Shown here in pieces: positions 1 through 64,000 of a DNA stretch of 64,000 nucleotides; the stretch's first letter is position 1, and each line of letters begins with the position of its first letter. Source of the DNA: Eurosta solidaginis (taxonomy: Eukaryota > Arthropoda > Insecta > Diptera > Tephritidae); NCBI RefSeq assembly GCF_040869045.1, contig NC_090322.1, forward strand, positions 79,631,675-79,695,674, in the 5' to 3' direction. The notes below the pieces were generated by a model. It was not told where the DNA came from. It saw only the letters and a list, made by a program, of their open reading frames with translations, and searched no databases. The position numbers were made by a program, and so were the translations under genes.

Positions 1-1226
1 ATAGCTTTTCAGCCACATTAATAGGTGAAACGAAAAGCCCAGTAAATCAAGCTTATGAATAAGCAACTCATGGTTGACGGTATCAAATGCTTTGCTGAAG
101 TCCGTGTAGATGACATCCGTTTGCTTGTTCGCTAAAAATCCTTTCATAACTATAGAGGTGAAAACAAGCAAATTTGTAGTGGTTGACCTTTGACGAATAA
201 AACCGTGTTGGCATGGAGATAAAAGACTAGAACACTGATATTGGAGTTGACTGGTAACAATCTGTTCAAAGACTTTAGGAATGACTGAAAGTTTAGCAAT
301 ACCCCTGTAGTTTTCAACTTTTGACCTACTACCTTTTTTATGCAGGGGTATAATAAAAGACTGTTTCCAAAGTGCCGGTAATGACGCAGATCCCAGAGAT
401 AGCTCAAATAATTTTAAAATAGGCTCATATATGTTTTCGGCGCAGTACCTAAGCACGCAACTAGGAACACCGTCCGGTCCCGGAGAAAAGGTGGGCTTCA
501 AAGATTGAAGACTCTGAAGAACAATATTACCATCAATAGCAGGATTGCTAATGTAATTCGAGCTATCTAAGCGATAGGGATATTGACCGGAATGAAAACC
601 ACTGGATGAATACATGGACTTAAAGAACACAAATACTAAATCCAGCATTTTATTTCCACTATTTGAAACATTGTTAATCTGTAAAAGAGATGAGTCTAAC
701 AAGCAATTGAGAAACTCATGTTGAGCAGTGGGAGTTAAAAAGTTTGAATCACTTATATTAACCCAACTAACTGTTGGCAAGTTAAATTCACCAACAACAA
801 CAAGTCGATCGTTATCTCCCAACTACGAATGCAAATCACAGATGGCCGAGCTATGACTAGCATAAACATCCATATCCGAACGAGGTGGTATATACGAACA
901 GCAAACAATTACGCTATAGCTACCGAATGAAAGCCTAACTGCTATAAATTCGATATGAGAGATATTGTCCAGCGAAATCAACTCAGATGATAGGTTAGAT
1001 TCAACAGCAATAAGGACACCTCCCGCTCTAGAGATGCGATCACGCCGATAAACAGCATATTTATTTGAAAAAACCTCAGAATTGTAATTATCAAGGTTTA
1101 GCCAGGCCTCCGTAAAAGCTACAACTTGTGCAGAAAAGTTGAAAGAATTAAGGAATAATGGAGCAAGTTTTGATCGTAAACCACGAACATTTTGGTAATT
1201 AATGAGAAGACGGGACAGATCAGCAA
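1..1226 (-). pseudogene. LINE-A ORF2: endonuclease plus N-terminal reverse transcriptase, broken
   Basis: Reading down the minus strand from the ORF1 stop, the frame starts with the endonuclease motif INYQNVRGLRSK. It continues through TEAWL, YRRDR and an FNLPTVSW segment equivalent to the GDFN block. A TAG at 823-825 breaks the endonuclease. Near position 630 the frame passes straight from the end of the endonuclease (MLDLVF) into a segment normally found before the RT palm (FFKSMYSS), so roughly one linker domain has been deleted in frame. RT motifs follow: SPGPDGVP, YRGIAKLSV, QHGF and TDFSKAFDTVNH. The YADD region would lie beyond the window. The protein would nick DNA and reverse transcribe LINE RNA; this copy cannot. 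Confidence 0.85.
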
Positions 1227-2153
1227 TTACCTTTGTGTTGTTATTACTGTGTTCGTCATACCGTTTTTTGGCTGTAATAAAACAGGTTCGGCCCTCGCCT
1301 TTCTCGTGAACAAGTGAACCACAGTATGCTTAGGCCAAAAAGAGAAATTAAGTACCTTATCGAAATATTCATCTGAAAGGGAAATTTTAAATGAGGAGAT
1401 GTCTCTCTCATATTTAAAGTTAAATTTATACACATTGATGTTACTAGTGGGTGCAACACCAAGTTTAGAGCAAACGTAATGAGCTATGTCATTTTCGATA
1501 AGCGAGGCGTGTAATCGGGACACAAATACAGCCCTACGAGGTGGCACGGCAGTCACCTGCAAAGGAGTACCGGATAGCGCACCAGAGAGCTGGGAAGGTG
1601 CGGCCGTTATAGAACAGTTGACAGAAAACGCATTGCTTGACCTAGCGTTGGTTATCGAACGCGTACTATTTTTTTCAGGTACACTTGTACCGCTAGCAAC
1701 TACCCCAGTATCGGTAACTGTTATTGTTGGAGCTAAAGATACCGGTGGAGGTGTAGGATGAATTGGGGAGTCCAGCGAAATCAACATTGGTGACGTAGAA
1801 CAAACAGCCGCAAAGGTACCACTATTAGTTCGTGCATCGTTTAATTTGCCAGAGATCGTCTCACTGGAAGTCTCGACACAACCTTGTGGAGATTCCTGAG
1901 CTGCATTGTTCATAACGTCTTTGGTAAGCCTGTTCGTATCAGTCAACGCGGTTGAAGGGACATTCGAAAGAGGACAGCTTTGCCCCTGACTCGAAGACAA
2001 GTTGGAGTCATTGTTGGGCATACGTTTCTTACGTTTAGGGGATTCAGATATCACTTTCAATTTTTTAAAGTGAGCCTCCATCGTTTTGAATCTTTCATTA
2101 AGGTCACGAAACCTAATAAAAATGTTGTTGAACTCTTTCTGAGTTTGCCTCAT
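1227..2153 (-). CDS. LINE-A ORF1 protein with RRM-like C-terminal domain
   Basis: An open frame of 308 codons. Residues 1-35 look coiled-coil-like (FNNIFIRFRDLNERF...). Residues 40-200 are Ser/Thr/Pro-rich low complexity. The last 100 residues (RRAVFVSRLHASLIENDIAHYV ... SSFKISLS ... WPKHTVVHLF) resemble the RRM-like RNA-binding domain of Jockey/CR1 ORF1 proteins. It should coat LINE RNA as a ribonucleoprotein. Its ATG overlaps the stop of the upstream zinc-finger frame by ATGA, so either the two were one ORF1 before a frameshift or they are translated by termination-reinitiation. Its stop abuts ORF2. The frame is intact, unlike ORF2. Confidence 0.75.
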   Translation of the reverse strand: MRQTQKEFNNIFIRFRDLNERFKTMEAHFKKLKVISESPKRKKRMPNNDSNLSSSQGQSCPLSNVPSTALTDTNRLTKDVMNNAAQESPQGCVETSSETISGKLNDARTNSGTFAAVCSTSPMLISLDSPIHPTPPPVSLAPTITVTDTGVVASGTSVPEKNSTRSITNARSSNAFSVNCSITAAPSQLSGALSGTPLQVTAVPPRRAVFVSRLHASLIENDIAHYVCSKLGVAPTSNINVYKFNFKYERDISSFKISLSDEYFDKVLNFSFWPKHTVVHLFTRKARAEPVLLQPKNGMTNTVITTQR

Positions 2154-2371
2154 AAAAGCTCGCAGTTCAGTCCAATTTTGCTGGATATTAGGTCAACCAC
2201 CCGACCACCTATGTGAGAGAAACCGGCACAGATAACATGAGCCATATTATCACAGAGCCAACAACAAACATAAGTATCACCACGGGAAATTTTCTTTTGA
2301 TTGGTGCACTTCTTGGCACAGCAATCCAACATAACTGCAAAGTTAAACAAACCCAAAAGAAAAATTGGCAA
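2150..2371 (-). CDS. LINE-A PHD-like zinc-finger leader ORF
   Basis: 73 codons with a Cys/His pattern CC...C(x14)CCWLC...H(x2)C, which reads as the first half of a PHD/treble-clef finger. This is a common N-terminal module of CR1-like and other insect LINE ORF1 proteins. The frame then runs into a stop that overlaps the ATG of the longer ORF1 at 2153. The order suggests one ancestral ORF1 (PHD finger, coiled coil, RRM) split by a one-base change. The first Met at 2371 is followed by hydrophobic residues, so the true start may be the internal Met before LDCCAKKC. Confidence 0.55.
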   Translation of the reverse strand: MPIFLLGLFNFAVMLDCCAKKCTNQKKISRGDTYVCCWLCDNMAHVICAGFSHIGGRVVDLISSKIGLNCELL

Positions 2372-2784
2372 AAGAAACTATAAGTATAGGATAAATTGAA
2401 CAGCTGTTCAAAAATTATGGGCGAGAGTTATTTTGGAGTACTGTTTGCAAATCGCAAGACAGCGTATATCTAGCAGCGAACACAACAAAAAGCAAAAAGG
2501 GCACACAATGACTTGCTAATAGCAGCTACCAACAAAAAGGTATGCAGTTATCACAAATTTTTGTGAAAATCTATGATATATGAACACACAGACTGAATAT
2601 TTAAATTGCACAAACAGCCACTATGTATATTGCACTGTGTAAAGATTTAATACGAAATTAAACTTATAAACTGTTTTCTATTATATTAATAAATATTTAT
2701 AAAAGATAAAACTTGTTTACAAAGTAAAAAGAATAACAATTCGAAGAGCGATCAAAAACACGTCCGCGCACGGCAAGGTTACCA
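2372..2784. other. Non-coding, probably LINE-A 5' untranslated leader
   Basis: No coding frame is recognised. The stretch lies immediately upstream of LINE-A ORF1 (minus strand), so part of it is probably the 5' UTR with its internal promoter. I cannot place the 5' end or a target duplication. Confidence 0.35.
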
Positions 2785-2885
2785 GATAATCATCATTATC
2801 TTCATCTTCAGCATAATTATCATTATCTTCATCTTCATAATAACTACATCATCTTCATCTTAATCATCATTATCTTCATTTAGAT
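2785..2885. repeat. Simple repeat rich in ATCATTATCTTC
   Basis: Imperfect tandem copies of an ATCATTATCTTCATCTTC-like unit, visibly repeated about six times with drift. Ordinary microsatellite decay. Confidence 0.85.
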
Positions 2886-3039
2886 TTTTATTATATAATT
2901 ATAACTTTTTTTAAACAATTAATGTAATGAATTATTTACTGTTGTATCCATTAAAAACCGCAGAAAAACATTTATAACATGCTAGCTAATTTATTTTAGT
3001 TGTTTTTCTAAAAAATCATTTATAAAAAACTAGCAAAAC

Positions 3040-3120
3040 TATTTCTCTTCTTCCTGCTCTTCCTCTTCTCCTTTTCCTCCTCCTCTTTCTCTACCTCTAC
3101 CCCACCCCTACCTCTCCATC
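3040..3120. repeat. Polypyrimidine tract
   Basis: About 80 bases almost wholly C and T on the plus strand (TCTTCTTCCTGCTCTTCC...). No gene is attached to it. Confidence 0.8.
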
Positions 3121-3273
3121 TTTCAGGTTAACCACCTTCATCCGAACAAAGTCTAACATTTGGTTTTGGATAAAATTACAACGAAAAGTGGCATTCATTT
3201 TTATATAAAACTTTTTGTAAGTTAACATTCATAAGTTTACAATCAAGGTTCCATGGGGATTACATATCGCATA

Positions 3274-3845
3274 CTTTCAAGTCTTTTATAAATGAATGAA
3301 ATAAATTATAAATGATATTTATAAAATTATATTATTATTATATATATAAAGTTTAATTTGCTTGACGGGTTTGATTAAGTTGTTGTTGTATATAATCGCA
3401 GTTGGGATTTCTAACAGAATTTCCCCACCGTAATTTCACCGTTAATTGTTATTTCGTTTACTACCTCTGAAGTTGTTTCCGGAGTAAATTCCAAGTCAGT
3501 TTCATCAGCAAGGTTGTGCAGAACACAGCACTCCCTCCCAAAGTGACAAAGTTTCCTCATACCTTTTAGTTTACAATGATATAACTGTCTAAAACGTTGC
3601 TTCAGGATTCCGAAGCTGTGTTCTTTTATAAATGAATGAAATAAATTATAAACGAAATTATTAAAATTATAAATGATATATAAAGTTTAATTTGCTTGAC
3701 GGGTTTGATTAAGTTGTTGTTGTATATAATCGCAGATGGGATTTCTAACAGAATTTCCCCACCATAATTTCACCGTTAATTGTTATTTCGTTTACTACCT
3801 CTGAAGTTGTTTCCGGAGTAAATTCCAAGTCAGTTTCATCAGCAA
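3274..3845. repeat. Direct repeat of a Harbinger 3' region (two copies)
   Basis: About 220-240 bp occurs twice in the same orientation, at roughly 3274-3512 and 3622-3845. Both copies begin with TCTTTTATAAATGAATGAAA, pass through GCTTGACGGGTTTGATTAAG, and end at GTTTCATCAGCAA. Differences are few, mainly a short AT indel. The duplicated segment covers the last third of the transposase fragment at 3411-3626 plus its downstream flank. Confidence 0.85.
3411..3626 (-). pseudogene. PIF/Harbinger (HARBI1-type) transposase C-terminal fragment
   Basis: On the minus strand the frame reads EHSFGILKQRFRQL ... CHFGRECCVLHNLADE and stops at 3411-3413. The E-x-x-FG-x-LK-x-RFR block followed by a CCVLHN(I/L) helix is the signature of the C-terminal catalytic glutamate region of DDE_Tnp_4 (PIF/Harbinger) nucleases. 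Only this piece (about 70 codons) survives; the two Asp-containing blocks are absent here. A second copy of its last 35 or so codons lies in the direct repeat at 3727-3845. No TIR was found next to it, so I cannot tell whether it belonged to the element whose ends lie at 6754 and 23670. Confidence 0.75.
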
Positions 3846-4103
3846 TACATATGTAAGCTTAGCATCGTTGTTGTGTTCTATGTTAACAGTTTGGTTACAA
3901 CAAATTTAGTTTTTATGCCATCTATTTAGGTAGACAAATCTCTGAATTTTACTTCAAGGCAGTCATTATGGCTTCCAGCCCCAGTTTTTGAGAGGCTAGA
4001 ACGAAGTCAAATGCCTTCGAAATTTTAACAGGCGCATTTACACACTCCGCACACATGTAGCGTATATGATAATTTGGTTTTATTAGTTTGACGTCATATA
4101 CAG
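3846..4103. other. Unassigned spacer before LINE-B
   Basis: No recognised coding content. A 62-codon minus-strand frame (4137-3949) has two Cys pairs but nothing I can assign. The left boundary of LINE-B lies somewhere here. Confidence 0.3.
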
Positions 4104-5121
4104 TTGCGAAATAAATTAATCCGTGATCGTGATTCACACAGTAGGTACACGGGAGGTGTGTTATTTTATATACATAAACAAGTAGAATTCAACGTTGTAT
4201 GCAATAAGTCCTTCGACATGAACATGTGGTGTATTATTATAAAAATTAAAAAATGCGCTCTAAAGTCACGGAGCACCTTGAAGATTCGGATAATAATCTA
4301 ATTATTGGCGACTTTAATATAAACATGGATATAGCATCCACGTACTCTAACCAGCTTACAAGTGTGTTTGCACAAATGGCCATGATACAAAGAATTGATC
4401 TTAACACGAGAGTAACAGAGCACTCACCTACAAAAATTGACATACTATTTGCCAATAATGACCAGATTAAAATTGAATGTACCAGCGAATATAAAATATC
4501 TGATCATGAGACGATCTGCTTTCATATACCTACTACAAAATATTGCAGAATGAGAAAATGGCAGATCAAGTGATTATTTATAAAGGAAATATGAAATCCA
4601 TGCGGAAATGTTTGAAAGATACCTGTGGAACTTGCAGACAATAAAGAGTATATTAAATAAATAGTATTTAACGGTGAATGACTAGAAAATAGCAACGATA
4701 TAGCTAATGTCTTGAATTGTTATTTTGTTCAGAGCATAATCCAAATCAATGATAGTATTGAAACAATTGAACCTGTTGATGAAAGTGAAACAACCAACTC
4801 GATAGCAACATTTGAGCTCACCAGTATCGAGTTAGAAGATATAATGGACATCACAAATATGGCGGTAAAAATCTATTGTCAGAGGGTGTTATCAAGGACT
4901 CTGTGGTGTACATTGCACACTTATATAAGGACATTATAAACGAATAGTTTGATAGTGGCATTGTTGCCAGCTGCTGGAAGATATCCACAATAATACCAGT
5001 GGCAAAAGTAAAAAATACAGTGAAACCTGGCGAGCTGCGTCCGATTAATACCCTACGTATTGATGAAAAAATTATGGAAACAGTGGTGAAAAAGCAACTA
5101 GTAACATACCTAGACGACCAT
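4104..5121 (+). pseudogene. LINE-B: endonuclease and start of reverse transcriptase
   Basis: Plus-strand remains of a Jockey/CR1-like ORF2. SRYTGGVLFYIHK (about 4130-4170) matches the mid-endonuclease core. NNLIIGDFNIN (4290-4320) is the GDFN catalytic block, SPTKIDILFAN (4430-4460) the DxxF block, and ISDHETICF (4498-4525) the SDH catalytic end. After several stops and frameshifts (4570-4710), the RT N-terminal region resumes: NCYFVQSI, then ISTIIPVAKVKN, then LRPINTLRIDEKIMETVVKKQL up to about 5121. The reading is cut at DDHN by the 970 bp element at 5125 and resumes at 6098 with IIPEQSSFRKGHSCE. Several frameshifts make this copy inactive. Confidence 0.85.
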
Positions 5122-5124
5122 AAT

Positions 5125-6094
5125 CACCCCTATTACGATTGTCAATAGTGAGGAAATTAGTGTCGGCGCTCATGAATTGGTATCGGCGTTATCAATGTCG
5201 ATAACTATTGAGGGGTGTTGATGCTTTTTTGGTATTGGTTAAAACAATGTTGAAGTTGTGTTGACGTGACGCGACACAAAATTTGTCAACACAGTTTTTG
5301 GTGGCGACAAGCACGGTAATTCAGAATTCAGCTATTAAAAATTCAAAAAATAAGCTTTTTTATCCTTTTTATGCTCTTTATTTATAAATTTTTTATTAAA
5401 TTTCAGAAAATAGTCAAAATAACCAGCAACAGTCACCTAAATAAAATTGTGGTAATGTTCTAGGGCAACGGTCGACTGCTAAAACACGGCCAAAAAACTC
5501 AGGAGATGTATCAAAAGACACGTATTGACCTCCGAAGGCGGAAAATAAAAATTTTACTTGCGTTAGGAAATATTTGCAAAAAAACAGTTGCAAAAGCTTT
5601 CAAGTGGTTCATTAAAAGGTGTTTTGTAATATTCAAGGATTTTTTATTTGAGCCTTCGGATTATTAATACCGAGGTTAATACGGGTATTTTGATACCCCT
5701 CCCGAATTCGATTCAGTTTTCCATTAGTGCACCACGCTTTGGGAGGTAGAGGAGTTGCTAATGGTGTCCTAAAGAGAAATGCAATCATCTACAATATATT
5801 CACTAAAGTTCGTAAACAAATTCCTTGTCTGTATTTTGCCCGGAATTCTTAATTGTGCACTAATAGATTTCAGCAATTATTTAGATCCACATATTGTTCA
5901 CTAAACAAAAAATAAACTCAATACAAATTGTAAATAAACAACTATCAAAAATATAGGGATCGTAGTTTTGTCGATATCACGTCAACATCAATACATTGCC
6001 TTAGTAAATACCAATTATGCATTGACGTGACATTGATGTTGATACGACGTGATGTCGATGTCGATACAAAGTGATGGTTGACGTAATAGGGGTG
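5125..6094. mobile_element. 970 bp non-autonomous DNA transposon inside LINE-B
   Basis: The ends are CACCCCTATTACG and its exact reverse complement CGTAATAGGGGTG (13 bp perfect TIRs, imperfect further in). The element is flanked on both sides by AAT (5122-5124 and 6095-6097). Removing it and one AAT restores the LINE-B reading across the join. A 3 bp duplication fits PIF/Harbinger. The first ten or so bases resemble the TIR of the composite element at 6754 (TGCCCCTATTACCG). Subterminal ACGTGA or TCACGT motifs recur at 5261, 5976 and 6020-6050. There is no long frame, so it is non-autonomous. An internal AAAGACACGTATTGACCTCC stretch resembles the repeat family at 22430-22770. Confidence 0.85.
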
Positions 6095-6097
6095 AAT

Positions 6098-6750
6098 ATA
6101 ATCATACCAGAGCAATCAAGCTTCAGGAAAGGCCACTCCTGCGAAACAGCATTGAACATGGTAATTGCAGAGTGGAAAGAGGCTGATGCTAATAAAAAGG
6201 TAGTAGTAATTTGCTTCTTAGACTTAAAGAGGGCGTTTGAAACAATCGATCGAAATGAATTGCTGAAGTTATGGATAAAATAGGTATCAAGGGAAAAGCT
6301 TAGGAATGGTTTCTTAGTTACCTGAGTAACAGAAAGCAGAGGACGGTAATTGGAGACGCAGTTTCATCGGTTGTTGATGTTAACATTGGGCTGCCACAAG
6401 GCCAAGTACTGAGCCTCCGATATTGTTTATAATTTATATCAATGATATAAAAACTTGTTTGAGAAATTGTAAAATAAGTCTTTTTGCGGATGATGCATTA
6501 GTTAGCATTAGTGACAAAATTGTAGATTGCGCTGTCTTGAAAACACAAGAAGACTTAAATAATTTATATAAGTGGCTGTGCAGCAGAAAGCTAAAACTTA
6601 ATATTGATAAAACTAAGTATATGATATTTCACAAGAACCACAACGTTATAAAACATAATAACTGAATCCGATCTAGTCTGAAAATAAAAACCAATGCAAT
6701 TGAAAGAGTAGATCAAATGAAGTACTTAGGTGTAATAATTAATGAGAAAC
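6098..6750 (+). pseudogene. LINE-B: reverse transcriptase palm region
   Basis: Continuation of the LINE-B ORF2. It reads IIPEQSSFRKGHSCETALN, then VVVICFLDLKRAFETIDR (RT motif with the first Asp), a broken stretch with a stop near 6281 and frameshifts near 6300-6420, GLPQGQVLS, then FIIYINDIKTC and ISLFADDALVSI (6475-6515), the catalytic FADD box. The segment ends at YLGVIINEKL at 6750, interrupted by the composite Harbinger-like insertion. The next residues of the same protein (TFH...) are found at 23671, and again in the duplicated copy at 29313. Confidence 0.88.
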
Positions 6751-6930
6751 TAATGCCCCTATTACCGTTTACAACTCAACTCTGGTTGGGTTGAAATTTC
6801 GCAATTTGGTATTACAGATTACAACTCAACCTGAAAGAAAAAATGTCGGTTGAGTTGTCTAGTCTAACAACTTTTAGTGGCATTACCGTGTACAACCTTG
6901 TGTTAGTGTAGTTGTCAAAGATGTCAAAAT

Positions 6931-7338
6931 CTTACAACTGATTACTAGCACCCTACATGACGGAGGTAACCAGTTCACTCACACATTCAAAGCTTTTTTC
7001 GCTCTCCACTAACACATCGACGTTTCATGCTGTCATCGAAATGACAGTTCATTAATTATTCCGGAAAACATTGAAACGCAAAAAAAATATATTTGTTTAC
7101 AACGAAAAATATCTTGTGCTTTTAGTTGTGACATCTTACAACTGATTACTAGCACCCTACATGACGGAGGTAACCAGTTCACTCACACATTCAAAGCTTT
7201 TTTCGCTCTCCACTAACACATCGACGTTTCATGCTGTCATCGAAATGACAGTTCATTAATTATTCCGGAAAACATTGAAACGCAAAAAAAATATATTTGT
7301 TTACAACGAAAAATATCTTGTGCTTTTAGTTGTGACAT
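6931..7338. repeat. Tandem duplication, 2 x 204 bp
   Basis: CTTACAACTGATTACTAGCA begins at 6931 and again at 7135. The two units look identical through GCTTTTAGTTGTGACAT. It lies just inside the left TIR of the composite element and doubles a subterminal block that may bind transposase. Confidence 0.92.
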
Positions 7339-7339
7339 G

Positions 7340-7497
7340 CGGCGGAAATTAAAAATTTTGTTGCAGAGAACACCTTTTTGCGTTGGCGGCCTTCGCCCAA
7401 AATAACATTAAGTTAATTTTAGATGTGACATGTGACGGAAATTAAAAATTTTGCTGCAGAGACCATCTTTTTGCGTTGGCGCCCTTCGCCCAAAATA
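7340..7497. repeat. Two partial copies of repeat family M
   Basis: Two adjacent degenerate copies of about 95 bp, each reading CGGAAATTAAAAATTTTG, then CTTTTTGCGTTGGCG, then CCCTTCGCCCAAAATAA (7340-7410 and 7437-7497). The GCGTTGGCGGCCTTCG core recurs at about 8070 and, on the other strand, at about 22600 and 28240. Confidence 0.75.
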
Positions 7498-7505
7498 ATA
7501 TTAAG

Positions 7506-7648
7506 GGTAACGTTTTACAAGACGGTACACCACCTAATTTAAAAATATCAAATAATAATAAAAACGGAGATCGAGGCGCGCCTTTTGATTCCACGTTTGA
7601 TAATTTTTGATAAAAATTAGGTGGTGCACCGTCTTTTAATTCGTTACC
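7506..7648. mobile_element. 143 bp MITE with 8 bp target duplication
   Basis: The TIR starts GGTAACGTTTTACAAGACGG on the left; the right end read inward is GGTAACGAATTAAAAGACGG, followed on both sides by T(A/G)CACCACCTAATTT. ATATTAAG flanks the element on both sides (7498-7505 and 7649-7656), an exact 8 bp target duplication. An 8 bp duplication fits hAT-like or other 8 bp superfamilies; the TIR is not a classic CAG-type hAT end. No ORF. A longer relative with the same left end sits at 22367-22816. Confidence 0.88.
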
Positions 7649-7656
7649 ATATTAAG

Positions 7657-7830
7657 TTGTATAGAATCGACGGGATGGCCTACAAGGTTTCATGTCAACT
7701 AAATCGCTCCCGATATGGTCGGGCTAGTACCTTAATGGTTCCCGGAACGTACCCGATCTGCATCCGGCAAAGGACCAACAAAGTCGATAACGGGGAGTGT
7801 CCTTATCGCTACAACAACAACAACATTATT
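7657..7830 (+). repeat. LINE 3'-tail-like repeat ending in CTACAACAACAACAAC
   Basis: The block CGCTCCCGATATGGTCGGGCTAGTACC ... GGAACGTAC, ending in a (CAA)n tail, recurs as CCCGAGATGGTGGGGCTAGT at 9219-9262. A similar ACAACAACAA tail ends LINE-D at 58935. It looks like a LINE 3' UTR or a SINE that borrows one. I see no A/B boxes. Confidence 0.5.
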
Positions 7831-7905
7831 TACCTTCTGATTTTCATTCATACGTATGTGCATTTTTAAATAATAAAAAAAATGTTATATTATTCTAATA
7901 GATAG

Positions 7906-8290
7906 CATCTCCGCCGGGTTGCGATTCAGCTCAGAATATGCCAAAATTAGAGGAAATCTAGGTCTCACGGTATTCACGTCTAGATCAAGAATCCGAAAAC
8001 GAAAAAAGACCCCGGGTCCCTCCGAAACCAGAGGTGGGATCCATAGTATTTTTGCGCAGAACACCTTTCTGCGTTGGCGGCCTTCGGCCGCGCTTATAAA
8101 AAATAACCCTGGACTACGCCATGCCGGGTGTGTGGTATAGCCGTGGCTACCGCCACGGAAATGCACAATTTTTTTTGTGGGTATAAACACAACAACAACC
8201 ACATTAAAATCGCCAACTTCAACTGCAAATATCTCCGGACAGAGATAAAATTTTTGTTTTCCGCGTCTTTGTAATACGCGTCTTTTGATA
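7906..8290. repeat. Copy of repeat family M (non-coding)
   Basis: Contains GCGCAGAACACCTTTCTGCG, GTTGGCGGCCTTCGGCCGCG, CTTATAAAAAATAACCCTGG and an ACAACAACCACATTAAAATC end. The reverse complement at 22500-22760 has the same blocks in the same order (GCATCTTTCTGCGTTGGCGG, ACAACAACCACATGAAATTA), and its flank carries the same CGTCTTTTGATACC motif seen here at 8281. It is a multi-copy non-autonomous element, probably related to the GTAACG-ended family. Confidence 0.6.
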
Positions 8291-8353
8291 CCTCACTCGA
8301 AAATCTTGGCCCAACTTTAGGGTGGGTACCGTAAACTGCACTACTACCGAAAT

Positions 8354-8774
8354 CTACAACTAAATGCAGATTCACGTGTCATTTGCCAAGGATACAAGGT
8401 ACTTTACAAGCAACATGCTTTGGAATACGGTACCAAACTGGTTGGATGTATTTCCCTAAAAAAGGGTGGAACTACGCATCTTGGTTTGCCAGTATTTGCT
8501 TCGGTAATTTATATTGATTTGTAGTGATTAAAAATTGCATTTGTAGATAATGTAAAGTGAATTAAAATTGAATAGGTAGCCGGAGCAAAAAAGGCAACTG
8601 ATCGGGAGCTGCTGCTGCTATCCCAGAAGCATTAGAAGCAGAAATGGCTTTGATTTTTTGCATCACCAAAGGTGTGCCATAACATGATATGGTTCGCGTT
8701 AAGCACGCTCTCTTAAGGCAAAAAAATCGCGTCTAGTCAGGCCCGATTGTCCAGGAATCATCGCACCAGAAAGG
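8354..8774 (+). pseudogene. Succinyl-CoA ligase alpha subunit pseudogene (intron-containing)
   Basis: Exon A (8354-8503) reads [11 protein letters not shown], then [11 protein letters not shown], then [15 protein letters not shown]. It stops at a GT donor. A 72 bp intron (8504-8575, GT...AG) follows. Exon B (8576-8774) reads AGAKKATD, then PEALEAEMALI, ITKGVP, HDMVRVKHALL and CPGIIAPE, ending at a second donor (GGTAAGT). This order is that of the mitochondrial TCA-cycle enzyme subunit, including the CoA-binding domain and part of the CoA-ligase domain. Broken features: about four residues of the phosphate/CoA loop (FTGKQGTFHS in the family) are deleted; several residues after KKATD are missing with a frame change; a stop replaces Gln after GVP; an A-run frameshift precedes SRLV. 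Retention of introns shows it was copied from genomic DNA, not from mRNA. Confidence 0.87.
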
Positions 8775-9216
8775 GTAAGTAAATTGGCTACCATATTAAA
8801 TAATTTGTCATCCTTTTGTTGATAATCAACTGAAGAATGCAAATACGACAGAGTTCGAAGTTCATGAGAAAACCAATTAATTTTTTTAATTAGCGTTTGG
8901 AGAGAAAAATAGATATGTATGTATGCATAGAACTGCATAGAAGGGGAGGCAATAATTAATTATCAGTAGATTTGCAAGATTTTTGTCATTTTCCCTGCAT
9001 CGCAGTTGTCATTACATTGCGTTAAGAGAGGACATCAACACCTTACTGCCCACAGCCAGTTAAAATTTTTGTAAATTTTGCTCTTTTCATCACTGTTTCA
9101 AAACGTGGAAAGTTATATATCGAGCATTCTATGGAGAATGGTACATTTTAGCAGACTTTCGCATGCCGGTATTATTAATATTCAATCCCTAGAAGTTTAA
9201 TGTAGTCATATCAATA
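8775..9216. other. Probable second intron of the succinyl-CoA ligase pseudogene and unassigned DNA
   Basis: Begins with the donor-like GTAAGT after exon B. I do not find the next exon (the catalytic-histidine region of the alpha subunit) here, so the captured gene fragment probably ends inside this stretch. No other feature is recognised. Confidence 0.4.
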
Positions 9217-9261
9217 GTTCCCGAGATGGTGGGGCTAGTACCACAATGGTGCTTGTTACCG

Positions 9262-9705
9262 GAACGTAGATAAATAGATAATTTATTGAGGATTGCACAG
9301 TGACTTGCACATCATCCTAGCCGACTTCCTTGATGAACCCCAGCAGTGTTCTTTGCTTGAGTGATTAAATGTGGGAATGCTCTGGCCATGGTGAGCCCAT
9401 AAACTTAGCCCTACGTCTTGAAATTGCGCCGCAATATAGAAGGATATGGTCCACCGTCTGCTGATCCATCACAAAATCGGTATGTGTTGTTCGATATTAT
9501 ACCCAGCTTTTGCATATGACTGTTCAGTCTACAATGTCTTGTAAGAATAGCCGTTAGGGTTCTTAGGTTATCTTTTTGAGAGGCCTATTAATGCCCTAAT
9601 TCGAGTTGTGCTGTAACCCCCTAACAGTAACTTAGATTGACTCAGGCCTGGCATATTGCGCCAGTGTTCTCTCTTTTCCCTCCCTTCTGCTAATAAATGC
9701 CCCTG
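9262..9705 (-). pseudogene. LINE-C: C-terminal tail of an RNase H-bearing non-LTR element
   Basis: Reading down from 9705 on the minus strand: HWRNMPGLSQSKLLLGG, LIGLSKR, then after a stop LRTLTAILTRHCRLNSHMQKLG and a CRFC-like knuckle (YRFC). The LTGHCRLN...H..KLG...CRFC layout is the zinc-knuckle C-terminus that follows RNase H in R1/I-group LINEs. It should join the RNase H domain at 11800-11310. The intervening 1.6 kb are other LINE fragments that inserted between the two. Confidence 0.72.
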
Positions 9706-10275
9706 TGGGCCAACTGGCAGGAACGGCTGGGGATCGAATCGATCCAATAGGTGCGACCGATCACAAATTGTCATCAATGTCCTCTAACGGGAGTCCAAAG
9801 AAAATTTCTGTTTCAACAGGGGTGGACCATAATGAGAGGAGTGTTAGAGGCGTTGGTTCCACAATACAGTTAAATAGATGGTTGGTGACATGTGGGGACA
9901 CATTACAAGCAGGACAATGTTTTGTATGTCGGGGTTGATTCTGGATAGGTAAGAGTTTAACCTGTTACGTTATCCAGCTCGAAGTTGAGCTAGAGTGACT
10001 ACTCTCGTTTCCCTAGGGAGAGTGCGTTCCTCCTCTGCTAGTTTTGTTCTTTGAGTACAGGAATCACCGGCATAGAGGTCCGACGCCTGTTTGTGGAGTT
10101 CACTGAAGACATGCTTGTGTTTTTTAGCTTCATACGGCTGTGTTCTCAGGAGCCGTATTTCCTCATAATGTAATGAGGCCGTGAACAACAAGAGCCACAA
10201 AAGATTCATAAAAGTTACGAGGACGCTGGATTTTGGAATCTAGCCCAGAGCAACCTGTCCGATGCAACCATCCCT
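9706..10275 (-). pseudogene. LINE-D 3' fragment (minus copy)
   Basis: Closely matches the 3' end of the plus-strand LINE-D at about 58440-58910. Shared blocks include RTQPYEAKKHKHV, LAEEERTLPRETR, TLAQLRAG, NRLNSYLSRINPDIQN, and the non-coding end GATCGGTC(G/A)CACCTATTGGAT. Stops and frameshifts break it. It sits inside LINE-C. Confidence 0.85.
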
Positions 10276-10297
10276 TGCACGTGAAACACTGACAAGA

Positions 10298-11150
10298 GTA
10301 TTTATTTTTTTAATTTAATTTATTTATTATTACGGCTGTTTAGGCCTAAAACTTAAACTACTAAGTACAATTCATTGTTATAATCACTTATTTCTATTGA
10401 ATATGCTGTTGGAATGCCATGTGATTCCGATCAGCATATTTACTAGCGTGACAAAAGGACGAGTCTGGGAGCCACTCATTACGACGTTTCCAATCCTCCA
10501 GTGCTCCCAGCTTAAGGCAACAAAATTTGGAACTTTTATTTTTCAATTATATGTGTATTTTAAGCTGTCGGAATGTATTAGTCTCCGATCAATGCAGCTA
10601 AACATGTCTTTGGATGTTGGAAATTGAAAATAACCCCTCAACTTTGTTTATTAAAGACGCTGTCGGAATGCATGAAGACTCCGATTAACACAGCTCAACA
10701 TATAATGGGAGGTTGAAAAGGACGTGTTTCCAATCCCCCCTGCTGCAACTTTTATTTGGCCTTATTTTCGTTATTTTTGTTACACATTATATAATTTTAT
10801 TGTTATATTAATGCTGTCAGAATGCGAGTGATTCCGATCAGCAACAGTAAATACCAGCTGGAAATACCGAATTCCATCGAAATTAGTTGTTGGAACTGTC
10901 TGGAGTTACAGGTGGCCACCGATTTTCTTTTCCTTAGGGCTGGATGCATTGTATTTGGCTGCTACCAATATTACCATTCCCTTTTCGGGCTCCAGTATCG
11001 GTATACCATGTAAAAAAATAAAAGAAAAAAGAACTTTATCTTATTGAAAGGGTTTTACAATGCTCCAATAAACTTTTTTTTAAAAGTATTATACTTTTTA
11101 TGTGATTAGGAAGTTCATTGAAATATTTCAGGCCCTTATATATATGACCG
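10298..11150 (-). mobile_element. LINE-E 3' end with hairpin repeats in its 3' UTR
   Basis: On the minus strand, a LINE C-terminal stretch (GLKYFNELPNHIKSI, 11150-11050) is followed by about 700 bp of non-coding DNA and an A-rich AAATAAATTAAATT-like tail (10330-10298). Four imperfect palindromes lie in the UTR at 10405-10434, 10564-10598, 10659-10694 and 10813-10842. Each has the plan GCTGTCGGAATG, loop, GATTCCGATCAGC. The first extends to AATATGCTG...CAGCATATT. A plus-strand relative at 59040-59700 has the same kind of 3' UTR. These hairpins may serve the element's own RT recognition; that is inference. Confidence 0.6.
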
Positions 11151-11310
11151 TCCTAAAAAGATTCTTTTCCGACAAACGCAGCAAACCCATTTCTCAGTAC
11201 TGGGGTCAGGAGAAGTACCCGGATTGGGGTCGATACCTTCCCGGAAGAGGAGAGTATGGCGCAGACCCGCTGCAAGGATCTGCTGGGAGGTTGACAATTT
11301 GTGGGAGAGA
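11151..11310 (-). pseudogene. LINE ORF N-terminal fragment with NPG motif and Cys pair
   Basis: Minus-strand frame LLFREGIDPNPG followed by WVCCVCRKRI. An NPG motif shortly before a CxxC zinc finger is seen at the start of some LINE ORFs, where NPGP can act as a 2A-type ribosome-skipping peptide. Here the final Pro is Thr and the acidic residue before it is Asp, so skipping activity is doubtful. It is fused by deletion or insertion to the RNase H end upstream and to LINE-E downstream. Confidence 0.45.
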
Positions 11311-11800
11311 CGCAACAAATTAAACATTGAGTCCGCCTGCTCATTGCCCTCCACTCCCCTGTGGCCTAGGACCCAGGCCAACAGTACTACGTTGTGTGCT
11401 CCTAATTGATTCAGCTTTTCTACGCACTGAAGGAACAGTGCTGACTTTATTTCGAACGCCGCAAATGCCTTTAGTGGAACCTGACTGCCTGACTGAGTAT
11501 GGCAATTGTTTCATTGGGGTATCAGCGCTGAAGGTTCAGCTTAGCGCACTAGCTTATGGCGAATACTTCCGCTCGAAAATGCTCGGATGTGCTTTTAGAG
11601 TTACTGATATTTTGGTTCTGGGTTCGAAAACTCTGGCTCCAATCCCCTCTGGCGTCTTCGAGCCATCTATGTACAATACGATCTTGAGCAGACTAGTAAT
11701 ACATTGCACCCGCCTATACCTATACAGCCGTACCAAGAGACGGAGCAGCCCATTACATATTGGCACAACCGGAGCACTGCTGGACATCCATCCTATATGG
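11310..11800 (-). pseudogene. LINE-C RNase H domain, frameshifted
   Basis: The minus strand reads VLYIDGSKTPEGIGA (first catalytic Asp, 11675 region). After frame changes come SDSQ-type remnants, then AWVLGHRGVEGNEQADSM (11381-11320), the terminal His/Asp block of type I RNase H. At least two frameshifts and a stop lie between. RNase H would digest RNA during reverse transcription in I/R1-group LINEs. Its natural continuation is at 9705-9262. Confidence 0.8.
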
Positions 11801-11935
11801 AAGCTATGTATTCAAAAGTGTTTGTACCAGTGGCTGGTGCACACCGAACTGAACCAATGTATGCTATATTGAGTCCTGCACAAATACCAAGCTATGTTTA
11901 TGTAAATAATATTACTGCTAATGTCAATTTGCACA
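11801..11935 (+). pseudogene. Host-like low-complexity protein fragment, upstream piece
   Basis: An open plus frame reads HPSYMEAMYSKVFVPVAG, AILSPAQIPSYVYVNNITANVNLH and is cut at 11936 by the SAM/C2H2 element. The reading continues after the element at 18266 (AHTVPTFIQGGTP). A second copy of the downstream part at 20137 reads AHPVPTFMQGGTPHYFHGD. The Pro/Tyr-rich composition and lack of transposon motifs suggest an exon of a host gene; I do not recognise which. A TGA sits where Trp is likely, just before AHPVP, in both copies. Confidence 0.5.
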
Positions 11936-11939
11936 CCCA

Positions 11940-12380
11940 GAAAAAAAATCGTGTTGAATCAACACTTTTTTAACACTTTTTGTGTTTAAAATTTTTCAAA
12001 CCGAAGCATAGTGTAATCCTCGTGTTAAAAGTGTTAATTCAACATGTTCTTAAAGTGCTTATTCAACACTATGGAAAGTGTTGATTGAACACTAAAATTT
12101 GGTTAATTCAACATGATATTTAACACGGTGGTTACTGTTAAATTAACAGGAATTATTGTAAAAAGTGTTAATTCAACATTAACTTAAAGTGTGTATTTAA
12201 CACTATGAAAAGTGTTGATTTTACACCAAAATATTGTTGATTTTACATGATATTTAACATGATACCTATGGTTAAACTAACAGGAATTAATGTTGAATTA
12301 ACACTGCATGATCGTGTTAAAACAACAGTAAATCCTGTTAAGTTTAACACTATCCCCTGTTGTTTTACCCTTAAGTAAAA
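11940..12380. repeat. Left subterminal repeat array of the SAM/C2H2 element
   Basis: Two diverged units of about 131 bp (from about 12028 and 12160), built from AAGTGTTAATTCAACAT, TTCAACACTATGGAAAGTGT and ACATGATATTTAACA words. Many short inverted GTGTTAA/TTAACAC pairs could fold. The position mirrors the right-end array. Confidence 0.75.
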
Positions 12381-12731
12381 GTCTTGTTTTAAAGTTGACT
12401 CTAAAGTGGTTGTATTTATTAAACACATGCAATATATATACATTTTTAACTTAAATCTTGTGATAAATGAAATTAATTCAGCGTTGTTATATTAGTATAC
12501 TTATGTAATCAGACTTGAGAAAAATCTTATGCGAATAATACCCGCTATATATAATATATAGTAATAATAATAATTAAAATAATACATTTTGGCCAACCAT
12601 TTTAATAATACTTCACAAACTTTTAAATGCTCTTTAAGGCGTCTTGTTTTACTAACATATTTCACCGATTTTTTAAATAATATGTATATACTTAAATAAT
12701 TTTTCAATTTTTTTTTTTTTAATTTTTATTA

Positions 12732-13049
12732 GTCCAGGCATATTAGACGAAAAACCAATGAATGGTGGAACTCTTTCGGACCATAGCTTTCTTTGGTTTA
12801 TGGAATTCTCCCACTAATGAACATGAAACGTTGAAAAAATAAACCAAAAATTTCCAGAGCATACTTTGCTGCAGCCATTTAAAGTGCATTTTTTTTTGCG
12901 TTTTTTTATTATTTCGAGAATGGCAGCAGCTGTCAAAAAATTTTTGGTTTATTTTTTCAACGTTTCATGTTCATAAGTAGGAGAATTCCATAAACCAAAG
13001 AAAGCTATGGTCAGGAAGAATTCCACCTGAGATGCTAATATGCCTGGAC
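12732..13049. mobile_element. 318 bp foldback MITE with TA duplication
   Basis: The two arms of about 120-130 bp are inverted copies: both start GTCCAGGCATATTAG and run through CCATAGCTTTCTTTGGTTTA and CATGAAACGTTGAAAAAATA. TA flanks both ends, as for Tc1/mariner elements. The central 60 bp are unique and there is no ORF. It sits 3' of the C2H2 gene within the larger element, so it inserted later. Confidence 0.88.
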
Positions 13050-13328
13050 TATATATGGAATACGAGAATGGCGAACATACTTATATGTCTTTTTTATGCC
13101 ACTATTATGTAAAAAATTTATGTTTAATAATAAAATAAAATCTCGTATGATATGAAAATTCAGCATTTTTTTTTTAAATATGTAAATACATATATATTTG
13201 TATATTCAGTCTTCTACAAAATTTGTAGATAATATATGTGTAACTTTCTTTATAAAAAATATTAATATAAAACTTGTTCCTATACATACATATGGGACAA
13301 ATCATGTTTTTAAAATGTTGTATTCATT

Positions 13329-14288
13329 TCAAAAACTTTTCAAACGTATAACCTTTTTCTTATTTCGTAAAATATGTGCATATAGGGGTGGAGAATATAT
13401 GTCCCCACTATTTATAATAAAAAAATTGAATGATTTTTCCCCCAATACATATGCTTGAATATGTGGACTAAAACTTATATTATATTTTGAACATATGAAG
13501 AAAAGTTTTTGTAAAGTTTCACCATGTATGACATTTGTATAACTTTGGTTGTTATCTTTTAAAGTTTGCATATTTTCCAATGTATCTTTTAAATTGCTTT
13601 TCGATTGAAAATATTTAGCAATTTGAAATTTTATGGGCATAATTACTCCTACGACTTTGTTGGAATGCAATCCGGGACTATTATTGATAACAATTTCGGA
13701 AATCTCTTCACTAATAGTATATGAAGAGGGAAATTTAAAAATTTCTTCATTTTCTAAAGATTTCAAAAAACGATACTCGCTAGAAATATGTTCAAAAGGT
13801 GAAAAAAGTTTTCGGAATTGATTTTCGATAAAGATTCTTTGATTGAGGTCTGCTATAAGTGGTGAGATTGACATTAAAACATGTTCCTGAATTGGTTTTA
13901 AAATTTTTTCATTTACATTGTCTAAAACATTAAGCACATCCTTTCTATTAAAATTATTTTTGTCATGTAGAGATAAAATGAATCGATTAATATCCAACTG
14001 AGCTATATTTTCACTGCTTGCAGTAGGGCCAATTTGTAGTACGTTTTCGTGTGTTTCCCTTTCACTGTAAAATACTTGTTGTTCTTGCGAACTCGTAACT
14101 ACAGCCGAACGTGCGTGAACTCTCTTTAAATGGTTTTGAAAGGTATAAACGTTTGAAAAGCACTGCCCACATTTAGGTGCATTACAAATAAATTTTTTTA
14201 TCTTATTAAACGTATGAAAAGTTTTTAAATGAGCGATCAAACTTTTTGCCTCTAACGCAACAAAATTGCAAAGAAAACATTTAAACAT
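13329..14288 (-). CDS. C2H2 zinc-finger protein of the SAM/C2H2 element
   Basis: 319 codons. Residues 1-25 form one finger (FKCFLCNF ... HLKTFH); residues 32-60 form a second (FICNAPKCGQCF ... HLKRVH). The rest is helical and Lys/Asn-rich with no fold I can name; it includes SPLIADLNQRIF, FRKLFSPFEHISSEYRFL and SYTNVIHGETLQKL. The ATG at 14288 lies 10 bp after the stop of the upstream SAM gene and directly behind an AG acceptor-like TTTAACAG, so it may be read from a spliced or bicistronic transcript. The frame is intact, in contrast to the SAM gene. It could be an element-encoded DNA-binding protein. From memory, similar paired SAM and C2H2 families occur in many copies in fish and invertebrate genomes; I cannot verify that here. 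Confidence 0.65.
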   Translation of the reverse strand: MFKCFLCNFVALEAKSLIAHLKTFHTFNKIKKFICNAPKCGQCFSNVYTFQNHLKRVHARSAVVTSSQEQQVFYSERETHENVLQIGPTASSENIAQLDINRFILSLHDKNNFNRKDVLNVLDNVNEKILKPIQEHVLMSISPLIADLNQRIFIENQFRKLFSPFEHISSEYRFLKSLENEEIFKFPSSYTISEEISEIVINNSPGLHSNKVVGVIMPIKFQIAKYFQSKSNLKDTLENMQTLKDNNQSYTNVIHGETLQKLFFICSKYNISFSPHIQAYVLGEKSFNFFIINSGDIYSPPLYAHILRNKKKVIRLKSF

Positions 14289-14297
14289 GCTGTTAAA

Positions 14298-16766
14298 TTA
14301 TTTTACGGTCTGTAGGTAGCTTGTATGTAAGACAATATTTGGAGTTGCTATGCATTCAATATCAAAAAAATAATGTTGTATAAAAGTGTACAGGTTTTTC
14401 GCTTCCGCAGGATACTCAAAATTCAGGACATGAAATAACTTAAATATAGTATCAAGTGCTTTTAAAAATGTAGGCACCTTATATAGAATACCATCGAAAA
14501 GAATATAAAAACTAGCCAAACTAGCTATATCTGGTCCAATAACTAAAATTATAGTTTGCAATGGAAGTTCTTTCCCCATAGCCTTCAACTTAAGTTCTTC
14601 ATATAGTCTTTGGTAATCATTAATGCATTCACAGTGCAGTACTGTAGCGTTTTGAGCTTCGCCTATAGACGGCTTCCATTTCAGACGTTTGCCGGCATTT
14701 GCTTGCTGGACAGAAATCATTTATGGCTTTAGCACAGCATGTAAAAGCAACGTAATTATACAATCTTTTGAATCTGCGATAAAAAGTAAATTACATTAAT
14801 ACATTATTATTTATGCTAAAGTATAGGTATTAAATTACCGTCATTCAGGGATGTCTCTATTTTAGCCAATAAATTTTTGGATGCTGAATCCTTTACTTTT
14901 TCATTCATGTATGGAAGTATAGTCGTTGTAAAATTAGGCCATTCGGTGAACAAACTTTGGGATTTGCCCGGGTATTTCAATTCGAAATCAATTTCAATCT
15001 ACGTATATATGTATGAAGAAAAAAAATTTTATGAATATACTTTTTACTTACATATGATCATATTTAAAATTCAAGGTCAATTATTCTTACCAAGGAGTAT
15101 CCAAGTGAATGTTTTAAAAGCGGCCATTCAATAAGCACATTTTTGCTTTTATTTTTGACATCTTCTATTCTTAAGGCAATCGTATCTCTCCAGTTTTGTT
15201 CTACAACACTCCATGGTTCCACGTTATGTGAAAGCCATATTTTTATGCCCTAAGCATCTTCATCTACCAATATAATAAAAGTAAATTTAATAAAACACAA
15301 ATGGTACATTTAAACAAAATGTATACCTTCGGTTTGAGTTTCTGTCTGTTCGGTTATTTTATAACTACTTATATCGATTTCCGCATCCTTGACTTTTGTA
15401 CCCCTTTTCATTTTACGGCGGACATTTGTTGCTTTGTCATATAATTTTCCAGTAGGATTTTTTCCACTGCGTTTGTTGCAGTAATATCTCTGTATATATG
15501 TAAGTAAAATAATGAAACAAATGTTTTATAAGGGAGGCCCGAAATCAGGTGCTATTTTGGAATAATCATAGTATTAAATCTAAAGCTTTGTATCGTTGGT
15601 GAATTCATTTTACCATTACGCGCCCAATACATTAAATCAAACATGGCACAACATTTTAGCTTTGATACTACTTACAACAAAACTGACACCTGGATATCGG
15701 GATAATACATAGCCAATATTAAACACGTTTGTTTTTTATAAAAATCTTACCAAATCTTCTATAGGAAATAATAGTATAATTTGTTCTGAAAAATTTATGA
15801 TATCCCTCATTTTCATAGGGATCGACCGCTCAGAAAAATGTTGGACTATGATATTTACCAAGGCTTCGCGATGTTCGTCTAGCAACAAACAATGTTCCTT
15901 ATATTGTTGCAAAATGCTTTGGCCCCATGGAGTTGCTTTTAGTATTTCATCTAGACTCTTTACAGGTGTACTTGCTGCGACAGATTGAGATTTGTGGCTA
16001 CAGCTAAGCGAACTATTTGAAGATTCCAAAAAACAAACAATATTTTCCTGCAATAAAAAATGAAATGCAAAAAAATATATATGTGTACATTTAACTAAAA
16101 CTAACGCTTACTTTATTTTCCTTCAAATTGGCTAGCCTTTGCTTAAATTTAATTCTAGTCCCAAGCATTGAAACAGGGAAAAGTTCATTGATATCGTCTT
16201 CTTTAATTAAAAACAGGCTCTCAATGTCCATTCCACAGTCTGAAAATATAAAATATGTATATTTATGAATATGCACTAGGGTGGGACTCCTTTTGCAAAT
16301 TTGTCAAACAAAGCAAGAATTTGCTGACGTTTAGCAATTTCTAGCAGGTTGTCGCATTACCATATCTTGAAATATTTCCACAGATTACGTTTTCACTACC
16401 TAACATAAATTTCCGAAAAGTTTTTGATTTATTCCTTAATACAAATTTGCCTCCATACAAATATGGAGCACCCTAATGTGCACACTTATTAACAAACATA
16501 CAATTGAAGATTGAATGAATAGGTTCCTGTTCATAAAAACTTAATTAAATTATCTTACCTATCATTCTTTTGTACACATCTTCGCCAAAATCCATTTTTC
16601 CGGAAATGATGTCCTTTAGATTCGCATTCTCGCACTTCGGAGCTGCTGTGGTGCCGCTCTGAGGCAGAGAAGTCTCAATTTCACCAGAAGGCAGCAGCTC
16701 ACCACTGGGCCCAATAATAAATATTTGGCTGGATTCTTGGTCAACATCACTCACTACACTGCTCAT
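14298..16766 (-). pseudogene. Seven-exon SAM-domain gene of the TIR element
   Basis: Exons on the minus strand: 16766-16559, 16239-16112, 16047-15751, 15489-15327, 15263-15091, 14998-14839 and 14773-14298. Every intron has GT...AG ends, and the phases (1,0,0,1,0,1) agree throughout, giving 534 codons plus stop. Exons 1-2 encode a SAM-like domain (DIESLFLIKEDDINELFP, LGTRIKFKQRLANLK). Exon 3 has ILKATPWGQSILQQYKE and IVQHFSERSIPMKM. Exon 4 has a basic NKRSGKNPTGKLYDKA stretch. Exon 5 has WLSHNVEPWSVVEQNW, exon 6 ELKYPGKSQSLFTEWP, and exon 7 an I-LVIGPDIASLASF segment ending in EYPAEAKN. Two in-frame stops break this copy: TAG at 15250-15252 and TAA at 14721-14723. No transposase motif is seen. 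Function is unknown; SAM domains usually mediate protein or RNA binding. Confidence 0.75.
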
Positions 16767-16898
16767 TTTACTAACGAAATGCTTTAATTAAATATTTATG
16801 AATAAACTTGAGCAATTATCAAAACAAAATACAACTCACAATATTATATTGCAAGCGACGCTGACATTTCGAGAAAAATTATGAATTTATAACGGGAT

Positions 16899-18130
16899 AT
16901 TTGCTGTTGTTCTTTTTTCAACACTTTTCAGTGTTACTTCAGCACTAAAATAATGTTATCAGACTACTTCATGTTACATGAATTCGAAGAATTTGTTGCT
17001 GTTGTTCTTTTTCAACACTTTTCAGTGTTACTTCAGCACTAAAATATTGTTATCAGACTACTTAATGTTACATGAAGTCGAAGAAGTTGTTGCTGTTGTT
17101 CTTTTTTTAACACTTTTCAGTGTTACTTCAACAGTAAAATATTGTTATTAGACTGCTCCATGTTACATGAAGTCTAAGTCAACATTTTTAAATGTTTCTT
17201 TAACAGTAAAATAATGTTATCAGACTACTTCATGTTACATGAATTCGAAGAATTTGTTGCTGTTGTTCTTTTTTCAACACTTTTCAGTGTTACTTCAGCA
17301 CTAAAATATTGTTATCAGACTACTTAATGTTACATGAAGTCGAAGAAGTTGTTGCTGTTGTTCTTTTTTTAACACTTTTCAGTGTTACTTCAACAGTAAA
17401 ATATTATTATTAGACTGCTCCATGTTACATGAAGTCTAGGTCAACATTTTTAAATGTTACTTTAACAGTAAAATAATGTTATCAGACTACTTCATGTTAC
17501 ATGAATTCGAAGAATTTGTTGCTGTTGTTCTTTTTTCAACACTTTTCAGTGTTACTTCAGCACTAAAATATTGTTATCAGACTACTTAATGTTCCATGAA
17601 GTCGAAGAAGTTGTTGCTGTTGTTCTTTTTTTAACACTTTTCAGTGTTACTTCAACAGTAAAATATTGTTATTAGACTGCTCCATGTTACATGAAGTCTA
17701 AGTCAACATTTTTAAATGTTACTTTAACAGTAAAATAATGTTATCAGACTACTTCATGTTACATGAATTCGAAGAATTTGTTGCTGTTGTTCTTTTTTCA
17801 ACACTTTTCAGTGTTACTTCAGCACTAAAATATTGTTATCAGACTACTTAATGTTACATGAAGTCGAAGAAGTTGTTGCTGTTGTTCTTTTTTTAACACT
17901 TTTCAGTGTTACTTCAACAGTAAAATATTGTTATTAGACTGCTCCATGTTACATGAAGTCTAACTCAACATTTTTAAATGTTACTTTAACAGTAAAATAA
18001 TGTTATCAGACTACTTCATGTTACATGAATTCGAAGAATTTGTTGCTGTTGTTCTTTTTTCAACACTTTTCAGTGTTACTTCAACAGTAAAATATTGTTA
18101 TCAGTATACTTCATCTTACATGAAGTCGAA
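16899..18130. repeat. 262 bp higher-order repeat array, right subterminal
   Basis: GTTGCTGTTGTTCTTTTT recurs at 16994, 17255, 17518, 17780 and 18042, a period of 261-263 bp. Between these, a related unit starts at 17089, 17351, 17613 and 17875. Each 262 bp unit thus consists of a 95 bp and a 167 bp subunit, both built from AACACTTTTCAGTGTTACTT, TTATCAGACTACTT and ATGTTACATGAA words. Copies differ by only a few bases, so the array is recently homogenised. It lies just inside the right TIR of the SAM/C2H2 element. Confidence 0.95.
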
Positions 18131-18265
18131 GAAGTAAAAATCTTGTTTGCCAGATAGTGTTAATTTGAAAAATTTTGAAAAATTGTTGTTGCTTTGCATG
18201 TTAAAATCGATCGTGTGAAATTAACATGAATCGTGTTGCTTAAAAATTACGATTTTTTCTCTGGG

Positions 18266-18405
18266 TGCACAGTTGAGCACATACAGTACCTACGTTTATA
18301 CAAGGTGGAACACCACCTACATGGCGATGTAGGCACCGATCAGGTTGTTGTAAGAGATTAATTAAAATATGTTATTCATAAACACTGATTCTTATATTTT
18401 CATTA
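18266..18405 (+). pseudogene. Host-like protein fragment, continuation after the SAM/C2H2 element
   Basis: Starts with the TGCACA duplication, then GTTGAGCACATACAGTACCT encoding AHTVPTFIQGGTP. About 130 bp, to ATAAACACTGATTCTTATAT, is repeated with roughly 10% differences at 20137-20280, on the other side of the R1-type LINE. Confidence 0.55.
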
Positions 18406-18434
18406 TCATTAAACTGTAGACTAGACTCATGACG

Positions 18435-18572
18435 GGTATTCTTACTGGACACTGCTTTCTGGCGTCACATGCCTTTAAATTAGGCTTGGTCAGTGATAGC
18501 AGATGTAGGAAGTGTGGGTTGGAGGAGAAAACGATCGATTACGTTGTGCTCGTGCCCTGCGCTTGCCGGGCT
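18435..18572 (+). pseudogene. LINE C-terminal zinc-knuckle fragment
   Basis: Reads GILTGHCFLASHAFKLGLVSDS, CRKCGLEEKTIDYVV. This is the LTGHC...H...LG...CRKCG knuckle of RNase H-bearing LINEs. About 45 codons, then it is replaced by the R1-type RT that follows. Confidence 0.65.
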
Positions 18573-18639
18573 AAGACTCCAGCTGACAGCTGTCAGATCT
18601 AGAAGCAGCAAGTGGCTTAAGTTCTAGGAGCCCGCTGGA

Positions 18640-19939
18640 GCCATGAGAAGCATGAGTGCACTTTGGGTGTCCCAAGACAAGTTCCGTACCTGCTCCGAAT
18701 AATTTGTAGCTATCTAAGCGACAAAGTACTCCCTTTTGATACAGATGAGGGACTAAGAAAGCACAACACCACGGGCGGTGTCCCTCAGGGATCTGTTCTA
18801 GGTCCAACTCTTTGGAATGCGATGTATGGCGGGGTGCTACAAATCGACCTTCCCGGAGGCACGGAAATTGTCGGCTATGCAGATGATATTGTCGTAGTAG
18901 CAGTGGCCAAGGAACTTGATCTGCTCCAAGCATTATGTAATGACGCCGTGGGAAGAATAAAGGAATGGTTGACGAACACGGGGCTGGAGATGGCTAGCAA
19001 TAAGACAGAAGTGGTTCTGATGAGCTCAAAGCGGACTGTGGATGAGTTGGTCCTAACCATAGGAGATTATCAAATAAATTCAAAGCCCTCCTTGAAATAT
19101 CTAGGAGTAATCATTGACTCAAAACTAACTTTTAGGGAGTACTTCAGGGCGGTGTGGGACAAAGTTTCTAGAGTTAGTGGAACCCTAACGCGAATAATGC
19201 CCAACATCGGCGGCCCAAGCGAAGCTACCCGTCAGCTATTATCCAACGTAACCAGCTCTATAATATTATATGCAGCACCAATATGGCACAGATCTAAAAT
19301 GGTCCACCAAAAAGATATATTAGCAGCCTACCGCATTACTGCTATACGAATATCATGTACTGTTCCGACGACGCGATCCATGCTTTATCCAGGAAAATCC
19401 CAGTAGATCTACTCTCAAGTGAAATGGCCGATCCGTATGCCATTGGATTCAGCCGACCATCTGAAGATGCTAAGAAAAGCGCAAGGTCACGAACAATATT
19501 TAGGTGGCAAGAACGGTGGGAAGATTCGAGAAAAGAGCGCTGGACCTTCATACTAATCCGGAATATAGCGGAATGGTACGAGCGAAAACACGGCAAACTA
19601 AATTACCATCTCACTCAAATATTGAGCGGGCACGGTGGCTTCAAGGAATATCTACATAAGCGTGTGATAGAGGAGGATCCTTTCTGTCCAAGCTGTCCGT
19701 CCGAATTGGAAAGCGCAGAACATGTAATATTTCACTGCCCTCGTTTTCACGGCGAAAGACTGTCTGTAAACAGAGTTTTTGGAGAGGAACCTTCCATTAG
19801 GAATTTAGTTCCACGAATTTGCGGACAAATAGATTGTTGGATTGCTGTGAGCAAGATGGCCTTTATAGTAATGACGAAATTGATGATGAATGGCAAAAGG
19901 GAGCGCAGAGAAATGCGCATACGAAGTAGTGGCGACTAA
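18640..19939 (+). pseudogene. R1-clade LINE reverse transcriptase, 5'-truncated
   Basis: The first frame (18663-19406) has GVPQGSVLGPTLWN, IVGYADDIVVVAV (YADD box at about 18880), NKTEVVLMSS and LKYLGVIIDSKLTF. A frameshift near 19360 moves to the second frame (19355-19939), which reads VDLLSSEMADPY, then FLHK-type FKEYLHKRVIEEDPFCPSC and ESAEHVIFHCPRF, the CCHC knuckle at the C-terminus. The YADD context and C-terminal CPxC...HxxxxC layout fit the R1 clade. It is followed by an AT-rich tail (AATTAATAATAATC). The 5' part, including the endonuclease, is missing. One frameshift separates two otherwise long frames, so this insertion is moderately young. Confidence 0.85.
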
Positions 19940-20136
19940 ATCGCCTTTTAATCTATAATTAATAATTAATTAATAATAATCTAAAATTAATAATAAATTT
20001 AATTTAATCTATTCTTACTGATATGAGTTTCTTTTTCATTCTAGGTAATTTGATTTTGACGTTGTGAGGATAGAAATATCCCAAATATTCCAGCTGTGGC
20101 TGTAAGAACATACATTTGCTCAAATTAGAAGAAAAC

Positions 20137-20690
20137 TGCACGGTTGAGCACATCCAGTACCTACGTTTATGCAAGGAGGAACACCACACTACTTTCACGG
20201 GGATGTAGCCACCGATCACGTTGTTGCAAGAGCTTGTTTTAAATATGTTATTCATAAACACTGATTCTAATATTATGTTTTGGTTTTTACTATAGAGTCA
20301 ACCTGTTATATAAGCGATGTCAGCTATGCCTGTAACTTAAGCGCCCTCAGATGTAATAGTTACCGCGGACGCGGTCACAGGAGTAGATCACTACGCGGGG
20401 ATTACACTAATCAAGGACTTTCAATATCGGAAGGTTTTCCAGCACCATAACAACACCAACAATATGTGCAATCACCCGAATAAATTGTACAACAAACGTT
20501 AACACCACATCATCCGCCAGCAACAACAACAACAATCGCAACAAGTTGAAACTTCTAAACAATTAATGACTAGTGAACCACCAACATATCCGCAATATGC
20601 GCAAACATCAACACCAACATATGTCGCCTAGTTTGCAACACGGTGAAGATGGCCAAGGCCATTCTGATTCTAATACTGATAAAGGCGAAC
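20137..20690 (+). pseudogene. Host-like protein fragment, second copy and downstream part
   Basis: Repeats the 130 bp block (AHPVPTFMQGGTPHYFHGD...), then continues with a Gln/His/Thr-rich stretch containing YRGRGHRSRSLRGDY and CAACAA-rich DNA. Stops and frame changes are frequent. The composition fits the disordered tail of an RNA-binding-type protein, but I do not recognise the gene. Confidence 0.45.
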
Positions 20691-21670
20691 CATTGGCAAA
20701 TTTAAAAACTCAAACAGACCACGAAAAATGTAGATGATGGTATTAATTCTAGTACGGATAGTAAAGAATTTAAACCTAGGAAAAAAGCTAAACTTGATAA
20801 AAACTTAACCGAAGATGACAATGTTTCTAATTCTAATACTAAGGAAGATGAACCTTTGATAAATATGAAGCTTAAAACAGAGTTATCAAAAAATGACGAT
20901 GATGATAATGATGTTGATGCAAAGTCCAATGTTGAAAATGATGAAAATTATGAAACAGAATATGAAAATAGTATGTGTGTGGATTATAACCTGAAGCAAA
21001 ACTGTCATATCCGGTACGACCAGAATTAGATGTTAAGAAAAGAGCCTACATAAAGAGGCTCAGTATATTTATGAAAAATTTATCATGAGACAATGCCCAA
21101 TGTATGTATTTCAATTAAATTCACCACATTGTTGGAAAAAGCATCTAAACTTTATGCATCGTGTAGAGAAACCAGAACATTTACAATTTAAATATAACGA
21201 ACGTGGTGCAAAATGTAAATTTTGTGATATTCAAGCAGCTACACCAAGCTTCAAAAAATTATTGGACCATGAGATTTCTCATATGCCTAATAGTTATTAT
21301 TTAAAATGTAAATTATGCGATTGGAAGACGAAAATACATTCAAGTATGAATTTTCATTTACGTGTACAACACGCTGAAACAATTGATGTAACAACGAAAA
21401 GTTTGAAATTTACTGTTTCTCCATATTGTAATCACAATGGTATTTACGCAAACACTTAATACAGGAACATGAGAAATCAGTGGTTGAAAGAACATCTATT
21501 CTATGTTTAGAATGTTGTGAACAATTTAGAACAAATACAAGTTTACGTGTACATGTTTATGAAAAGTTTGCTCATTGTACACCACAAGATTTGAACGGAA
21601 AGATCTTGAGGGTATGGTTACACCTATGTGGCATCTACAAGCTATTTATAATGACTAGTATGGAATGAAT
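20690..21670 (+). pseudogene. C2H2 zinc-finger host gene fragment
   Basis: An acidic linker (KNDDDDNDVDAKSNVENDE, 20890-20960) is followed by C2H2 fingers. CKFCDIQAATPSFKKLLDHE...H and CKLCDWKTKIHSSMNFHLRVQH (21215-21370) are complete. CLECCEQFRTNTSLRVHVYEKFAH (21500-21570) is another, and one lies in between with an indel (YCNHNGIYANT). Stops near 21030 and 21460 and frameshifts break the frame. The clustered fingers and acidic linker suggest a nuclear DNA-binding host protein. Nothing ties it to a transposon. Confidence 0.65.
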
Positions 21671-22366
21671 CCGGATATGGAAGAAAACGGAGGTGACGAA
21701 ATGAATCACCATGCTTCTTTGGATTCTGGTGATACTCCTGACATGCTTCCTAATTTCGCTACGTCTGATGTTACTATACCTACCAAACTAATATGACTCT
21801 GCAAATTGATGAGCAACACTACCAGCGTAGGAAAAATAAGAACTTCAAAACAAGGTTTATAGTTTATAAATATAAAAATTCATATATGTAAAGTTCACTA
21901 GAGTTATAAGGGAATAATTTAAATGGTAAAAAAACATTGTATATATGAATAATTTATAATTAAATATTATCTGAACATAAAGGACGCGTTTCGTTCATAG
22001 AAAAAGAGATTTGACAGAAGGTAACCGATACGAGTAACCGATAGGCCAGTTACCCGTGTTGTTGTTGTTGCATATGTTTTGGTTAGCGATAACGAAAACA
22101 TACCTAATGAAGTAACTTAAAAATGTAAATAACATCGAGCGATAAGGAATGTCGAAAACACAATAGGTAAGAGCGAGAAAGCGAGTCACACGTACACTAT
22201 TTTGAGAGAGCGCATGCGTTACCTTTTGCCCGACAGCAATGTAAAAGTCATTAAGACGATAATTGGTGATCCAGTTATTGGTAACGATTAAGTAATCGAT
22301 TAGGTAACGGGTACCTGTCTTGTAGGGCAGTTGTGTCATACAATTTTGCAGTTGTTTAGAAAAAAT
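21671..22366. other. No recognised gene
   Basis: AT-rich. Contains GGTAACCGATACGAGTAACC (about 22019) and GATTAGGTAACGGGTACCTG (about 22295), which are weakly inverted relative to each other. A small TIR element is possible but not demonstrated. Confidence 0.35.
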
Positions 22367-22816
22367 GTAACGTTTTACAAGACGGTCCACCACCTAATTT
22401 TTAACAAATATTTTCAAAGTTGGTCTCAAAAGACACGTTTCGACATCCGATTTAAGAATCCGAAAACAAAAATTAAAAATTTAATTTCTAATAAAAGCTA
22501 ATTTCATGTGGTTGTTGTATTTTGCCAGATTTTTTGTACACACTAATGCAGAAAGGCTTTCGACCCACCAAGGGTTATTTTTACAAATCGAGGTCAAAGG
22601 CCGCCAACGCAGAAAGATGCTCTGTGCAAAAAAACTGTGGAATGGGTCACATATTTCAGACCCTCTCGGGCAATTTTGTGGGTTTTTGTAAATATTTTTC
22701 GACAGGAAAAAAATTTTTAATTTCCGCTTTCGAATCCTAAAAACGGAGATCGAAACGCGTCTTTTGATACCACCTTTTATAAGAGTTAGATGATGCACGG
22801 GCTCATAAAACGTTAC
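22367..22816. mobile_element. 450 bp relative of the GTAACG-ended MITE, inserted in the Harbinger transposase
   Basis: The left end GTAACGTTTTACAAGACGGT matches the MITE at 7506. The right end read inward is GTAACGTTTTATGAGCCCGT. The interior carries family M blocks (CGTTGGCGGCCTTTGACC on the minus strand). It interrupts the transposase frame that ends near 22830. Target duplication is unclear in the A-rich flank. Confidence 0.65.
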
Positions 22817-22829
22817 TAAAAAACAAAAA

Positions 22830-23275
22830 ATTTGGAGCCGGTAGTTACAACATTTTTTAATCAAACAATAATCAACAATTTTGGACACATTTATAGAAAA
22901 AACACCGTTTAAGCGAAGGATTTCATTGAATAACTTTTTGACTTTATGGAGCGACATTCCGAAGTTTGACGAGGCTGGCCGCAGTTCGGATGCAGCCAAA
23001 ATAGGTGAAATTATGCGAACGTGAGTCCCATTGATACTAGTCACTACTCCTGGGAATCCTGTTATAGTGTAAAATAGGATTTTAATCCACTTCGCGCAAA
23101 TATGCTCCTCAATAATATCTAAAATTATTCGAACACCAAAATCATTTCCACAGCATTCTTGATAGCTGCCGTCAGCAAGGAGTGTGGCGCATAATTTTAA
23201 AATACGAACGCGTATGCGGACATGGTCCTTAATTTTGTTTAGTAATGAACAAAATGCTTCCGTGCAAATCTGCAA
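22830..23275 (-). pseudogene. Harbinger transposase fragment, copy A
   Basis: From 23275 the frame reads ICTEAFCSLLNKIK, LADGSYQECCGNDFGV, then GFPGVVTSINGTHVRI (about 23060-23010). The helix-turn region followed by FPGVVxxI-DGTHxxI is the first catalytic block of HARBI1-type DDE nucleases. Here the catalytic Asp is Asn (INGTH). Downstream residues (KVKKLFNEILRLNGVFSIN) are scrambled relative to the family. The frame continues beyond 22830 only by reading into the inserted GTAACG element. Inactive. Confidence 0.75.
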
Positions 23276-23670
23276 AATAACTTCCTTAGAAGCTCATCAT
23301 TTGTCATTTAAACATTTCCTTACTTGGTGCTTGGTAGTTCCAAGGGATTGGAATGATCACGCGAATGTTTTCCGTATTCGCGACATGTCAATCACCAACA
23401 TTTTCGCCATTATAAAATAGATTTCATATCATACAATATCTTGTAATAACAAATTAACTTTTGCAAATGCTTAAATTTCCGCCACAAATTGATCAGCTGT
23501 TCATTTATCTGTCAAATCATCACTTTCTGAAGTTGGCAACTCAATTCAAGTTCAACTGAAATAAGTTGTAATTCGTAATACCAAACAGTAGTTCAGTTGT
23601 CTTAAAGTTAACTTGTTTTAATTACAACCCAACTAAGTTGAGTTGTAAACGGCAATAGGGGTAGGGGCAT

Positions 23671-23799
23671 ACGTTTCACAGAACATATGAATCATTTAGT
23701 GAAGAAAATTGCACAGAAAATAGGATTTATGTATCGAACATGTAAGCATATTAGCCAACATCACAAAGTATTAGTATATAGATCAATTGTAGAACCATA
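23671..23799 (+). pseudogene. LINE-B continuation, copy A (truncated)
   Basis: Resumes exactly where the frame stopped at 6750, encoding TFH, then NHLVKKIAQKIGFMYRTCK. It ends at 23799, where a deletion joins it to the gag element; copy B shows the full tail. A one-base frame change lies in the first few codons after the insertion. Confidence 0.85.
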
Positions 23800-25018
23800 C
23801 CAACCACGGTTGAACCTCCAAAACTTTTAAAGCGCTTATATGCTGGGACGCATTGCATCGTTGGTATTACTTGTTCGCCTATTAGTGAGTGGTCGCTACC
23901 TGTATCGACCAAGGCGTCGTAAGATTTACCATCAATTGTGACGTGTTGAATTATAGGTGTCACTTGTGAAGGTTTTTTCGACTCCATGATCTCTGCAATG
24001 TTTGGCTTGGTGTTTACTCGATAATCCTGGCTGTCATGGCCCACCTTTGACCACGTAGAGCAGCGTTGTTTCTTTTGTGGTTGCGGACATTTAATAGCGA
24101 CATGTCCATATTCGTTGCAGTTGAAACACTTCACTGATCGTTGGGATTGTCCAGAGCCTCCAGTACGCATGTTATTGCTAAACGTTGACGTTGGGTTTGG
24201 CTGTATCGAATTGGTTGATTGCACCGTTTGTAGGTTTTCTAGTGACTGTAACAGCTTGTTGCTGGATTTTAGATTCATTGCTAGTAGCGTACGTATTATT
24301 TGTGGATCGTTTATACCATGGATCATATAAAATTTTATGGACGGGTCATCTAAATTACCCCGTCTTCCGGGCGTTAACATCTCGTAGTAATATTCAATGA
24401 ACGTCTCGTCAGATTTCCGCTTGCGTCGGCCAAGTTCCCTGTGAATTTCCGTAGAATTTACTACACACGGAAAATCTTTCAATAGCATACTCACCAAATC
24501 AGTCCAAGACTGGAACACCGGTTGAGCATGCAGCCAGCTTTTTTCTACGCCTACGAGCTTTTGTTGTGCCGCAAAAAGTAGCGAATTGGCACTCCATAAG
24601 TATGTTCGTTGCAGTTGCTCAGCCTTCGTTACAAATTGTTGTGCAGTGATTAATTTCTTCAACGGGTTAAACTCTGGTAAGATTCCAACGATGTCTTGTA
24701 TTTTGTACGGATGCCTGCTTTGTAGTCGACTGTACATTGGATTCTCGTAATATGTCTTGGGATGTAACAGGTTCAGCCGATGTTCGTGATGCATTTTGCA
24801 TTTGCAATGATCTTGTTAATTCCCTGATCATATCCCTCAACTCACTGATTGGTCTTTCCCAAGGCTCCTCCCGATCGATCTCATTGGCATCAACTGGCAT
24901 CATTGGCATCAATTAATGCCGTAACTTTGTGTGCTTTATTGCCTGTCACTGAAATATTTGCGTTTCGCAATAATTTATTTATTTGTCCCACGGTTAAAGA
25001 TTCCATTTTTATTCGCAT
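23800..25018 (-). pseudogene. Gypsy-1 gag-protease, copy A
   Basis: Minus strand. The N-terminus at 25018 (MESLTVGQINKLLRN) is SAP-like and is frameshifted near 24900 by a small repeat of TGGCATCA. The main frame (24794-23800) has LPEFNPLKK, LLFAAQQKLVGV, FIEYYYEMLTPGRRGN, then a CCHC knuckle CFNCNEYGHVAIKC and a damaged second knuckle (CSTWSKVGHDSQDY, second Cys lost). A retroviral-type protease YDALVDTGSDHSLIG follows. RT, RNase H and integrase are absent; the element is cut at the LINE-B junction. DTGSD points to Gypsy rather than BEL/Pao. Confidence 0.82.
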
Positions 25019-26400
25019 GGTGACTTTTGTTTCAGTTTTTTTTTTTTTTACTTTATTTTACAAGCCCTTAATTAAACAATTAACTTTTGCTTCTTTTCGT
25101 TGCCGTTGCTTGCCAAAAACTGTCCGTTCTTGTCGTTGTCCGCTTGCCACTCCAGTATTTTTCCACTTAAACCCCAAGCAAGCATGCCAACAACAACTTT
25201 CGTTGGTTCCCCATTAGGCAGAAAAATTCTGCGTAGCGTCTGCTGCCGTTGTTACAATTCCTGTGAAGCAAGCATGCCAACAACAACTTTCGTTGGTTCC
25301 CCATTAGGCAGAAAAATTCTGCGTAGCATCTGCTGCCGTTGTTACAATTCCTGTGAAGCTAGATTGCTGCGCCGTCTCTGCGTTATCGTTGATTTGCGCC
25401 CTTTAATACGCTGAGTAGTGTTTATGTGTATGTTCGCTTTACTGCTTCGTTGCAGCCGTAACGTTGATTACCGTTGTCTTGTACACACTTGCATACATAT
25501 GACGTTACTGCCTTTGCTTCAGCCGACTTAATTCGTTGAATTTTTCACTGTCTTATACCTTTCGCTACAAAAATAACGTTGCTGTTAGCTGCGAATGACG
25601 AGACGTTGCCAGTATCGTTTGATCTATTTTCCGTTGAGCCAAGTACGTTGGTCCCTTTTGTTAAGCTTTTCGTTTTAAATATTTCGTTTGAGCAGAGAAC
25701 GTTGCTCTATTTTTGGTATATACATATGTACACTTTGAGGAGAAAACTTCGTTTGTGACTATGTGTACATTCGATATGTAGACATATATGTACATATGTC
25801 TAAAATTTTGTAGGCCCGCGCGTATCCCACTTCTTAACTATTAAAAACCGATCAAATAATACAACGTTCCGAGTTATGTTTATATAATTTAATAAAAAGT
25901 AATTGAAGTTGACATTTATGTTCAAAGAAAGAATAGAAAATAGAAATTTATCTGCCAATTTTCGTGAGCTTTTGCACGCTCGCACGCCTGAACTCTTCGA
26001 ATGTTAACACGTAACTAACTGTTTTTGACATTAGTTTGTGGTCTAATATTATTTGGGGTGTATACGTTGATCGGGTTTATAATCACATTCAGTTGCATGC
26101 GTAAAATTGCTTGCAAATAATTGATTCACTCTCTGTTTTGACCAATAAAATGTCACTAAAAATTTACTTTTCTTTTGTTATCTTTTCTCTTGTTGTTTCT
26201 TCTCTTCTCTTATTTTCTCTTCTCCTATCCTCTCTTTTCTCCTCTTATTTTCTTTTCTCTTTATTTCACTCTTTCGCCTGTGGCGCTTTTGTTAAAAAAA
26301 TACAAAAATTCTTACTATTGTAAAACATGATTTATATTCTTTGATTATATTCCTTTAATTTTCGTATCATAAAATATGAAAATTTTTAATAAAAAATCGC
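25019..26400 (-). repeat. Gypsy-1 5' leader and probable LTR, copy A
   Basis: Upstream (minus strand) of the gag ATG. Contains a 90 bp tandem duplication (AGCATGCCAACAACAACTTT at 25181 and 25271), polypyrimidine blocks at 26165-26270, and a sequence shared with 32270-32640 and with the isolated fragment at 62240-62530. That third occurrence without coding sequence suggests the outer part is LTR. I could not fix LTR boundaries, because the other LTR is missing here. Confidence 0.55.
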
Positions 26401-26419
26401 GCGAAAAGATCGCGAGCGG

Positions 26420-27213
26420 AAATGGAAGCGGTCTCGCGCTTATCATACACTACTCAGCGTAATATCATATATTTCATCCCGACATCGGCCGCAGGGATAA
26501 TGTCCTAGAACGTCACGGCTTATCTGTCCAATCAGGCGATGTAAACCTGGAAATTATCAACATCTACATCCCTCTTGCCACCTGCGGCCCCAGTGGATAC
26601 CGCCCTAATATTAGCGCCTTACTCAGTGGCGATAATCGCATTATCTTAGGCGATTTCAATGCCCATCACGACCTATGGCATTCAATCTTGCAGGCGGACA
26701 GGAGTGAGATGTTGGCGGATCAAATAGAAGAAGCGACGTTGTGCAATAAACGGATACTAGGAAGCTGTCACAGTTCGCCAGATATATCAATCGTGAGCGC
26801 AGGACTCGTAAACTGCGTCAACTCGCAGCCGATGGTAACATTGGCATCCGACCACCTCCCAATACTTATTTCGCTCAAGCGTACCGCCGACTTCATCGTC
26901 ACCGAAAAACGCACTTTCATAAACTTTAAAAAAGGATAGTGGGACTGATGCGCGCCAAGGCGAGCGTGCTTTCCGCAAGGTCATTGAATCCACCTCGGCT
27001 CGCTTTATTCCCGCCCGAAGAATTCCCGAAAGTTGGCCTCATTTTCCGGCGGAGGCCGCAAATTTAGCGAGAGAGCGTGACCTTATAAGACAGCTCGATC
27101 CCGGCGACCCCCGAATAAGGGATATAAACGAACGCTATAGAAAACTTGTGGATGAACACAAGCGGGCGAAATGGGAGGAGCATCTAAGTCGTTGCAACCT
27201 CTCTGCCGGTGTT
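26420..27213 (+). pseudogene. LINE-D-type endonuclease fragment, copy A
   Basis: Reads FHPDIGRRDNVLERHGL, VNLEIINIYIPLATC, RIILGDFNAHHDLWHS (GDFN block at 26655), SPDISIVSAGL (D-x-S block) and VTLASDHLPILISL (SDH block). A stop at 26937 and frame changes follow, then the linker AARERDLIRQLDPGDPRIRDIN and RAKWEEHLSRCNLSAGV. This linker is what precedes the start of the plus-strand LINE-D remnant at 56950, so the two are different parts of one family. Confidence 0.82.
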
Positions 27214-27389
27214 CATGTTCATTCATTCGTTTATTTAAATAAAAAATTAGTACAATGGGACCTAACATCTTTTATAGTACAACAAAAAACAAAATTGTAA
27301 TGAACTACATCAAGTAAACAATATACAGAGGTGTAAATATATTAATAAAAATGTATAAATAACATTAACACTAATAATAATAACAATAA

Positions 27390-27889
27390 TGTGACGAATA
27401 TTAGCAACACTAAGGGATACTATCATCTCTAAGCCGATACTGAGCAGTGACTTGTATGCACATAACCAAATGAATCATTATGTTTACACATATGTCCATA
27501 CAAGCAGCGGAGAGCAACGCACAAACACATGCATATATCTGAGATACTCCCAAAAGTAGGCAATAATTTGTGCAAGTATCACTCACATATACACGCGCAT
27601 ATGAGAAGCTATAGACCTGCATCTGTAGTTATAATTTTATAGCTGGTAACTAAGTAAATGCTAGAAACGCCTAGAAGTATGGAACGAGGAAATCGAAGAA
27701 TATAAAAGAGCGCAATCTGAGCAATCATAGCCAGTTTTGACTTAAGCACGATATCTGTCGAGTAGTAGAAGTGTTATTAGTAAAGGCCATTTTGCATTAT
27801 TGAATAGTGGAGTTATTTATTCAACAATTTAGTGATTCGAACGTTAGTATAGGGCTACAAATAAGCAGAATTTCCCAAAATTCGTTACA
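27390..27889 (+). repeat. Gypsy-3 5' LTR, complete, copy A
   Basis: 500 bp starting TGTGACGAATATTAGC and ending TTCGTTACA. It pairs with the 3' LTR at 53155-53653. ATAA precedes it (27386-27389), as it follows the 3' LTR. A TATAAAAG at 27701 and downstream AGTTTTGA lie where a core promoter would be. The primer-binding region CTGGTGTCAGAAG starts at 27891. Confidence 0.9.
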
Positions 27890-27949
27890 ACTGGTGTCAG
27901 AAGAGGAATTGTTGAATAAATTCCGAAGATTTCGAAAACAACAAGGACA

Positions 27950-28119
27950 TGGAAAAGTGGAGTGAACTGAAGATCCAGCAACTGAAGGAGTTGGAGAGCC
28001 GTGGATTGAATACAATCGGCAATAAACTCGAACTTCAGGCACGACTCCGAGAGGCAATGGAATTGGAAGGAATTAATGTGGACGAGTATATCTTTTATCC
28101 TGATGTGGAAGAATCAACA
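27950..28119 (+). pseudogene. Gypsy-3 gag N-terminus, copy A, cut at the duplication joint
   Basis: Starts MEKWSELKIQQLKELESRG and runs to about codon 57 (DVEES), then meets the start of copy B. Identical in layout to 47127 onward. The first 45 residues look like a SAP motif. Confidence 0.85.
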
Positions 28120-28464
28120 TCAAAATAATAAAAGCTAATTTCATGTGGTTGTTGTATTTTTCCAGATTTTTTCTACACACTAATGCAGAAAGGCGTTCGA
28201 CCCACCAAGGGTTATTTTTACAAATCGAGGTCAAAGGCCGCCAACGCAGAAAGATGCTCTGTGCAAAAAAACTGTGGAATGGGTCACATATTTCAGACCC
28301 TCTCGGGCAATTTTGTGGGTTTTTGTAAATATTTTTCGACAGGAAAAAAATTTTTAATTTCCGCTTTCGAATCCTAAAAACGGAGATCGAAACGCGTCTT
28401 TTGATACCACCTTTTATAAGAGTTAGATGATGCACGGGCTCATAAAACGTTACTAAAAAACAAA

Positions 28465-28918
28465 AAATTTGGAGCCGGTAGTTACAACATTTTTTAATCA
28501 AACAATAATCAACAATTTTGGACACATTTATAGAAAAAACACCGTTTAAGCGAAGGATTTCATTGAATAACTTTTTGACTTTATGGAGCGACATTCCGAA
28601 GTTTGACGAGGCTGGCCGCAGTTCGGATGCAGCCAAAATAGGTGAAATTATGCGAACGCGAGTCCCATTGATACTAGTCACTACTCCTGGGAATCCTGTT
28701 ATAGAGTAAAATAGGATTTTAATCCACTTCGCGCAAATATGCTCCTCAATAATATCTAAAACCAGTCGAACACCAAAATCATTTCCACAGCATTCTTGAT
28801 AGCTGCCGTCAGCAAGGAATCGGAGTGTGACGCATAATTTTAAAATACGAACGCGTATGCGGACATGGTCCTTAATTTTGTTTAGTAATGAACAAAATGC
28901 TTCCGTGCAAATCTGCAA
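28465..28918 (-). pseudogene. Harbinger transposase fragment, copy B
   Basis: Same reading as copy A (LADGSYQECCGNDFGV, GFPGVVTSINGTRVRI). Here THV has become TRV, and a short FL insertion precedes LADGS. The catalytic Asp is Asn in both copies, so that loss predates the duplication. Its frame also runs into the inserted GTAACG-type element (right end at about 28455). Confidence 0.75.
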
Positions 28919-29312
28919 AATAACTTCATTAGAAGCTCATCATTTGTCATTTAAACATTTTCTTACTTGGTGTTTGGTATTTCCAAGGGATTGGAATGAT
29001 CACGCGAATGTTTTCCGTATTCGCGACATGTCAATCACCAACATTTTCGCCATTATAAAATAGATTTCATATCATACAATATCTTGTAATAACAAATTAA
29101 CTTTTGCAAATGCTTAAATTTCCGCCACAAATTGATCAGCTGTTCATTTATCTGTCAAATCATCACTTTCTGAAGTTGGCAACTCAATTCAAGTTCAACT
29201 GAAATAAGTTGTAATTCGTAATACCAAACAGGAGTTCAGTTGTCTTAAAGTTAACTTGTTTGAATTACAACCCAACTAAGTTGAGTTGTAAACGGCAATA
29301 GGGGTAGGGGCA

Positions 29313-30030
29313 TACGTTTCACAGAACATATGAATCATTTAGTGAAGAAAATTGCACAGAAAATAGGATTTATGTATCGAACATGTAAGCATATTAGCCA
29401 ACATCACAAAGTATTAGTATATAGATCAATTGTAGAACCATATTTTATTTACTGCCCAACAATACTACTATTAACAAATGATACGTTAATCAATAATCTC
29501 CAAATACAGAAAAACAAAGCAATGCGTTTGATACTAAAATGCTCTTATAGAACATCAAAAAGCATTATGCTTCCTATGTTAAATTGGCTTAGTATTAAAC
29601 AATTAATCTGTTATTACTCTTTGAAGTTTATACATTACATAACACACGGAATATTACCAAATTATCTGAGTGATAGGATACAGTACAATCATAAGATCCA
29701 TAACTATGGAACTAGGAGTAGCAGAAATTTAAGACTGCCCAAAGTAAGAACCGAGTTCGCAAAAAAGACCTTAGAATGCGTAGGCTATAAAATGTATAAT
29801 GAACTACCAGCAGAGATAAAAGACTGTGAAAAGGTTGTTAAGTTTAAAGAAAAACTATTTCTATATTTTTAAAATTTAAATATGTAATATTAGTCAAACA
29901 ATGAATTTACTAATTTCTTTTTAAGGAAATAGTTTTAAGAAACAATTATGAATTTTTTAAATTGTACTATACAATGAATTAGGCTTTTTTTGGCCGTAAT
30001 AAATAAAATAATAACAATAATAATAATAAT
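29313..30030 (+). pseudogene. LINE-B C-terminal end and 3' tail, copy B
   Basis: After the right TIR (ending 29312) LINE-B resumes. The clean frame 29330-29872 encodes NHLVKKIAQKIGFMYRTC, LVYRSIVEPYFIYCP, ILLLTNDTLINNLQIQKNKAMRLI and ends HNYGTRSSRNLRLPK ... YKMYNELPAEIK and KEKLFLYF. This is the usual thumb and C-terminus of Jockey/CR1-type RTs, where N(Y/P)xTRxxxxLRLP...xYNxLP is conserved. A non-coding stretch and an AATAATAATAATAATAAC tail (to 30030) mark the 3' end of the element. Confidence 0.9.
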
Positions 30031-30119
30031 AACTTCACCTGGGCCTTTCGCCACGGTTGAAGCTCCAAAACTTTAAACTTTAAAGCGCTTATATGCTGGG
30101 ACGCATTGCATCGTTGGTA

Positions 30120-31272
30120 TTACTTGTTCGCCTGTGAGTGGTCGCTACCTGTATCGACCAAGGCATCGTAAAATTTACCATCAATTGTGACGTGTTGAAT
30201 TATAGGTGTCACTTGTGAAGGTTTTTTCGACTCCATGATCTCTGCTACGTTTGGCTTGGTGTTTACTCGATAATCCTGGCTGTCATGGCCCACCTTTGAC
30301 CACTTAGAGCAGCGTTGTTTCTTTTGTGGTTGCGGACATTTAATAGCGACATGTCCATATTCGTTGCAGTTGAAACACTTCACTGATCGTTGGGATTGTC
30401 CAGAGCCTCCAGTACGCATGTTATTGCTAAACGTTGACGTTGGGTTTAGCTGAATCGAATTGGTTGATTGCACCGTTTGTAGGTTTTCTAGTGACTGTAG
30501 CAGCTCGTTGCTGGATTTTAGATTCATTGCTAGTAGCGTACGTATTGTTTGTGGATCGTTTATACCATGGATCATATAAAATTTTATGGACGGGTCATCT
30601 AAATTACCCCGTCTTCCGGGCGTTAACATCTCGTAGTAATATTCAATGAACGTCTCGCCAGATTTCCGCTTGCGTCGGCCAAGTTCCCTGTGAATTTCCG
30701 CAGAATTTACTACACACGGAAAATCTTTCAATAGCATGCTCACCAAATCAGTCCAAGACTGGAACACCGGGTGAGCATGCAGCCAGCTTTTTTCTACGCC
30801 TACGAGCTTTTGTTGTGCCGCAAAAAGTAGCGAATTGGCACTCCATAAGTATGTTCGTTGCAGATGCTCAGCCTTCGTTACAAATTGTTCTGCAGTGATT
30901 AATTTCTTCAAAGGGTTAAACTCTGGTAAGATTCCAACGATGTTTTGTATTTTGTACGGATGCCTGCTTTGTAGTCGACTGTACATTGGATTCTCGTAAT
31001 ATGTCTTGGGATGTAACAGGTTCAGCCGATGTTCGTGATGTATTTTGCATTTGCAATGATCTTGTTAATTCCGTGATCATATCCCTCAACTCACTGATTG
31101 GTCTTTCCCAAGGCTCCTCCCAATCGATCTCATTGGCATCAATTTCGTCAGAATCAAAATGTTCAATTAATGCCGCAACTTTGTGTGCTTTATTGCCTGT
31201 CACTGAAATATTTGCGTTTCGCAATAATTTATTTATTTGTGCCACGGTTAAAGATTCCATTTTTATTCGCAT
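30120..31272 (-). pseudogene. Gypsy-1 gag-protease, copy B
   Basis: The N-terminal frame 31272-30916 starts MRIKMESLTVAQINKLLRNA, a SAP-like motif that continues TGNKAHKVAALIEHF, and runs to residue 118. The main frame 30986-30120 overlaps it by 70 bp in another phase, so one frameshift separates the two; copy A shares it. The main frame carries the gag core (LPEFNPLKKLIT, GVEKSWLHAHPVF), a CFNCNEYGHVAIKC knuckle, a degenerate second knuckle and the protease DALVDTGSDHS, then stops at the junction with non-element DNA. No pol follows. Confidence 0.85.
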
Positions 31273-32645
31273 GGTGACTTTTGTTTCAGTTTTTTTTTTT
31301 ACTTTATTTTACAAGCCCTTGATTAAACAATTAACTTTTGCTTCTTTTCGTTGCCGTTGCTTGCCAAAAACTGTCCGTTCTTGTCGTTGTCCGCTTGCCA
31401 CTCCAGTATTTTTCCATTTAAACCCTAAGCAACTTTCGTTGGTTCCCCATTAGGCAGAAAAATTCTGCGTAGCGTCTGCTGCCGTTGTTACAATTCCTGT
31501 GAAATAAGCATGCCAACAACAACTTTCGTTGGTTCCCCATTAGGCAGAAAAATTCTGCGTAGCATCTGCTGCCGTTGTTACAATTCCTGTGAAGCTAGAT
31601 TGCTGCGCCGTCTCTGCGTTATCGTTGATTTGCGCCCTTTAATACGCTGAGTAGTGTTTATGTGTATGTTCGCTTTACTGCTTCGTTGCACCCGTAACGT
31701 TGATTGCCGTTGTCTTGTACACACTTGCATACATATGACGTTGCTGCCTTTGCTTCAACATACTTAATTCGTTGAATTTTTCAATGTCTTATGCCTTTCG
31801 CTACAAAAATAGCGTTGCTGTTAGCTGCGAATGACGAGACGTTGCCAGTATCGTTTGATCTATTTTCCGTTGAGCCAAGTACGTTGGTCCCTTTTGTTAA
31901 GCTTTTCGTTTTAAATATTTCGTTTGAGCAGAGAACGTTGCTGTATTTTTGGTATATACATATGTACACTTTGAGGAGAAAACTTCGTTTGTGACTATGT
32001 GTACATTCGGTATGTAGACACATATGTACATATGTCTAAAATTGTGTAGGCACGCGCGTATCCCACTTCTTAACTATTAAAAACCGATCAAATAATACAA
32101 CGTTCCGAGTTATGTTTATATAATTTAATAAAAAGTAATTGAAGTTGACATTTATGTTCAAAGAAAGAATAGAAAATAGAAATTTATCTGCCAATTGTCG
32201 TGAGCTTATGCACGCTCGCACGCCTGAACTCTTCGAATGTTAACACGTAACTAACTGTTTTTGACATTAGTTTGTGGTCTAATATTATTTGGGGTGTATA
32301 CGTTGATCGGATTTATAATCACATTCAGTTGCATGCGTAAAATTGCTTGCAAATAATTGATTCACCAATAAAATGTCTCTAAAAATTAACTTTTCTTTTG
32401 TTATCTTTTCTCTTGTGTTTCTTCTCTTGTCCTCTCTTCCCTTCTCTTATTTTCTCTTCTCCTATCCTCTCTTTTCTCCTCTTATTTTCTTTTCTCTTTA
32501 TTTCACTCTTTCGCCTGTGGCGCTTTTGTTAAAAAAATACAAAAATTCTTACTATTGTAAAACATGATTTATATTCTTTGATTATATTCCTTTAATTTTC
32601 GTATCATAAAATATGAAAATTTTTAATAAAAAATCGCGGGAAAAG
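31273..32645 (-). repeat. Gypsy-1 5' leader and probable LTR, copy B
   Basis: Parallel to 25019-26400. The 90 bp tandem repeat is present but its first unit lost about 15 bases (31430-31590). The polypyrimidine block (32400-32510) differs in length from copy A. No coding content. Confidence 0.55.
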
Positions 32646-32649
32646 ATCG

Positions 32650-33420
32650 CGAGCGGAAATGGAGGCGGTCTTGGGTTTATCATACACCATTCAGCGTAAT
32701 ATCATATATTTCATCCCGACATCGGCCGCAGGGATAATGTCCTAGAACGTCACGGCTTATCTGTCCGGTCAGGCGATGTAAACCTGGAAATTTTCAACAT
32801 CTACATCCCTCTTGCCACCTGCTGCCCCAGTGGATACCGCCCTAATATTAGCGCTTTACTCACTGGCGATAGTCGCATTATCTTAGGCGATTTCAATGCC
32901 CATCACGACCTATGGCATTCAAACTTGCAGGCGGACAGAAGGAGTGAGATGTTGGCGGATCAAATAGAAGAAGCGACGTTGTGCAATAAACGGATACTAG
33001 GAAGCTGTCACAGTTCGCCAGATATATCAATCGTGAGCGCAGGACTCGTAAACTGCGTCAACTCGCAGCCGATGTTAACATTGGCATCCGACCACCTCCC
33101 AATACTTATTTCGCTCAAGCGTACCGCCAACTTCATCGTCACCGTAAAACGCACTTTCATAAACTTTAAAAAAGGATAGTGGGACTGATGCGCGCCAAGG
33201 CGAGCGTGCTTTCCGCAAGGTCATTGAATCCACCTCGGCTCGCTTTATTCCCGCCCGAAGAATTTAGCGAGAGAACGTGACCTTATAAGACAGCTCGATC
33301 CTGGCGACCCCCGAATAAGGGATTTAAACCAACGCATCAGAGAACTTGTGGCTGAACACAAGCGGGCGAAATGGGAGGAGCATCTAAGTCGTTGCAACCT
33401 CTCTGCCGGTGTTCATTTTC
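32650..33420 (+). pseudogene. LINE-D-type endonuclease fragment, copy B
   Basis: Same as copy A (GGLGFIIHHSA, RIILGDFNAHHDLWHS, MLTLASDHLPILISL). It is less damaged at its start (IIHHSA is preserved where copy A reads IIHYSA). It has lost about 40 bases near 33260, between FIPARRI and ARERDL. Confidence 0.82.
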
Positions 33421-33504
33421 ATTCATTCGTTTATTTACATAAAAAATTAGTACAATGGGACCTAACATCTTTTATAGTACAACAAAAAAAAAATTGTAAT
33501 GAAC

Positions 33505-33999
33505 TTTAAGGTTGGCCTTTTATTTCCAACCATTTTCGGTGGGGGATATACTCACGCTTGGTTGTGGGTATGCAGCCCACAATGCACACACAAACCCAAA
33601 TAATTTATTAAATTTCGTTTACAGTTTATTTCACAGTTTATTTAACGAATTTCTTACCACTTTCAGGTTTATATATATGTGTTCATACTTATCACTTTTT
33701 AGTTCTATTTAAATATATGTACAATTTTTAACAAACACCCTTCTGGTTTTTTTTCTATATTTTCTTGATTTTCTTCTTTAGTTTGGGTATATCCACGACC
33801 GGTCACTTGAGTGTGCAAAACGAAATCATTCGGGTTCGTTTTCTCACCCACGCTCAGCGGCCATCATTTTTACTGCTGAATCAATTGGACCTGCTGAGTG
33901 CAATTGGCATTGCCGTTCAGCAACAGCTGACGGCGATGCCACTTGCACGCAGGGGTGTGTTTTGTTGCGTAAAGGCGGGTAACGCAGTGCGGTTATACA
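33505..33999 (-). repeat. Mdg1-like 3' LTR
   Basis: 495 bp. Read on the minus strand it starts TGTATAACCGCACTGCG at 33999 and ends CCAACCTTAAA at 33505. A purine-rich tract (AGGATGGGT) immediately precedes it on the minus strand and would prime plus-strand synthesis. Confidence 0.85.
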
Positions 34000-34422
34000 A
34001 CCCATCCTTAGAAAAAGAAGAATCTGACAAGTTGATCAGATTTGTCATATTCTTCTCGTTCCTATGACTTTTAAATTGTTTTGGTTGAATGAATGTATGA
34101 TATTAGGGTGTTCCTCCCCTTTTGTCTCATTAGTTCAATCAGAACAATTTTTTCCCCTTTTACATATGAAATTTTGTCAATATTAATTCAATTACTTACA
34201 TGTAATTTGTTTTCTAATTTCCATTGCACTAAATTAATATATTATATTCATTACAAATAGTGCGTGCATATTAACATTTGGTTTTATTTACATGCAAATT
34301 GAAATTTTTGTTTTCGTATATTAATATAAATTTTAATTTGAGATTTCATGCTTCAATAACAGAGTAGTGAAAATTTTAAATTAATTACAAGCTAGTTTGT
34401 AAATTTGTATGAGAAAAAATTT
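34000..34422 (-). other. Mdg1-like 3' untranslated region
   Basis: AT-rich DNA between the integrase stop and the 3' LTR; no frame recognised. There is no trace of an envelope gene, which fits Mdg1/412 rather than errantiviruses. Confidence 0.5.
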
Positions 34423-35675
34423 TCAGTTTACCTTATTGATTCGGTTTTTGTGAACGGTGTTTTCCTTTCTATTTACTTCATCAAAAACCGTGACATTGAC
34501 TCCATCAATTTTTGTTACTATATATGGTCCTTGGTAAATGCTTTCGTGTTTATTTCTAGGTTCTTTTTGTACTACTACCTTATCGTTTATATTAATTGCT
34601 AACGGACGCGCCCTCTTATCATAAAGATCCTTATTTTTAATTTTATGTTTATTAATTAAATCTTTTGCTAATTTATGCGTTTTTTGTAGTATATATTTTA
34701 CTTCTTTTGCATAATTTTCAACATTGTAAATTGGATCGATTTGTTCCTTTTGAACTTCATTTGGTAAGGTAACATTTCTACCGAATACTAATTCGTATGG
34801 AGTAAATCCATTATCAAAAACTGTACTAGGAGTTGTATTATGCAAAAATGTAAAATATTTCAAATAAACGTCCCATTCGGGGAAGTTATCATTTTGAAAA
34901 GCTAGTAAATATTCATTAAACACCCGATGGTTTCTTTCAATTGTACCTAGGGTTTCATGATGGTAAGCTGTAGAAAAATTATGTTCGATTTTTAGGAGTT
35001 TAGTTAATTCAGAGAAAATTTCATTTTTATATTCAGTTCCTAAATCGGTTTTAATTGATTTCATTATGCCATAAATGAGGATGAAGCCTTCAAAAATGGC
35101 TGTTGCAATTGTTTTTGCTGTCTTATCAGGGATTGATATTGTAACTAGGTATTTGCTTAGGTCGCACATAATGGTAACCGCGAACCTATTCCCATTATTC
35201 GACTCAGGCAAAGGACCTATTGTATCATAACTACGATATCGAAAGGTTTGCAGGGTGTTGGTGTAAGCACCAAATTTTCTTTGGTTTTTGGCTTGAGTTT
35301 ATTCAAAAGGCATTTTTTGCAATTTTTGACGTATGTGGCAATATCACGGGTCATACCTTTCCAATAATATTTTGTACGTATTTTTGCGTAAAGCTTTTTA
35401 TTTCCGCAGTGACCTCCTGCTATCGGGTCGTTGTGGTAAATTTCCATTAGTTTAAGTTTCTTGTCGTTGTCCGTAACTGTTTCGACAGGCTCTATTAATA
35501 GTATTTGTACATTTTTTAAAATTGAATTCCCTGTACTTTTAAAATTTGGAATAGAAAAATATTTAAATAACTGATCATCTTTTTGCCATTCTGCTTGCTT
35601 AATACTGTGTTTACCAGCTTCTTTTTCAAGCTTCAAAAGTAGTTCATCTAATTGCATTATTTTGTTAGTACACAC
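34423..35675 (-). pseudogene. Mdg1-like integrase, one frameshift
   Basis: The frame 35675-35217 carries the zinc-binding domain (GGHCGNKKL ... KIRTKYYWKGM ... NCKKCLLNK) and stops at FDIVVM. The frame 35211-34423 carries the catalytic core: TIMCDLSKYLV (first Asp), IKTDLGTEYKNEIFSELT (second Asp), and HHETLGTIERNHR (Glu). The end is a GPY/F-type domain (YQGPYIVTKIDGVNV). A single-base loss at about 35218-35222 separates the two; otherwise both are open. The enzyme would insert the cDNA and make the 4 bp target duplication. Confidence 0.9.
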
Positions 35676-35847
35676 AATATTAAGTAACTCGAGTTTTTTA
35701 TGTTTTAAATGCGCATATATTTCTAAATTGATTTTATCATTATCGTTGTCATGACATATTTGGCTTTTTATCCTATGGATTTTCTTGGAAAAATTATATG
35801 AAAATTTGTCGAATACCTGTAATTTGACATTTTCTTCGTTTATGTTT

Positions 35848-36483
35848 TCAACCGATTGTTGTAATTGTTCGTGACGTCATAGACCTCGTCTGTACCGCTA
35901 AAATTTGGTTATTGGAGTTTTTAAGTTCTTGAATTGAAATTCGCGATAATGCGTCTGCACCTACGTTAGATTTTCCTTTAATATATTCTATGGTAAAATT
36001 ATACTCGGACAATTCCAAACGGATTCTGGAAACTTTCGACGACGGATCTTTCATATTAAATAGATAAACTAGTGGACGATCATCTGATTTAACTTTGAAG
36101 TGAGTGCCATAAATATATGCACGAAATTGCTTTATTGCAAAATATATTGCCAAAAGTTCTAAATCTATTATTGCTTTATTTTGTTCCGATTTGCTAAAGG
36201 ATTTTGAAGCAAAACAAATTGGCAAGTCGTTACCATTATGATTTTGACTCAGTATCGCACCACAACCTAACTTTGAAGCATCAACCGTAATTAAAAATTC
36301 TTTGGTGAAATCTGGATATTGTAAAAGTTTTGGAGAAATCAGACTTTTTCTTAGTTTTTCGAAAGCTAACTCACATGCCGTATCCCAATTAAATTCAACC
36401 TTTTTTCTACTCAAACGATTCAATGGAGCTGCTAAAGAAGCGAAATTTGGAATGAATCTCCTATAATAATTTGCAAATGCCAC
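35848..36483 (-). pseudogene. Mdg1-like RNase H region
   Basis: Starts MAFANYYRRFIPNFASLAAPL (RT connection), then LITVDASKLGCGAILSQ (first catalytic Asp), IDLELLAIYFAIKQFRAYI (Glu), FKVKSDDRPLVYLF (Asp; the usual THxxL is DRPL), and SNVGADALSR (last Asp). It stops after the RSMTSRTITTIG stretch, before the zinc-binding domain of integrase, so a frameshift or stop separates them (35675-35848). Confidence 0.88.
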
Positions 36484-36534
36484 GAATCTTCGGACAGCAT
36501 CTTTATCGCGTGGCTTAGGATACCTTTTAGTTGC

Positions 36535-37410
36535 TTAAATTTTTGAATCGTCTGGTAGCAAACCATTTGCTGAGCATTTATGCCCTAAGAAAGTTACTTC
36601 AGGTCTAAGAAAATTACACTTTTTTGGGTAAAGTCGCAAAATGAACTTCCTACAGGTTTCGAAAACTTTTTTTAGATTATTGAGATGATGTGCTTCGCTA
36701 CATCCAATTACTATTATATCGTCTACATACATAAAGGCTTGGTTGGGTGAAATACCAGAAAATGCAATTGACATCATTCTTGAAAATGAGTTTGGAGCTA
36801 CGTTTAGACCAAATGGTAACACCTTCCATCGAAAAGCTCCGCGGTCAGTACTAAAAGATGTTATGTCTCTTGAATCTTTGTGAAGTGGGATTTGGTGAAA
36901 ACCCGAAAAAAGGTCTAAAGTAGAAAAAAATTTCGCACGGCCAAGGTTATCCAAAATATCGTCTACACGTGCCAAAGGAAATTTATCGGCAATTAACTTT
37001 TTATTTACAGCTCTAAAGTCAACGCATATTCTATACGATTTTTGGCCATTTAGGTCTTTTTTCGGACTGTTATAATTCGAACAACTATTTTCGATCAAAT
37101 CGTTTTCTAATAATTTATTAACTTGTTTATTTATTTCTTCGCGTTGAGAATACGGTAGGCGGTAATTTTTAATGTATACTGGCGTCGTATCGTTTAGTCT
37201 TAGTTTTTGTTCATAAAAATTGTTTATTGTCATTTTATCATTGTCAAGCGCAAAAATATCGGAATATTGTGAACATAAGTTAATAAGCTTATTTTCAGCA
37301 TAATTGGGTATTTGTTTTTCTAAAATGCTTTTAAGTTCTTTAATACGACTATATTGTTTTACTGGGTTATTGATTTTATAAACGTTATAATTAGAAAGTT
37401 TTTCGGTTTG
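36535..37410 (-). pseudogene. Mdg1-like reverse transcriptase
   Basis: Minus-strand frame with YRLPYSQREEINKQVNKLL, YRICVDFRAVNKKLIAD, FFSTLDLFSGFHQIPL (first Asp), LPFGLNVAPNSFSRMM and FMYVDDIIVIG (YVDD box at 36717-36731), ending FLGHKCSANGLLPDDSKI with a stop at 36535. The finger segment SPKKDLNGQKSY is short, with a few residues missing before KKD. The apparent N-terminal 50 residues of the open frame (MQMPFGVGIKHVG...) come from the SINE and are not part of the enzyme. Confidence 0.9.
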
Positions 37411-37422
37411 AATGTTGCAGTT

Positions 37423-37786
37423 AAAAAAAATAAATAAATGTAAGGCGCGATAACCTCCGAAGAGATCTAAGGCCGAGCTTCTCTTCCAATTTGCGTCGTG
37501 CTCCTCTTGATTTTCCCTACAAATTGGCCGGACGGGACCTACATGTTTTATGCCGACTCCGAACGGCATCTGCAAGGCAGATGAGTTTTCACTGAGAGCT
37601 TTTCATGGCAGAAATACACCCGGAGCGCTTGCCAAACACTGCCGAGGGGCGACCCCGCTTAGAACAATTTTCTTCTAATTTAAAAACCTTATTTCTAAAA
37701 TTTTGATGTTGCTTTGCCCTGGGTGCGAACCCAGGGCATACGGTGTGGTAGGCGGAGCACGCTACCATCACACCACGGTGGCCGCC
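37423..37786 (-). mobile_element. tRNA-derived SINE, copy 1
   Basis: 364 bp on the minus strand. The head has tRNA-like promoter boxes: A box around TGGTGTGATGGTAGCGTGCT and B box GGTTCGCACCC. The body contains GCCGTTCGGAGTCGGCATAA and the tail is (ATTTATTT)-type, seen here as AAAAAAAATAAATAAATG. A perfect 12 bp duplication AATGTTGCAGTT flanks it (37411-37422 and 37787-37798). It is mobilised by a LINE, not self-coding. Confidence 0.92.
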
Positions 37787-38400
37787 AATGTTGCAGTTGT
37801 TTACGTATTTTACGCTATTTGTGGTGTTTATTACTTTAATGATCGGATTACTAGTATCAACTATACATTTCGCTGTGAAAACATCGTCAGAAATCTCTTG
37901 AGAATCCACGAAAAGTGGTTCTGAGTCTTTTTCCAAGGCGAAAATTCTATAAACTTCGCAACGAGGTGGAATAACAAATGTATCGCTTTCCATTCCGTGA
38001 AGGATGGGAAGTGCGATCTTTTCATTGCCTATCCAGAAGGAAATGCAATTTGTTGCATAGCTGATATCGCATTTATTTGTTTTTAGGAAATCTTTACCAA
38101 GTATTCCATCTGATGGAATGTTGAAATCATTGTCTACCACGTGCAACGTATGTTTGATATAAAAATTTGAAAAGTGTATGTTAGTTGTAAAAGTACCTAA
38201 TGTAGAAACTGTATCTGTAGTTACTCCAGTAATATTAATTGTATCACTGTTATTAATTGACACATTTTTATTAAGAGAGGAAATTTTAATTAACGAAATG
38301 TCGGCTTGTGTATCGACTAGAAATGTACAAAATTTGTTAGAACCAGTAATATTTATTTGTATAAAATCGGAATAATTTAAGTTAAGACAATAAACGTTTT
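37787..38400 (-). pseudogene. Mdg1-like protease region
   Basis: Minus strand: FLVDTQADISLIK (38320-38300) is the aspartic protease active site, with Gln where DTG is usual; I believe this occurs in the Mdg1 lineage and do not call it broken on that ground. SDGILGKDFLKTNKCDI is the hydrophobic-GxDFL block. The frame enters the SINE at 37786 and is thereby separated from the RT. Confidence 0.8.
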
Positions 38401-38427
38401 TAGAAGAAAAACTGTGAGCTGAATTAG

Positions 38428-39186
38428 TTAGTAATTTGTCTCATCCTCCCTCAGTGTTCGCTCCTGAGGGGCTTCCCTGTTTAAAGCCCGGACGCTTGCA
38501 TTTCTACCTCTATTATTGGAAGTGTTAGAACCGTTATTATTGCTAGTACGACTATTGTTGCTATTAGTATTATTATTAGGCTGATTCCGATTTCCGCCGC
38601 CGGAACGGAAATTTTGCCTTTGATGGCCGCGATTGAAGTTGTTGCCATAGTTACTGTTACTAAAAGATGGTCTATTTTGGCTATAATTTTTAAAGTTACG
38701 ACTTTGATTTTGAAAATTTCGGCCTCGGTAATTACTTTGAAAATTTCTAAAATTGTTATTGTTCCGAGCTCTAAATGCTAGAACTTGACGTTCTTTTATT
38801 TCATTTGATTGCTCTACAATCAGTTTAGCTACTACGTCCTTGGAATCAGAAAAATTGGTTGAAGCGAGGATTGATTTGACTAAACTGGTTTTTGCGTTCA
38901 ATCGGCAAACGTTAACTGTTTGCTCGATGGCCATTTCGCGGGCTTTGGTCTGAGTAATCCCTTCGATAATGAGCGAACGCTCTAAAGCATCAGACAATTC
39001 CTCGACGCGTTTTGCAAAATCGGTGTAATTATTATTATTAACTTGCAAAGCTGCAATTTTTCCGGCCACAACTTTAGAGTTGTCGGGTTTTATACGGTTA
39101 CATAGTGCTATTTTTATATCGTTAACTGAAAGTACTTGAGTTGGTATCGCTTCTCGAGCTTTACCATCGATTTTGGATTTAATGTA
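38428..39186 (-). pseudogene. Mdg1-like gag, C-terminal part
   Basis: From 39186 the frame reads KIDGKAREAIPTQVLSVND, KVVAGKIAALQVNNNNYTDF, EELSDALERSLIIEGIT, then an extreme Asn/Arg/Ser-rich tail (NYRGRNFQNQSRNFKN...). No CCHC knuckle is present; the basic tail presumably binds RNA. The gag is split from its N-terminal part (43899-44340) by Gypsy-2. The two halves are in phase once Gypsy-2 and one copy of its 4 bp duplication are discounted. Confidence 0.88.
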
Positions 39187-39428
39187 TGTAAGGCGGAGGA
39201 GTTTCTTTGGTGTGCATGCATGATTGCTGATTGCGAGAGGAGAGAGACGGGCGACAGATAGACGACAGTTTTTGGCATTTTTCAGTAGTCGTCAAGAAGT
39301 TGAATCGTGAAGTCGAGATCGAAATATCGTCGAATATCCAGTTGAACTTTAAAATTAATGATATACTTTCATCATATTCATTTTCATTTTTTATAATTAA
39401 ATAAAATATAATTAAATACTTTCTTACA
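39187..39428 (+). repeat. Gypsy-2 5' LTR
   Basis: 242 bp, TG...CA ends. Ends with an AT-rich AATAAAATATAATTAAATAC region. Confidence 0.95.
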
Positions 39429-39430
39429 TT

Positions 39431-39439
39431 TGGGGGCTC
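39431..39439 (+). promoter_or_regulatory. Gypsy-2 primer-binding site
   Basis: TGGGGGCTC two bases after the LTR equals the start of the classical tRNA-Pro primer site of murine-type retroviruses (TGGGGGCTCGTCC). The match then weakens (AACCG). Confidence 0.6.
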
Positions 39440-39688
39440 AACCGCTTTTTAGCCTATAAAAAGAAGAAAAAGTGTCGCATATTTGCCTGAGCTGTACAAA
39501 AAGTGTGTAGTGTTGAACGATACATACAGTGAAGCGTTGTATCAGTACAGTCAATATACATACGTAGTTGGTCACAGTGAGAGCAGTTGTTTGTTGTGAC
39601 GCTGTCGAGATCAACACATAAAAAGGTGTAGCTACGCAGTTGATAGAAAAGTTGTCGTGAAGTTGAGTTGAAACGTCGATAAGTTGTA

Positions 39689-42121
39689 ATGGGCAAAGTA
39701 AAACATACACCGAAGAAAACACATAATAATCAAGAAGAAATTGAAACAAAAGTAGCAATGGCAACAGGGGGTGAGTTAACGAATATTAGAGAAGATAACA
39801 GCGGTGGGGAAATGGAAGAGAAGATTCAGCAATTGCTACAACTTCTTACTCTTAAAATACAAGTTGACGAACAAAGAGACAGCAAAGTAAAAATATCAAC
39901 AGAGAATTTTGAGAAGGTAATAAGCGAGTGTGATGGCCGTTCTATTCCAATTGCTAAGTGGTTTGAAGTGTTCGAAGCAAATGCCGACGCATATGGTTTG
40001 ACTGATAAACAGAAGTATGTACAGGCGAGAGGAAAAATGTGTGGTACTGCGAAGTTGTTTTTGGAAGCAGAAACAGTATCCGATTACACCGGCTTGAAAA
40101 GGGCGCTCATCGATGAATTTCAGTATAATTGGAATAGTGCAGAAATCCATCAGCAGCTACGTGAGCGCAAAAAGAAGCAGAGCGAAACATTACATGAGTA
40201 TTTGTTAATAATGAAAAAAATTGCAAGCATAGGCAATATTGAAGAAGCAGCTGTGTTACGATATATTGTTGACGGTCTGAACATAAAAAATGAGTATAAA
40301 TTTGCCATGTATCGTAGTAAATCATTTAAAGAGTTGAAAGATGAATTTTGTGTGTACGAGCAGTTGCATATTAATGAAAAAAGAGACAGTAATATTCAAA
40401 AACAAAGTGTGGTAAATAAAGAACAATTGGCTCAGAATAGGGGAAAAGTATACTGCTTTAACTGTGGCTCAGCAGAGCATAAGAGAAAAGATTGTACTGC
40501 TGAAACGAAGTGTTTTAAATGCAACGAAAAAGGCCACATTTCGAAAAATTGTTCAAATAAGACAGAAAAAGTTAATGTAGTGGTTAGTGAGAGCCGTTTA
40601 AAACAAGTTTCAGTAAATGGTGTATCAATTAATGGGTTAGTGGACACTGGTTCAGATGTCACAATAATCAAAGAAAGCGTTGCAAAGCTAATCAATAATA
40701 TAAAGATAAATTGTAGTAAGACAGAATTACGTGGGCTGGGTAATACAACAACAAAACCTTTTGGAGGGTTTTCAGCAGAAGTGATAATTGATGGACTACA
40801 CACTGAACAGCAGTTTGTTGTTGTTCCAGATGGCAAAATGGGGTGTGATGTTCTTTTAGGGCATGATTTTATTAAAAAATTTCGCATGGTTGCTGACTCA
40901 GGGGGTTATAAGTTCGAAATATTAAAGGTAGAACCAGCTGTTTTAGCTGAGTACGCTGCTGACGTTTTTAATGTGTTTGAAGCGCCAACTGTAACGGCAC
41001 CGCCAAATTTTCGCGCAAGAATAGAAAAAATGATAGAAGAAAATTGTCAGTTGGCTACAGCACCTACAGAGCAGTGTCCCATAACATTAAAAATTATACC
41101 TGATGGAGCAATCAAACCATTTCGTCAGTCGCCAAGTCGCCTTTCGCCAGATGAAGCCGCAGCAGTTAGGAACCAAGTAGATGAGTGGATTAACAAAGGT
41201 GTTGTACGCAAATCCACTTCAAACGTAGCAAGTCGAGTGGTGGTCGTTAGCAAGAAAGATAAAACATATAGAGTTTGTATCGATTATAGGAAACTTAATA
41301 GCATGGTGCTTGATGATTGTTTTCCGGTTCCGCTGATGGAAGAAGTGTTAGAAAAACTTCAGGGTGCTAAAGTTTTTACAGTAATGGACCTTGAAAACGG
41401 GTTTTTTCACGTGCCAGTGGAGGAGGCAAGTAAAGCATTTACGGCGTTTATCACCAGAGAAGGTTTGTTCGAATTCAATAGAGCACCATTCGGTTTTAAA
41501 AATTCGCCTGCTGCGTTTATTAGATTTGTTAATCACATATATCAAGATTTTATTAACAATAATATTATGCAGTTATATATGGACGATATTATTGTTTACG
41601 CCGCTACGCCTGAAGAGTGCATGCAGAAGACGGAGAAAGTTCTTGAAAGGTGCGCGGCCCTATGGTATGGCCTAAAGGTTAAATGGAATAAATGTAGTTT
41701 TCTTCAGTCACGTATAAATTTTCTCGGACATATCGTCGAGGATAATAAGGTGTGGCCTGGCAAAGAAAAAACGGCGGCTGTTAGTCGTTTTGCGTTGCCA
41801 TCAAACATTAGGGCAGTACAGGCATTTCTTGGTCTAACAGGATTTTTTAGAAAATTTATCCCAGGCTATGCACAAATAGCGCGTCCGTTGAAAAATCTTT
41901 TAAAAAAAGGCGTAAATTTTAACATGGGCCCAGAAGAAGTAAAAGCAGTACAAAAATTGAAACAGCAGCTAACAAGTGAGCCTGTGCTTCACATATTCAA
42001 AAGGGGGGCAATCACTGAGCTGCACACGGATGCATCGAAAGAAGGTTTCGGGGCTGTGCTGCTTCAGATATTTGACAGTGAGTTGCATCCCGTATATTTT
42101 TTGGAGCAAGAAAACTTCTGA
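39689..42121 (+). CDS. Gypsy-2 gag-protease-reverse transcriptase polyprotein, first frame
   Basis: 810 codons. Gag spans residues 1-250 (IAKWFEVFEANADAYGL, GLKRALIDEFQYNWN). Two CCHC knuckles follow, CFNCGSAEHKRKDC and CFKCNEKGHISKNC (about 40451-40550). The protease has NGLVDTGSDVTIIK and a CDVLLGHDFIKKF block. RT follows with YRVCIDYRKLNSM, FTVMDLENGFFHVPV (first Asp), FGFKNSPAAFIRF and LYMDDIIVYA (YMDD). The RNase H start is TELHTDASKEGFGAVL. The frame ends prematurely at 42119-42121 because a T run (42097-42102) holds one base too many for the family reading. Gag and pol share one frame, as in mdg3/mag-like Gypsy elements. The start at 39689 is the first Met after the leader. Confidence 0.92.
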   Translation: MGKVKHTPKKTHNNQEEIETKVAMATGGELTNIREDNSGGEMEEKIQQLLQLLTLKIQVDEQRDSKVKISTENFEKVISECDGRSIPIAKWFEVFEANADAYGLTDKQKYVQARGKMCGTAKLFLEAETVSDYTGLKRALIDEFQYNWNSAEIHQQLRERKKKQSETLHEYLLIMKKIASIGNIEEAAVLRYIVDGLNIKNEYKFAMYRSKSFKELKDEFCVYEQLHINEKRDSNIQKQSVVNKEQLAQNRGKVYCFNCGSAEHKRKDCTAETKCFKCNEKGHISKNCSNKTEKVNVVVSESRLKQVSVNGVSINGLVDTGSDVTIIKESVAKLINNIKINCSKTELRGLGNTTTKPFGGFSAEVIIDGLHTEQQFVVVPDGKMGCDVLLGHDFIKKFRMVADSGGYKFEILKVEPAVLAEYAADVFNVFEAPTVTAPPNFRARIEKMIEENCQLATAPTEQCPITLKIIPDGAIKPFRQSPSRLSPDEAAAVRNQVDEWINKGVVRKSTSNVASRVVVVSKKDKTYRVCIDYRKLNSMVLDDCFPVPLMEEVLEKLQGAKVFTVMDLENGFFHVPVEEASKAFTAFITREGLFEFNRAPFGFKNSPAAFIRFVNHIYQDFINNNIMQLYMDDIIVYAATPEECMQKTEKVLERCAALWYGLKVKWNKCSFLQSRINFLGHIVEDNKVWPGKEKTAAVSRFALPSNIRAVQAFLGLTGFFRKFIPGYAQIARPLKNLLKKGVNFNMGPEEVKAVQKLKQQLTSEPVLHIFKRGAITELHTDASKEGFGAVLLQIFDSELHPVYFLEQENF

Positions 42122-43661
42122 AGGGGAATCTAAGAAGCACAGCTACATTTTAGAGGTGAAAGCAGCGTATTTGGCAATTAAGAAATTTCGACATTACATA
42201 TTGGGTACCAGGTTTAAGTTGGTTACAGATTGTATTGCGTTCAAGCAGACCACTTCGAAACAAGATGTACCAAGAGAAGTTGCTCAGTGGGTGCTCTACC
42301 TACAAGATTTTAACTTCGAAGTAGAACATCGCGCAGGTTGCAAAATGAAGCACGTTGACTATTTAAGTCGCTATCCGCAACCGGTTATGGTTGTTACTAC
42401 AGAAATATCAGCCAGAATTAAGAAGGCACAACAGAATTATGACCACATAAAGGCAATCGTGGAAATAGTGAAAGAACATCCATATGAAGATTATACGTTG
42501 AAAGGTGGTATGCTGTTCAAGTCGGTCGAGGGTGGTGATTTGTTGGTGATACCAAAGCTGATGGAGCGTGACATTATTCGAGAAGCACATGATATGGGTC
42601 ATTTTTCAGTGGTAAAAACTATGCATTCAGTACAGCAGCAATGCTGGATTCCACATTTGGAAAACAAAGTGGGTAGATTTATCGCGAACTGTATTAAATG
42701 TATTGTCCACAACAAAAAGTTAGGCAAGCAAGAAGGTTATCTCAATTATATCGATAAGGGTGACACACCGCTGCACACACTACATATTGATCACTTGGGG
42801 CCGATGGATGCTACATCTAAACGGTACAAATATATATTGTCGATTGTCGATGGGTTTTCGAAGTTCGTGTGGCTGTTTCCAACAAAATCTACGGGCCACG
42901 AAGAAGTAATTCAAAGGTTGAGCGAGTGGTCTAATACGTTTGGTTTTCCGAGACGAATAGTAAGTGATCGCGGTACAGCATTCACTGCAAAAGATTTGGT
43001 TGAGTTTTTGGACAAACACAAAGTTGAACAGATTTGGACAACAACAGGAGTGGCCAGAGGCAATGGTCAAATAGAGCGCGTAAATCGTTCGATTTTATCG
43101 ATTATTTCTAAGCTATCAGCAGATCAGCCGGCACTATGGTTCAAATATATGCCCCAAGTCCAGAAAGCTATTAACACACACGTGCATGCATCTACGAAGA
43201 CATCGCCTTTTGAAGTTTTGTTTGGCACAAAAATGTTTAGTCAATCTGAGGGTCGTCTACTTGAATTATTAGAGGAAGAGATCGTATCACGTTACAATGA
43301 AGATCGTCAGAAGTTGCGTGAGGAAGCACGGCGCAATATCATGCAAGCACAGCAGATGTATAAACGTAATTTTGACAAAAAGCGTCAAAAAGAACATGGC
43401 TACAAAATGGGCGATCTCGTCACAATAAAGAGAACCCAGTTTGTGGCTGGTCAAAAGTTAGCCAGTAAATACTTGGGTCCATATGAAGTCACCAAGATCA
43501 AAGGCAACGGGCGTTATGATGTGAAGAAAGCAGCAAATGTCGAAGGACCAAAAATTACCATGACTAGTTGTGATAACATGAAGCTATGGCGATTTGTCGA
43601 GGAAAATGAAGAGCTGTTGTCATCTGGGTCAGATGACGAAGGTCAAGAAGGCCGAATGTAA
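42098..43661 (+). CDS. Gypsy-2 RNase H-integrase, second frame
   Basis: Continues the polyprotein after the T-run frameshift (open from 41976; true sense from about 42098). RNase H reads SYILEVKAAYLAIKKFRHYI, LVTDCIAFKQT and KMKHVDYLSRY. The integrase zinc domain is HDMGHFSVVKTMHSV ... CIKCIVH. The core has LHIDHLGPMD, IVSDRGTAFTAKDL and GNGQIERVNRSI (D, D, E). Next come a coiled basic region and the GPY/F-like YLGPYEVTKIKGNGRYDV. The stop at 43659-43661 lies inside the 3' LTR. All catalytic residues are present, so the only visible lesion of this element is the one-base shift. Confidence 0.92.
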
Positions 43662-43898
43662 GGCGGAGGAGTTTCTTTGGTGTGCATGCATGATTGCTGA
43701 TTGCGAGAGGAGAGAGACGGGCGACAGATAGACGACAGTTTTTGGCATTTTTCAGTAGTCGTCAAGAAGTTGAATCGTGAAGTCGAGATCGAAATATCGT
43801 CGAATATCCAGTTGAACTTTAAAATTAATGATATACTTTCATCATATTCATTTTCATTTTTTATAATTAAATAAAATATAATTAAATACTTTCTTACA
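43657..43898 (+). repeat. Gypsy-2 3' LTR
   Basis: Identical by eye to the 5' LTR. The pol stop codon is provided by its first bases (TGTAAG). Confidence 0.95.
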
Positions 43899-44340
43899 TA
43901 TATGAACAACAAATGCTAGTTAAATTTTCGTCGACAAATTGTTCGATTAACTCAATTTTAGTAATAAAGGATTCGAGACCTAGGGGCTCACCGGTATAAT
44001 TTTCACGCATAATACCAGCACATATGCCGATAAACGTCCTTTTTTCTTCAGGAGTCGCCATATTTGTATCGGAATTAGGAGAATTTAAAATATTTGTTTC
44101 GGGCAATTCCTCAAATCCGCGAAATTCTCCGGACAAAGAAAGTCTAACAACAAGGTTTTTGATTGTACTGGGCGAATATGTGGTTGAGCCTTCGGAAACT
44201 GGGCTTTTAAAATCAAGATTTTCGGAATCGGAACTTTCGGAATTAAAATTTTTGGAATTGGAATCTGAATTTTTGGAATTTTCGGAATCTGAGTCTTGTT
44301 CTGAAATTCTGGGAAATACTTTTTGGTTTCTAAGAAACAT
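43899..44340 (-). pseudogene. Mdg1-like gag, N-terminal part
   Basis: From 44340 the frame has a Ser/Asp/Asn/Glu-rich start (SDSENSKNSDSNSKN), then MATPEEKRTFIGICAGIMRE and FITKIELIEQFVDENLTS, cut at 43899 by Gypsy-2. The MATPEEK Met may be the real start. It continues at 39186. Confidence 0.85.
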
Positions 44341-44585
44341 ATGTAGTAGGAAGCAAAGAAGAAATATTTAAGCTGATTAAAGTCGAATTTGTAGAAATTG
44401 CTTACGAAAATTTAACAGAAATAGAAATTGAATTGAATGTTGATGTGAAATTGAAATAATTATCCGGCAATTTAGTGAAAGACTGAATATTTAATGACAA
44501 ATTGAATGTATATTGAAGTAATTTAATTTAAATTGATTTCAAAGGAAAATATTTTATTTTGGTAAAAGGACTTGGCTGTTGATAA

Positions 44586-44733
44586 CGGACGCACCACTTT
44601 ATTAAAAAGATCTCAATGTGTTTGTGCTATAACGGACGCACCGTTTTTATTAAAATTGTATGGTTTTATTTTTTATAGATACGGGCGCACCGCATCTTTT
44701 CAAATTTGTAATACGAATATGCTCGGACGCACC
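44586..44733. repeat. Four spaced CGGACGCACC decamers
   Basis: Exact at 44586, 44633 and 44724, one mismatch at 44682; spacings 47, 49 and 42 bp. They lie in the leader of the Mdg1-like element. Regular spacing suggests a protein-binding cluster, but no factor is known to me. Confidence 0.6.
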
Positions 44734-44837
44734 GGGATTAAAAAAAAATTTCATTGGTTTTGTACGGAACCACCGTTTACGCAAAAAAATTATTTTTCAT
44801 GTTATTTTTTGTATTGTTTTTGATGAAGCCCACTGTA

Positions 44838-45003
44838 GGGCAGAGTGGGACTAAAACCGAAAAATTGATAAAAGTTATTTAATTTGTTTTTGAAGATGGC
44901 AACTGCTTTTAATTTTTTTTCAGAAAATTTACCAGTTGAACTGGTTAAAGGAAACTAAAAAAAAAAATTTTCCGGTGTTTTTCCAACTCTGTCCCACTGC
45001 GCC
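44838..45003. mobile_element. Candidate 166 bp mariner-like MITE
   Basis: Left GGGCAGAGTGGGAC and right, read inward, GGCGCAGTGGGACAGAG form an imperfect TIR, flanked on both sides by TA. No ORF. Confidence 0.45.
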
Positions 45004-46298
45004 TACCCGTAGTTCACACATATATATGTATATGGAATTGGGTTATTTAACGCTTTCAGTAGATGATAAAAACCAGTTTTATATATATATATATAATGTA
45101 AAGTATTTTGTAATAATTGTGAAAATAGAAAAGTGAGAAAATATATGTAATATGTAATATAACTGTTTTAATTTTAATATTTATGAAACGTATAAAAAAT
45201 TTAATTTTATATAAATCTTTATGTATATGAATATAAAAATGATTTTCGCACACTGTGCGTCATACCGACTTCTGCTTTATTTGGTTTGCCGCTTGAATTC
45301 TGCTACTGCATCTGATGTTCTGCTGCTTTGGTTGCTGTTGTCGTTGGCGTCACTCGTCTTCCGCTATTCGGCTTTCCTTTGGTGTACGGTGGTTTTCCGC
45401 TATTCTGGTGGCGTGGCTAGTGCCGTTTTTTTCCACAATTTTGGTACAGTTTTTTCAAAATGTTTTCTCAAAAGTATATTTGAGTTTTTGTTGTATTTAA
45501 GTATTATCTCTGTTTTCCGTTAGTTTCTTTTATTATTAGTAAAAACAATTTCTTATTATTTCCGTTTTTTATTAAGTCTTTTTATTATATTTTTCTGATT
45601 TTTCTGCTTTTATTTTTCTAATTTTTCTGCACCAGCCACGGACAAAGAAACCACCGCCACTGCCATATTTATGATGCATATTTGAAGATTTAAATTTTTA
45701 ATATATGTAGGTTGTTGTTTTTTTTTTTTGTTGAAAATGTTTAAATATTTATGTTTTAATAAGTTTTATAAAACAATTTTTTGATTTTGTACTTTTTTTT
45801 TTGTAGAGATTTTTTAAATGTTGTAATTTTTTTGTAATGGTTTTTCAAATTTTGTAAATTTTTTTTTGTAATTTTTATAGTTTTCGAAAGAACATTTTTT
45901 TGTAAAGGTTTTTCAAATTTTGTATTTTTTTGTAATTTTTATAGTTTTCAAGGGAACATTTTTTTTTGTGTAGTTTTTAGTTTTTTAATTTTTTTTTTTG
46001 TAAGATTTTTGCTTTTTTATATATTTTTTTTTATAGGGTTTTTATAAGTTTTGTATTTTTTTTGGATTTTTATGGTTTTTTTTTCTTTTTTTGTAGATTT
46101 TTAAATTTTGTGTAAATTAAATTTTAATTCAGGAAACATTTTTTGTAATATTAATACTTTTTTTATTTGTGTTTGTTTAATTCATTTTTGATAAAATTTT
46201 TTTTGGGGTTTTAAATTTTTAGGTTTTTTTTCTTTTTGATTTTTAGTGCCTCTTCGCCACTATGGCCGCCATTCCGAGGCCCGACGTCACGTTCGCCA

Positions 46299-46806
46299 TT
46301 TAAGGTTGGCCTTTTATTTCCAACCATTTTCGGTGTGGGATATACTCACGCTTGGTCGTGGGTATGCAGCCCACAGTGCACACACAAACCCTTCTTAAGT
46401 TTTTCCAAATAATTTATTAAATTTCGTTTACAGTTTATTTCACAGTTTATTTAACGAATTTCTTACCACTTTCAGTTTTATATATATATGTTCATACTTA
46501 TCACTTTTTAGTTCTATTTAAATATATGTACAATTTTTAACAAACACCCTTTTGGTTTTTTTTCTATATTTTCTTGATTTTCTTCTTTAGTTTGGGTATA
46601 TCCACGACCGGTCACTTGAGTGTGCAAAACGAAATCATTCGGGTTCGTTTTCTCACCCACGCTCAGCGGCCATCATTTTTACTGCTGAATCAATTGGACC
46701 TGCTGAGTGTAATTGGCATTGCTGCTCAGCAACAGCTGACGGCGATGCCACTTGCACGCAGGGGTGTGTTTTGTTGCGTAAAGGCAGGTAACGCAGTGCG
46801 GTTATA
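46299..46806 (-). repeat. Mdg1-like 5' LTR
   Basis: 508 bp, matching 33505-33999 with about ten substitutions and a 13 bp extra stretch (TTCTTAAGTTTTT region, about 46393). Its outermost two bases are missing relative to the other LTR (GGTTATA instead of GGTTATACA). Confidence 0.88.
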
Positions 46807-46839
46807 GAACTACATCAAGTAAACAATATACAGAGGTGT

Positions 46840-47067
46840 AAATCTAGAAGTATGGAACGAGGGAATCGAAGAATATAAAAGAGCGCAATCTGAGCAATCA
46901 TAGTCAGTTTTGACTTAAGTACGCTATCTGTCGAGTAGTAGAAGTGTTATTAGTAAAGGCCATTTTGCATTATTGAATAGTGGAGTTATTTATTCAACAA
47001 TTTAGTGATTTGATTCGAACGTTAGTATAGGGCTGCAAATAAGCAGAATTTCCCAAAATTCGTTACA
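46840..47067 (+). repeat. Gypsy-3 5' LTR, truncated, copy B
   Basis: Only the last 228 bp or so, from CTAGAAGTATGGAACGAG on. About 280 bp of LTR were deleted, together with about 50 bp of flank, compared with copy A. The primer region CTGGTGTCAGAAG follows. Confidence 0.9.
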
Positions 47068-47126
47068 ACTGGTGTCAGAAGAGGAATTGTTGAATAAATT
47101 CCGAAGATTTCGAATACAACAAGGAC

Positions 47127-48450
47127 ATGGAAAAGTGGAGTGAACTGAAGATCCAGCAACTGAAGGAGTTGGAGAGCTGTGGATTGAATACAATCGGCAA
47201 TAAACTCGAACTTCAGGCACGACTCCGAGAGGCAATGGAATTGGAAGGAATTAATGTGGACGAGTATATCTTTTATCCTGATGTGGAAGAATCAGCAACA
47301 AAAATTGAAAAGAAAAACGAAACATCGCAGACAGTTACCAGCACAGACTTGAAAATTATATTGGCTGCAATAACTGCTCAAACATCGACAGTGGCATCTC
47401 AGCTGGAATCTCAGGGGACACGTTTAACATCCAAGATGGAAGCACAGGAGGCACGCATTTCAGAAATGTCGTCACAAATATCTACAAATATGTCATCGCA
47501 ACTGGAAGATCAAAAGAGATATATGGCATCCCAACTGGGATCACAGGAGACACGTATCTCAGAAATGTCGTCAGAAATAACATCTAAAATAGAAGCACAA
47601 GGGGCACGTATATCAGAAATGTCGGCACAAATTTCAGCGCAGGTATCATCGCAGATCTTTGCACAACTGAAAGCGCTTATGGAAGAGAATCTAACGCAGT
47701 TTCAGGTAGGGTTCAGTGGTCGACAAGATAAAATGAAGGCCGAGGTAGATTCTTTAAAAGATCGTATTCAGGAGTTACAATTGAACCATCCAATAACTTC
47801 AACGTCTACTCTGAAGGTAAAATCCCCAACGTTTGATGGTTCTGTTCCTTTCCAGGTATTTAAGCTCCAATTTGAGAAGACGTCAGCAGCGAACAACTGG
47901 AATGCCACAGATAAAATTGCTGCACTGTTCGTGGCTTTAAAAGGACCAGCTGCTGAGATCTTACAGACCATTCCAGAGTACGAACGAAACAGTTATGAAG
48001 CATTGATGGCTGCTGTAGAATGACGGTACGGAAGCGAACACAGGAAACAGATCTACCAAATAGAATTGCAAAACCGCTACCAAAAAGCTAACGAGACTTT
48101 GCAGGATGTCGAAAGGCTGGCCCATCTAGCAAATGCGGACGCACCCGTGGAAAAAGTGTTCGCGCACCGAGAGGGTAAAAATTCAAAGCTTCATAAATGG
48201 TATACAAGATGTGGAAACGAAACGAGCTACATATGCGAATCCAAAAACTAACTTTTGCTGAAACGGTATTGCATGCACTGACTCAGGAAACAGCCTCACT
48301 TTTGAGTAAGCCAGCGTACAAAGCTCATAGCGTGGAAGTGGAAAGGCCAGACTGGGTAGACACAATTTTGGAAGCAGTGAAGGGGAGAAAAACTCTGGAG
48401 TTATGAAATGTTTCAAGTGCGGCAACCCAGGCCATATTGCACGTCATTGA
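47127..48450 (+). pseudogene. Gypsy-3 gag
   Basis: Residues 1-45 form a SAP-like motif (WSELKIQQLKELESCGLNTIGNK). Residues 75-190 carry a repeated coiled-coil pattern, QxxRISEMSSQIS / SQLESQxTR. The gag core follows (FDGSVPFQVFKLQFEKTSAAN ... AEILQTIPE). A stop at 48021-48023 precedes RYGSEHRKQIYQIELQNRYQ, so the family frame continues. It ends in a single knuckle CFKCGNPGHIARH whose last Cys codon has become TGA (48448-48450). Frameshifts occur near 48150. Confidence 0.87.
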
Positions 48451-49315
48451 AGCACCGGTCCTAATAGTTCCAACAATGTGGGTGGACGTAAACGCAGAGC
48501 TGAAGGAGATGAGCAAATCTGCAAGTCCACTCAATCGTTAAACTAAAGCGAGTCAGCCGCAAGGGGCCACAGCTGGCTCCCTCATTTGAATGCCTCATAA
48601 TCTCTATCTCGCAAACTGGAAGAAGGTCAAACAATCTTACTGTCGGAGGACATGTGGATAAAAAGGAACGTTTACTGACTGTATATACGGGTGCATCTCA
48701 TTCCATCATTCGAGCGGATTTAGCCAACAAGAAAATAAGAACATTGCATGGATCACAAGTAGTAGTAGTAGTAGTAGCACAATTTTATAGTGGTAGAGAT
48801 TGTTGATGAAATCATAATTGGAGTGGACTTCTTAATCGACCAAGGCATCAAGATCGACATGCAAAGCAAGACGATGCGATATAAGAACATGAATGTGCCA
48901 CTTAATTTCGGCTACGAGAGAGACTACAGCAGTAAGCGAGTGCTGGTGGAAGAGAGTCAGCAAATACCGCAAAAATCAGAAGCAGTCATCTGGGCATAGG
49001 TTGATGGAGATTGTGGGACAAACAAATTTGGGTTGTCGAGGCAGCAAAGAAATCAACACCGAACATAATTGTAGGAAAACCCTAGCTATGACAAAACAAG
49101 ATGGACGTATTCCAGTAAGAGTACTCAATGAGTTCAATGAGTCACCACTCAAACTGACAAAAGGAGCTATATTGGGAAGATGCCAAGAGGCTGAAGTAGT
49201 TATTAACTGTGAACAGCTCCAGGAACAGGTTTCAACTAGCAAGACTGATCTTTCAAATGACATCACGACATGGACGGAGGGGCTAAATCAAGATTATCAG
49301 AGTAAGGCAAAGTAA
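48451..49315 (+). pseudogene. Gypsy-3 protease and linker
   Basis: The active site reads LTVYTGASHSIIRADLA; the catalytic Asp of DTGA is Tyr (48684-48686). EIIIGVDFLIDQGIKIDM is the C-terminal GxDF block of the protease. A linker follows (NEFNESPLKLTKGAILG) and runs to a stop before the RT. A GTAGTAGTAGTAGTAG microsatellite interrupts the protease at 48760-48777. Confidence 0.85.
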
Positions 49316-50098
49316 CTGCTTCTAAAATACGCAAACATATTTGACCAGGATGGTTCCAAACCAGGCCGCACCAATGTTGTGAAACATAAAATTGACACTG
49401 GAGACGCCAGGCCGATACGTCAAGCTCCTCGTAGTGTTCCACTGCCGAAGCGGGAAGTTGTGAGTCAAATCGTACAAGAAATGAGCGACAGCGGCGTCAT
49501 CGACCCATAAGCTAGTCCATGGAGCTCACCGGTGGTACTTGTGAAGAAGAAGGATGGGAAAATGAGGTTTTGCGTGGACTACCGCAGGTTGAACGACGTC
49601 ACGATAAAGGATAGCTACCCATTGCGAAGAATTCACGATACTCTGGACTCGCTATTTGGTACGAAATGGTTTTCCACACTGGACTTGAGAAGCGGCTACT
49701 GGCAAGTTGAGGTGAAGGAGGAAGATAAAGAGAAAACAGCCTTCAGTGTCGGTGATGGTCTTTGGCAATTTACAGTGATGCCTTTTGGACTTTGTAATGC
49801 GCCACTTACTTTTGAGAGACTCATGGACCTGGTACTGAAATGACTACATTCGAAAACATGCTTGGTGTACCTGGACGACATCATCGTATTGGGCAAGAAC
49901 TTTGATGAACATCTTAAGAACTTGGAGGAAGTTTTCCAGAGAATAGCTGCCGCTGGTCTGAAACTAAGTCCCAAAAAGTGTTCGCTGTTTAAAAAGGAAG
50001 TCAATTATTTGGGTCAGAAGGTAACGACAGAAGGAACCTGTACAGCGAATGAAAAGATAGAGGCAGTAAAGGATTGCCCAAGACCACAGAACTTGTAT
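49316..50098 (+). pseudogene. Gypsy-3 reverse transcriptase
   Basis: Reads RQAPRSVPLPKREVV, SGVIDP (stop at 49508), [51 protein letters not shown] (first Asp), [17 protein letters not shown], a stop at 49841, LVYLDDIIVLGKNF (YLDD box at 49865-49876) and FLGxxV-type YLGQKVTTEG. It is interrupted at about 50098 by a LINE tail and continues at 50826 with RNFLGLCTYYRRFVPNF. Confidence 0.9.
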
Positions 50099-50825
50099 TG
50101 TGTTGTATTGTATATTCTTTATTTTCTTATAAATACGTACAATTTTCCAAGTAGTACAATATAAAAAAGTAACAAATTCAAATAAGAAAATAGTTAATGA
50201 CATTAAATGTTAATTATAAAAGCAGTGGAAATGTCATTTCCTTTAAGTATAATTATAAATGCTTGTGGGGCGCATAATAATCACAAAATATAATTGCTAC
50301 AATCCCTAGTTAAAGAAAGACCAGAGAATAACTATTTTAAATAAACAAAAAAAAAATACTATATTAAATAAAAAGAAATACTCTAAATGACAAAGTACTT
50401 ACATATAAAGTTAAAAACTTCATAAATATTACATAGCGGAATTTATACGATGGGTCGCAACAGAATTTCTACACCCTCATGATTGAAACCAAGTAGCCAA
50501 CGTTTCACTTCCCTCATAAACTTAGAAAGTTTTCTTATGAGTTGTATTACAGCAGGTAATTTATTATACAGTTTACATGACACGATTGTGTAAAATTTAC
50601 GGAAAAGTGTGGTCCGAAAACGAGGAATTTATACACTAGATAACGGTCTACTTCTTAGGCTGTAAGGGTTATATATTGTGAATACCCACTCCTTATAAAA
50701 AAAAATTTCAAAACTTTGTAATAGTACAAGTGTCGAATGGCAAGTATGTTGAATTTTTTGAAAAGGTACATAGAGTGTGATAGACGGTCTGCGTTACACA
50801 TTTTTCGGATAATTGAATTAAGAAA
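50099..50825 (-). mobile_element. 5'-truncated LINE inserted in Gypsy-3 pol
   Basis: Minus strand from 50825: MYLFKKFNILAIRHLYYYKVLKFF, then after a frame change NPYSLRSRPLSSV, FRTTLFRKFYTIVSCKLYNKLPA and KRWLLGFNHEG. This is the C-terminal end of a Jockey/CR1-like RT, including the NxYxxRS...KLYNxLP block. An AT-rich 3' UTR runs to 50099. No internal RT palm is left. Target duplication is ambiguous. Confidence 0.8.
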
Positions 50826-51388
50826 TTTCCTTGGGCTGTGCACATATTACCGCCGATTTGTACCAAACTTTTCCAGCGTAGCGCATAGCCTCCATGAGCT
50901 TACAAACAAAAAATAAAGCTTTTGAATGGAAGAAGGAGCAAGAAGTGGCTTTCCAAACATTGAAGGAGCGTTTGTGCACTGCCCCAATGTTGGCATATCC
51001 GATTCCAGGAGCAACGTTTATTCTAGATAAAGATGCGAGTGGATATGATATAGGAGGCGTTTTATCACAACTGGTCGATGGACAGGAGAAGGTAGTTGCA
51101 TATTACAGACGTTCGATTGGAAAACCAGAGAGGAACTATTGCGTTACACGGAGAGAGCTGTTGGCATTGGTAGAGTGTATTAAACATTTTCACAAATACC
51201 TCTACGGCCAGCGATTCCGCGTCAGGACAGATCACGCAGCGTTGAAATGGCTTCTGCAGTTCCGTAATCCGAAAGGACAATTGGCACGGTGAATCGAGAG
51301 ACTACAAAGCTATGACTTTTCCATTGAGCATCGAAAAGGTAGTACCCATGGAAATTCTGATACAATTTCACCAAGACCATTTGTAGTT
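50826..51388 (+). pseudogene. Gypsy-3 RNase H
   Basis: Continues pol: RNFLGLCTYYRRFVPNFSSV, a stop at 50915 region, FEWKKEQEVAFQTLKERL, FILDKDASGYDIGGVLSQL (first catalytic Asp), ERNYCVTRRELLALVECIKHF (Glu), FRVRTDHAALKWLLQF (Asp), a stop at 51290, then YDFSIEHRKG and a damaged ADALSR box (NSDTISPRP). The SINE follows directly. Confidence 0.9.
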
Positions 51389-51752
51389 CCGCGGTCACCG
51401 TGGTGTGATGGGTAGCGTGCTCCGCCTATCACACCGTATGCCCTGGGTTCAACTCCCGGGCAAAGCAACATCAAAATTTTAGAAATAAGATTTTTCAATT
51501 AGAAGAAAATTTTTCTAAAGCGGGGTCGCCCCTCAGCAGTGTTTGGCAAGCACTCCGGGTGTATTTCTGCCATGAAAAGCTCTCAGTGAAAACTCATCTG
51601 CTTTGCAGATGCCGTTCGGAGTCGGCATAAAACATGTAGGTCCCGTCCGGCCAATTTGTAGGGAAAATCAAGAGGAGCACGACGCAAATTGGAAGAGAAG
51701 CTCGGCCTTAGATCTCTTCGGAGGTTATCGCGCCTTACATTTATTTATTTTA
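51389..51752 (+). mobile_element. tRNA-derived SINE, copy 2
   Basis: 364 bp, same family and length as 37423-37786. A box TGGTGTGATGGGTAGCGTGC, B box GGTTCAACTCCCGG, tail ATTTATTTATTTT. TGTAGTT flanks both sides (51382-51388 and 51753-51759). It lies in the RNase H-integrase join of Gypsy-3. Confidence 0.92.
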
Positions 51753-53140
51753 TGTAGTTTGGAATGCAAGCACTGTTCAAAGGCCGAGGCTAAAGAAGAC
51801 ATTATAGATGTCCGGCTAATGACTATAGCACGTACGGATGAATGGGACAAGGAACAACCAAGAAAGTGTCAGCTAGAAGATACAGATCTGTCACATGTTA
51901 TGCAAGGGCTCGAACGAAACGAAAGACCAAGCAGAGAGGAGATTTCAGCAGAGAGTCCCATTGCGAAGACATATTGGGCACAGTGGAACACTTTACAATT
52001 GATATCCGGTTGCTTGCATCGAGTATGGGAGAGTGAGGATGGTCAATGCAAGAAGAAACTGATAGTTGTTCCCAGAAAGAGGATTCCGGACGTGCTCAGT
52101 GAGCTACGTAATGGTCCAAGCGCGGGTCATCTTGGAATCACGAAGACGCTCGAGAAGATTAAACAGAGATTCTATTGGGTTGTTGCCGTCAGTCGGTCAC
52201 TGAGTGAATTGCCAACTGGAGGTTTGCAGCAGAGCCAAAAGGCCCAAAACACGAAGTCGTGGCCAGATGAGGCAGTATATTTCAGGTGTACCATTTGAAA
52301 GGATCACTATGGATGTCACAGGTCCATTTCCTAATAGTAAACGTAGAAACAAATACGTTCTGGTGGTTATGGATTATTTCAGTAAATGGCCAGAGGTATA
52401 CCCGATCCCAAACCAAGAAGCGGAAACAGTGGCAGAAGTGGTTACAAACGATTGGGTTGCAAGGTATGGTGTACCAATGGAGTTACATTCTGATCAAGGC
52501 AGGAATTTTGAATCAGCTGTGTTCCAAGAAATGTGTAAGAAGTTGGGCATTCGAAAAACATGGACAACTGCATTGCATCCTCAGTCCGATGGTATGGTGG
52601 AACGTTTCAATAGAACCTTGAAGGAGCATTTAAGGAAAGTAGTAGACAAGTACCATAAGGAGTGGGATACACACATATCATTATTCTTGATGGCTTACCG
52701 ATCGGCAGTGCATGAGACAACGGGACAAACTCCCGCAGAGGTAATTTTTGGCAATGACCTTCGACTGCCAGCTGATTTGAAGTTTGGGCTAGATGCCGAT
52801 GCGGACAGAAATGTCAAGAAATCCATTGGGGTCTTGGAAGAAGAGCTGAGAGATATAACGATATTGTAAGGCAGCGAGCAAAGATTATGAGTGACAAGAT
52901 GAAAGCCAGATACGATAAAGCAATTAATTCGGAAGGTTATACAACCCACAACGAAAAAAAGGTTTGTCCCCGAAATTGCGGTGTAATTGGGAAGGCCCAT
53001 ACAAAGTTGTAAAACGGATCAACGATGTAGTGTACCGCATAAAAACCATTGGCAAACCAAGAACCAAAATGAAAGTGGTTCGTTTGGAAAGGCTTGCAGC
53101 GTTTAGATCGAGAGATTTTTCTGATCGGGACGATCAGACT
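51753..53140 (+). pseudogene. Gypsy-3 integrase
   Basis: The linker (EECKHCSKAEAKE-like ECKHCSKAEAKED) is followed by the zinc-binding domain GHLGITKTLEKIKQRFYWV; its CxxC half is scrambled by a frameshift near 52190. The core 52290-52869 is open: ERITMDVTGPFPNS (Asp), LHSDQGRNFESAVFQEM (Asp), HPQSDGMVERFNRTLKEHL (Glu), YRSAVHETTGQTPAEVIFG. After a stop at 52867 region, the C-terminus (MSDKMKARYDKA, GPYKVVKRINDVVYRI) is recoverable in shifted frames up to about 53140. All three catalytic residues remain. Confidence 0.9.
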
Positions 53141-53154
53141 TAGGTGGAGGGCAG

Positions 53155-53653
53155 TGTGACGAATATTAGCAACACTAAGGGATACTATCTTCTCTAAGCC
53201 TATACTGAGCATTGACTTGTATGCACATAACCAAATTAATCATTATGTCACACATATGTCCATACAAGCAGCGGAGAGCAACGCACAAACACATGCATAT
53301 ATCTGAGATACTCCCAAAAGTAGGCAATTATTTGTGCAAGTATCACTCACATATACACGTGCATATGAGAAGCTATACATGTGTATCTGTAGTTATAATT
53401 TTTTAGCTGGTAACTAAGTAAATGCTAGAAACTGCTAGAAGTATGGAACGAAGAAATCGAAGAATATAAAAGAGAGCGATCTGAGCAATCATAGTCAGTT
53501 TTGATTTAAGCATGCTGTCTGTCGAGTAGTAGAAGTGTTATTAATAAAGGCCATTTTGCATTATTAAATAGAGGAGTTATTTATTCAACAGTTTAGTGAT
53601 TCGAACGTTAGTAGAGGGTTGCAAATAAGCGAAATTTCCCTAAATTCGCTACA
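53155..53653 (+). repeat. Gypsy-3 3' LTR
   Basis: 499 bp, TGTGACGAATATTAGC to TTCGCTACA. Purine-rich GGTGGAGGGCAG precedes it as polypurine tract. It differs from the copy A 5' LTR at a few percent of positions. Confidence 0.92.
53465..53499 (+). promoter_or_regulatory. LTR core promoter of Gypsy-3 (TATA plus initiator)
   Basis: TATAAAAG at 53465 and TCAGT at 53495, 30 bp apart, fit an arthropod TATA/Inr pair. The same pair occurs at 46874 and 46904 in the truncated 5' LTR. It marks the U3/R boundary. Confidence 0.65.
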
Positions 53654-53690
53654 ATAATAATAATAATAACATTAGTAATAATAGTAATAA
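53654..53690. repeat. ATA/AAT microsatellite
   Basis: (ATA)n-like run next to the Gypsy-3 3' LTR. A matching low-complexity sequence precedes the copy A 5' LTR, so Gypsy-3 probably inserted into it. Confidence 0.8.
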
Positions 53691-53779
53691 TACTTATAAG
53701 GTATCATTAATAACCTATAGATGCTCGGTCAGAATTTAAGTCCGAATTTGCAAAATAAGAAAATAAGATTTCCTTGAAA

Positions 53780-56505
53780 TTTCTTTTGTTTAGCTTACCC
53801 CTAGGCAGGTATGGAGTTCCAGGTTCTTATAGTGTTGACAAAGAACAACCTCGCAGATGCTATGAAATTAAAGGTAGGGACAATTAAATCACTGGTACGC
53901 TCAGACCTCGTGAAAACAAATTTGTCAAACAGGTAAGAGGGAGACTTACTAGACATAAGACTAAACAGAAAAATACAGCTTCTGGCTTTACCGTACTGGA
54001 AAATATCACATCCCAAAAGTTTATTTCTCCAGCTGGAGATGTGATCATATCTCTTAAGACCATAAACTTACCGAGTAATATGATTGAATAACACATAAAT
54101 TTTGTGGACAGATTGTGAATCCAACTTATTATAGACTAATTCGGAGTATGAAATTATAGGTAGCAGTAGTTGAATAGCGAGTCTCCGCCGTCAGAACTAA
54201 TCACGAAGCCAAGGTTAGTAATTTTACTAACAACCTGCAAAGGCATATGTTCAAGTACAGCAGGGGCAAGGTAAAACCTTGCAACCTCTTTTTCGCAATA
54301 GGCAGGACAAAAGATTTATTGGGATTCAGGCGCAGAATATTGCTTCCAGCCCAGTTCGCAACCGACACCAGATCAGTGTTAAATTTTTGAGCAAGAGTAT
54401 CAATATTATCAAAGGAATCTGATAAATACAGCTGAATATCATCAGCATAGGCATGAAGACTTACAAAGTTGCAAGACGAAAATATGTCGTTAATAAACAA
54501 GCTAAAGAGAAGAGGGCCAAGTATTGAGCCTGGTGGAACACCAGAAGTAAGTACTTCTAGTCCAGAGATATCTGTACTAGTCATTACTCTTTGTCACCTA
54601 CCAGTAAGGTAACTTCGCATAAGCTTAACTGAATTTTCACTAAACCCAAAGTACCTACCTAGCTTTGAACAGAGTAATAAATGATCAACAGAATCAAAGG
54701 CTTTTGAGAAGTCAAGTAGACAAAGCAGGGTCAGCTGATTTTTATCAAATGGCACTCGAATATCATCCAAGATTTTTAACATGGCAGTGGAGCAACTTCG
54801 CCCAGCCCTGAAACCAGATTGGTAAGGGGAAACCAAACCATTACTATGGGTATGTAGGTTAATTTGATCATACAGAAGACGCTCAAAGACTTTCGACAGG
54901 GCAGAAAAGATGCTAATTGGACGGAAATCACTGGCACGCAGACTTTGTTTTCGCTACTGGTCGCACAGACGCAATTTTCCACAGGGATGGAAAGCAAGAG
55001 GTTGTGATGGCGTGATTGATAATGTGGGTTAAGGTACCAACAATAACTGGTAGTACAATCTTAATAAATTTGATTGGTATACCATCCTCACCAGTAGCAT
55101 TAGATTTAATTTTAAGTACTGATCTAATCACATCACTCTCGGATACAGAGACAAATTCTAACGGTGAACCAACATAAACAGACGAATTACATGAAATGGG
55201 CGGGGCTTGGCTGGCAGAAGGAGAACAACCTTTAATAATGGCATTGTTCAGCAAATCTGCGCTCAGCTTACAGTCGGTGACATCACGGCAATATACCCGC
55301 AAGCTCTTCAGGTTTCGCCAAAGAATATTTGAGGGGAGAGGGATCCAGCCTAGCCGAATAGAATGAGCGCTTCTCGCTTTTGATGACTGCTATAGCATTA
55401 TTTCTAGCGCATCGAAATAGCTCCCAGGTTTGCGGCGTTGGATTCCTCTTCCATTGAGATCGCAACTTATTCCTTGTTTTAAGTACTACCAGAACTCTTC
55501 TGTTGAACCACGGGCAGCACGGAGACTTGGGTCTACATACACGAATAGGAACATGAAAATTAAACACATTTAGTAAATTGGTGCTGAGAAAGTTCAGCTT
55601 GTCATCAACGGACGAGAAACACCAACAATCAGACCAATTTGTACATGAAAGATGTACAAATAGCGTGTCAACGTTAAGGGCTCTATAATTTCTAAACGTA
55701 CTTGTACCCAAGCGGGTAGAGTCAACAAAAATATCAAGAGCGCAAAAAATTAAGTCATGGTCAGAAATAAACGAAAACTGGACAAACTTTAAAACTAAAG
55801 ACAGATCAGACACTAAAAAATAGTCAAGTAAAATGGGAACAGAGTTATTATCATATCTGGTCGGTACATACTTGTTAACAACAGAAAGGCCAGCACAAGC
55901 AACGTAATCTAGTAAATTTAATGATTCAAGAGAAAGCAGATTCATATTAAAATCCCCACACACTGCAATATGGGTATACTCCACAACATACAAATACAGT
56001 ACGTCAAAAAAAGGTTTCAGACATATATGCTTGTGGGGGTTATACATACACGAGATAAGGGTTTTGGAGGAGCCACTACGCATTTCAACCGTAAGGTATT
56101 CAGTTCCTTGGCCATCTGATTCAAATATTCATTTCGCACTAAGATTACTCCTATAATAGATGGCTACCCCTCCTCCTTTTTTCCGACTCTATCATTACGA
56201 ATGAGGTTATAATTATGAATGTTGTAGTGAAAATCACTTACATCACTTAGGAACCATGTTTCAGAGACACAAATAACATGAACAATTACAGACTCAAACG
56301 TGTATCGGACATCATCAATTTTCAACAAATTTAAGCTCCTTGCATTAAAATGAGCAATATTAAAACCTTTCTGCCGTTTACATATTACATTTAGCAACGC
56401 TAAGCTGTTCTCGCCAACATTCAAACCATTATCTTTAATAGACTTAAAAATAATACGTTTACAAGGGCAAACACACAAAAGTACACATACCAGGAGATAT
56501 AGCAA
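53780..56505 (-). pseudogene. LINE-F ORF2: endonuclease and reverse transcriptase
   Basis: Endonuclease: FNIAHFNARSLNLLK and CVSETWF (56330-56250), a break near 56160-56083, then AVCGDFNMNLLS (GDFN), PTRYDNNSVPILLDYFLV and FISDHDLIFCAL (SDH). Linker: CPWFNRRVLVVLKTRNKLRSQ. RT: NATGEDGIPIKFIK, VSPYQSGFRAGRSC, LCLLDFSKAFDSVDH (first Asp), GVPPGSILGPLLFSLFIND and LHAYADDIQLYLS (YADD at about 54437-54448). Tail: LGCDIFQYGKARSCIF, SYLFDKFVFTRSERTSDLIVP and FVNTIRTWNSIPA (54016-53801). Frame changes occur near 55300, 54930, 54590 and 54200. It has the same general type as LINE-A but a different family. Confidence 0.88.
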
Positions 56506-56624
56506 AAATACATCAAGTAGGCCATCTTAACAAGATCAATAGGGACAATAACTAAGTAAACAAAAAACAAAACAACAAACAGACATACAGGCTTAAGGCT
56601 AGCGAAACTACTCCAAATCTTCAT

Positions 56625-56945
56625 CTCGCAGGATCTTTGCTGGCTGCTTGGCTTTATCATTATCCTTCCTGACATTGACGCAGCCTCGAAGAGTAAAGAC
56701 CGACTGCAACTTCCCCTCGGGTTTTCCCCGAAGGTTTGTTGCTGCTTGGAGAAGCATTCGGGTTTGCTTAGACAGGCTCTCAAAAATACTAAATTTTCCA
56801 TGTATACCCAGTGATTCCAGGTTTTCGTACGCCTGTGATACTCGCCAAACGCTCGGAGAGTTCTATTCCGATCCAAAGGGAAATGGAATCTGACCACAAT
56901 CGCACCGTTGACACCTGCACGATATGGCTTCGTGCGAAAAATATC
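56625..56945 (-). pseudogene. LINE-F ORF1 C-terminal domain (FP25K-like)
   Basis: In one frame AIVVRFHFPLDRNRTLRAFGEY, and after a frameshift near 56830 LGIHGKFSIFESLSKQTRMLL, LRGKPEGKLQSVFTLRGCVNVRKDN, ILRDEDLE with a stop at about 56622. The IVVRF...R.......FxNExLxxxxRxLxxxAxxL...KxxxxWxxxGxVxVRKxxxxxxxxIxxxxDL plan is that of the baculovirus FP25K-like domain found in ORF1 of insect CR1-type LINEs; it binds nucleic acid. Confidence 0.65.
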
Positions 56946-56949
56946 TTGG

Positions 56950-58945
56950 TAAGCTTTGGTCCACCGTAAAGTCCCTATCGAATCCAAGCACAATGACAAA
57001 ATTTCCATCGCGTTTGGCGATAAAGTGCTGTCGGATGCGAAAAAAAGGGCCAGCGCTTTCTGCCGAAAATATATAATGCATTCTGCGGTCCACAAAGATA
57101 GACGGAGGGCCAACAGACACGCACATAAACATAAATTCAGTGCTTCCCCAATTACCATCATCGCCAAAGAAGCAGTGCGCCCAGACGGCATAGCCATGCC
57201 GATGCTTAAAAGCCTAGGAAAAGAGAGTTTCAAATATTTAGCACATGTCTTCAACCTGTCCCTTTCCAGCTTTGTCATTCCCGAAAATTGGAAAACGGCC
57301 AAGGTAGTCCCGCTACTATAGCCTGGGAAACCAGCTAACATAGAATATTCATATCGCCCGATATCTCTCCTATCGCCAGTAGCCAAGACACTTGAAGCCA
57401 TTTTGCTCCCATATTTCAAAGCAAATTTTCAACTAGCCTGTCATCAGCATGGCTTTCGAAAACTTCATAGCACAACCACCGCTCTAAATGCCATTAGCAC
57501 TCAGATAAATTGCGGTTTAAATCAAAACCCCCACCATAGAACAGTACTCGTTGCGCTAGTCCTATCAAGAGCTTTAGATACGGTCAACCATGGCACGTTA
57601 CTGCAAGACCTGGAAGGGTATACCCTTCCCCCAAGTCTTAAAAGGTGGACCACAAATTATCTGGGTGGCCGGCAGGCATCGGTGCAATTTAGAAACCCAA
57701 CATCAAAACCAAGAAGAATTAAACAAGGGGTGACACAGGGTGGTGTCCTATCCCCACTTTTGTTTAACTTCTACATATCAAAGCTACCTTCGCCACCAGA
57801 AGGAGTTACTATCCTTTCCACACCACAGGCCCAGGCCCACAGACGGATGAGCTTTGTAACAAAATAACCGGCTACCTCCCTGATCTCTCCAGTTTTTCCA
57901 CCTCGCGAAACCTGACATCACGGACTAAATCATCGCCGACCTTATTTACGACATGGACGTCCCAAATGTCGACCATTTTGAGCATCCACGTCAATGGCAC
58001 TAAGCTATCGACTGTCTTACACACCAAAATCTTGGGTGTGACGTTCGATCAGGATCTACATTTTGGTAAGCATGCAGCCGCAATTGTACCGAGGATCCAG
58101 AGCAGTAATAAAATCCTCAAATCTCTTGCTGGTAGTACTTGGGGAAAAGATAAAGAAGCGCTCATTACCACTTACAAAGCAATTGGCCAGCCCATTGCAT
58201 GCTACACGTCCCGGATATGGTCGCCAAGCCTAAAGGCTACTCACTGGAAGAACCTACAGGCCTGCCAAAATACTGCCCTCAGAACCGGCACGGGTTGTCT
58301 TATGTCCTCAGAACACAATCTACATAATGAGGCGAGAATACTCCCCATCAGGGAGAGAAATGAGATGCTAACAAAACAGTTCCTGTTGAATACCCAGAAA
58401 CCTGGACATCCCAACAAACATATGATTGATGAGCCAACACCGCCCAGGGGCTTAAGAAGTCATTTCCGTAAGCATTATGAGGAAAAACGGCACCTGAGAA
58501 CACAGCCGCATGAAGCCAAAAAATACAAGCAGGTCCGAGTGAACTTCACAAACAGGCGTCGGACCTCTATGTCAGGAATTGCCCGGTGAACCCTGTACTC
58601 AAAGAACAATACACTAAACTTGCAGAAGAGGAACACACACTCCCTAGGGAAACGCGAGCCACTCTAGCTCAATTTCGATCTGGATACTGTAACAGGTTAA
58701 ACTCTTACCTATCCAGAATCAACCCCGACATACAAAATGTATGCCCCGCTTGCAATGTGTTCCCGCATGACATCAACCATCTCTTTAATTGTAATGTGGA
58801 ACCAACGTCTCTAAAACCCCTCTCATTATGGTCCACCCCTGTTGAAACAGCAAGTTTCCTTGTACTCCCGTTAGAGGATATTGATGACAATTTGTGATCG
58901 GTCACACCTATTGGATGGGGCGAAGCACTGCTACAACAACAATAA
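56950..58945 (+). pseudogene. LINE-D reverse transcriptase and 3' end
   Basis: Starts within the linker (KLWSTVKSLSNPSKHNDKI), then IAFGDKVLSDAKKRASAF, VRPDGIAMPMLKSLG, IPENWKTAKVVPLL, a stop at 57321, YRPISLLSPVAKTLEAILL, HQHGFRKLHSTTTALN, LVALVLSRALDTVNHGTLL (motif A; DLSRAFD in the family, here VLSRALD, so the first catalytic Asp is lost), QGVTQGGVLSPLLFNFYI. A stop precedes the YADD box, which is deleted or garbled near 57820-57960. Downstream frames carry LSTVLHTKILGVTFDQDL, TYKAIGQPIACYTSRIWSP and the C-terminal CPACNVFPHDINHLFNC knuckle (58740-58790). The 3' UTR ends CTACAACAACAATAAC. Confidence 0.87.
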
Positions 58946-59039
58946 CTGTACATTTTTGAAAATTTTATACAGATAAGAAATTTAATTATAGGTATGTTAA
59001 ATTGTGACCAAATGGATGAGATAAGGCTATAGAAAGTTT

Positions 59040-59700
59040 TTGTTTGGGACTCCTCAAGGATTATTTCTCCCTACTCCAGCCGTTTACAACTTATTCAGCT
59101 CCCTACATTACGGAGTCGTCGGGATGGTAGGTGTGTTATTTGTAGTAAAACTTATTAGAGGGATGGTAAATAGGTCTTTTCTGCTCGGTGAAATTTTATT
59201 TAATGTTCCCTTTCGACCATCTAGACATTTCAACCGCTTCATATAAGCACATGGACAACGAATTTTGAAATGCACGAACCTCTTCGTTGTCTGTGTGCTG
59301 ACTTCAATAAGCACTGCAAAAACATTGATACGTGTGACTCACTCTACGTAGTAAAAAAATATCTGCTGACTACCTTAAATATGCAATGATTTGGGTGAGT
59401 GGCTTGGAATCACGTCCTTTCCAACCTCCCACACATCGCAGCCCTACTTGTTGTGTGTGAAATATACATCAGCAGCTGGAAATCACGTCCATTCCGACAG
59501 CACTAATTATCAATTCCTGTTGCTCGGCATCACAGTCCATCCCGACAACTGATTTAACAGTGTATATACATATTTCATAATATAATTTTGTTCAATTTGT
59601 ATGCTTCTGTAATTTATCTGTAATCCGTACTATATTTAGTCTAATTAATTGTTAAATTTGTAGACTAATAAATAAATAAATAAATAAAAATTCAAAATTT
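59040..59700 (+). mobile_element. LINE-E 3' end, plus copy
   Basis: Short coding tail (AVYNLFSSLHYG, FVVKLIRGMVNRSFLLGEI, FNVPFRPSRHFNRFI, then HEPLRCLCADFNKHC in another frame). A 3' UTR with three degenerate GGAATCACGTCC(T/A)TTCC units (59406-59540) follows, then an AAATAAATAAATAAATAAA tail (59666-59690). The UTR design matches the minus copy at 10298-11150. Confidence 0.6.
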
Positions 59701-61060
59701 TGAGAGGGCGGGCTCCAGCCCCACCCACCCTTCGCCTATCCTCACTGAAGGGGGGTAAGGCATACAAACACATACATTTGGTTTGAATGAAATATATTAA
59801 TCTTTCACAGCTAGATCATGCAAACACATTCCGTTCTATTCCTTTCGCCAGAGTGGACGTGCAATGCTAGCCTCGGCTCAACCAAAATAATTTCGGGCTT
59901 GACTTGGTTGAGCCGAAAACTAAAATGGACCTAAGAGTGGCACCTAGGGCTCCCAGACCGAAAATGTAGAGAGGGGGACAGATAATTAAAAATTGGGGGA
60001 TTTGGGGGTACAACAGATAGAAAAAAGGGGTATATTTCGGGGGACTAATAAAACTAATTTTATTGAACAAAATCATTGATTTATTCACTCATGCACCAGA
60101 AACAAAAACAATTCATAAATAAAATCCATGAAATCAAACAAAATTACACTCTTTATACATAAAAACACATATGTTTATATTCAGCCTTTAATATGGCACA
60201 AAAATATTTTCATATCAAAATCCTATTTCAATTCCCCAAAAAATGTACATATATTCATTTTGTATATCAGTTCATCCTATTAGTGATAACAACACATCGT
60301 AAAATTCGATTTTTTCATCCGCCCGTAATATATAAACGTAAGCAAGAAGTCAACGTTTGCGGGCGAAAATGGGGGCCCTACGCTACCTTCCGTAGCAAGG
60401 TGGACAAAAAGTCAAAATTGGGGATAACACCGCCCCCCCCCCTCCCATGGGGGACGTCTGGCAAACCTGGTGGCACCTAAACTCCATTCTGACGAATTGG
60501 CGGAGTTGAGACGTGTAATGCTTCCCTAAACTGGATTTAGTGAAAGTTTTTGCACGCCCAACCGGAAGTATAGTGAATTAAAATGGTGTGACACCATACA
60601 ACTGTAAAACAAAAATTGACGGAACGAAAATTCGAGCTAACGGAACGGGTTGGATTTTATATAAGGTGCCACGATTTTAAAACTTTTATTGATTTGTAGG
60701 GCAAGAGGGGGTCCTAAAAATCACCAAAATGGAATCCGCAGCTCTAGGAAACTCTTAGTTTATGAAATATAAGCGTTTAAATTTCCAAATTTAGTAACAT
60801 GGCAATCTAAGTCGTGCGCCTAAAATTCGGGTCGCACATGTCGATAGCAGCATCAAAAGACGCATATTTTCTTCAAGATTCAGAATCCGAAAGCAGAAAC
60901 TATATTTTTTATCTCAATTAAAAGTTATTTGCGGAAAACCCGTCGGTACTATAGTCGCTTTTTTCGTTGCAATTAAACAAACGAAAACATATGAAGGTGG
61001 TGAATAGTATTGCCATCTCCTCAATAATATCTTGGTTATCTTGGTAGAACATTATAAGGT
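59701..61060. other. No recognised gene
   Basis: Includes G/C-rich patches (GGGCGGGCTCCAGCCCCACC at 59705; a C10 run in CCGCCCCCCCCCCTCCCATG at about 60431). A short family M relative at about 60850-60930 (CATCAAAAGACGCATATTTT, AGAATCCGAAAGCAGAAACT) is also visible. No convincing frame. Confidence 0.4.
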
Positions 61061-61065
61061 CGACA

Positions 61066-61480
61066 TTAGCCATGTTTTTTTTTACACGTAAACGTCTATA
61101 CGCTTAAACTTTATATGGACTGGTAAGCGTCAAACTTTAAATACACCTCTGAAATTGATGCGCAATAAATGTGTACTATTAAATTTCAATACGCATTATA
61201 CTCAGATGTAACTGAAATATGTGTTTTTGTTTCACCCTCTACACTAATTCTATGTATTCTATGTGTGTCCACAATTCATGGCAACTGATTTAGCTATATG
61301 TTATACCCTATGGCCATCAGAGGGTTGTGTCTCCGCTTTTCGGTACACCCTGTGGCTGTAGTTAGTTATTTAACCACTGCCGCTAGATGGGTCTCCTAAG
61401 CATTATCTAAGCGAGGATAGGCGTTTTTTTTTCACGCGCAAACGTAAACGTATACGCCGTGTAAAAAACACGGCTATTAA
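61066..61480. repeat. Candidate foldback element
   Basis: TAGCCATGTTTTTTTTTACA at 61066 is roughly inverted at 61460-61480 (TGTAAAAAACACGGCTA). The next bases (CGTAAACGTCTATACGC versus CGTAAACGTATACGCC) recur on the same strand rather than inverted. Boundaries and target duplication are unclear. Confidence 0.4.
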
Positions 61481-61503
61481 TGCAAACAAATATAACTACC
61501 AAT

Positions 61504-62225
61504 CAGTGCACGGACTTTTAAAAAGAGAAGGTTGGGTAGACGAAAAATTAAAATAGTGGTAGAAGTTGGTAGATCTGTTTCCAAGAAAACAATAGCTACA
61601 GTTTGTATTTGCACAAAACAATTCATAATGTAATTGTAAACACAAATAAAGCACATTTAACGGAAATAACACTTTTAAAAAAACATATAAACAAAACAAG
61701 AAAATACATGTAAATTTGTATATACATAGCTTATGCCTATATGATACTTGCTTTTTTCCTGTATTTCGAGCTTGAAATACTGACGAAAATGTACAGAAAC
61801 GTCTAATTACAACAACAATTTTCCAATGTACCAAAAATATTGCCACAAATTATCCGACTTCGGCATGTTATCGTTTGCTTAAAACTTTTTTATTTTCGTT
61901 CAAAATTATTCACAAATAACTGATGAAAATAGCGCGGGAAAATCATGCTCATTTACTACATTTATTTCAAAAACAAATTTATTTCTAGTTTGAATTTTTG
62001 CACAAATTTTAAAAATCGGTTAGTTTGGTAAGTGTCACCGCTTTACGTTATTTGGGTGTGCTCGGCAATTAAATACGTTTACCTAATGATCGCAGTATTT
62101 GGTTTCAATGCAAATATATTGTAATGTTGGTAGATTTTTAGGCTTTGGTGGTAGAAGTGGTAGAAAATTAAAATGGGCTAAAATGTTGGTAGATCTATCA
62201 ATAGAGTGGTAAAGTCCGTGCACTG
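61504..62225. mobile_element. 722 bp non-autonomous hAT element
   Basis: TIR CAGTGCACGGACTTT at both ends (61504 and inverted at 62211-62225). A perfect 8 bp duplication CTACCAAT flanks it (61496-61503 and 62226-62233). CAG-type TIRs with 8 bp duplications define hAT elements. GTTGGTAGAT / TGGTAGAAGT words are repeated subterminally near both ends. Longer frames inside are AT-rich noise, so no transposase is encoded. Confidence 0.93.
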
Positions 62226-62239
62226 CTACCAATGTAATT

Positions 62240-62530
62240 CTCTGAATAATTTGTAGTCTAATATTATTTGGGATGTTGACATTGCTCGGGTTTATAATCA
62301 TATTCAGTTGTATGCGTAAAATTGCTTGCAAATAATTGATTCATTCACTGTTTTGACCAATGAAATGTCACTAAAACTTAACCTTTCTTGTCTTCTCTTC
62401 TCTTGTCTTGCCTTGTCTTGACTTGTCTTGTCTTCACTTTCGCCTGCTGCGCTTTTGTTCAACAAATACCAAAACATTTTATTTTTAAATTCGTATGATA
62501 AAAAAACATGAAAATTTTTAATAAAAAATT
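62240..62530 (-). repeat. Gypsy-1 LTR or leader fragment
   Basis: Aligns with 26030-26400 and 32270-32640 (TCTAATATTATTTGGG, GCGTAAAATTGCTTGCAAAT, ATTTTTAATAAAAAAT), with an expanded TCTTGTCTTG polypyrimidine block. About 10% diverged. No coding sequence accompanies it. The GAAAATTTTTAATAAAAA end is repeated at 62510, 62550 and 62605, so small rearrangements occurred. Confidence 0.7.
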
Positions 62531-62631
62531 CCGCGATTTTTATTAAAAATTTTCCCCTGCGGCGCTTTTCTTCAACACATACAAAAACATATGATAAAAA
62601 ACATGACAATTTTTAATAAAAATCATCTTCG

Positions 62632-62800
62632 CTATGTCTGCTGTCATGGCGTACCAATGCATACGAAAACGCAGTAGGATGCAAAATAATTCCGGCTGTA
62701 ATTGGGGACCAACTAATAAGGCATCATCAATGAAAACCCTGATGAAGATTTCATCGAAGCATCGAAGCATTGAACACAACTCTCAACTTTTTTGCTTCGC
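62632..62800 (-). pseudogene. BEL/Pao reverse transcriptase start
   Basis: Minus strand: KLRVVFNAS in one frame, then after frame changes DALLVGPQLQPELFCILLRFR and YAMTADIAKM. The KLRVVFDAS ... LNDxLxxGPxLQPxLxxILLRxR ... ADIEKM block is characteristic of BEL/Pao RT. It is cut at about 62632 by the Gypsy-1-like AT-rich fragment. A CTTCGATGCTTCGATG repeat marks the frameshift. Confidence 0.82.
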
Positions 62801-63955
62801 TAGTCTCCCATTCCCAACAACTCATGCATGAAATCTAGATAGCTCTGACGTAAAGTTTCGATGGCACACAAACGTTTCTCAAGCCTATAAAAGCTGCGCA
62901 CGGCGGCGGTACGCGTTTCTCCTATTGGTAGCTGCACAACAAAACGCCCGTCTGAGGCCCGTTGATGAGTGGAGTCGAAGAGGTCTTCGCACAATTGCTC
63001 TGCTTTTGTAGGATGCTTCCGTTGCGGCACCTGGTCGAGCTCCCAAACCTTTCTCAAAACTTGTGTAGGTTCTGCGTTGCAATATAAATTTGAAATCTCT
63101 TGGTGTGCGCTCTCGTTTTTTGTCCTTGACTCCCTGGTTCGCCCAAAGACCACCCAACCCAATGTGGTTCGCTGAGCTAGGGGAGTACCCGCAGGACCCT
63201 TGCGTAGCTCAGTTGTTAGAAAATGATCCATCTCATCCATACCAATGAGGATGTCGATCGGAGCTGGTGTCTCAAAATGGGGGTCTGCTAATATGAGCCC
63301 TTTAATGTGTTGCCAATCGGCGACCCTTACCTTAGTGGCCGAAAGATTACACGAGTCCCACGTAGTTCGGATGATGCGAAAGTAAGCAATATTTCACCTT
63401 TGGTTTACCACCTGGGGTAGACCCTATGCCAGTTGTTAAGATGGATGACGCTTTCCTGGGGATACCCAATCGCTGTAAGCATTGCTCCGTGACGAACGAT
63501 GCATGGGATCCATTGTCAAAAAGTACGCGCATGGGAAGCCAGCTACCAGCACCGTCTTGTACGCGGACCATCGCTGTGGCTAATAGTACGGGGGAGTCAG
63601 TGTCAGCGAAATTTGCCGTCGTTCTCAGTGATGAGGTTGCATGGACGGTATAGTCGACTTTACGATGTGCCATTGATTGATGGCTCAATGCAAGTTCATT
63701 ATTTTGATGCTCGTTCGTTGCACGTAGCAGTGCTGCAAGGGAGCTAACGCTTTGGCGTTGTTGTTCATGAGTAGGATTTAGTGCCTTGGGTGCCAGATAG
63801 ACTTGCTTGTCTTTGAACATCTGGTTGGATGCGGTACCGGCGGACGAAGTATGGCCGTGTGATGATGTATCAGCTGCCGGCGCAGTTGAGGCGTAAGATC
63901 CGCTCAAGTTGTTGTCGGAGGCCGATTTTTTATGAAAAGATTGCGGCGCAAATGT
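62800..63955 (-). pseudogene. BEL/Pao gag end, protease and RT N-terminal extension
   Basis: The frame 63907-63347 has VLLATAMVRVQDGAGSWLPM and RVLFDNGSHASFVTEQCLQRLGI, a peptidase A17 (BEL/Pao aspartic protease) active region with DNGSHAS. It stops after a frame change at 63400. The frame 63240-62800 reads MDEMDHFLTTELRKGPAGTP, AQRTTLGWVVFG, LRKVWELDQVPQRKHPT, SDGRFVVQLPI and SFYRLEKRL ... YLDFMHELLGMG, the conserved region between protease and RT. The tail then joins the RT fragment with a deletion of some 30 codons. The 5' end of the polyprotein is beyond the right edge or lost at about 63955. Confidence 0.88.
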
Positions 63956-64000
63956 ACAACAAATAAAAATACCCCTTTTTTTAAATTCTTATCATAATGT

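Follow-up and report, generated by a model that had tools for sequence, protein, structure and literature searches.

The window, a 64,000-nucleotide stretch of the genome of Eurosta solidaginis, contains a copy of a DNA transposon with inverted ends, repeat arrays inside both ends and two compact genes, which, as the original prediction had stated, lie on one strand, here the minus strand (Table 1). The upstream gene encodes a SAM-domain/DUF4769 protein and the downstream gene starts with two C2H2 fingers.

Table 1. Features of the transposon copy, in positions of the window.
Feature	Position	Strand	Details	Basis
Whole transposon copy	11934..18267	.	6,334 bp, internally deleted	TIRs and copy comparison
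Left TIR	11934..11952	+	CACCCAGAAAAAAAATCGT	end analysis
Right TIR	18249..18267	-	CACCCAGAGAAAAAATCGT (minus-strand reading)	end analysis
Target-site duplication, left	11932..11933	.	CA	copy comparison
Target-site duplication, right	18268..18269	.	CA	copy comparison
Left subterminal region	11936..12400	.	rich in GTGTT/AACAC words	
TRF repeat, left subterminal region	12023-12293		134-bp unit, 2 copies	
Right subterminal tandem array	16918..18135	.	262-bp unit, 4.7 copies, 97% matches	
SAM-domain/DUF4769 partner gene	14301..16766	-	7 exons	
SAM gene exons	16766-16559, 16239-16112, 16047-15751, 15489-15327, 15263-15091, 14998-14839, 14773-14301	-		
In-frame stops in SAM gene	15252-15250, 14723-14721	-	TAG, TAA	
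Gap between the genes	14289..14297	-	9 bp, from SAM stop codon (14300-14298) to transposase start codon (14288-14286)	
Transposase gene, N-terminal part	13517..14288	-	residues 1 to ~261, with two C2H2 fingers and the stretch after them	
Internal-deletion junction	13514..13516	-	AAG microhomology	
Transposase gene, C-terminal part	13332..13513	-	residues ~735-795	

The inverted ends had been described as near-perfect over 17 bp. The ends themselves are real, but copy comparison gives a TIR length of 19 bp with one mismatch in the window copy. As CA/TG is present at all 20 of 20 family A ends, which had been located with a pattern lacking CA/TG, the start of the TIR was moved two bases outward. 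The left ends of family B, located by loss of homology, carry CA in eight of nine cases and TA in L031, while TG was present at all eight right ends found in this family with search patterns that included the termini themselves. The terminal sequence is CACCC in family A and CACGC or CACAC in family B. Twenty-five copies of both families, including that of the window, were examined for duplications; 16 could be scored and nine could not. All 16 showed a 2-bp duplication (8/8 copies with both ends recognised in each family), the direct repeat being exactly 2 bp in 15 of them and 6 bp in L033. This does not agree with the 6-bp duplication TGCACA that had been proposed for the window. Judging from the copies, TGCACA is composed of the conserved CA...TG ends, the 2-bp duplication and a chance match. 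Polinton, Dada and IS3EU are candidate superfamilies for a 6-bp duplication; with 2 bp in the copies, a superfamily of this kind is ruled out for the element. A sequence at 20137, originally regarded as an uninterrupted relative of the target, matches the right flank at 86% over 138 bp, whereas the left flank has no similar match elsewhere in the 64,000-nt window. Because the similarity is limited to the right flank, this sequence was dropped as a demonstrated empty site.

By sequence comparison, the C2H2 gene of the window is an internally deleted transposase gene (residue numbers refer to the 795-aa transposase read-through from copy L014). Relative to copy L009, a fuller element of 6.9 kb, 1,425 bp are deleted, which takes out residues ~262-734 including D279, D373 and E622. 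The earlier suspicion that a part had been lost was thus correct, and the lost part is the catalytic middle of the transposase. The absence of a visible DDE signature holds for the window copy, which lacks a catalytic core, but not for fuller copies, which encode a conserved putative DDE core. The positions of the D, D, E triad are invariant in 92 of 92 aligned transposase relatives, and according to consensus and alignment C415-x2-C418 and H620-x3-H624 occur in all 92 as well; the zinc ligands of the C2H2 fingers are kept in most of them. Structure prediction, which had been suggested as a check, yielded a RAG1-like predicted fold for the relative P0002, in a comparison where absence of a family from the matches excludes no family. 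The tree of the 92 transposases served only for distances to P0002.

The seven-exon SAM gene had been described as having consistent splice phases. Its splice sites are kept, but the window copy contains two in-frame stops; in L009 the gene is uninterrupted. The distance to the transposase gene is one base shorter than the predicted 10 bp (Table 1). That both genes belong together is supported by the recurrence of the pair: a SAM homologue lies immediately upstream of the transposase in five of five Eurosta families (four sister families sampled), in constant order and strand and with a spacing of 7-25 bp. Among the viral structures searched, the SAM model found no match at E<=0.001. A match to human or fish SAMD3-like proteins was considered as a conjecture only and not retained; for SAMD3 in combination with transposons no relevant literature was found, judged by titles and abstract openings.

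The predicted repeat arrays at both ends were recovered by repeat finding and by word counts against shuffled sequences. Words of the form TGTT-N(4-8)-AACA exceed chance on both sides, with eight on the left (shuffled mean 0.65, maximum 4 in 200 shuffles) and 19 on the right (shuffled mean 1.67, maximum 7), where the array is tandemly repeated and its words are therefore not independent. The element interior contains two, compared with 1.1 after shuffling.

The SAM/transposase pair is present in many dispersed copies, with both ends and duplications readable in 16, and this, together with the inverted ends and 2-bp duplications, confirms the identity as a DNA transposon. A total of 503 transposase relatives were found at E<=1e-3. 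Among the best 120 of them, 118 are without a Pfam label and two have a precomputed PF18759 label; the names in this group are uncharacterized, hypothetical, unnamed and C2H2-type domain-containing. A scan of viral_contigs with the relative P0011 gave four pattern matches, none of them a relative, and a search of four proteins against NCBIfam gave no match.

Its features, rather than a phylogeny against reference transposases, place the element among the DDE transposons of the CMCT clade, probably with a RAG1/Transib-like core. This clade comprises EnSpm/CACTA, Mirage, Chapaev, Transib, Plavaka, ESTA and Lanisha (PMC12730594). Traits described for it are present in Eurosta, namely the D, D, E catalytic positions, C(2)C and H(3-4)H between the second D and E, 5'-CA...TG-3' termini and a duplication of 2 bp, which lies within the range of 2 to 5 bp; the predicted RAG1-like fold is a further likeness (PMC12730594). 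Unlike the clade as described there, the Eurosta element has N-terminal C2H2 fingers, for which the available main text of PMC12730594 contains no mention, and a SAM/DUF4769 partner. In RAGL transposons the genes are convergent, the partner is RAG2-like and the duplications measure 5 bp (PMC7204232). Compared with RAGL, ProtoRAG and Transib, the Eurosta genes are in tandem, the partner is of SAM type and the duplication is 2 bp, while the RAG1-like catalytic core fold of Transib and RAGL is matched by the prediction for P0002. Plavaka PF18759 was matched weakly by four of 53 transposase relatives and not by the Eurosta protein itself; P0096 (24.9 bits) and P0051 (24.1 bits) stay below the cut-off of 26.3, and both are labelled PF18759 by another model version. 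The Plavaka termini TGT..ACA or CATCA..TGATG (PMC12730594) were not found on the Eurosta element. Likewise, the Eurosta protein did not match Transposase_21 (PF02992), and three of 53 relatives did so at E<=0.1, with P0051 at 16.1 bits, below the cut-off of 28.6. A literature search judged by titles and abstract openings, with Repbase outside its scope, gave among the matches listed no joint report of SAM proteins and EnSpm/CACTA-, Plavaka- or Lanisha-type transposons.

The element could be an ordinary animal EnSpm/CACTA (TRC) element that is distinctive only in a second ORF resembling ORF2 of plant CACTA. In insects and schistosomes, TRC elements show direct repeats of 2 bp, as found in Eurosta, and ends starting with CCC, of the CCCAGT and CCCTAG types in Aedes and Tribolium; they also share the D-x-[LM]-H box with the Eurosta family (PMC1636069). 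Weak matches of some transposase relatives to tnp2 and DUF4218 point in the same direction. However, the TRC/CACTA motif I, D-G-x3-F/Y ... W-P (PMC1636069), is missing from the family consensus YxDDFEINNPLGS, which has no W-P pair. The available part of PMC1636069, which gives 560 aa for the SmTRC1 ORF, mentions no SAM partner for TRC, whereas the Eurosta element has one. Furthermore, EnSpm/CACTA is characterized by CACTA termini and a 3-bp duplication and the Eurosta element by CACCC or CAC[GA]C and 2 bp, so that an ordinary TRC element appears doubtful, though it deserves serious consideration. Plant En/Spm resembles the Eurosta element in having two genes, its ORFs encoding the transposase TnpD and TnpA; TnpA binds subterminal repeats, and deletion derivatives occur. 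The SAM-type helper of Eurosta presumably differs from TnpA. In specific families, the second ORF of plant En/Spm aids transposition as well as excision (PMC4158355).

A passenger role of the SAM/DUF4769 gene, such as that of anti-silencing or regulatory cargo dispensable for transposition, is rather unlikely. Related transposons do carry documented passenger genes, such as TET/JBP in fungal transposons (PMC12730594), DUF4769 has no assigned function, and the search with the SAM protein found named relatives in flies only while that with the transposase reached several insect orders. Nevertheless, the fungal cargo genes moved between transposon lineages (PMC12730594), whereas the SAM homologue keeps its place and orientation upstream of the transposase throughout the five Eurosta families. 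Movement by an unfamiliar module of SAM and C2H2 proteins, with no DDE enzyme in the transposon, as originally supposed, would fit the window copy taken alone but is hardly conceivable given the conserved DDE core that other copies carry in the region missing here and the RAG1-like model of a relative. Similarly, although P0001, P0002, P0122 and P0126 are uncharacterized proteins at NCBI, two host genes lying by chance between unrelated repeats are extremely improbable, as the pair is multi-copy and dispersed, with shared ends, 2-bp duplications and decayed frames.

Very probably, the copy in the window is internally deleted and non-autonomous and belongs to a cut-and-paste transposon of Eurosta solidaginis with two genes; fuller copies of this transposon encode a SAM/DUF4769 partner and a DDE transposase with C2H2 fingers that falls in the CMCT clade. 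The window copy could move only with proteins from other copies. In such a transposon the transposase would cut at the CA...TG termini and transfer the 3' ends to the target DNA at positions staggered by 2 bp, while the C2H2 fingers, the SAM partner or both would bind the repeated subterminal words. By analogy with TnpA or RAG2, the SAM protein might pair the two ends through self-association, and it may also regulate expression. The narrow spacing of the genes suggests that both proteins may be made from one transcript. Only tentatively can it be proposed that the element represents a distinct and widespread animal RAG1-fold lineage, in which the transposase would have co-evolved with an obligatory SAM partner that would bring the ends into synapsis by polymerising along the subterminal arrays, as a second independent two-component solution beside RAG1/RAG2.

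As nearly all of the best transposase relatives have no Pfam label and their names are few and uninformative, many RAG1-fold transposases, and with them their SAM partners, may pass for host genes. The recurrent helper next to a RAG1-fold transposase offers a comparison for the origin of the dependence of RAG1 on RAG2, and the role of this helper is open to direct test. In a beetle study, DUF4769 was among the expanded and positively selected gene families (PMC8805230).

When the E. solidaginis genome (G000, 1.91 Gb) was searched at the nucleotide level with a DNA query spanning both genes, the alignments split at one point inside the element, and the sides of this split are separated by 1,370-1,427 bp in seven other copies (L009, L012-L017). 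As the separation in L009 amounts to 1,425 bp, with AAG common to both sides, the window copy probably arose, judging from these sequences, by a deletion with 3-bp microhomology. Restoring the missing segment by a read-through of L014, a copy which itself bears one frameshift and one stop, extends the C2H2 frame to a transposase of about 795 aa. The suspicion that a part had been lost here is thereby borne out: the window retains residues 1-261 and 735-795, and D279, D373 and E622 (L014 read-through numbering; placed by matching motifs with residues invariant among relatives) all fall within the lost part. None of the nine translated copies of the window's family (family A) has an uninterrupted transposase frame. 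A copy of the related family B (L028) includes a stop-free frame of 821 aa. A genome search with the transposase relative P0002 yielded 1,231 first-look candidates, of which 65 were scored, giving 67 matches with eight stop-free frames among them (770-821 aa, 36-44% identity). These candidates and frames suggest several recently active families in this genome.

Both ends were readable in eight of the 16 family A copies (L010 and L011 counted as one split copy), and in all eight an exact 2-bp direct repeat flanks CACCCAGA...TCTGGGTG: CA in the window and L017, TG in L014 and L022, CG in L009, and TA in L020, L021 and L024. The outermost CA/TG was present at all 20 family A ends located by a search pattern that began at CCCAGA and thus did not presuppose it. 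The 6-bp TGCACA duplication of the original prediction consequently dissolves into conserved CA...TG termini, a 2-bp duplication and chance identity. Family B (nine copies; DNA 67-69% identical across the stretch matched in the nucleotide search) has ends, placed where homology between copies stops, of the form CACGCAGAAAAA.../...TTTTTCTGTGTG, except for the left end of L031 (TACGCAG). Both ends were recognised in eight copies, all with a 2-bp duplication, the direct repeat of L033 extending by chance to 6 bp. As for the supposed uninterrupted relative of the target at 20137, the right flank is indeed matched there by a repeat copy, 86% identical and beginning at the insertion point; a comparison within the window found no counterpart of the left flank.

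The CMCT-clade features described in PMC12730594 that were tested (the D/D/E triad, C(2)C and H(3-4)H motifs, 5'-CA...TG-3' termini and a 2 to 5 bp duplication) were all present. In contrast, the 5-bp duplication of Transib/RAGL, the Plavaka termini, the TRC motif I, and the ends, 3-bp duplication and tnp2 score of plant CACTA elements were all lacking. The element is therefore almost certainly a transposon of the CMCT clade that has lost part of its transposase gene, assigned to the clade by its features and given no sub-lineage.

As had been anticipated, copies carry both genes: parts of both are retained in all 16 family A copies, and the nine fetched family B copies contain both, with P0002 covered over 672-685 of 685 residues and the SAM relative P0126 over 393-594 of 594, a pairing that is partly built in because the DNA query for both families spanned both genes. 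A stricter test used three more families, one locus each, picked by transposase match alone (44%, 41% and 39% identical to P0002). At all three loci (L035, L034, L036) a SAM gene lies directly upstream on the same strand. Pairwise identity over the final portion of the five SAM proteins is 35-62% (highest between D and E), so the five paired groups represent separate families. The gap between SAM stop and transposase start is 9 bp in the window and L028, 10 in L034, 7 in L035 and 25 in L036, where an alternative earlier in-frame ATG would overlap the SAM gene. With the pairing found in five of five families examined (three by a single locus, A and B by the two-gene query), the SAM gene is likely to be an integral partner and not cargo.

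TGTT-N(4-8)-AACA words occur 8 and 19 times in the two subterminal regions versus shuffled means of 0.65 and 1.67 (200 shuffles), those on the right not being independent since that array is itself a tandem repeat; the interior is not enriched (2 versus 1.1; 200 shuffles). A helper protein that binds subterminal arrays is characteristic of En/Spm elements, and by this analogy the SAM partner may pair the element ends by self-association, a role that we regard as somewhat less likely than not.

Among the papers listed in a literature search, none linked SAM or DUF4769 proteins to these transposons; Repbase, which lay outside it, probably holds related consensus entries. For the beetle Novius pumilus, a table in PMC8805230 gives DUF4769 as an expanded (+3), positively selected gene family, and these counts may be of transposon genes.

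Four copies (L021-L024) have one internal deletion in common, retaining the SAM-domain exons (residues 1-149 or 1-151) but, of the transposase, only a C-terminal portion starting at residue 726. Three of them could be read at both ends and measure 2.9-3.6 kb. The four copies are possibly a self-amplifying non-autonomous subfamily or a source of a SAM-only regulator. Further observations are included in the table; the fold-back listed there is matched at the equivalent position in several other family A copies, and the reverse-transcriptase-like frame is probably a non-LTR retrotransposon fragment.

Coordinates of the features discussed (window positions unless a locus is named)
Feature	Position	Strand	Remark
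Split of alignments	13514-13516		
Fold-back inside element	12764-13027		arms about 77% complementary
34-base piece adjoining fold-back	12701-12734		reappears at 59663-59697
Right flank, repeat	18266-18400		copy at 20137-20274
Reverse-transcriptase-like frame	about 18700-19950	plus	YADD motif read by eye
Last SAM exon region, L019	4237-4605 (L019)		168-bp exon piece present twice more beside exon
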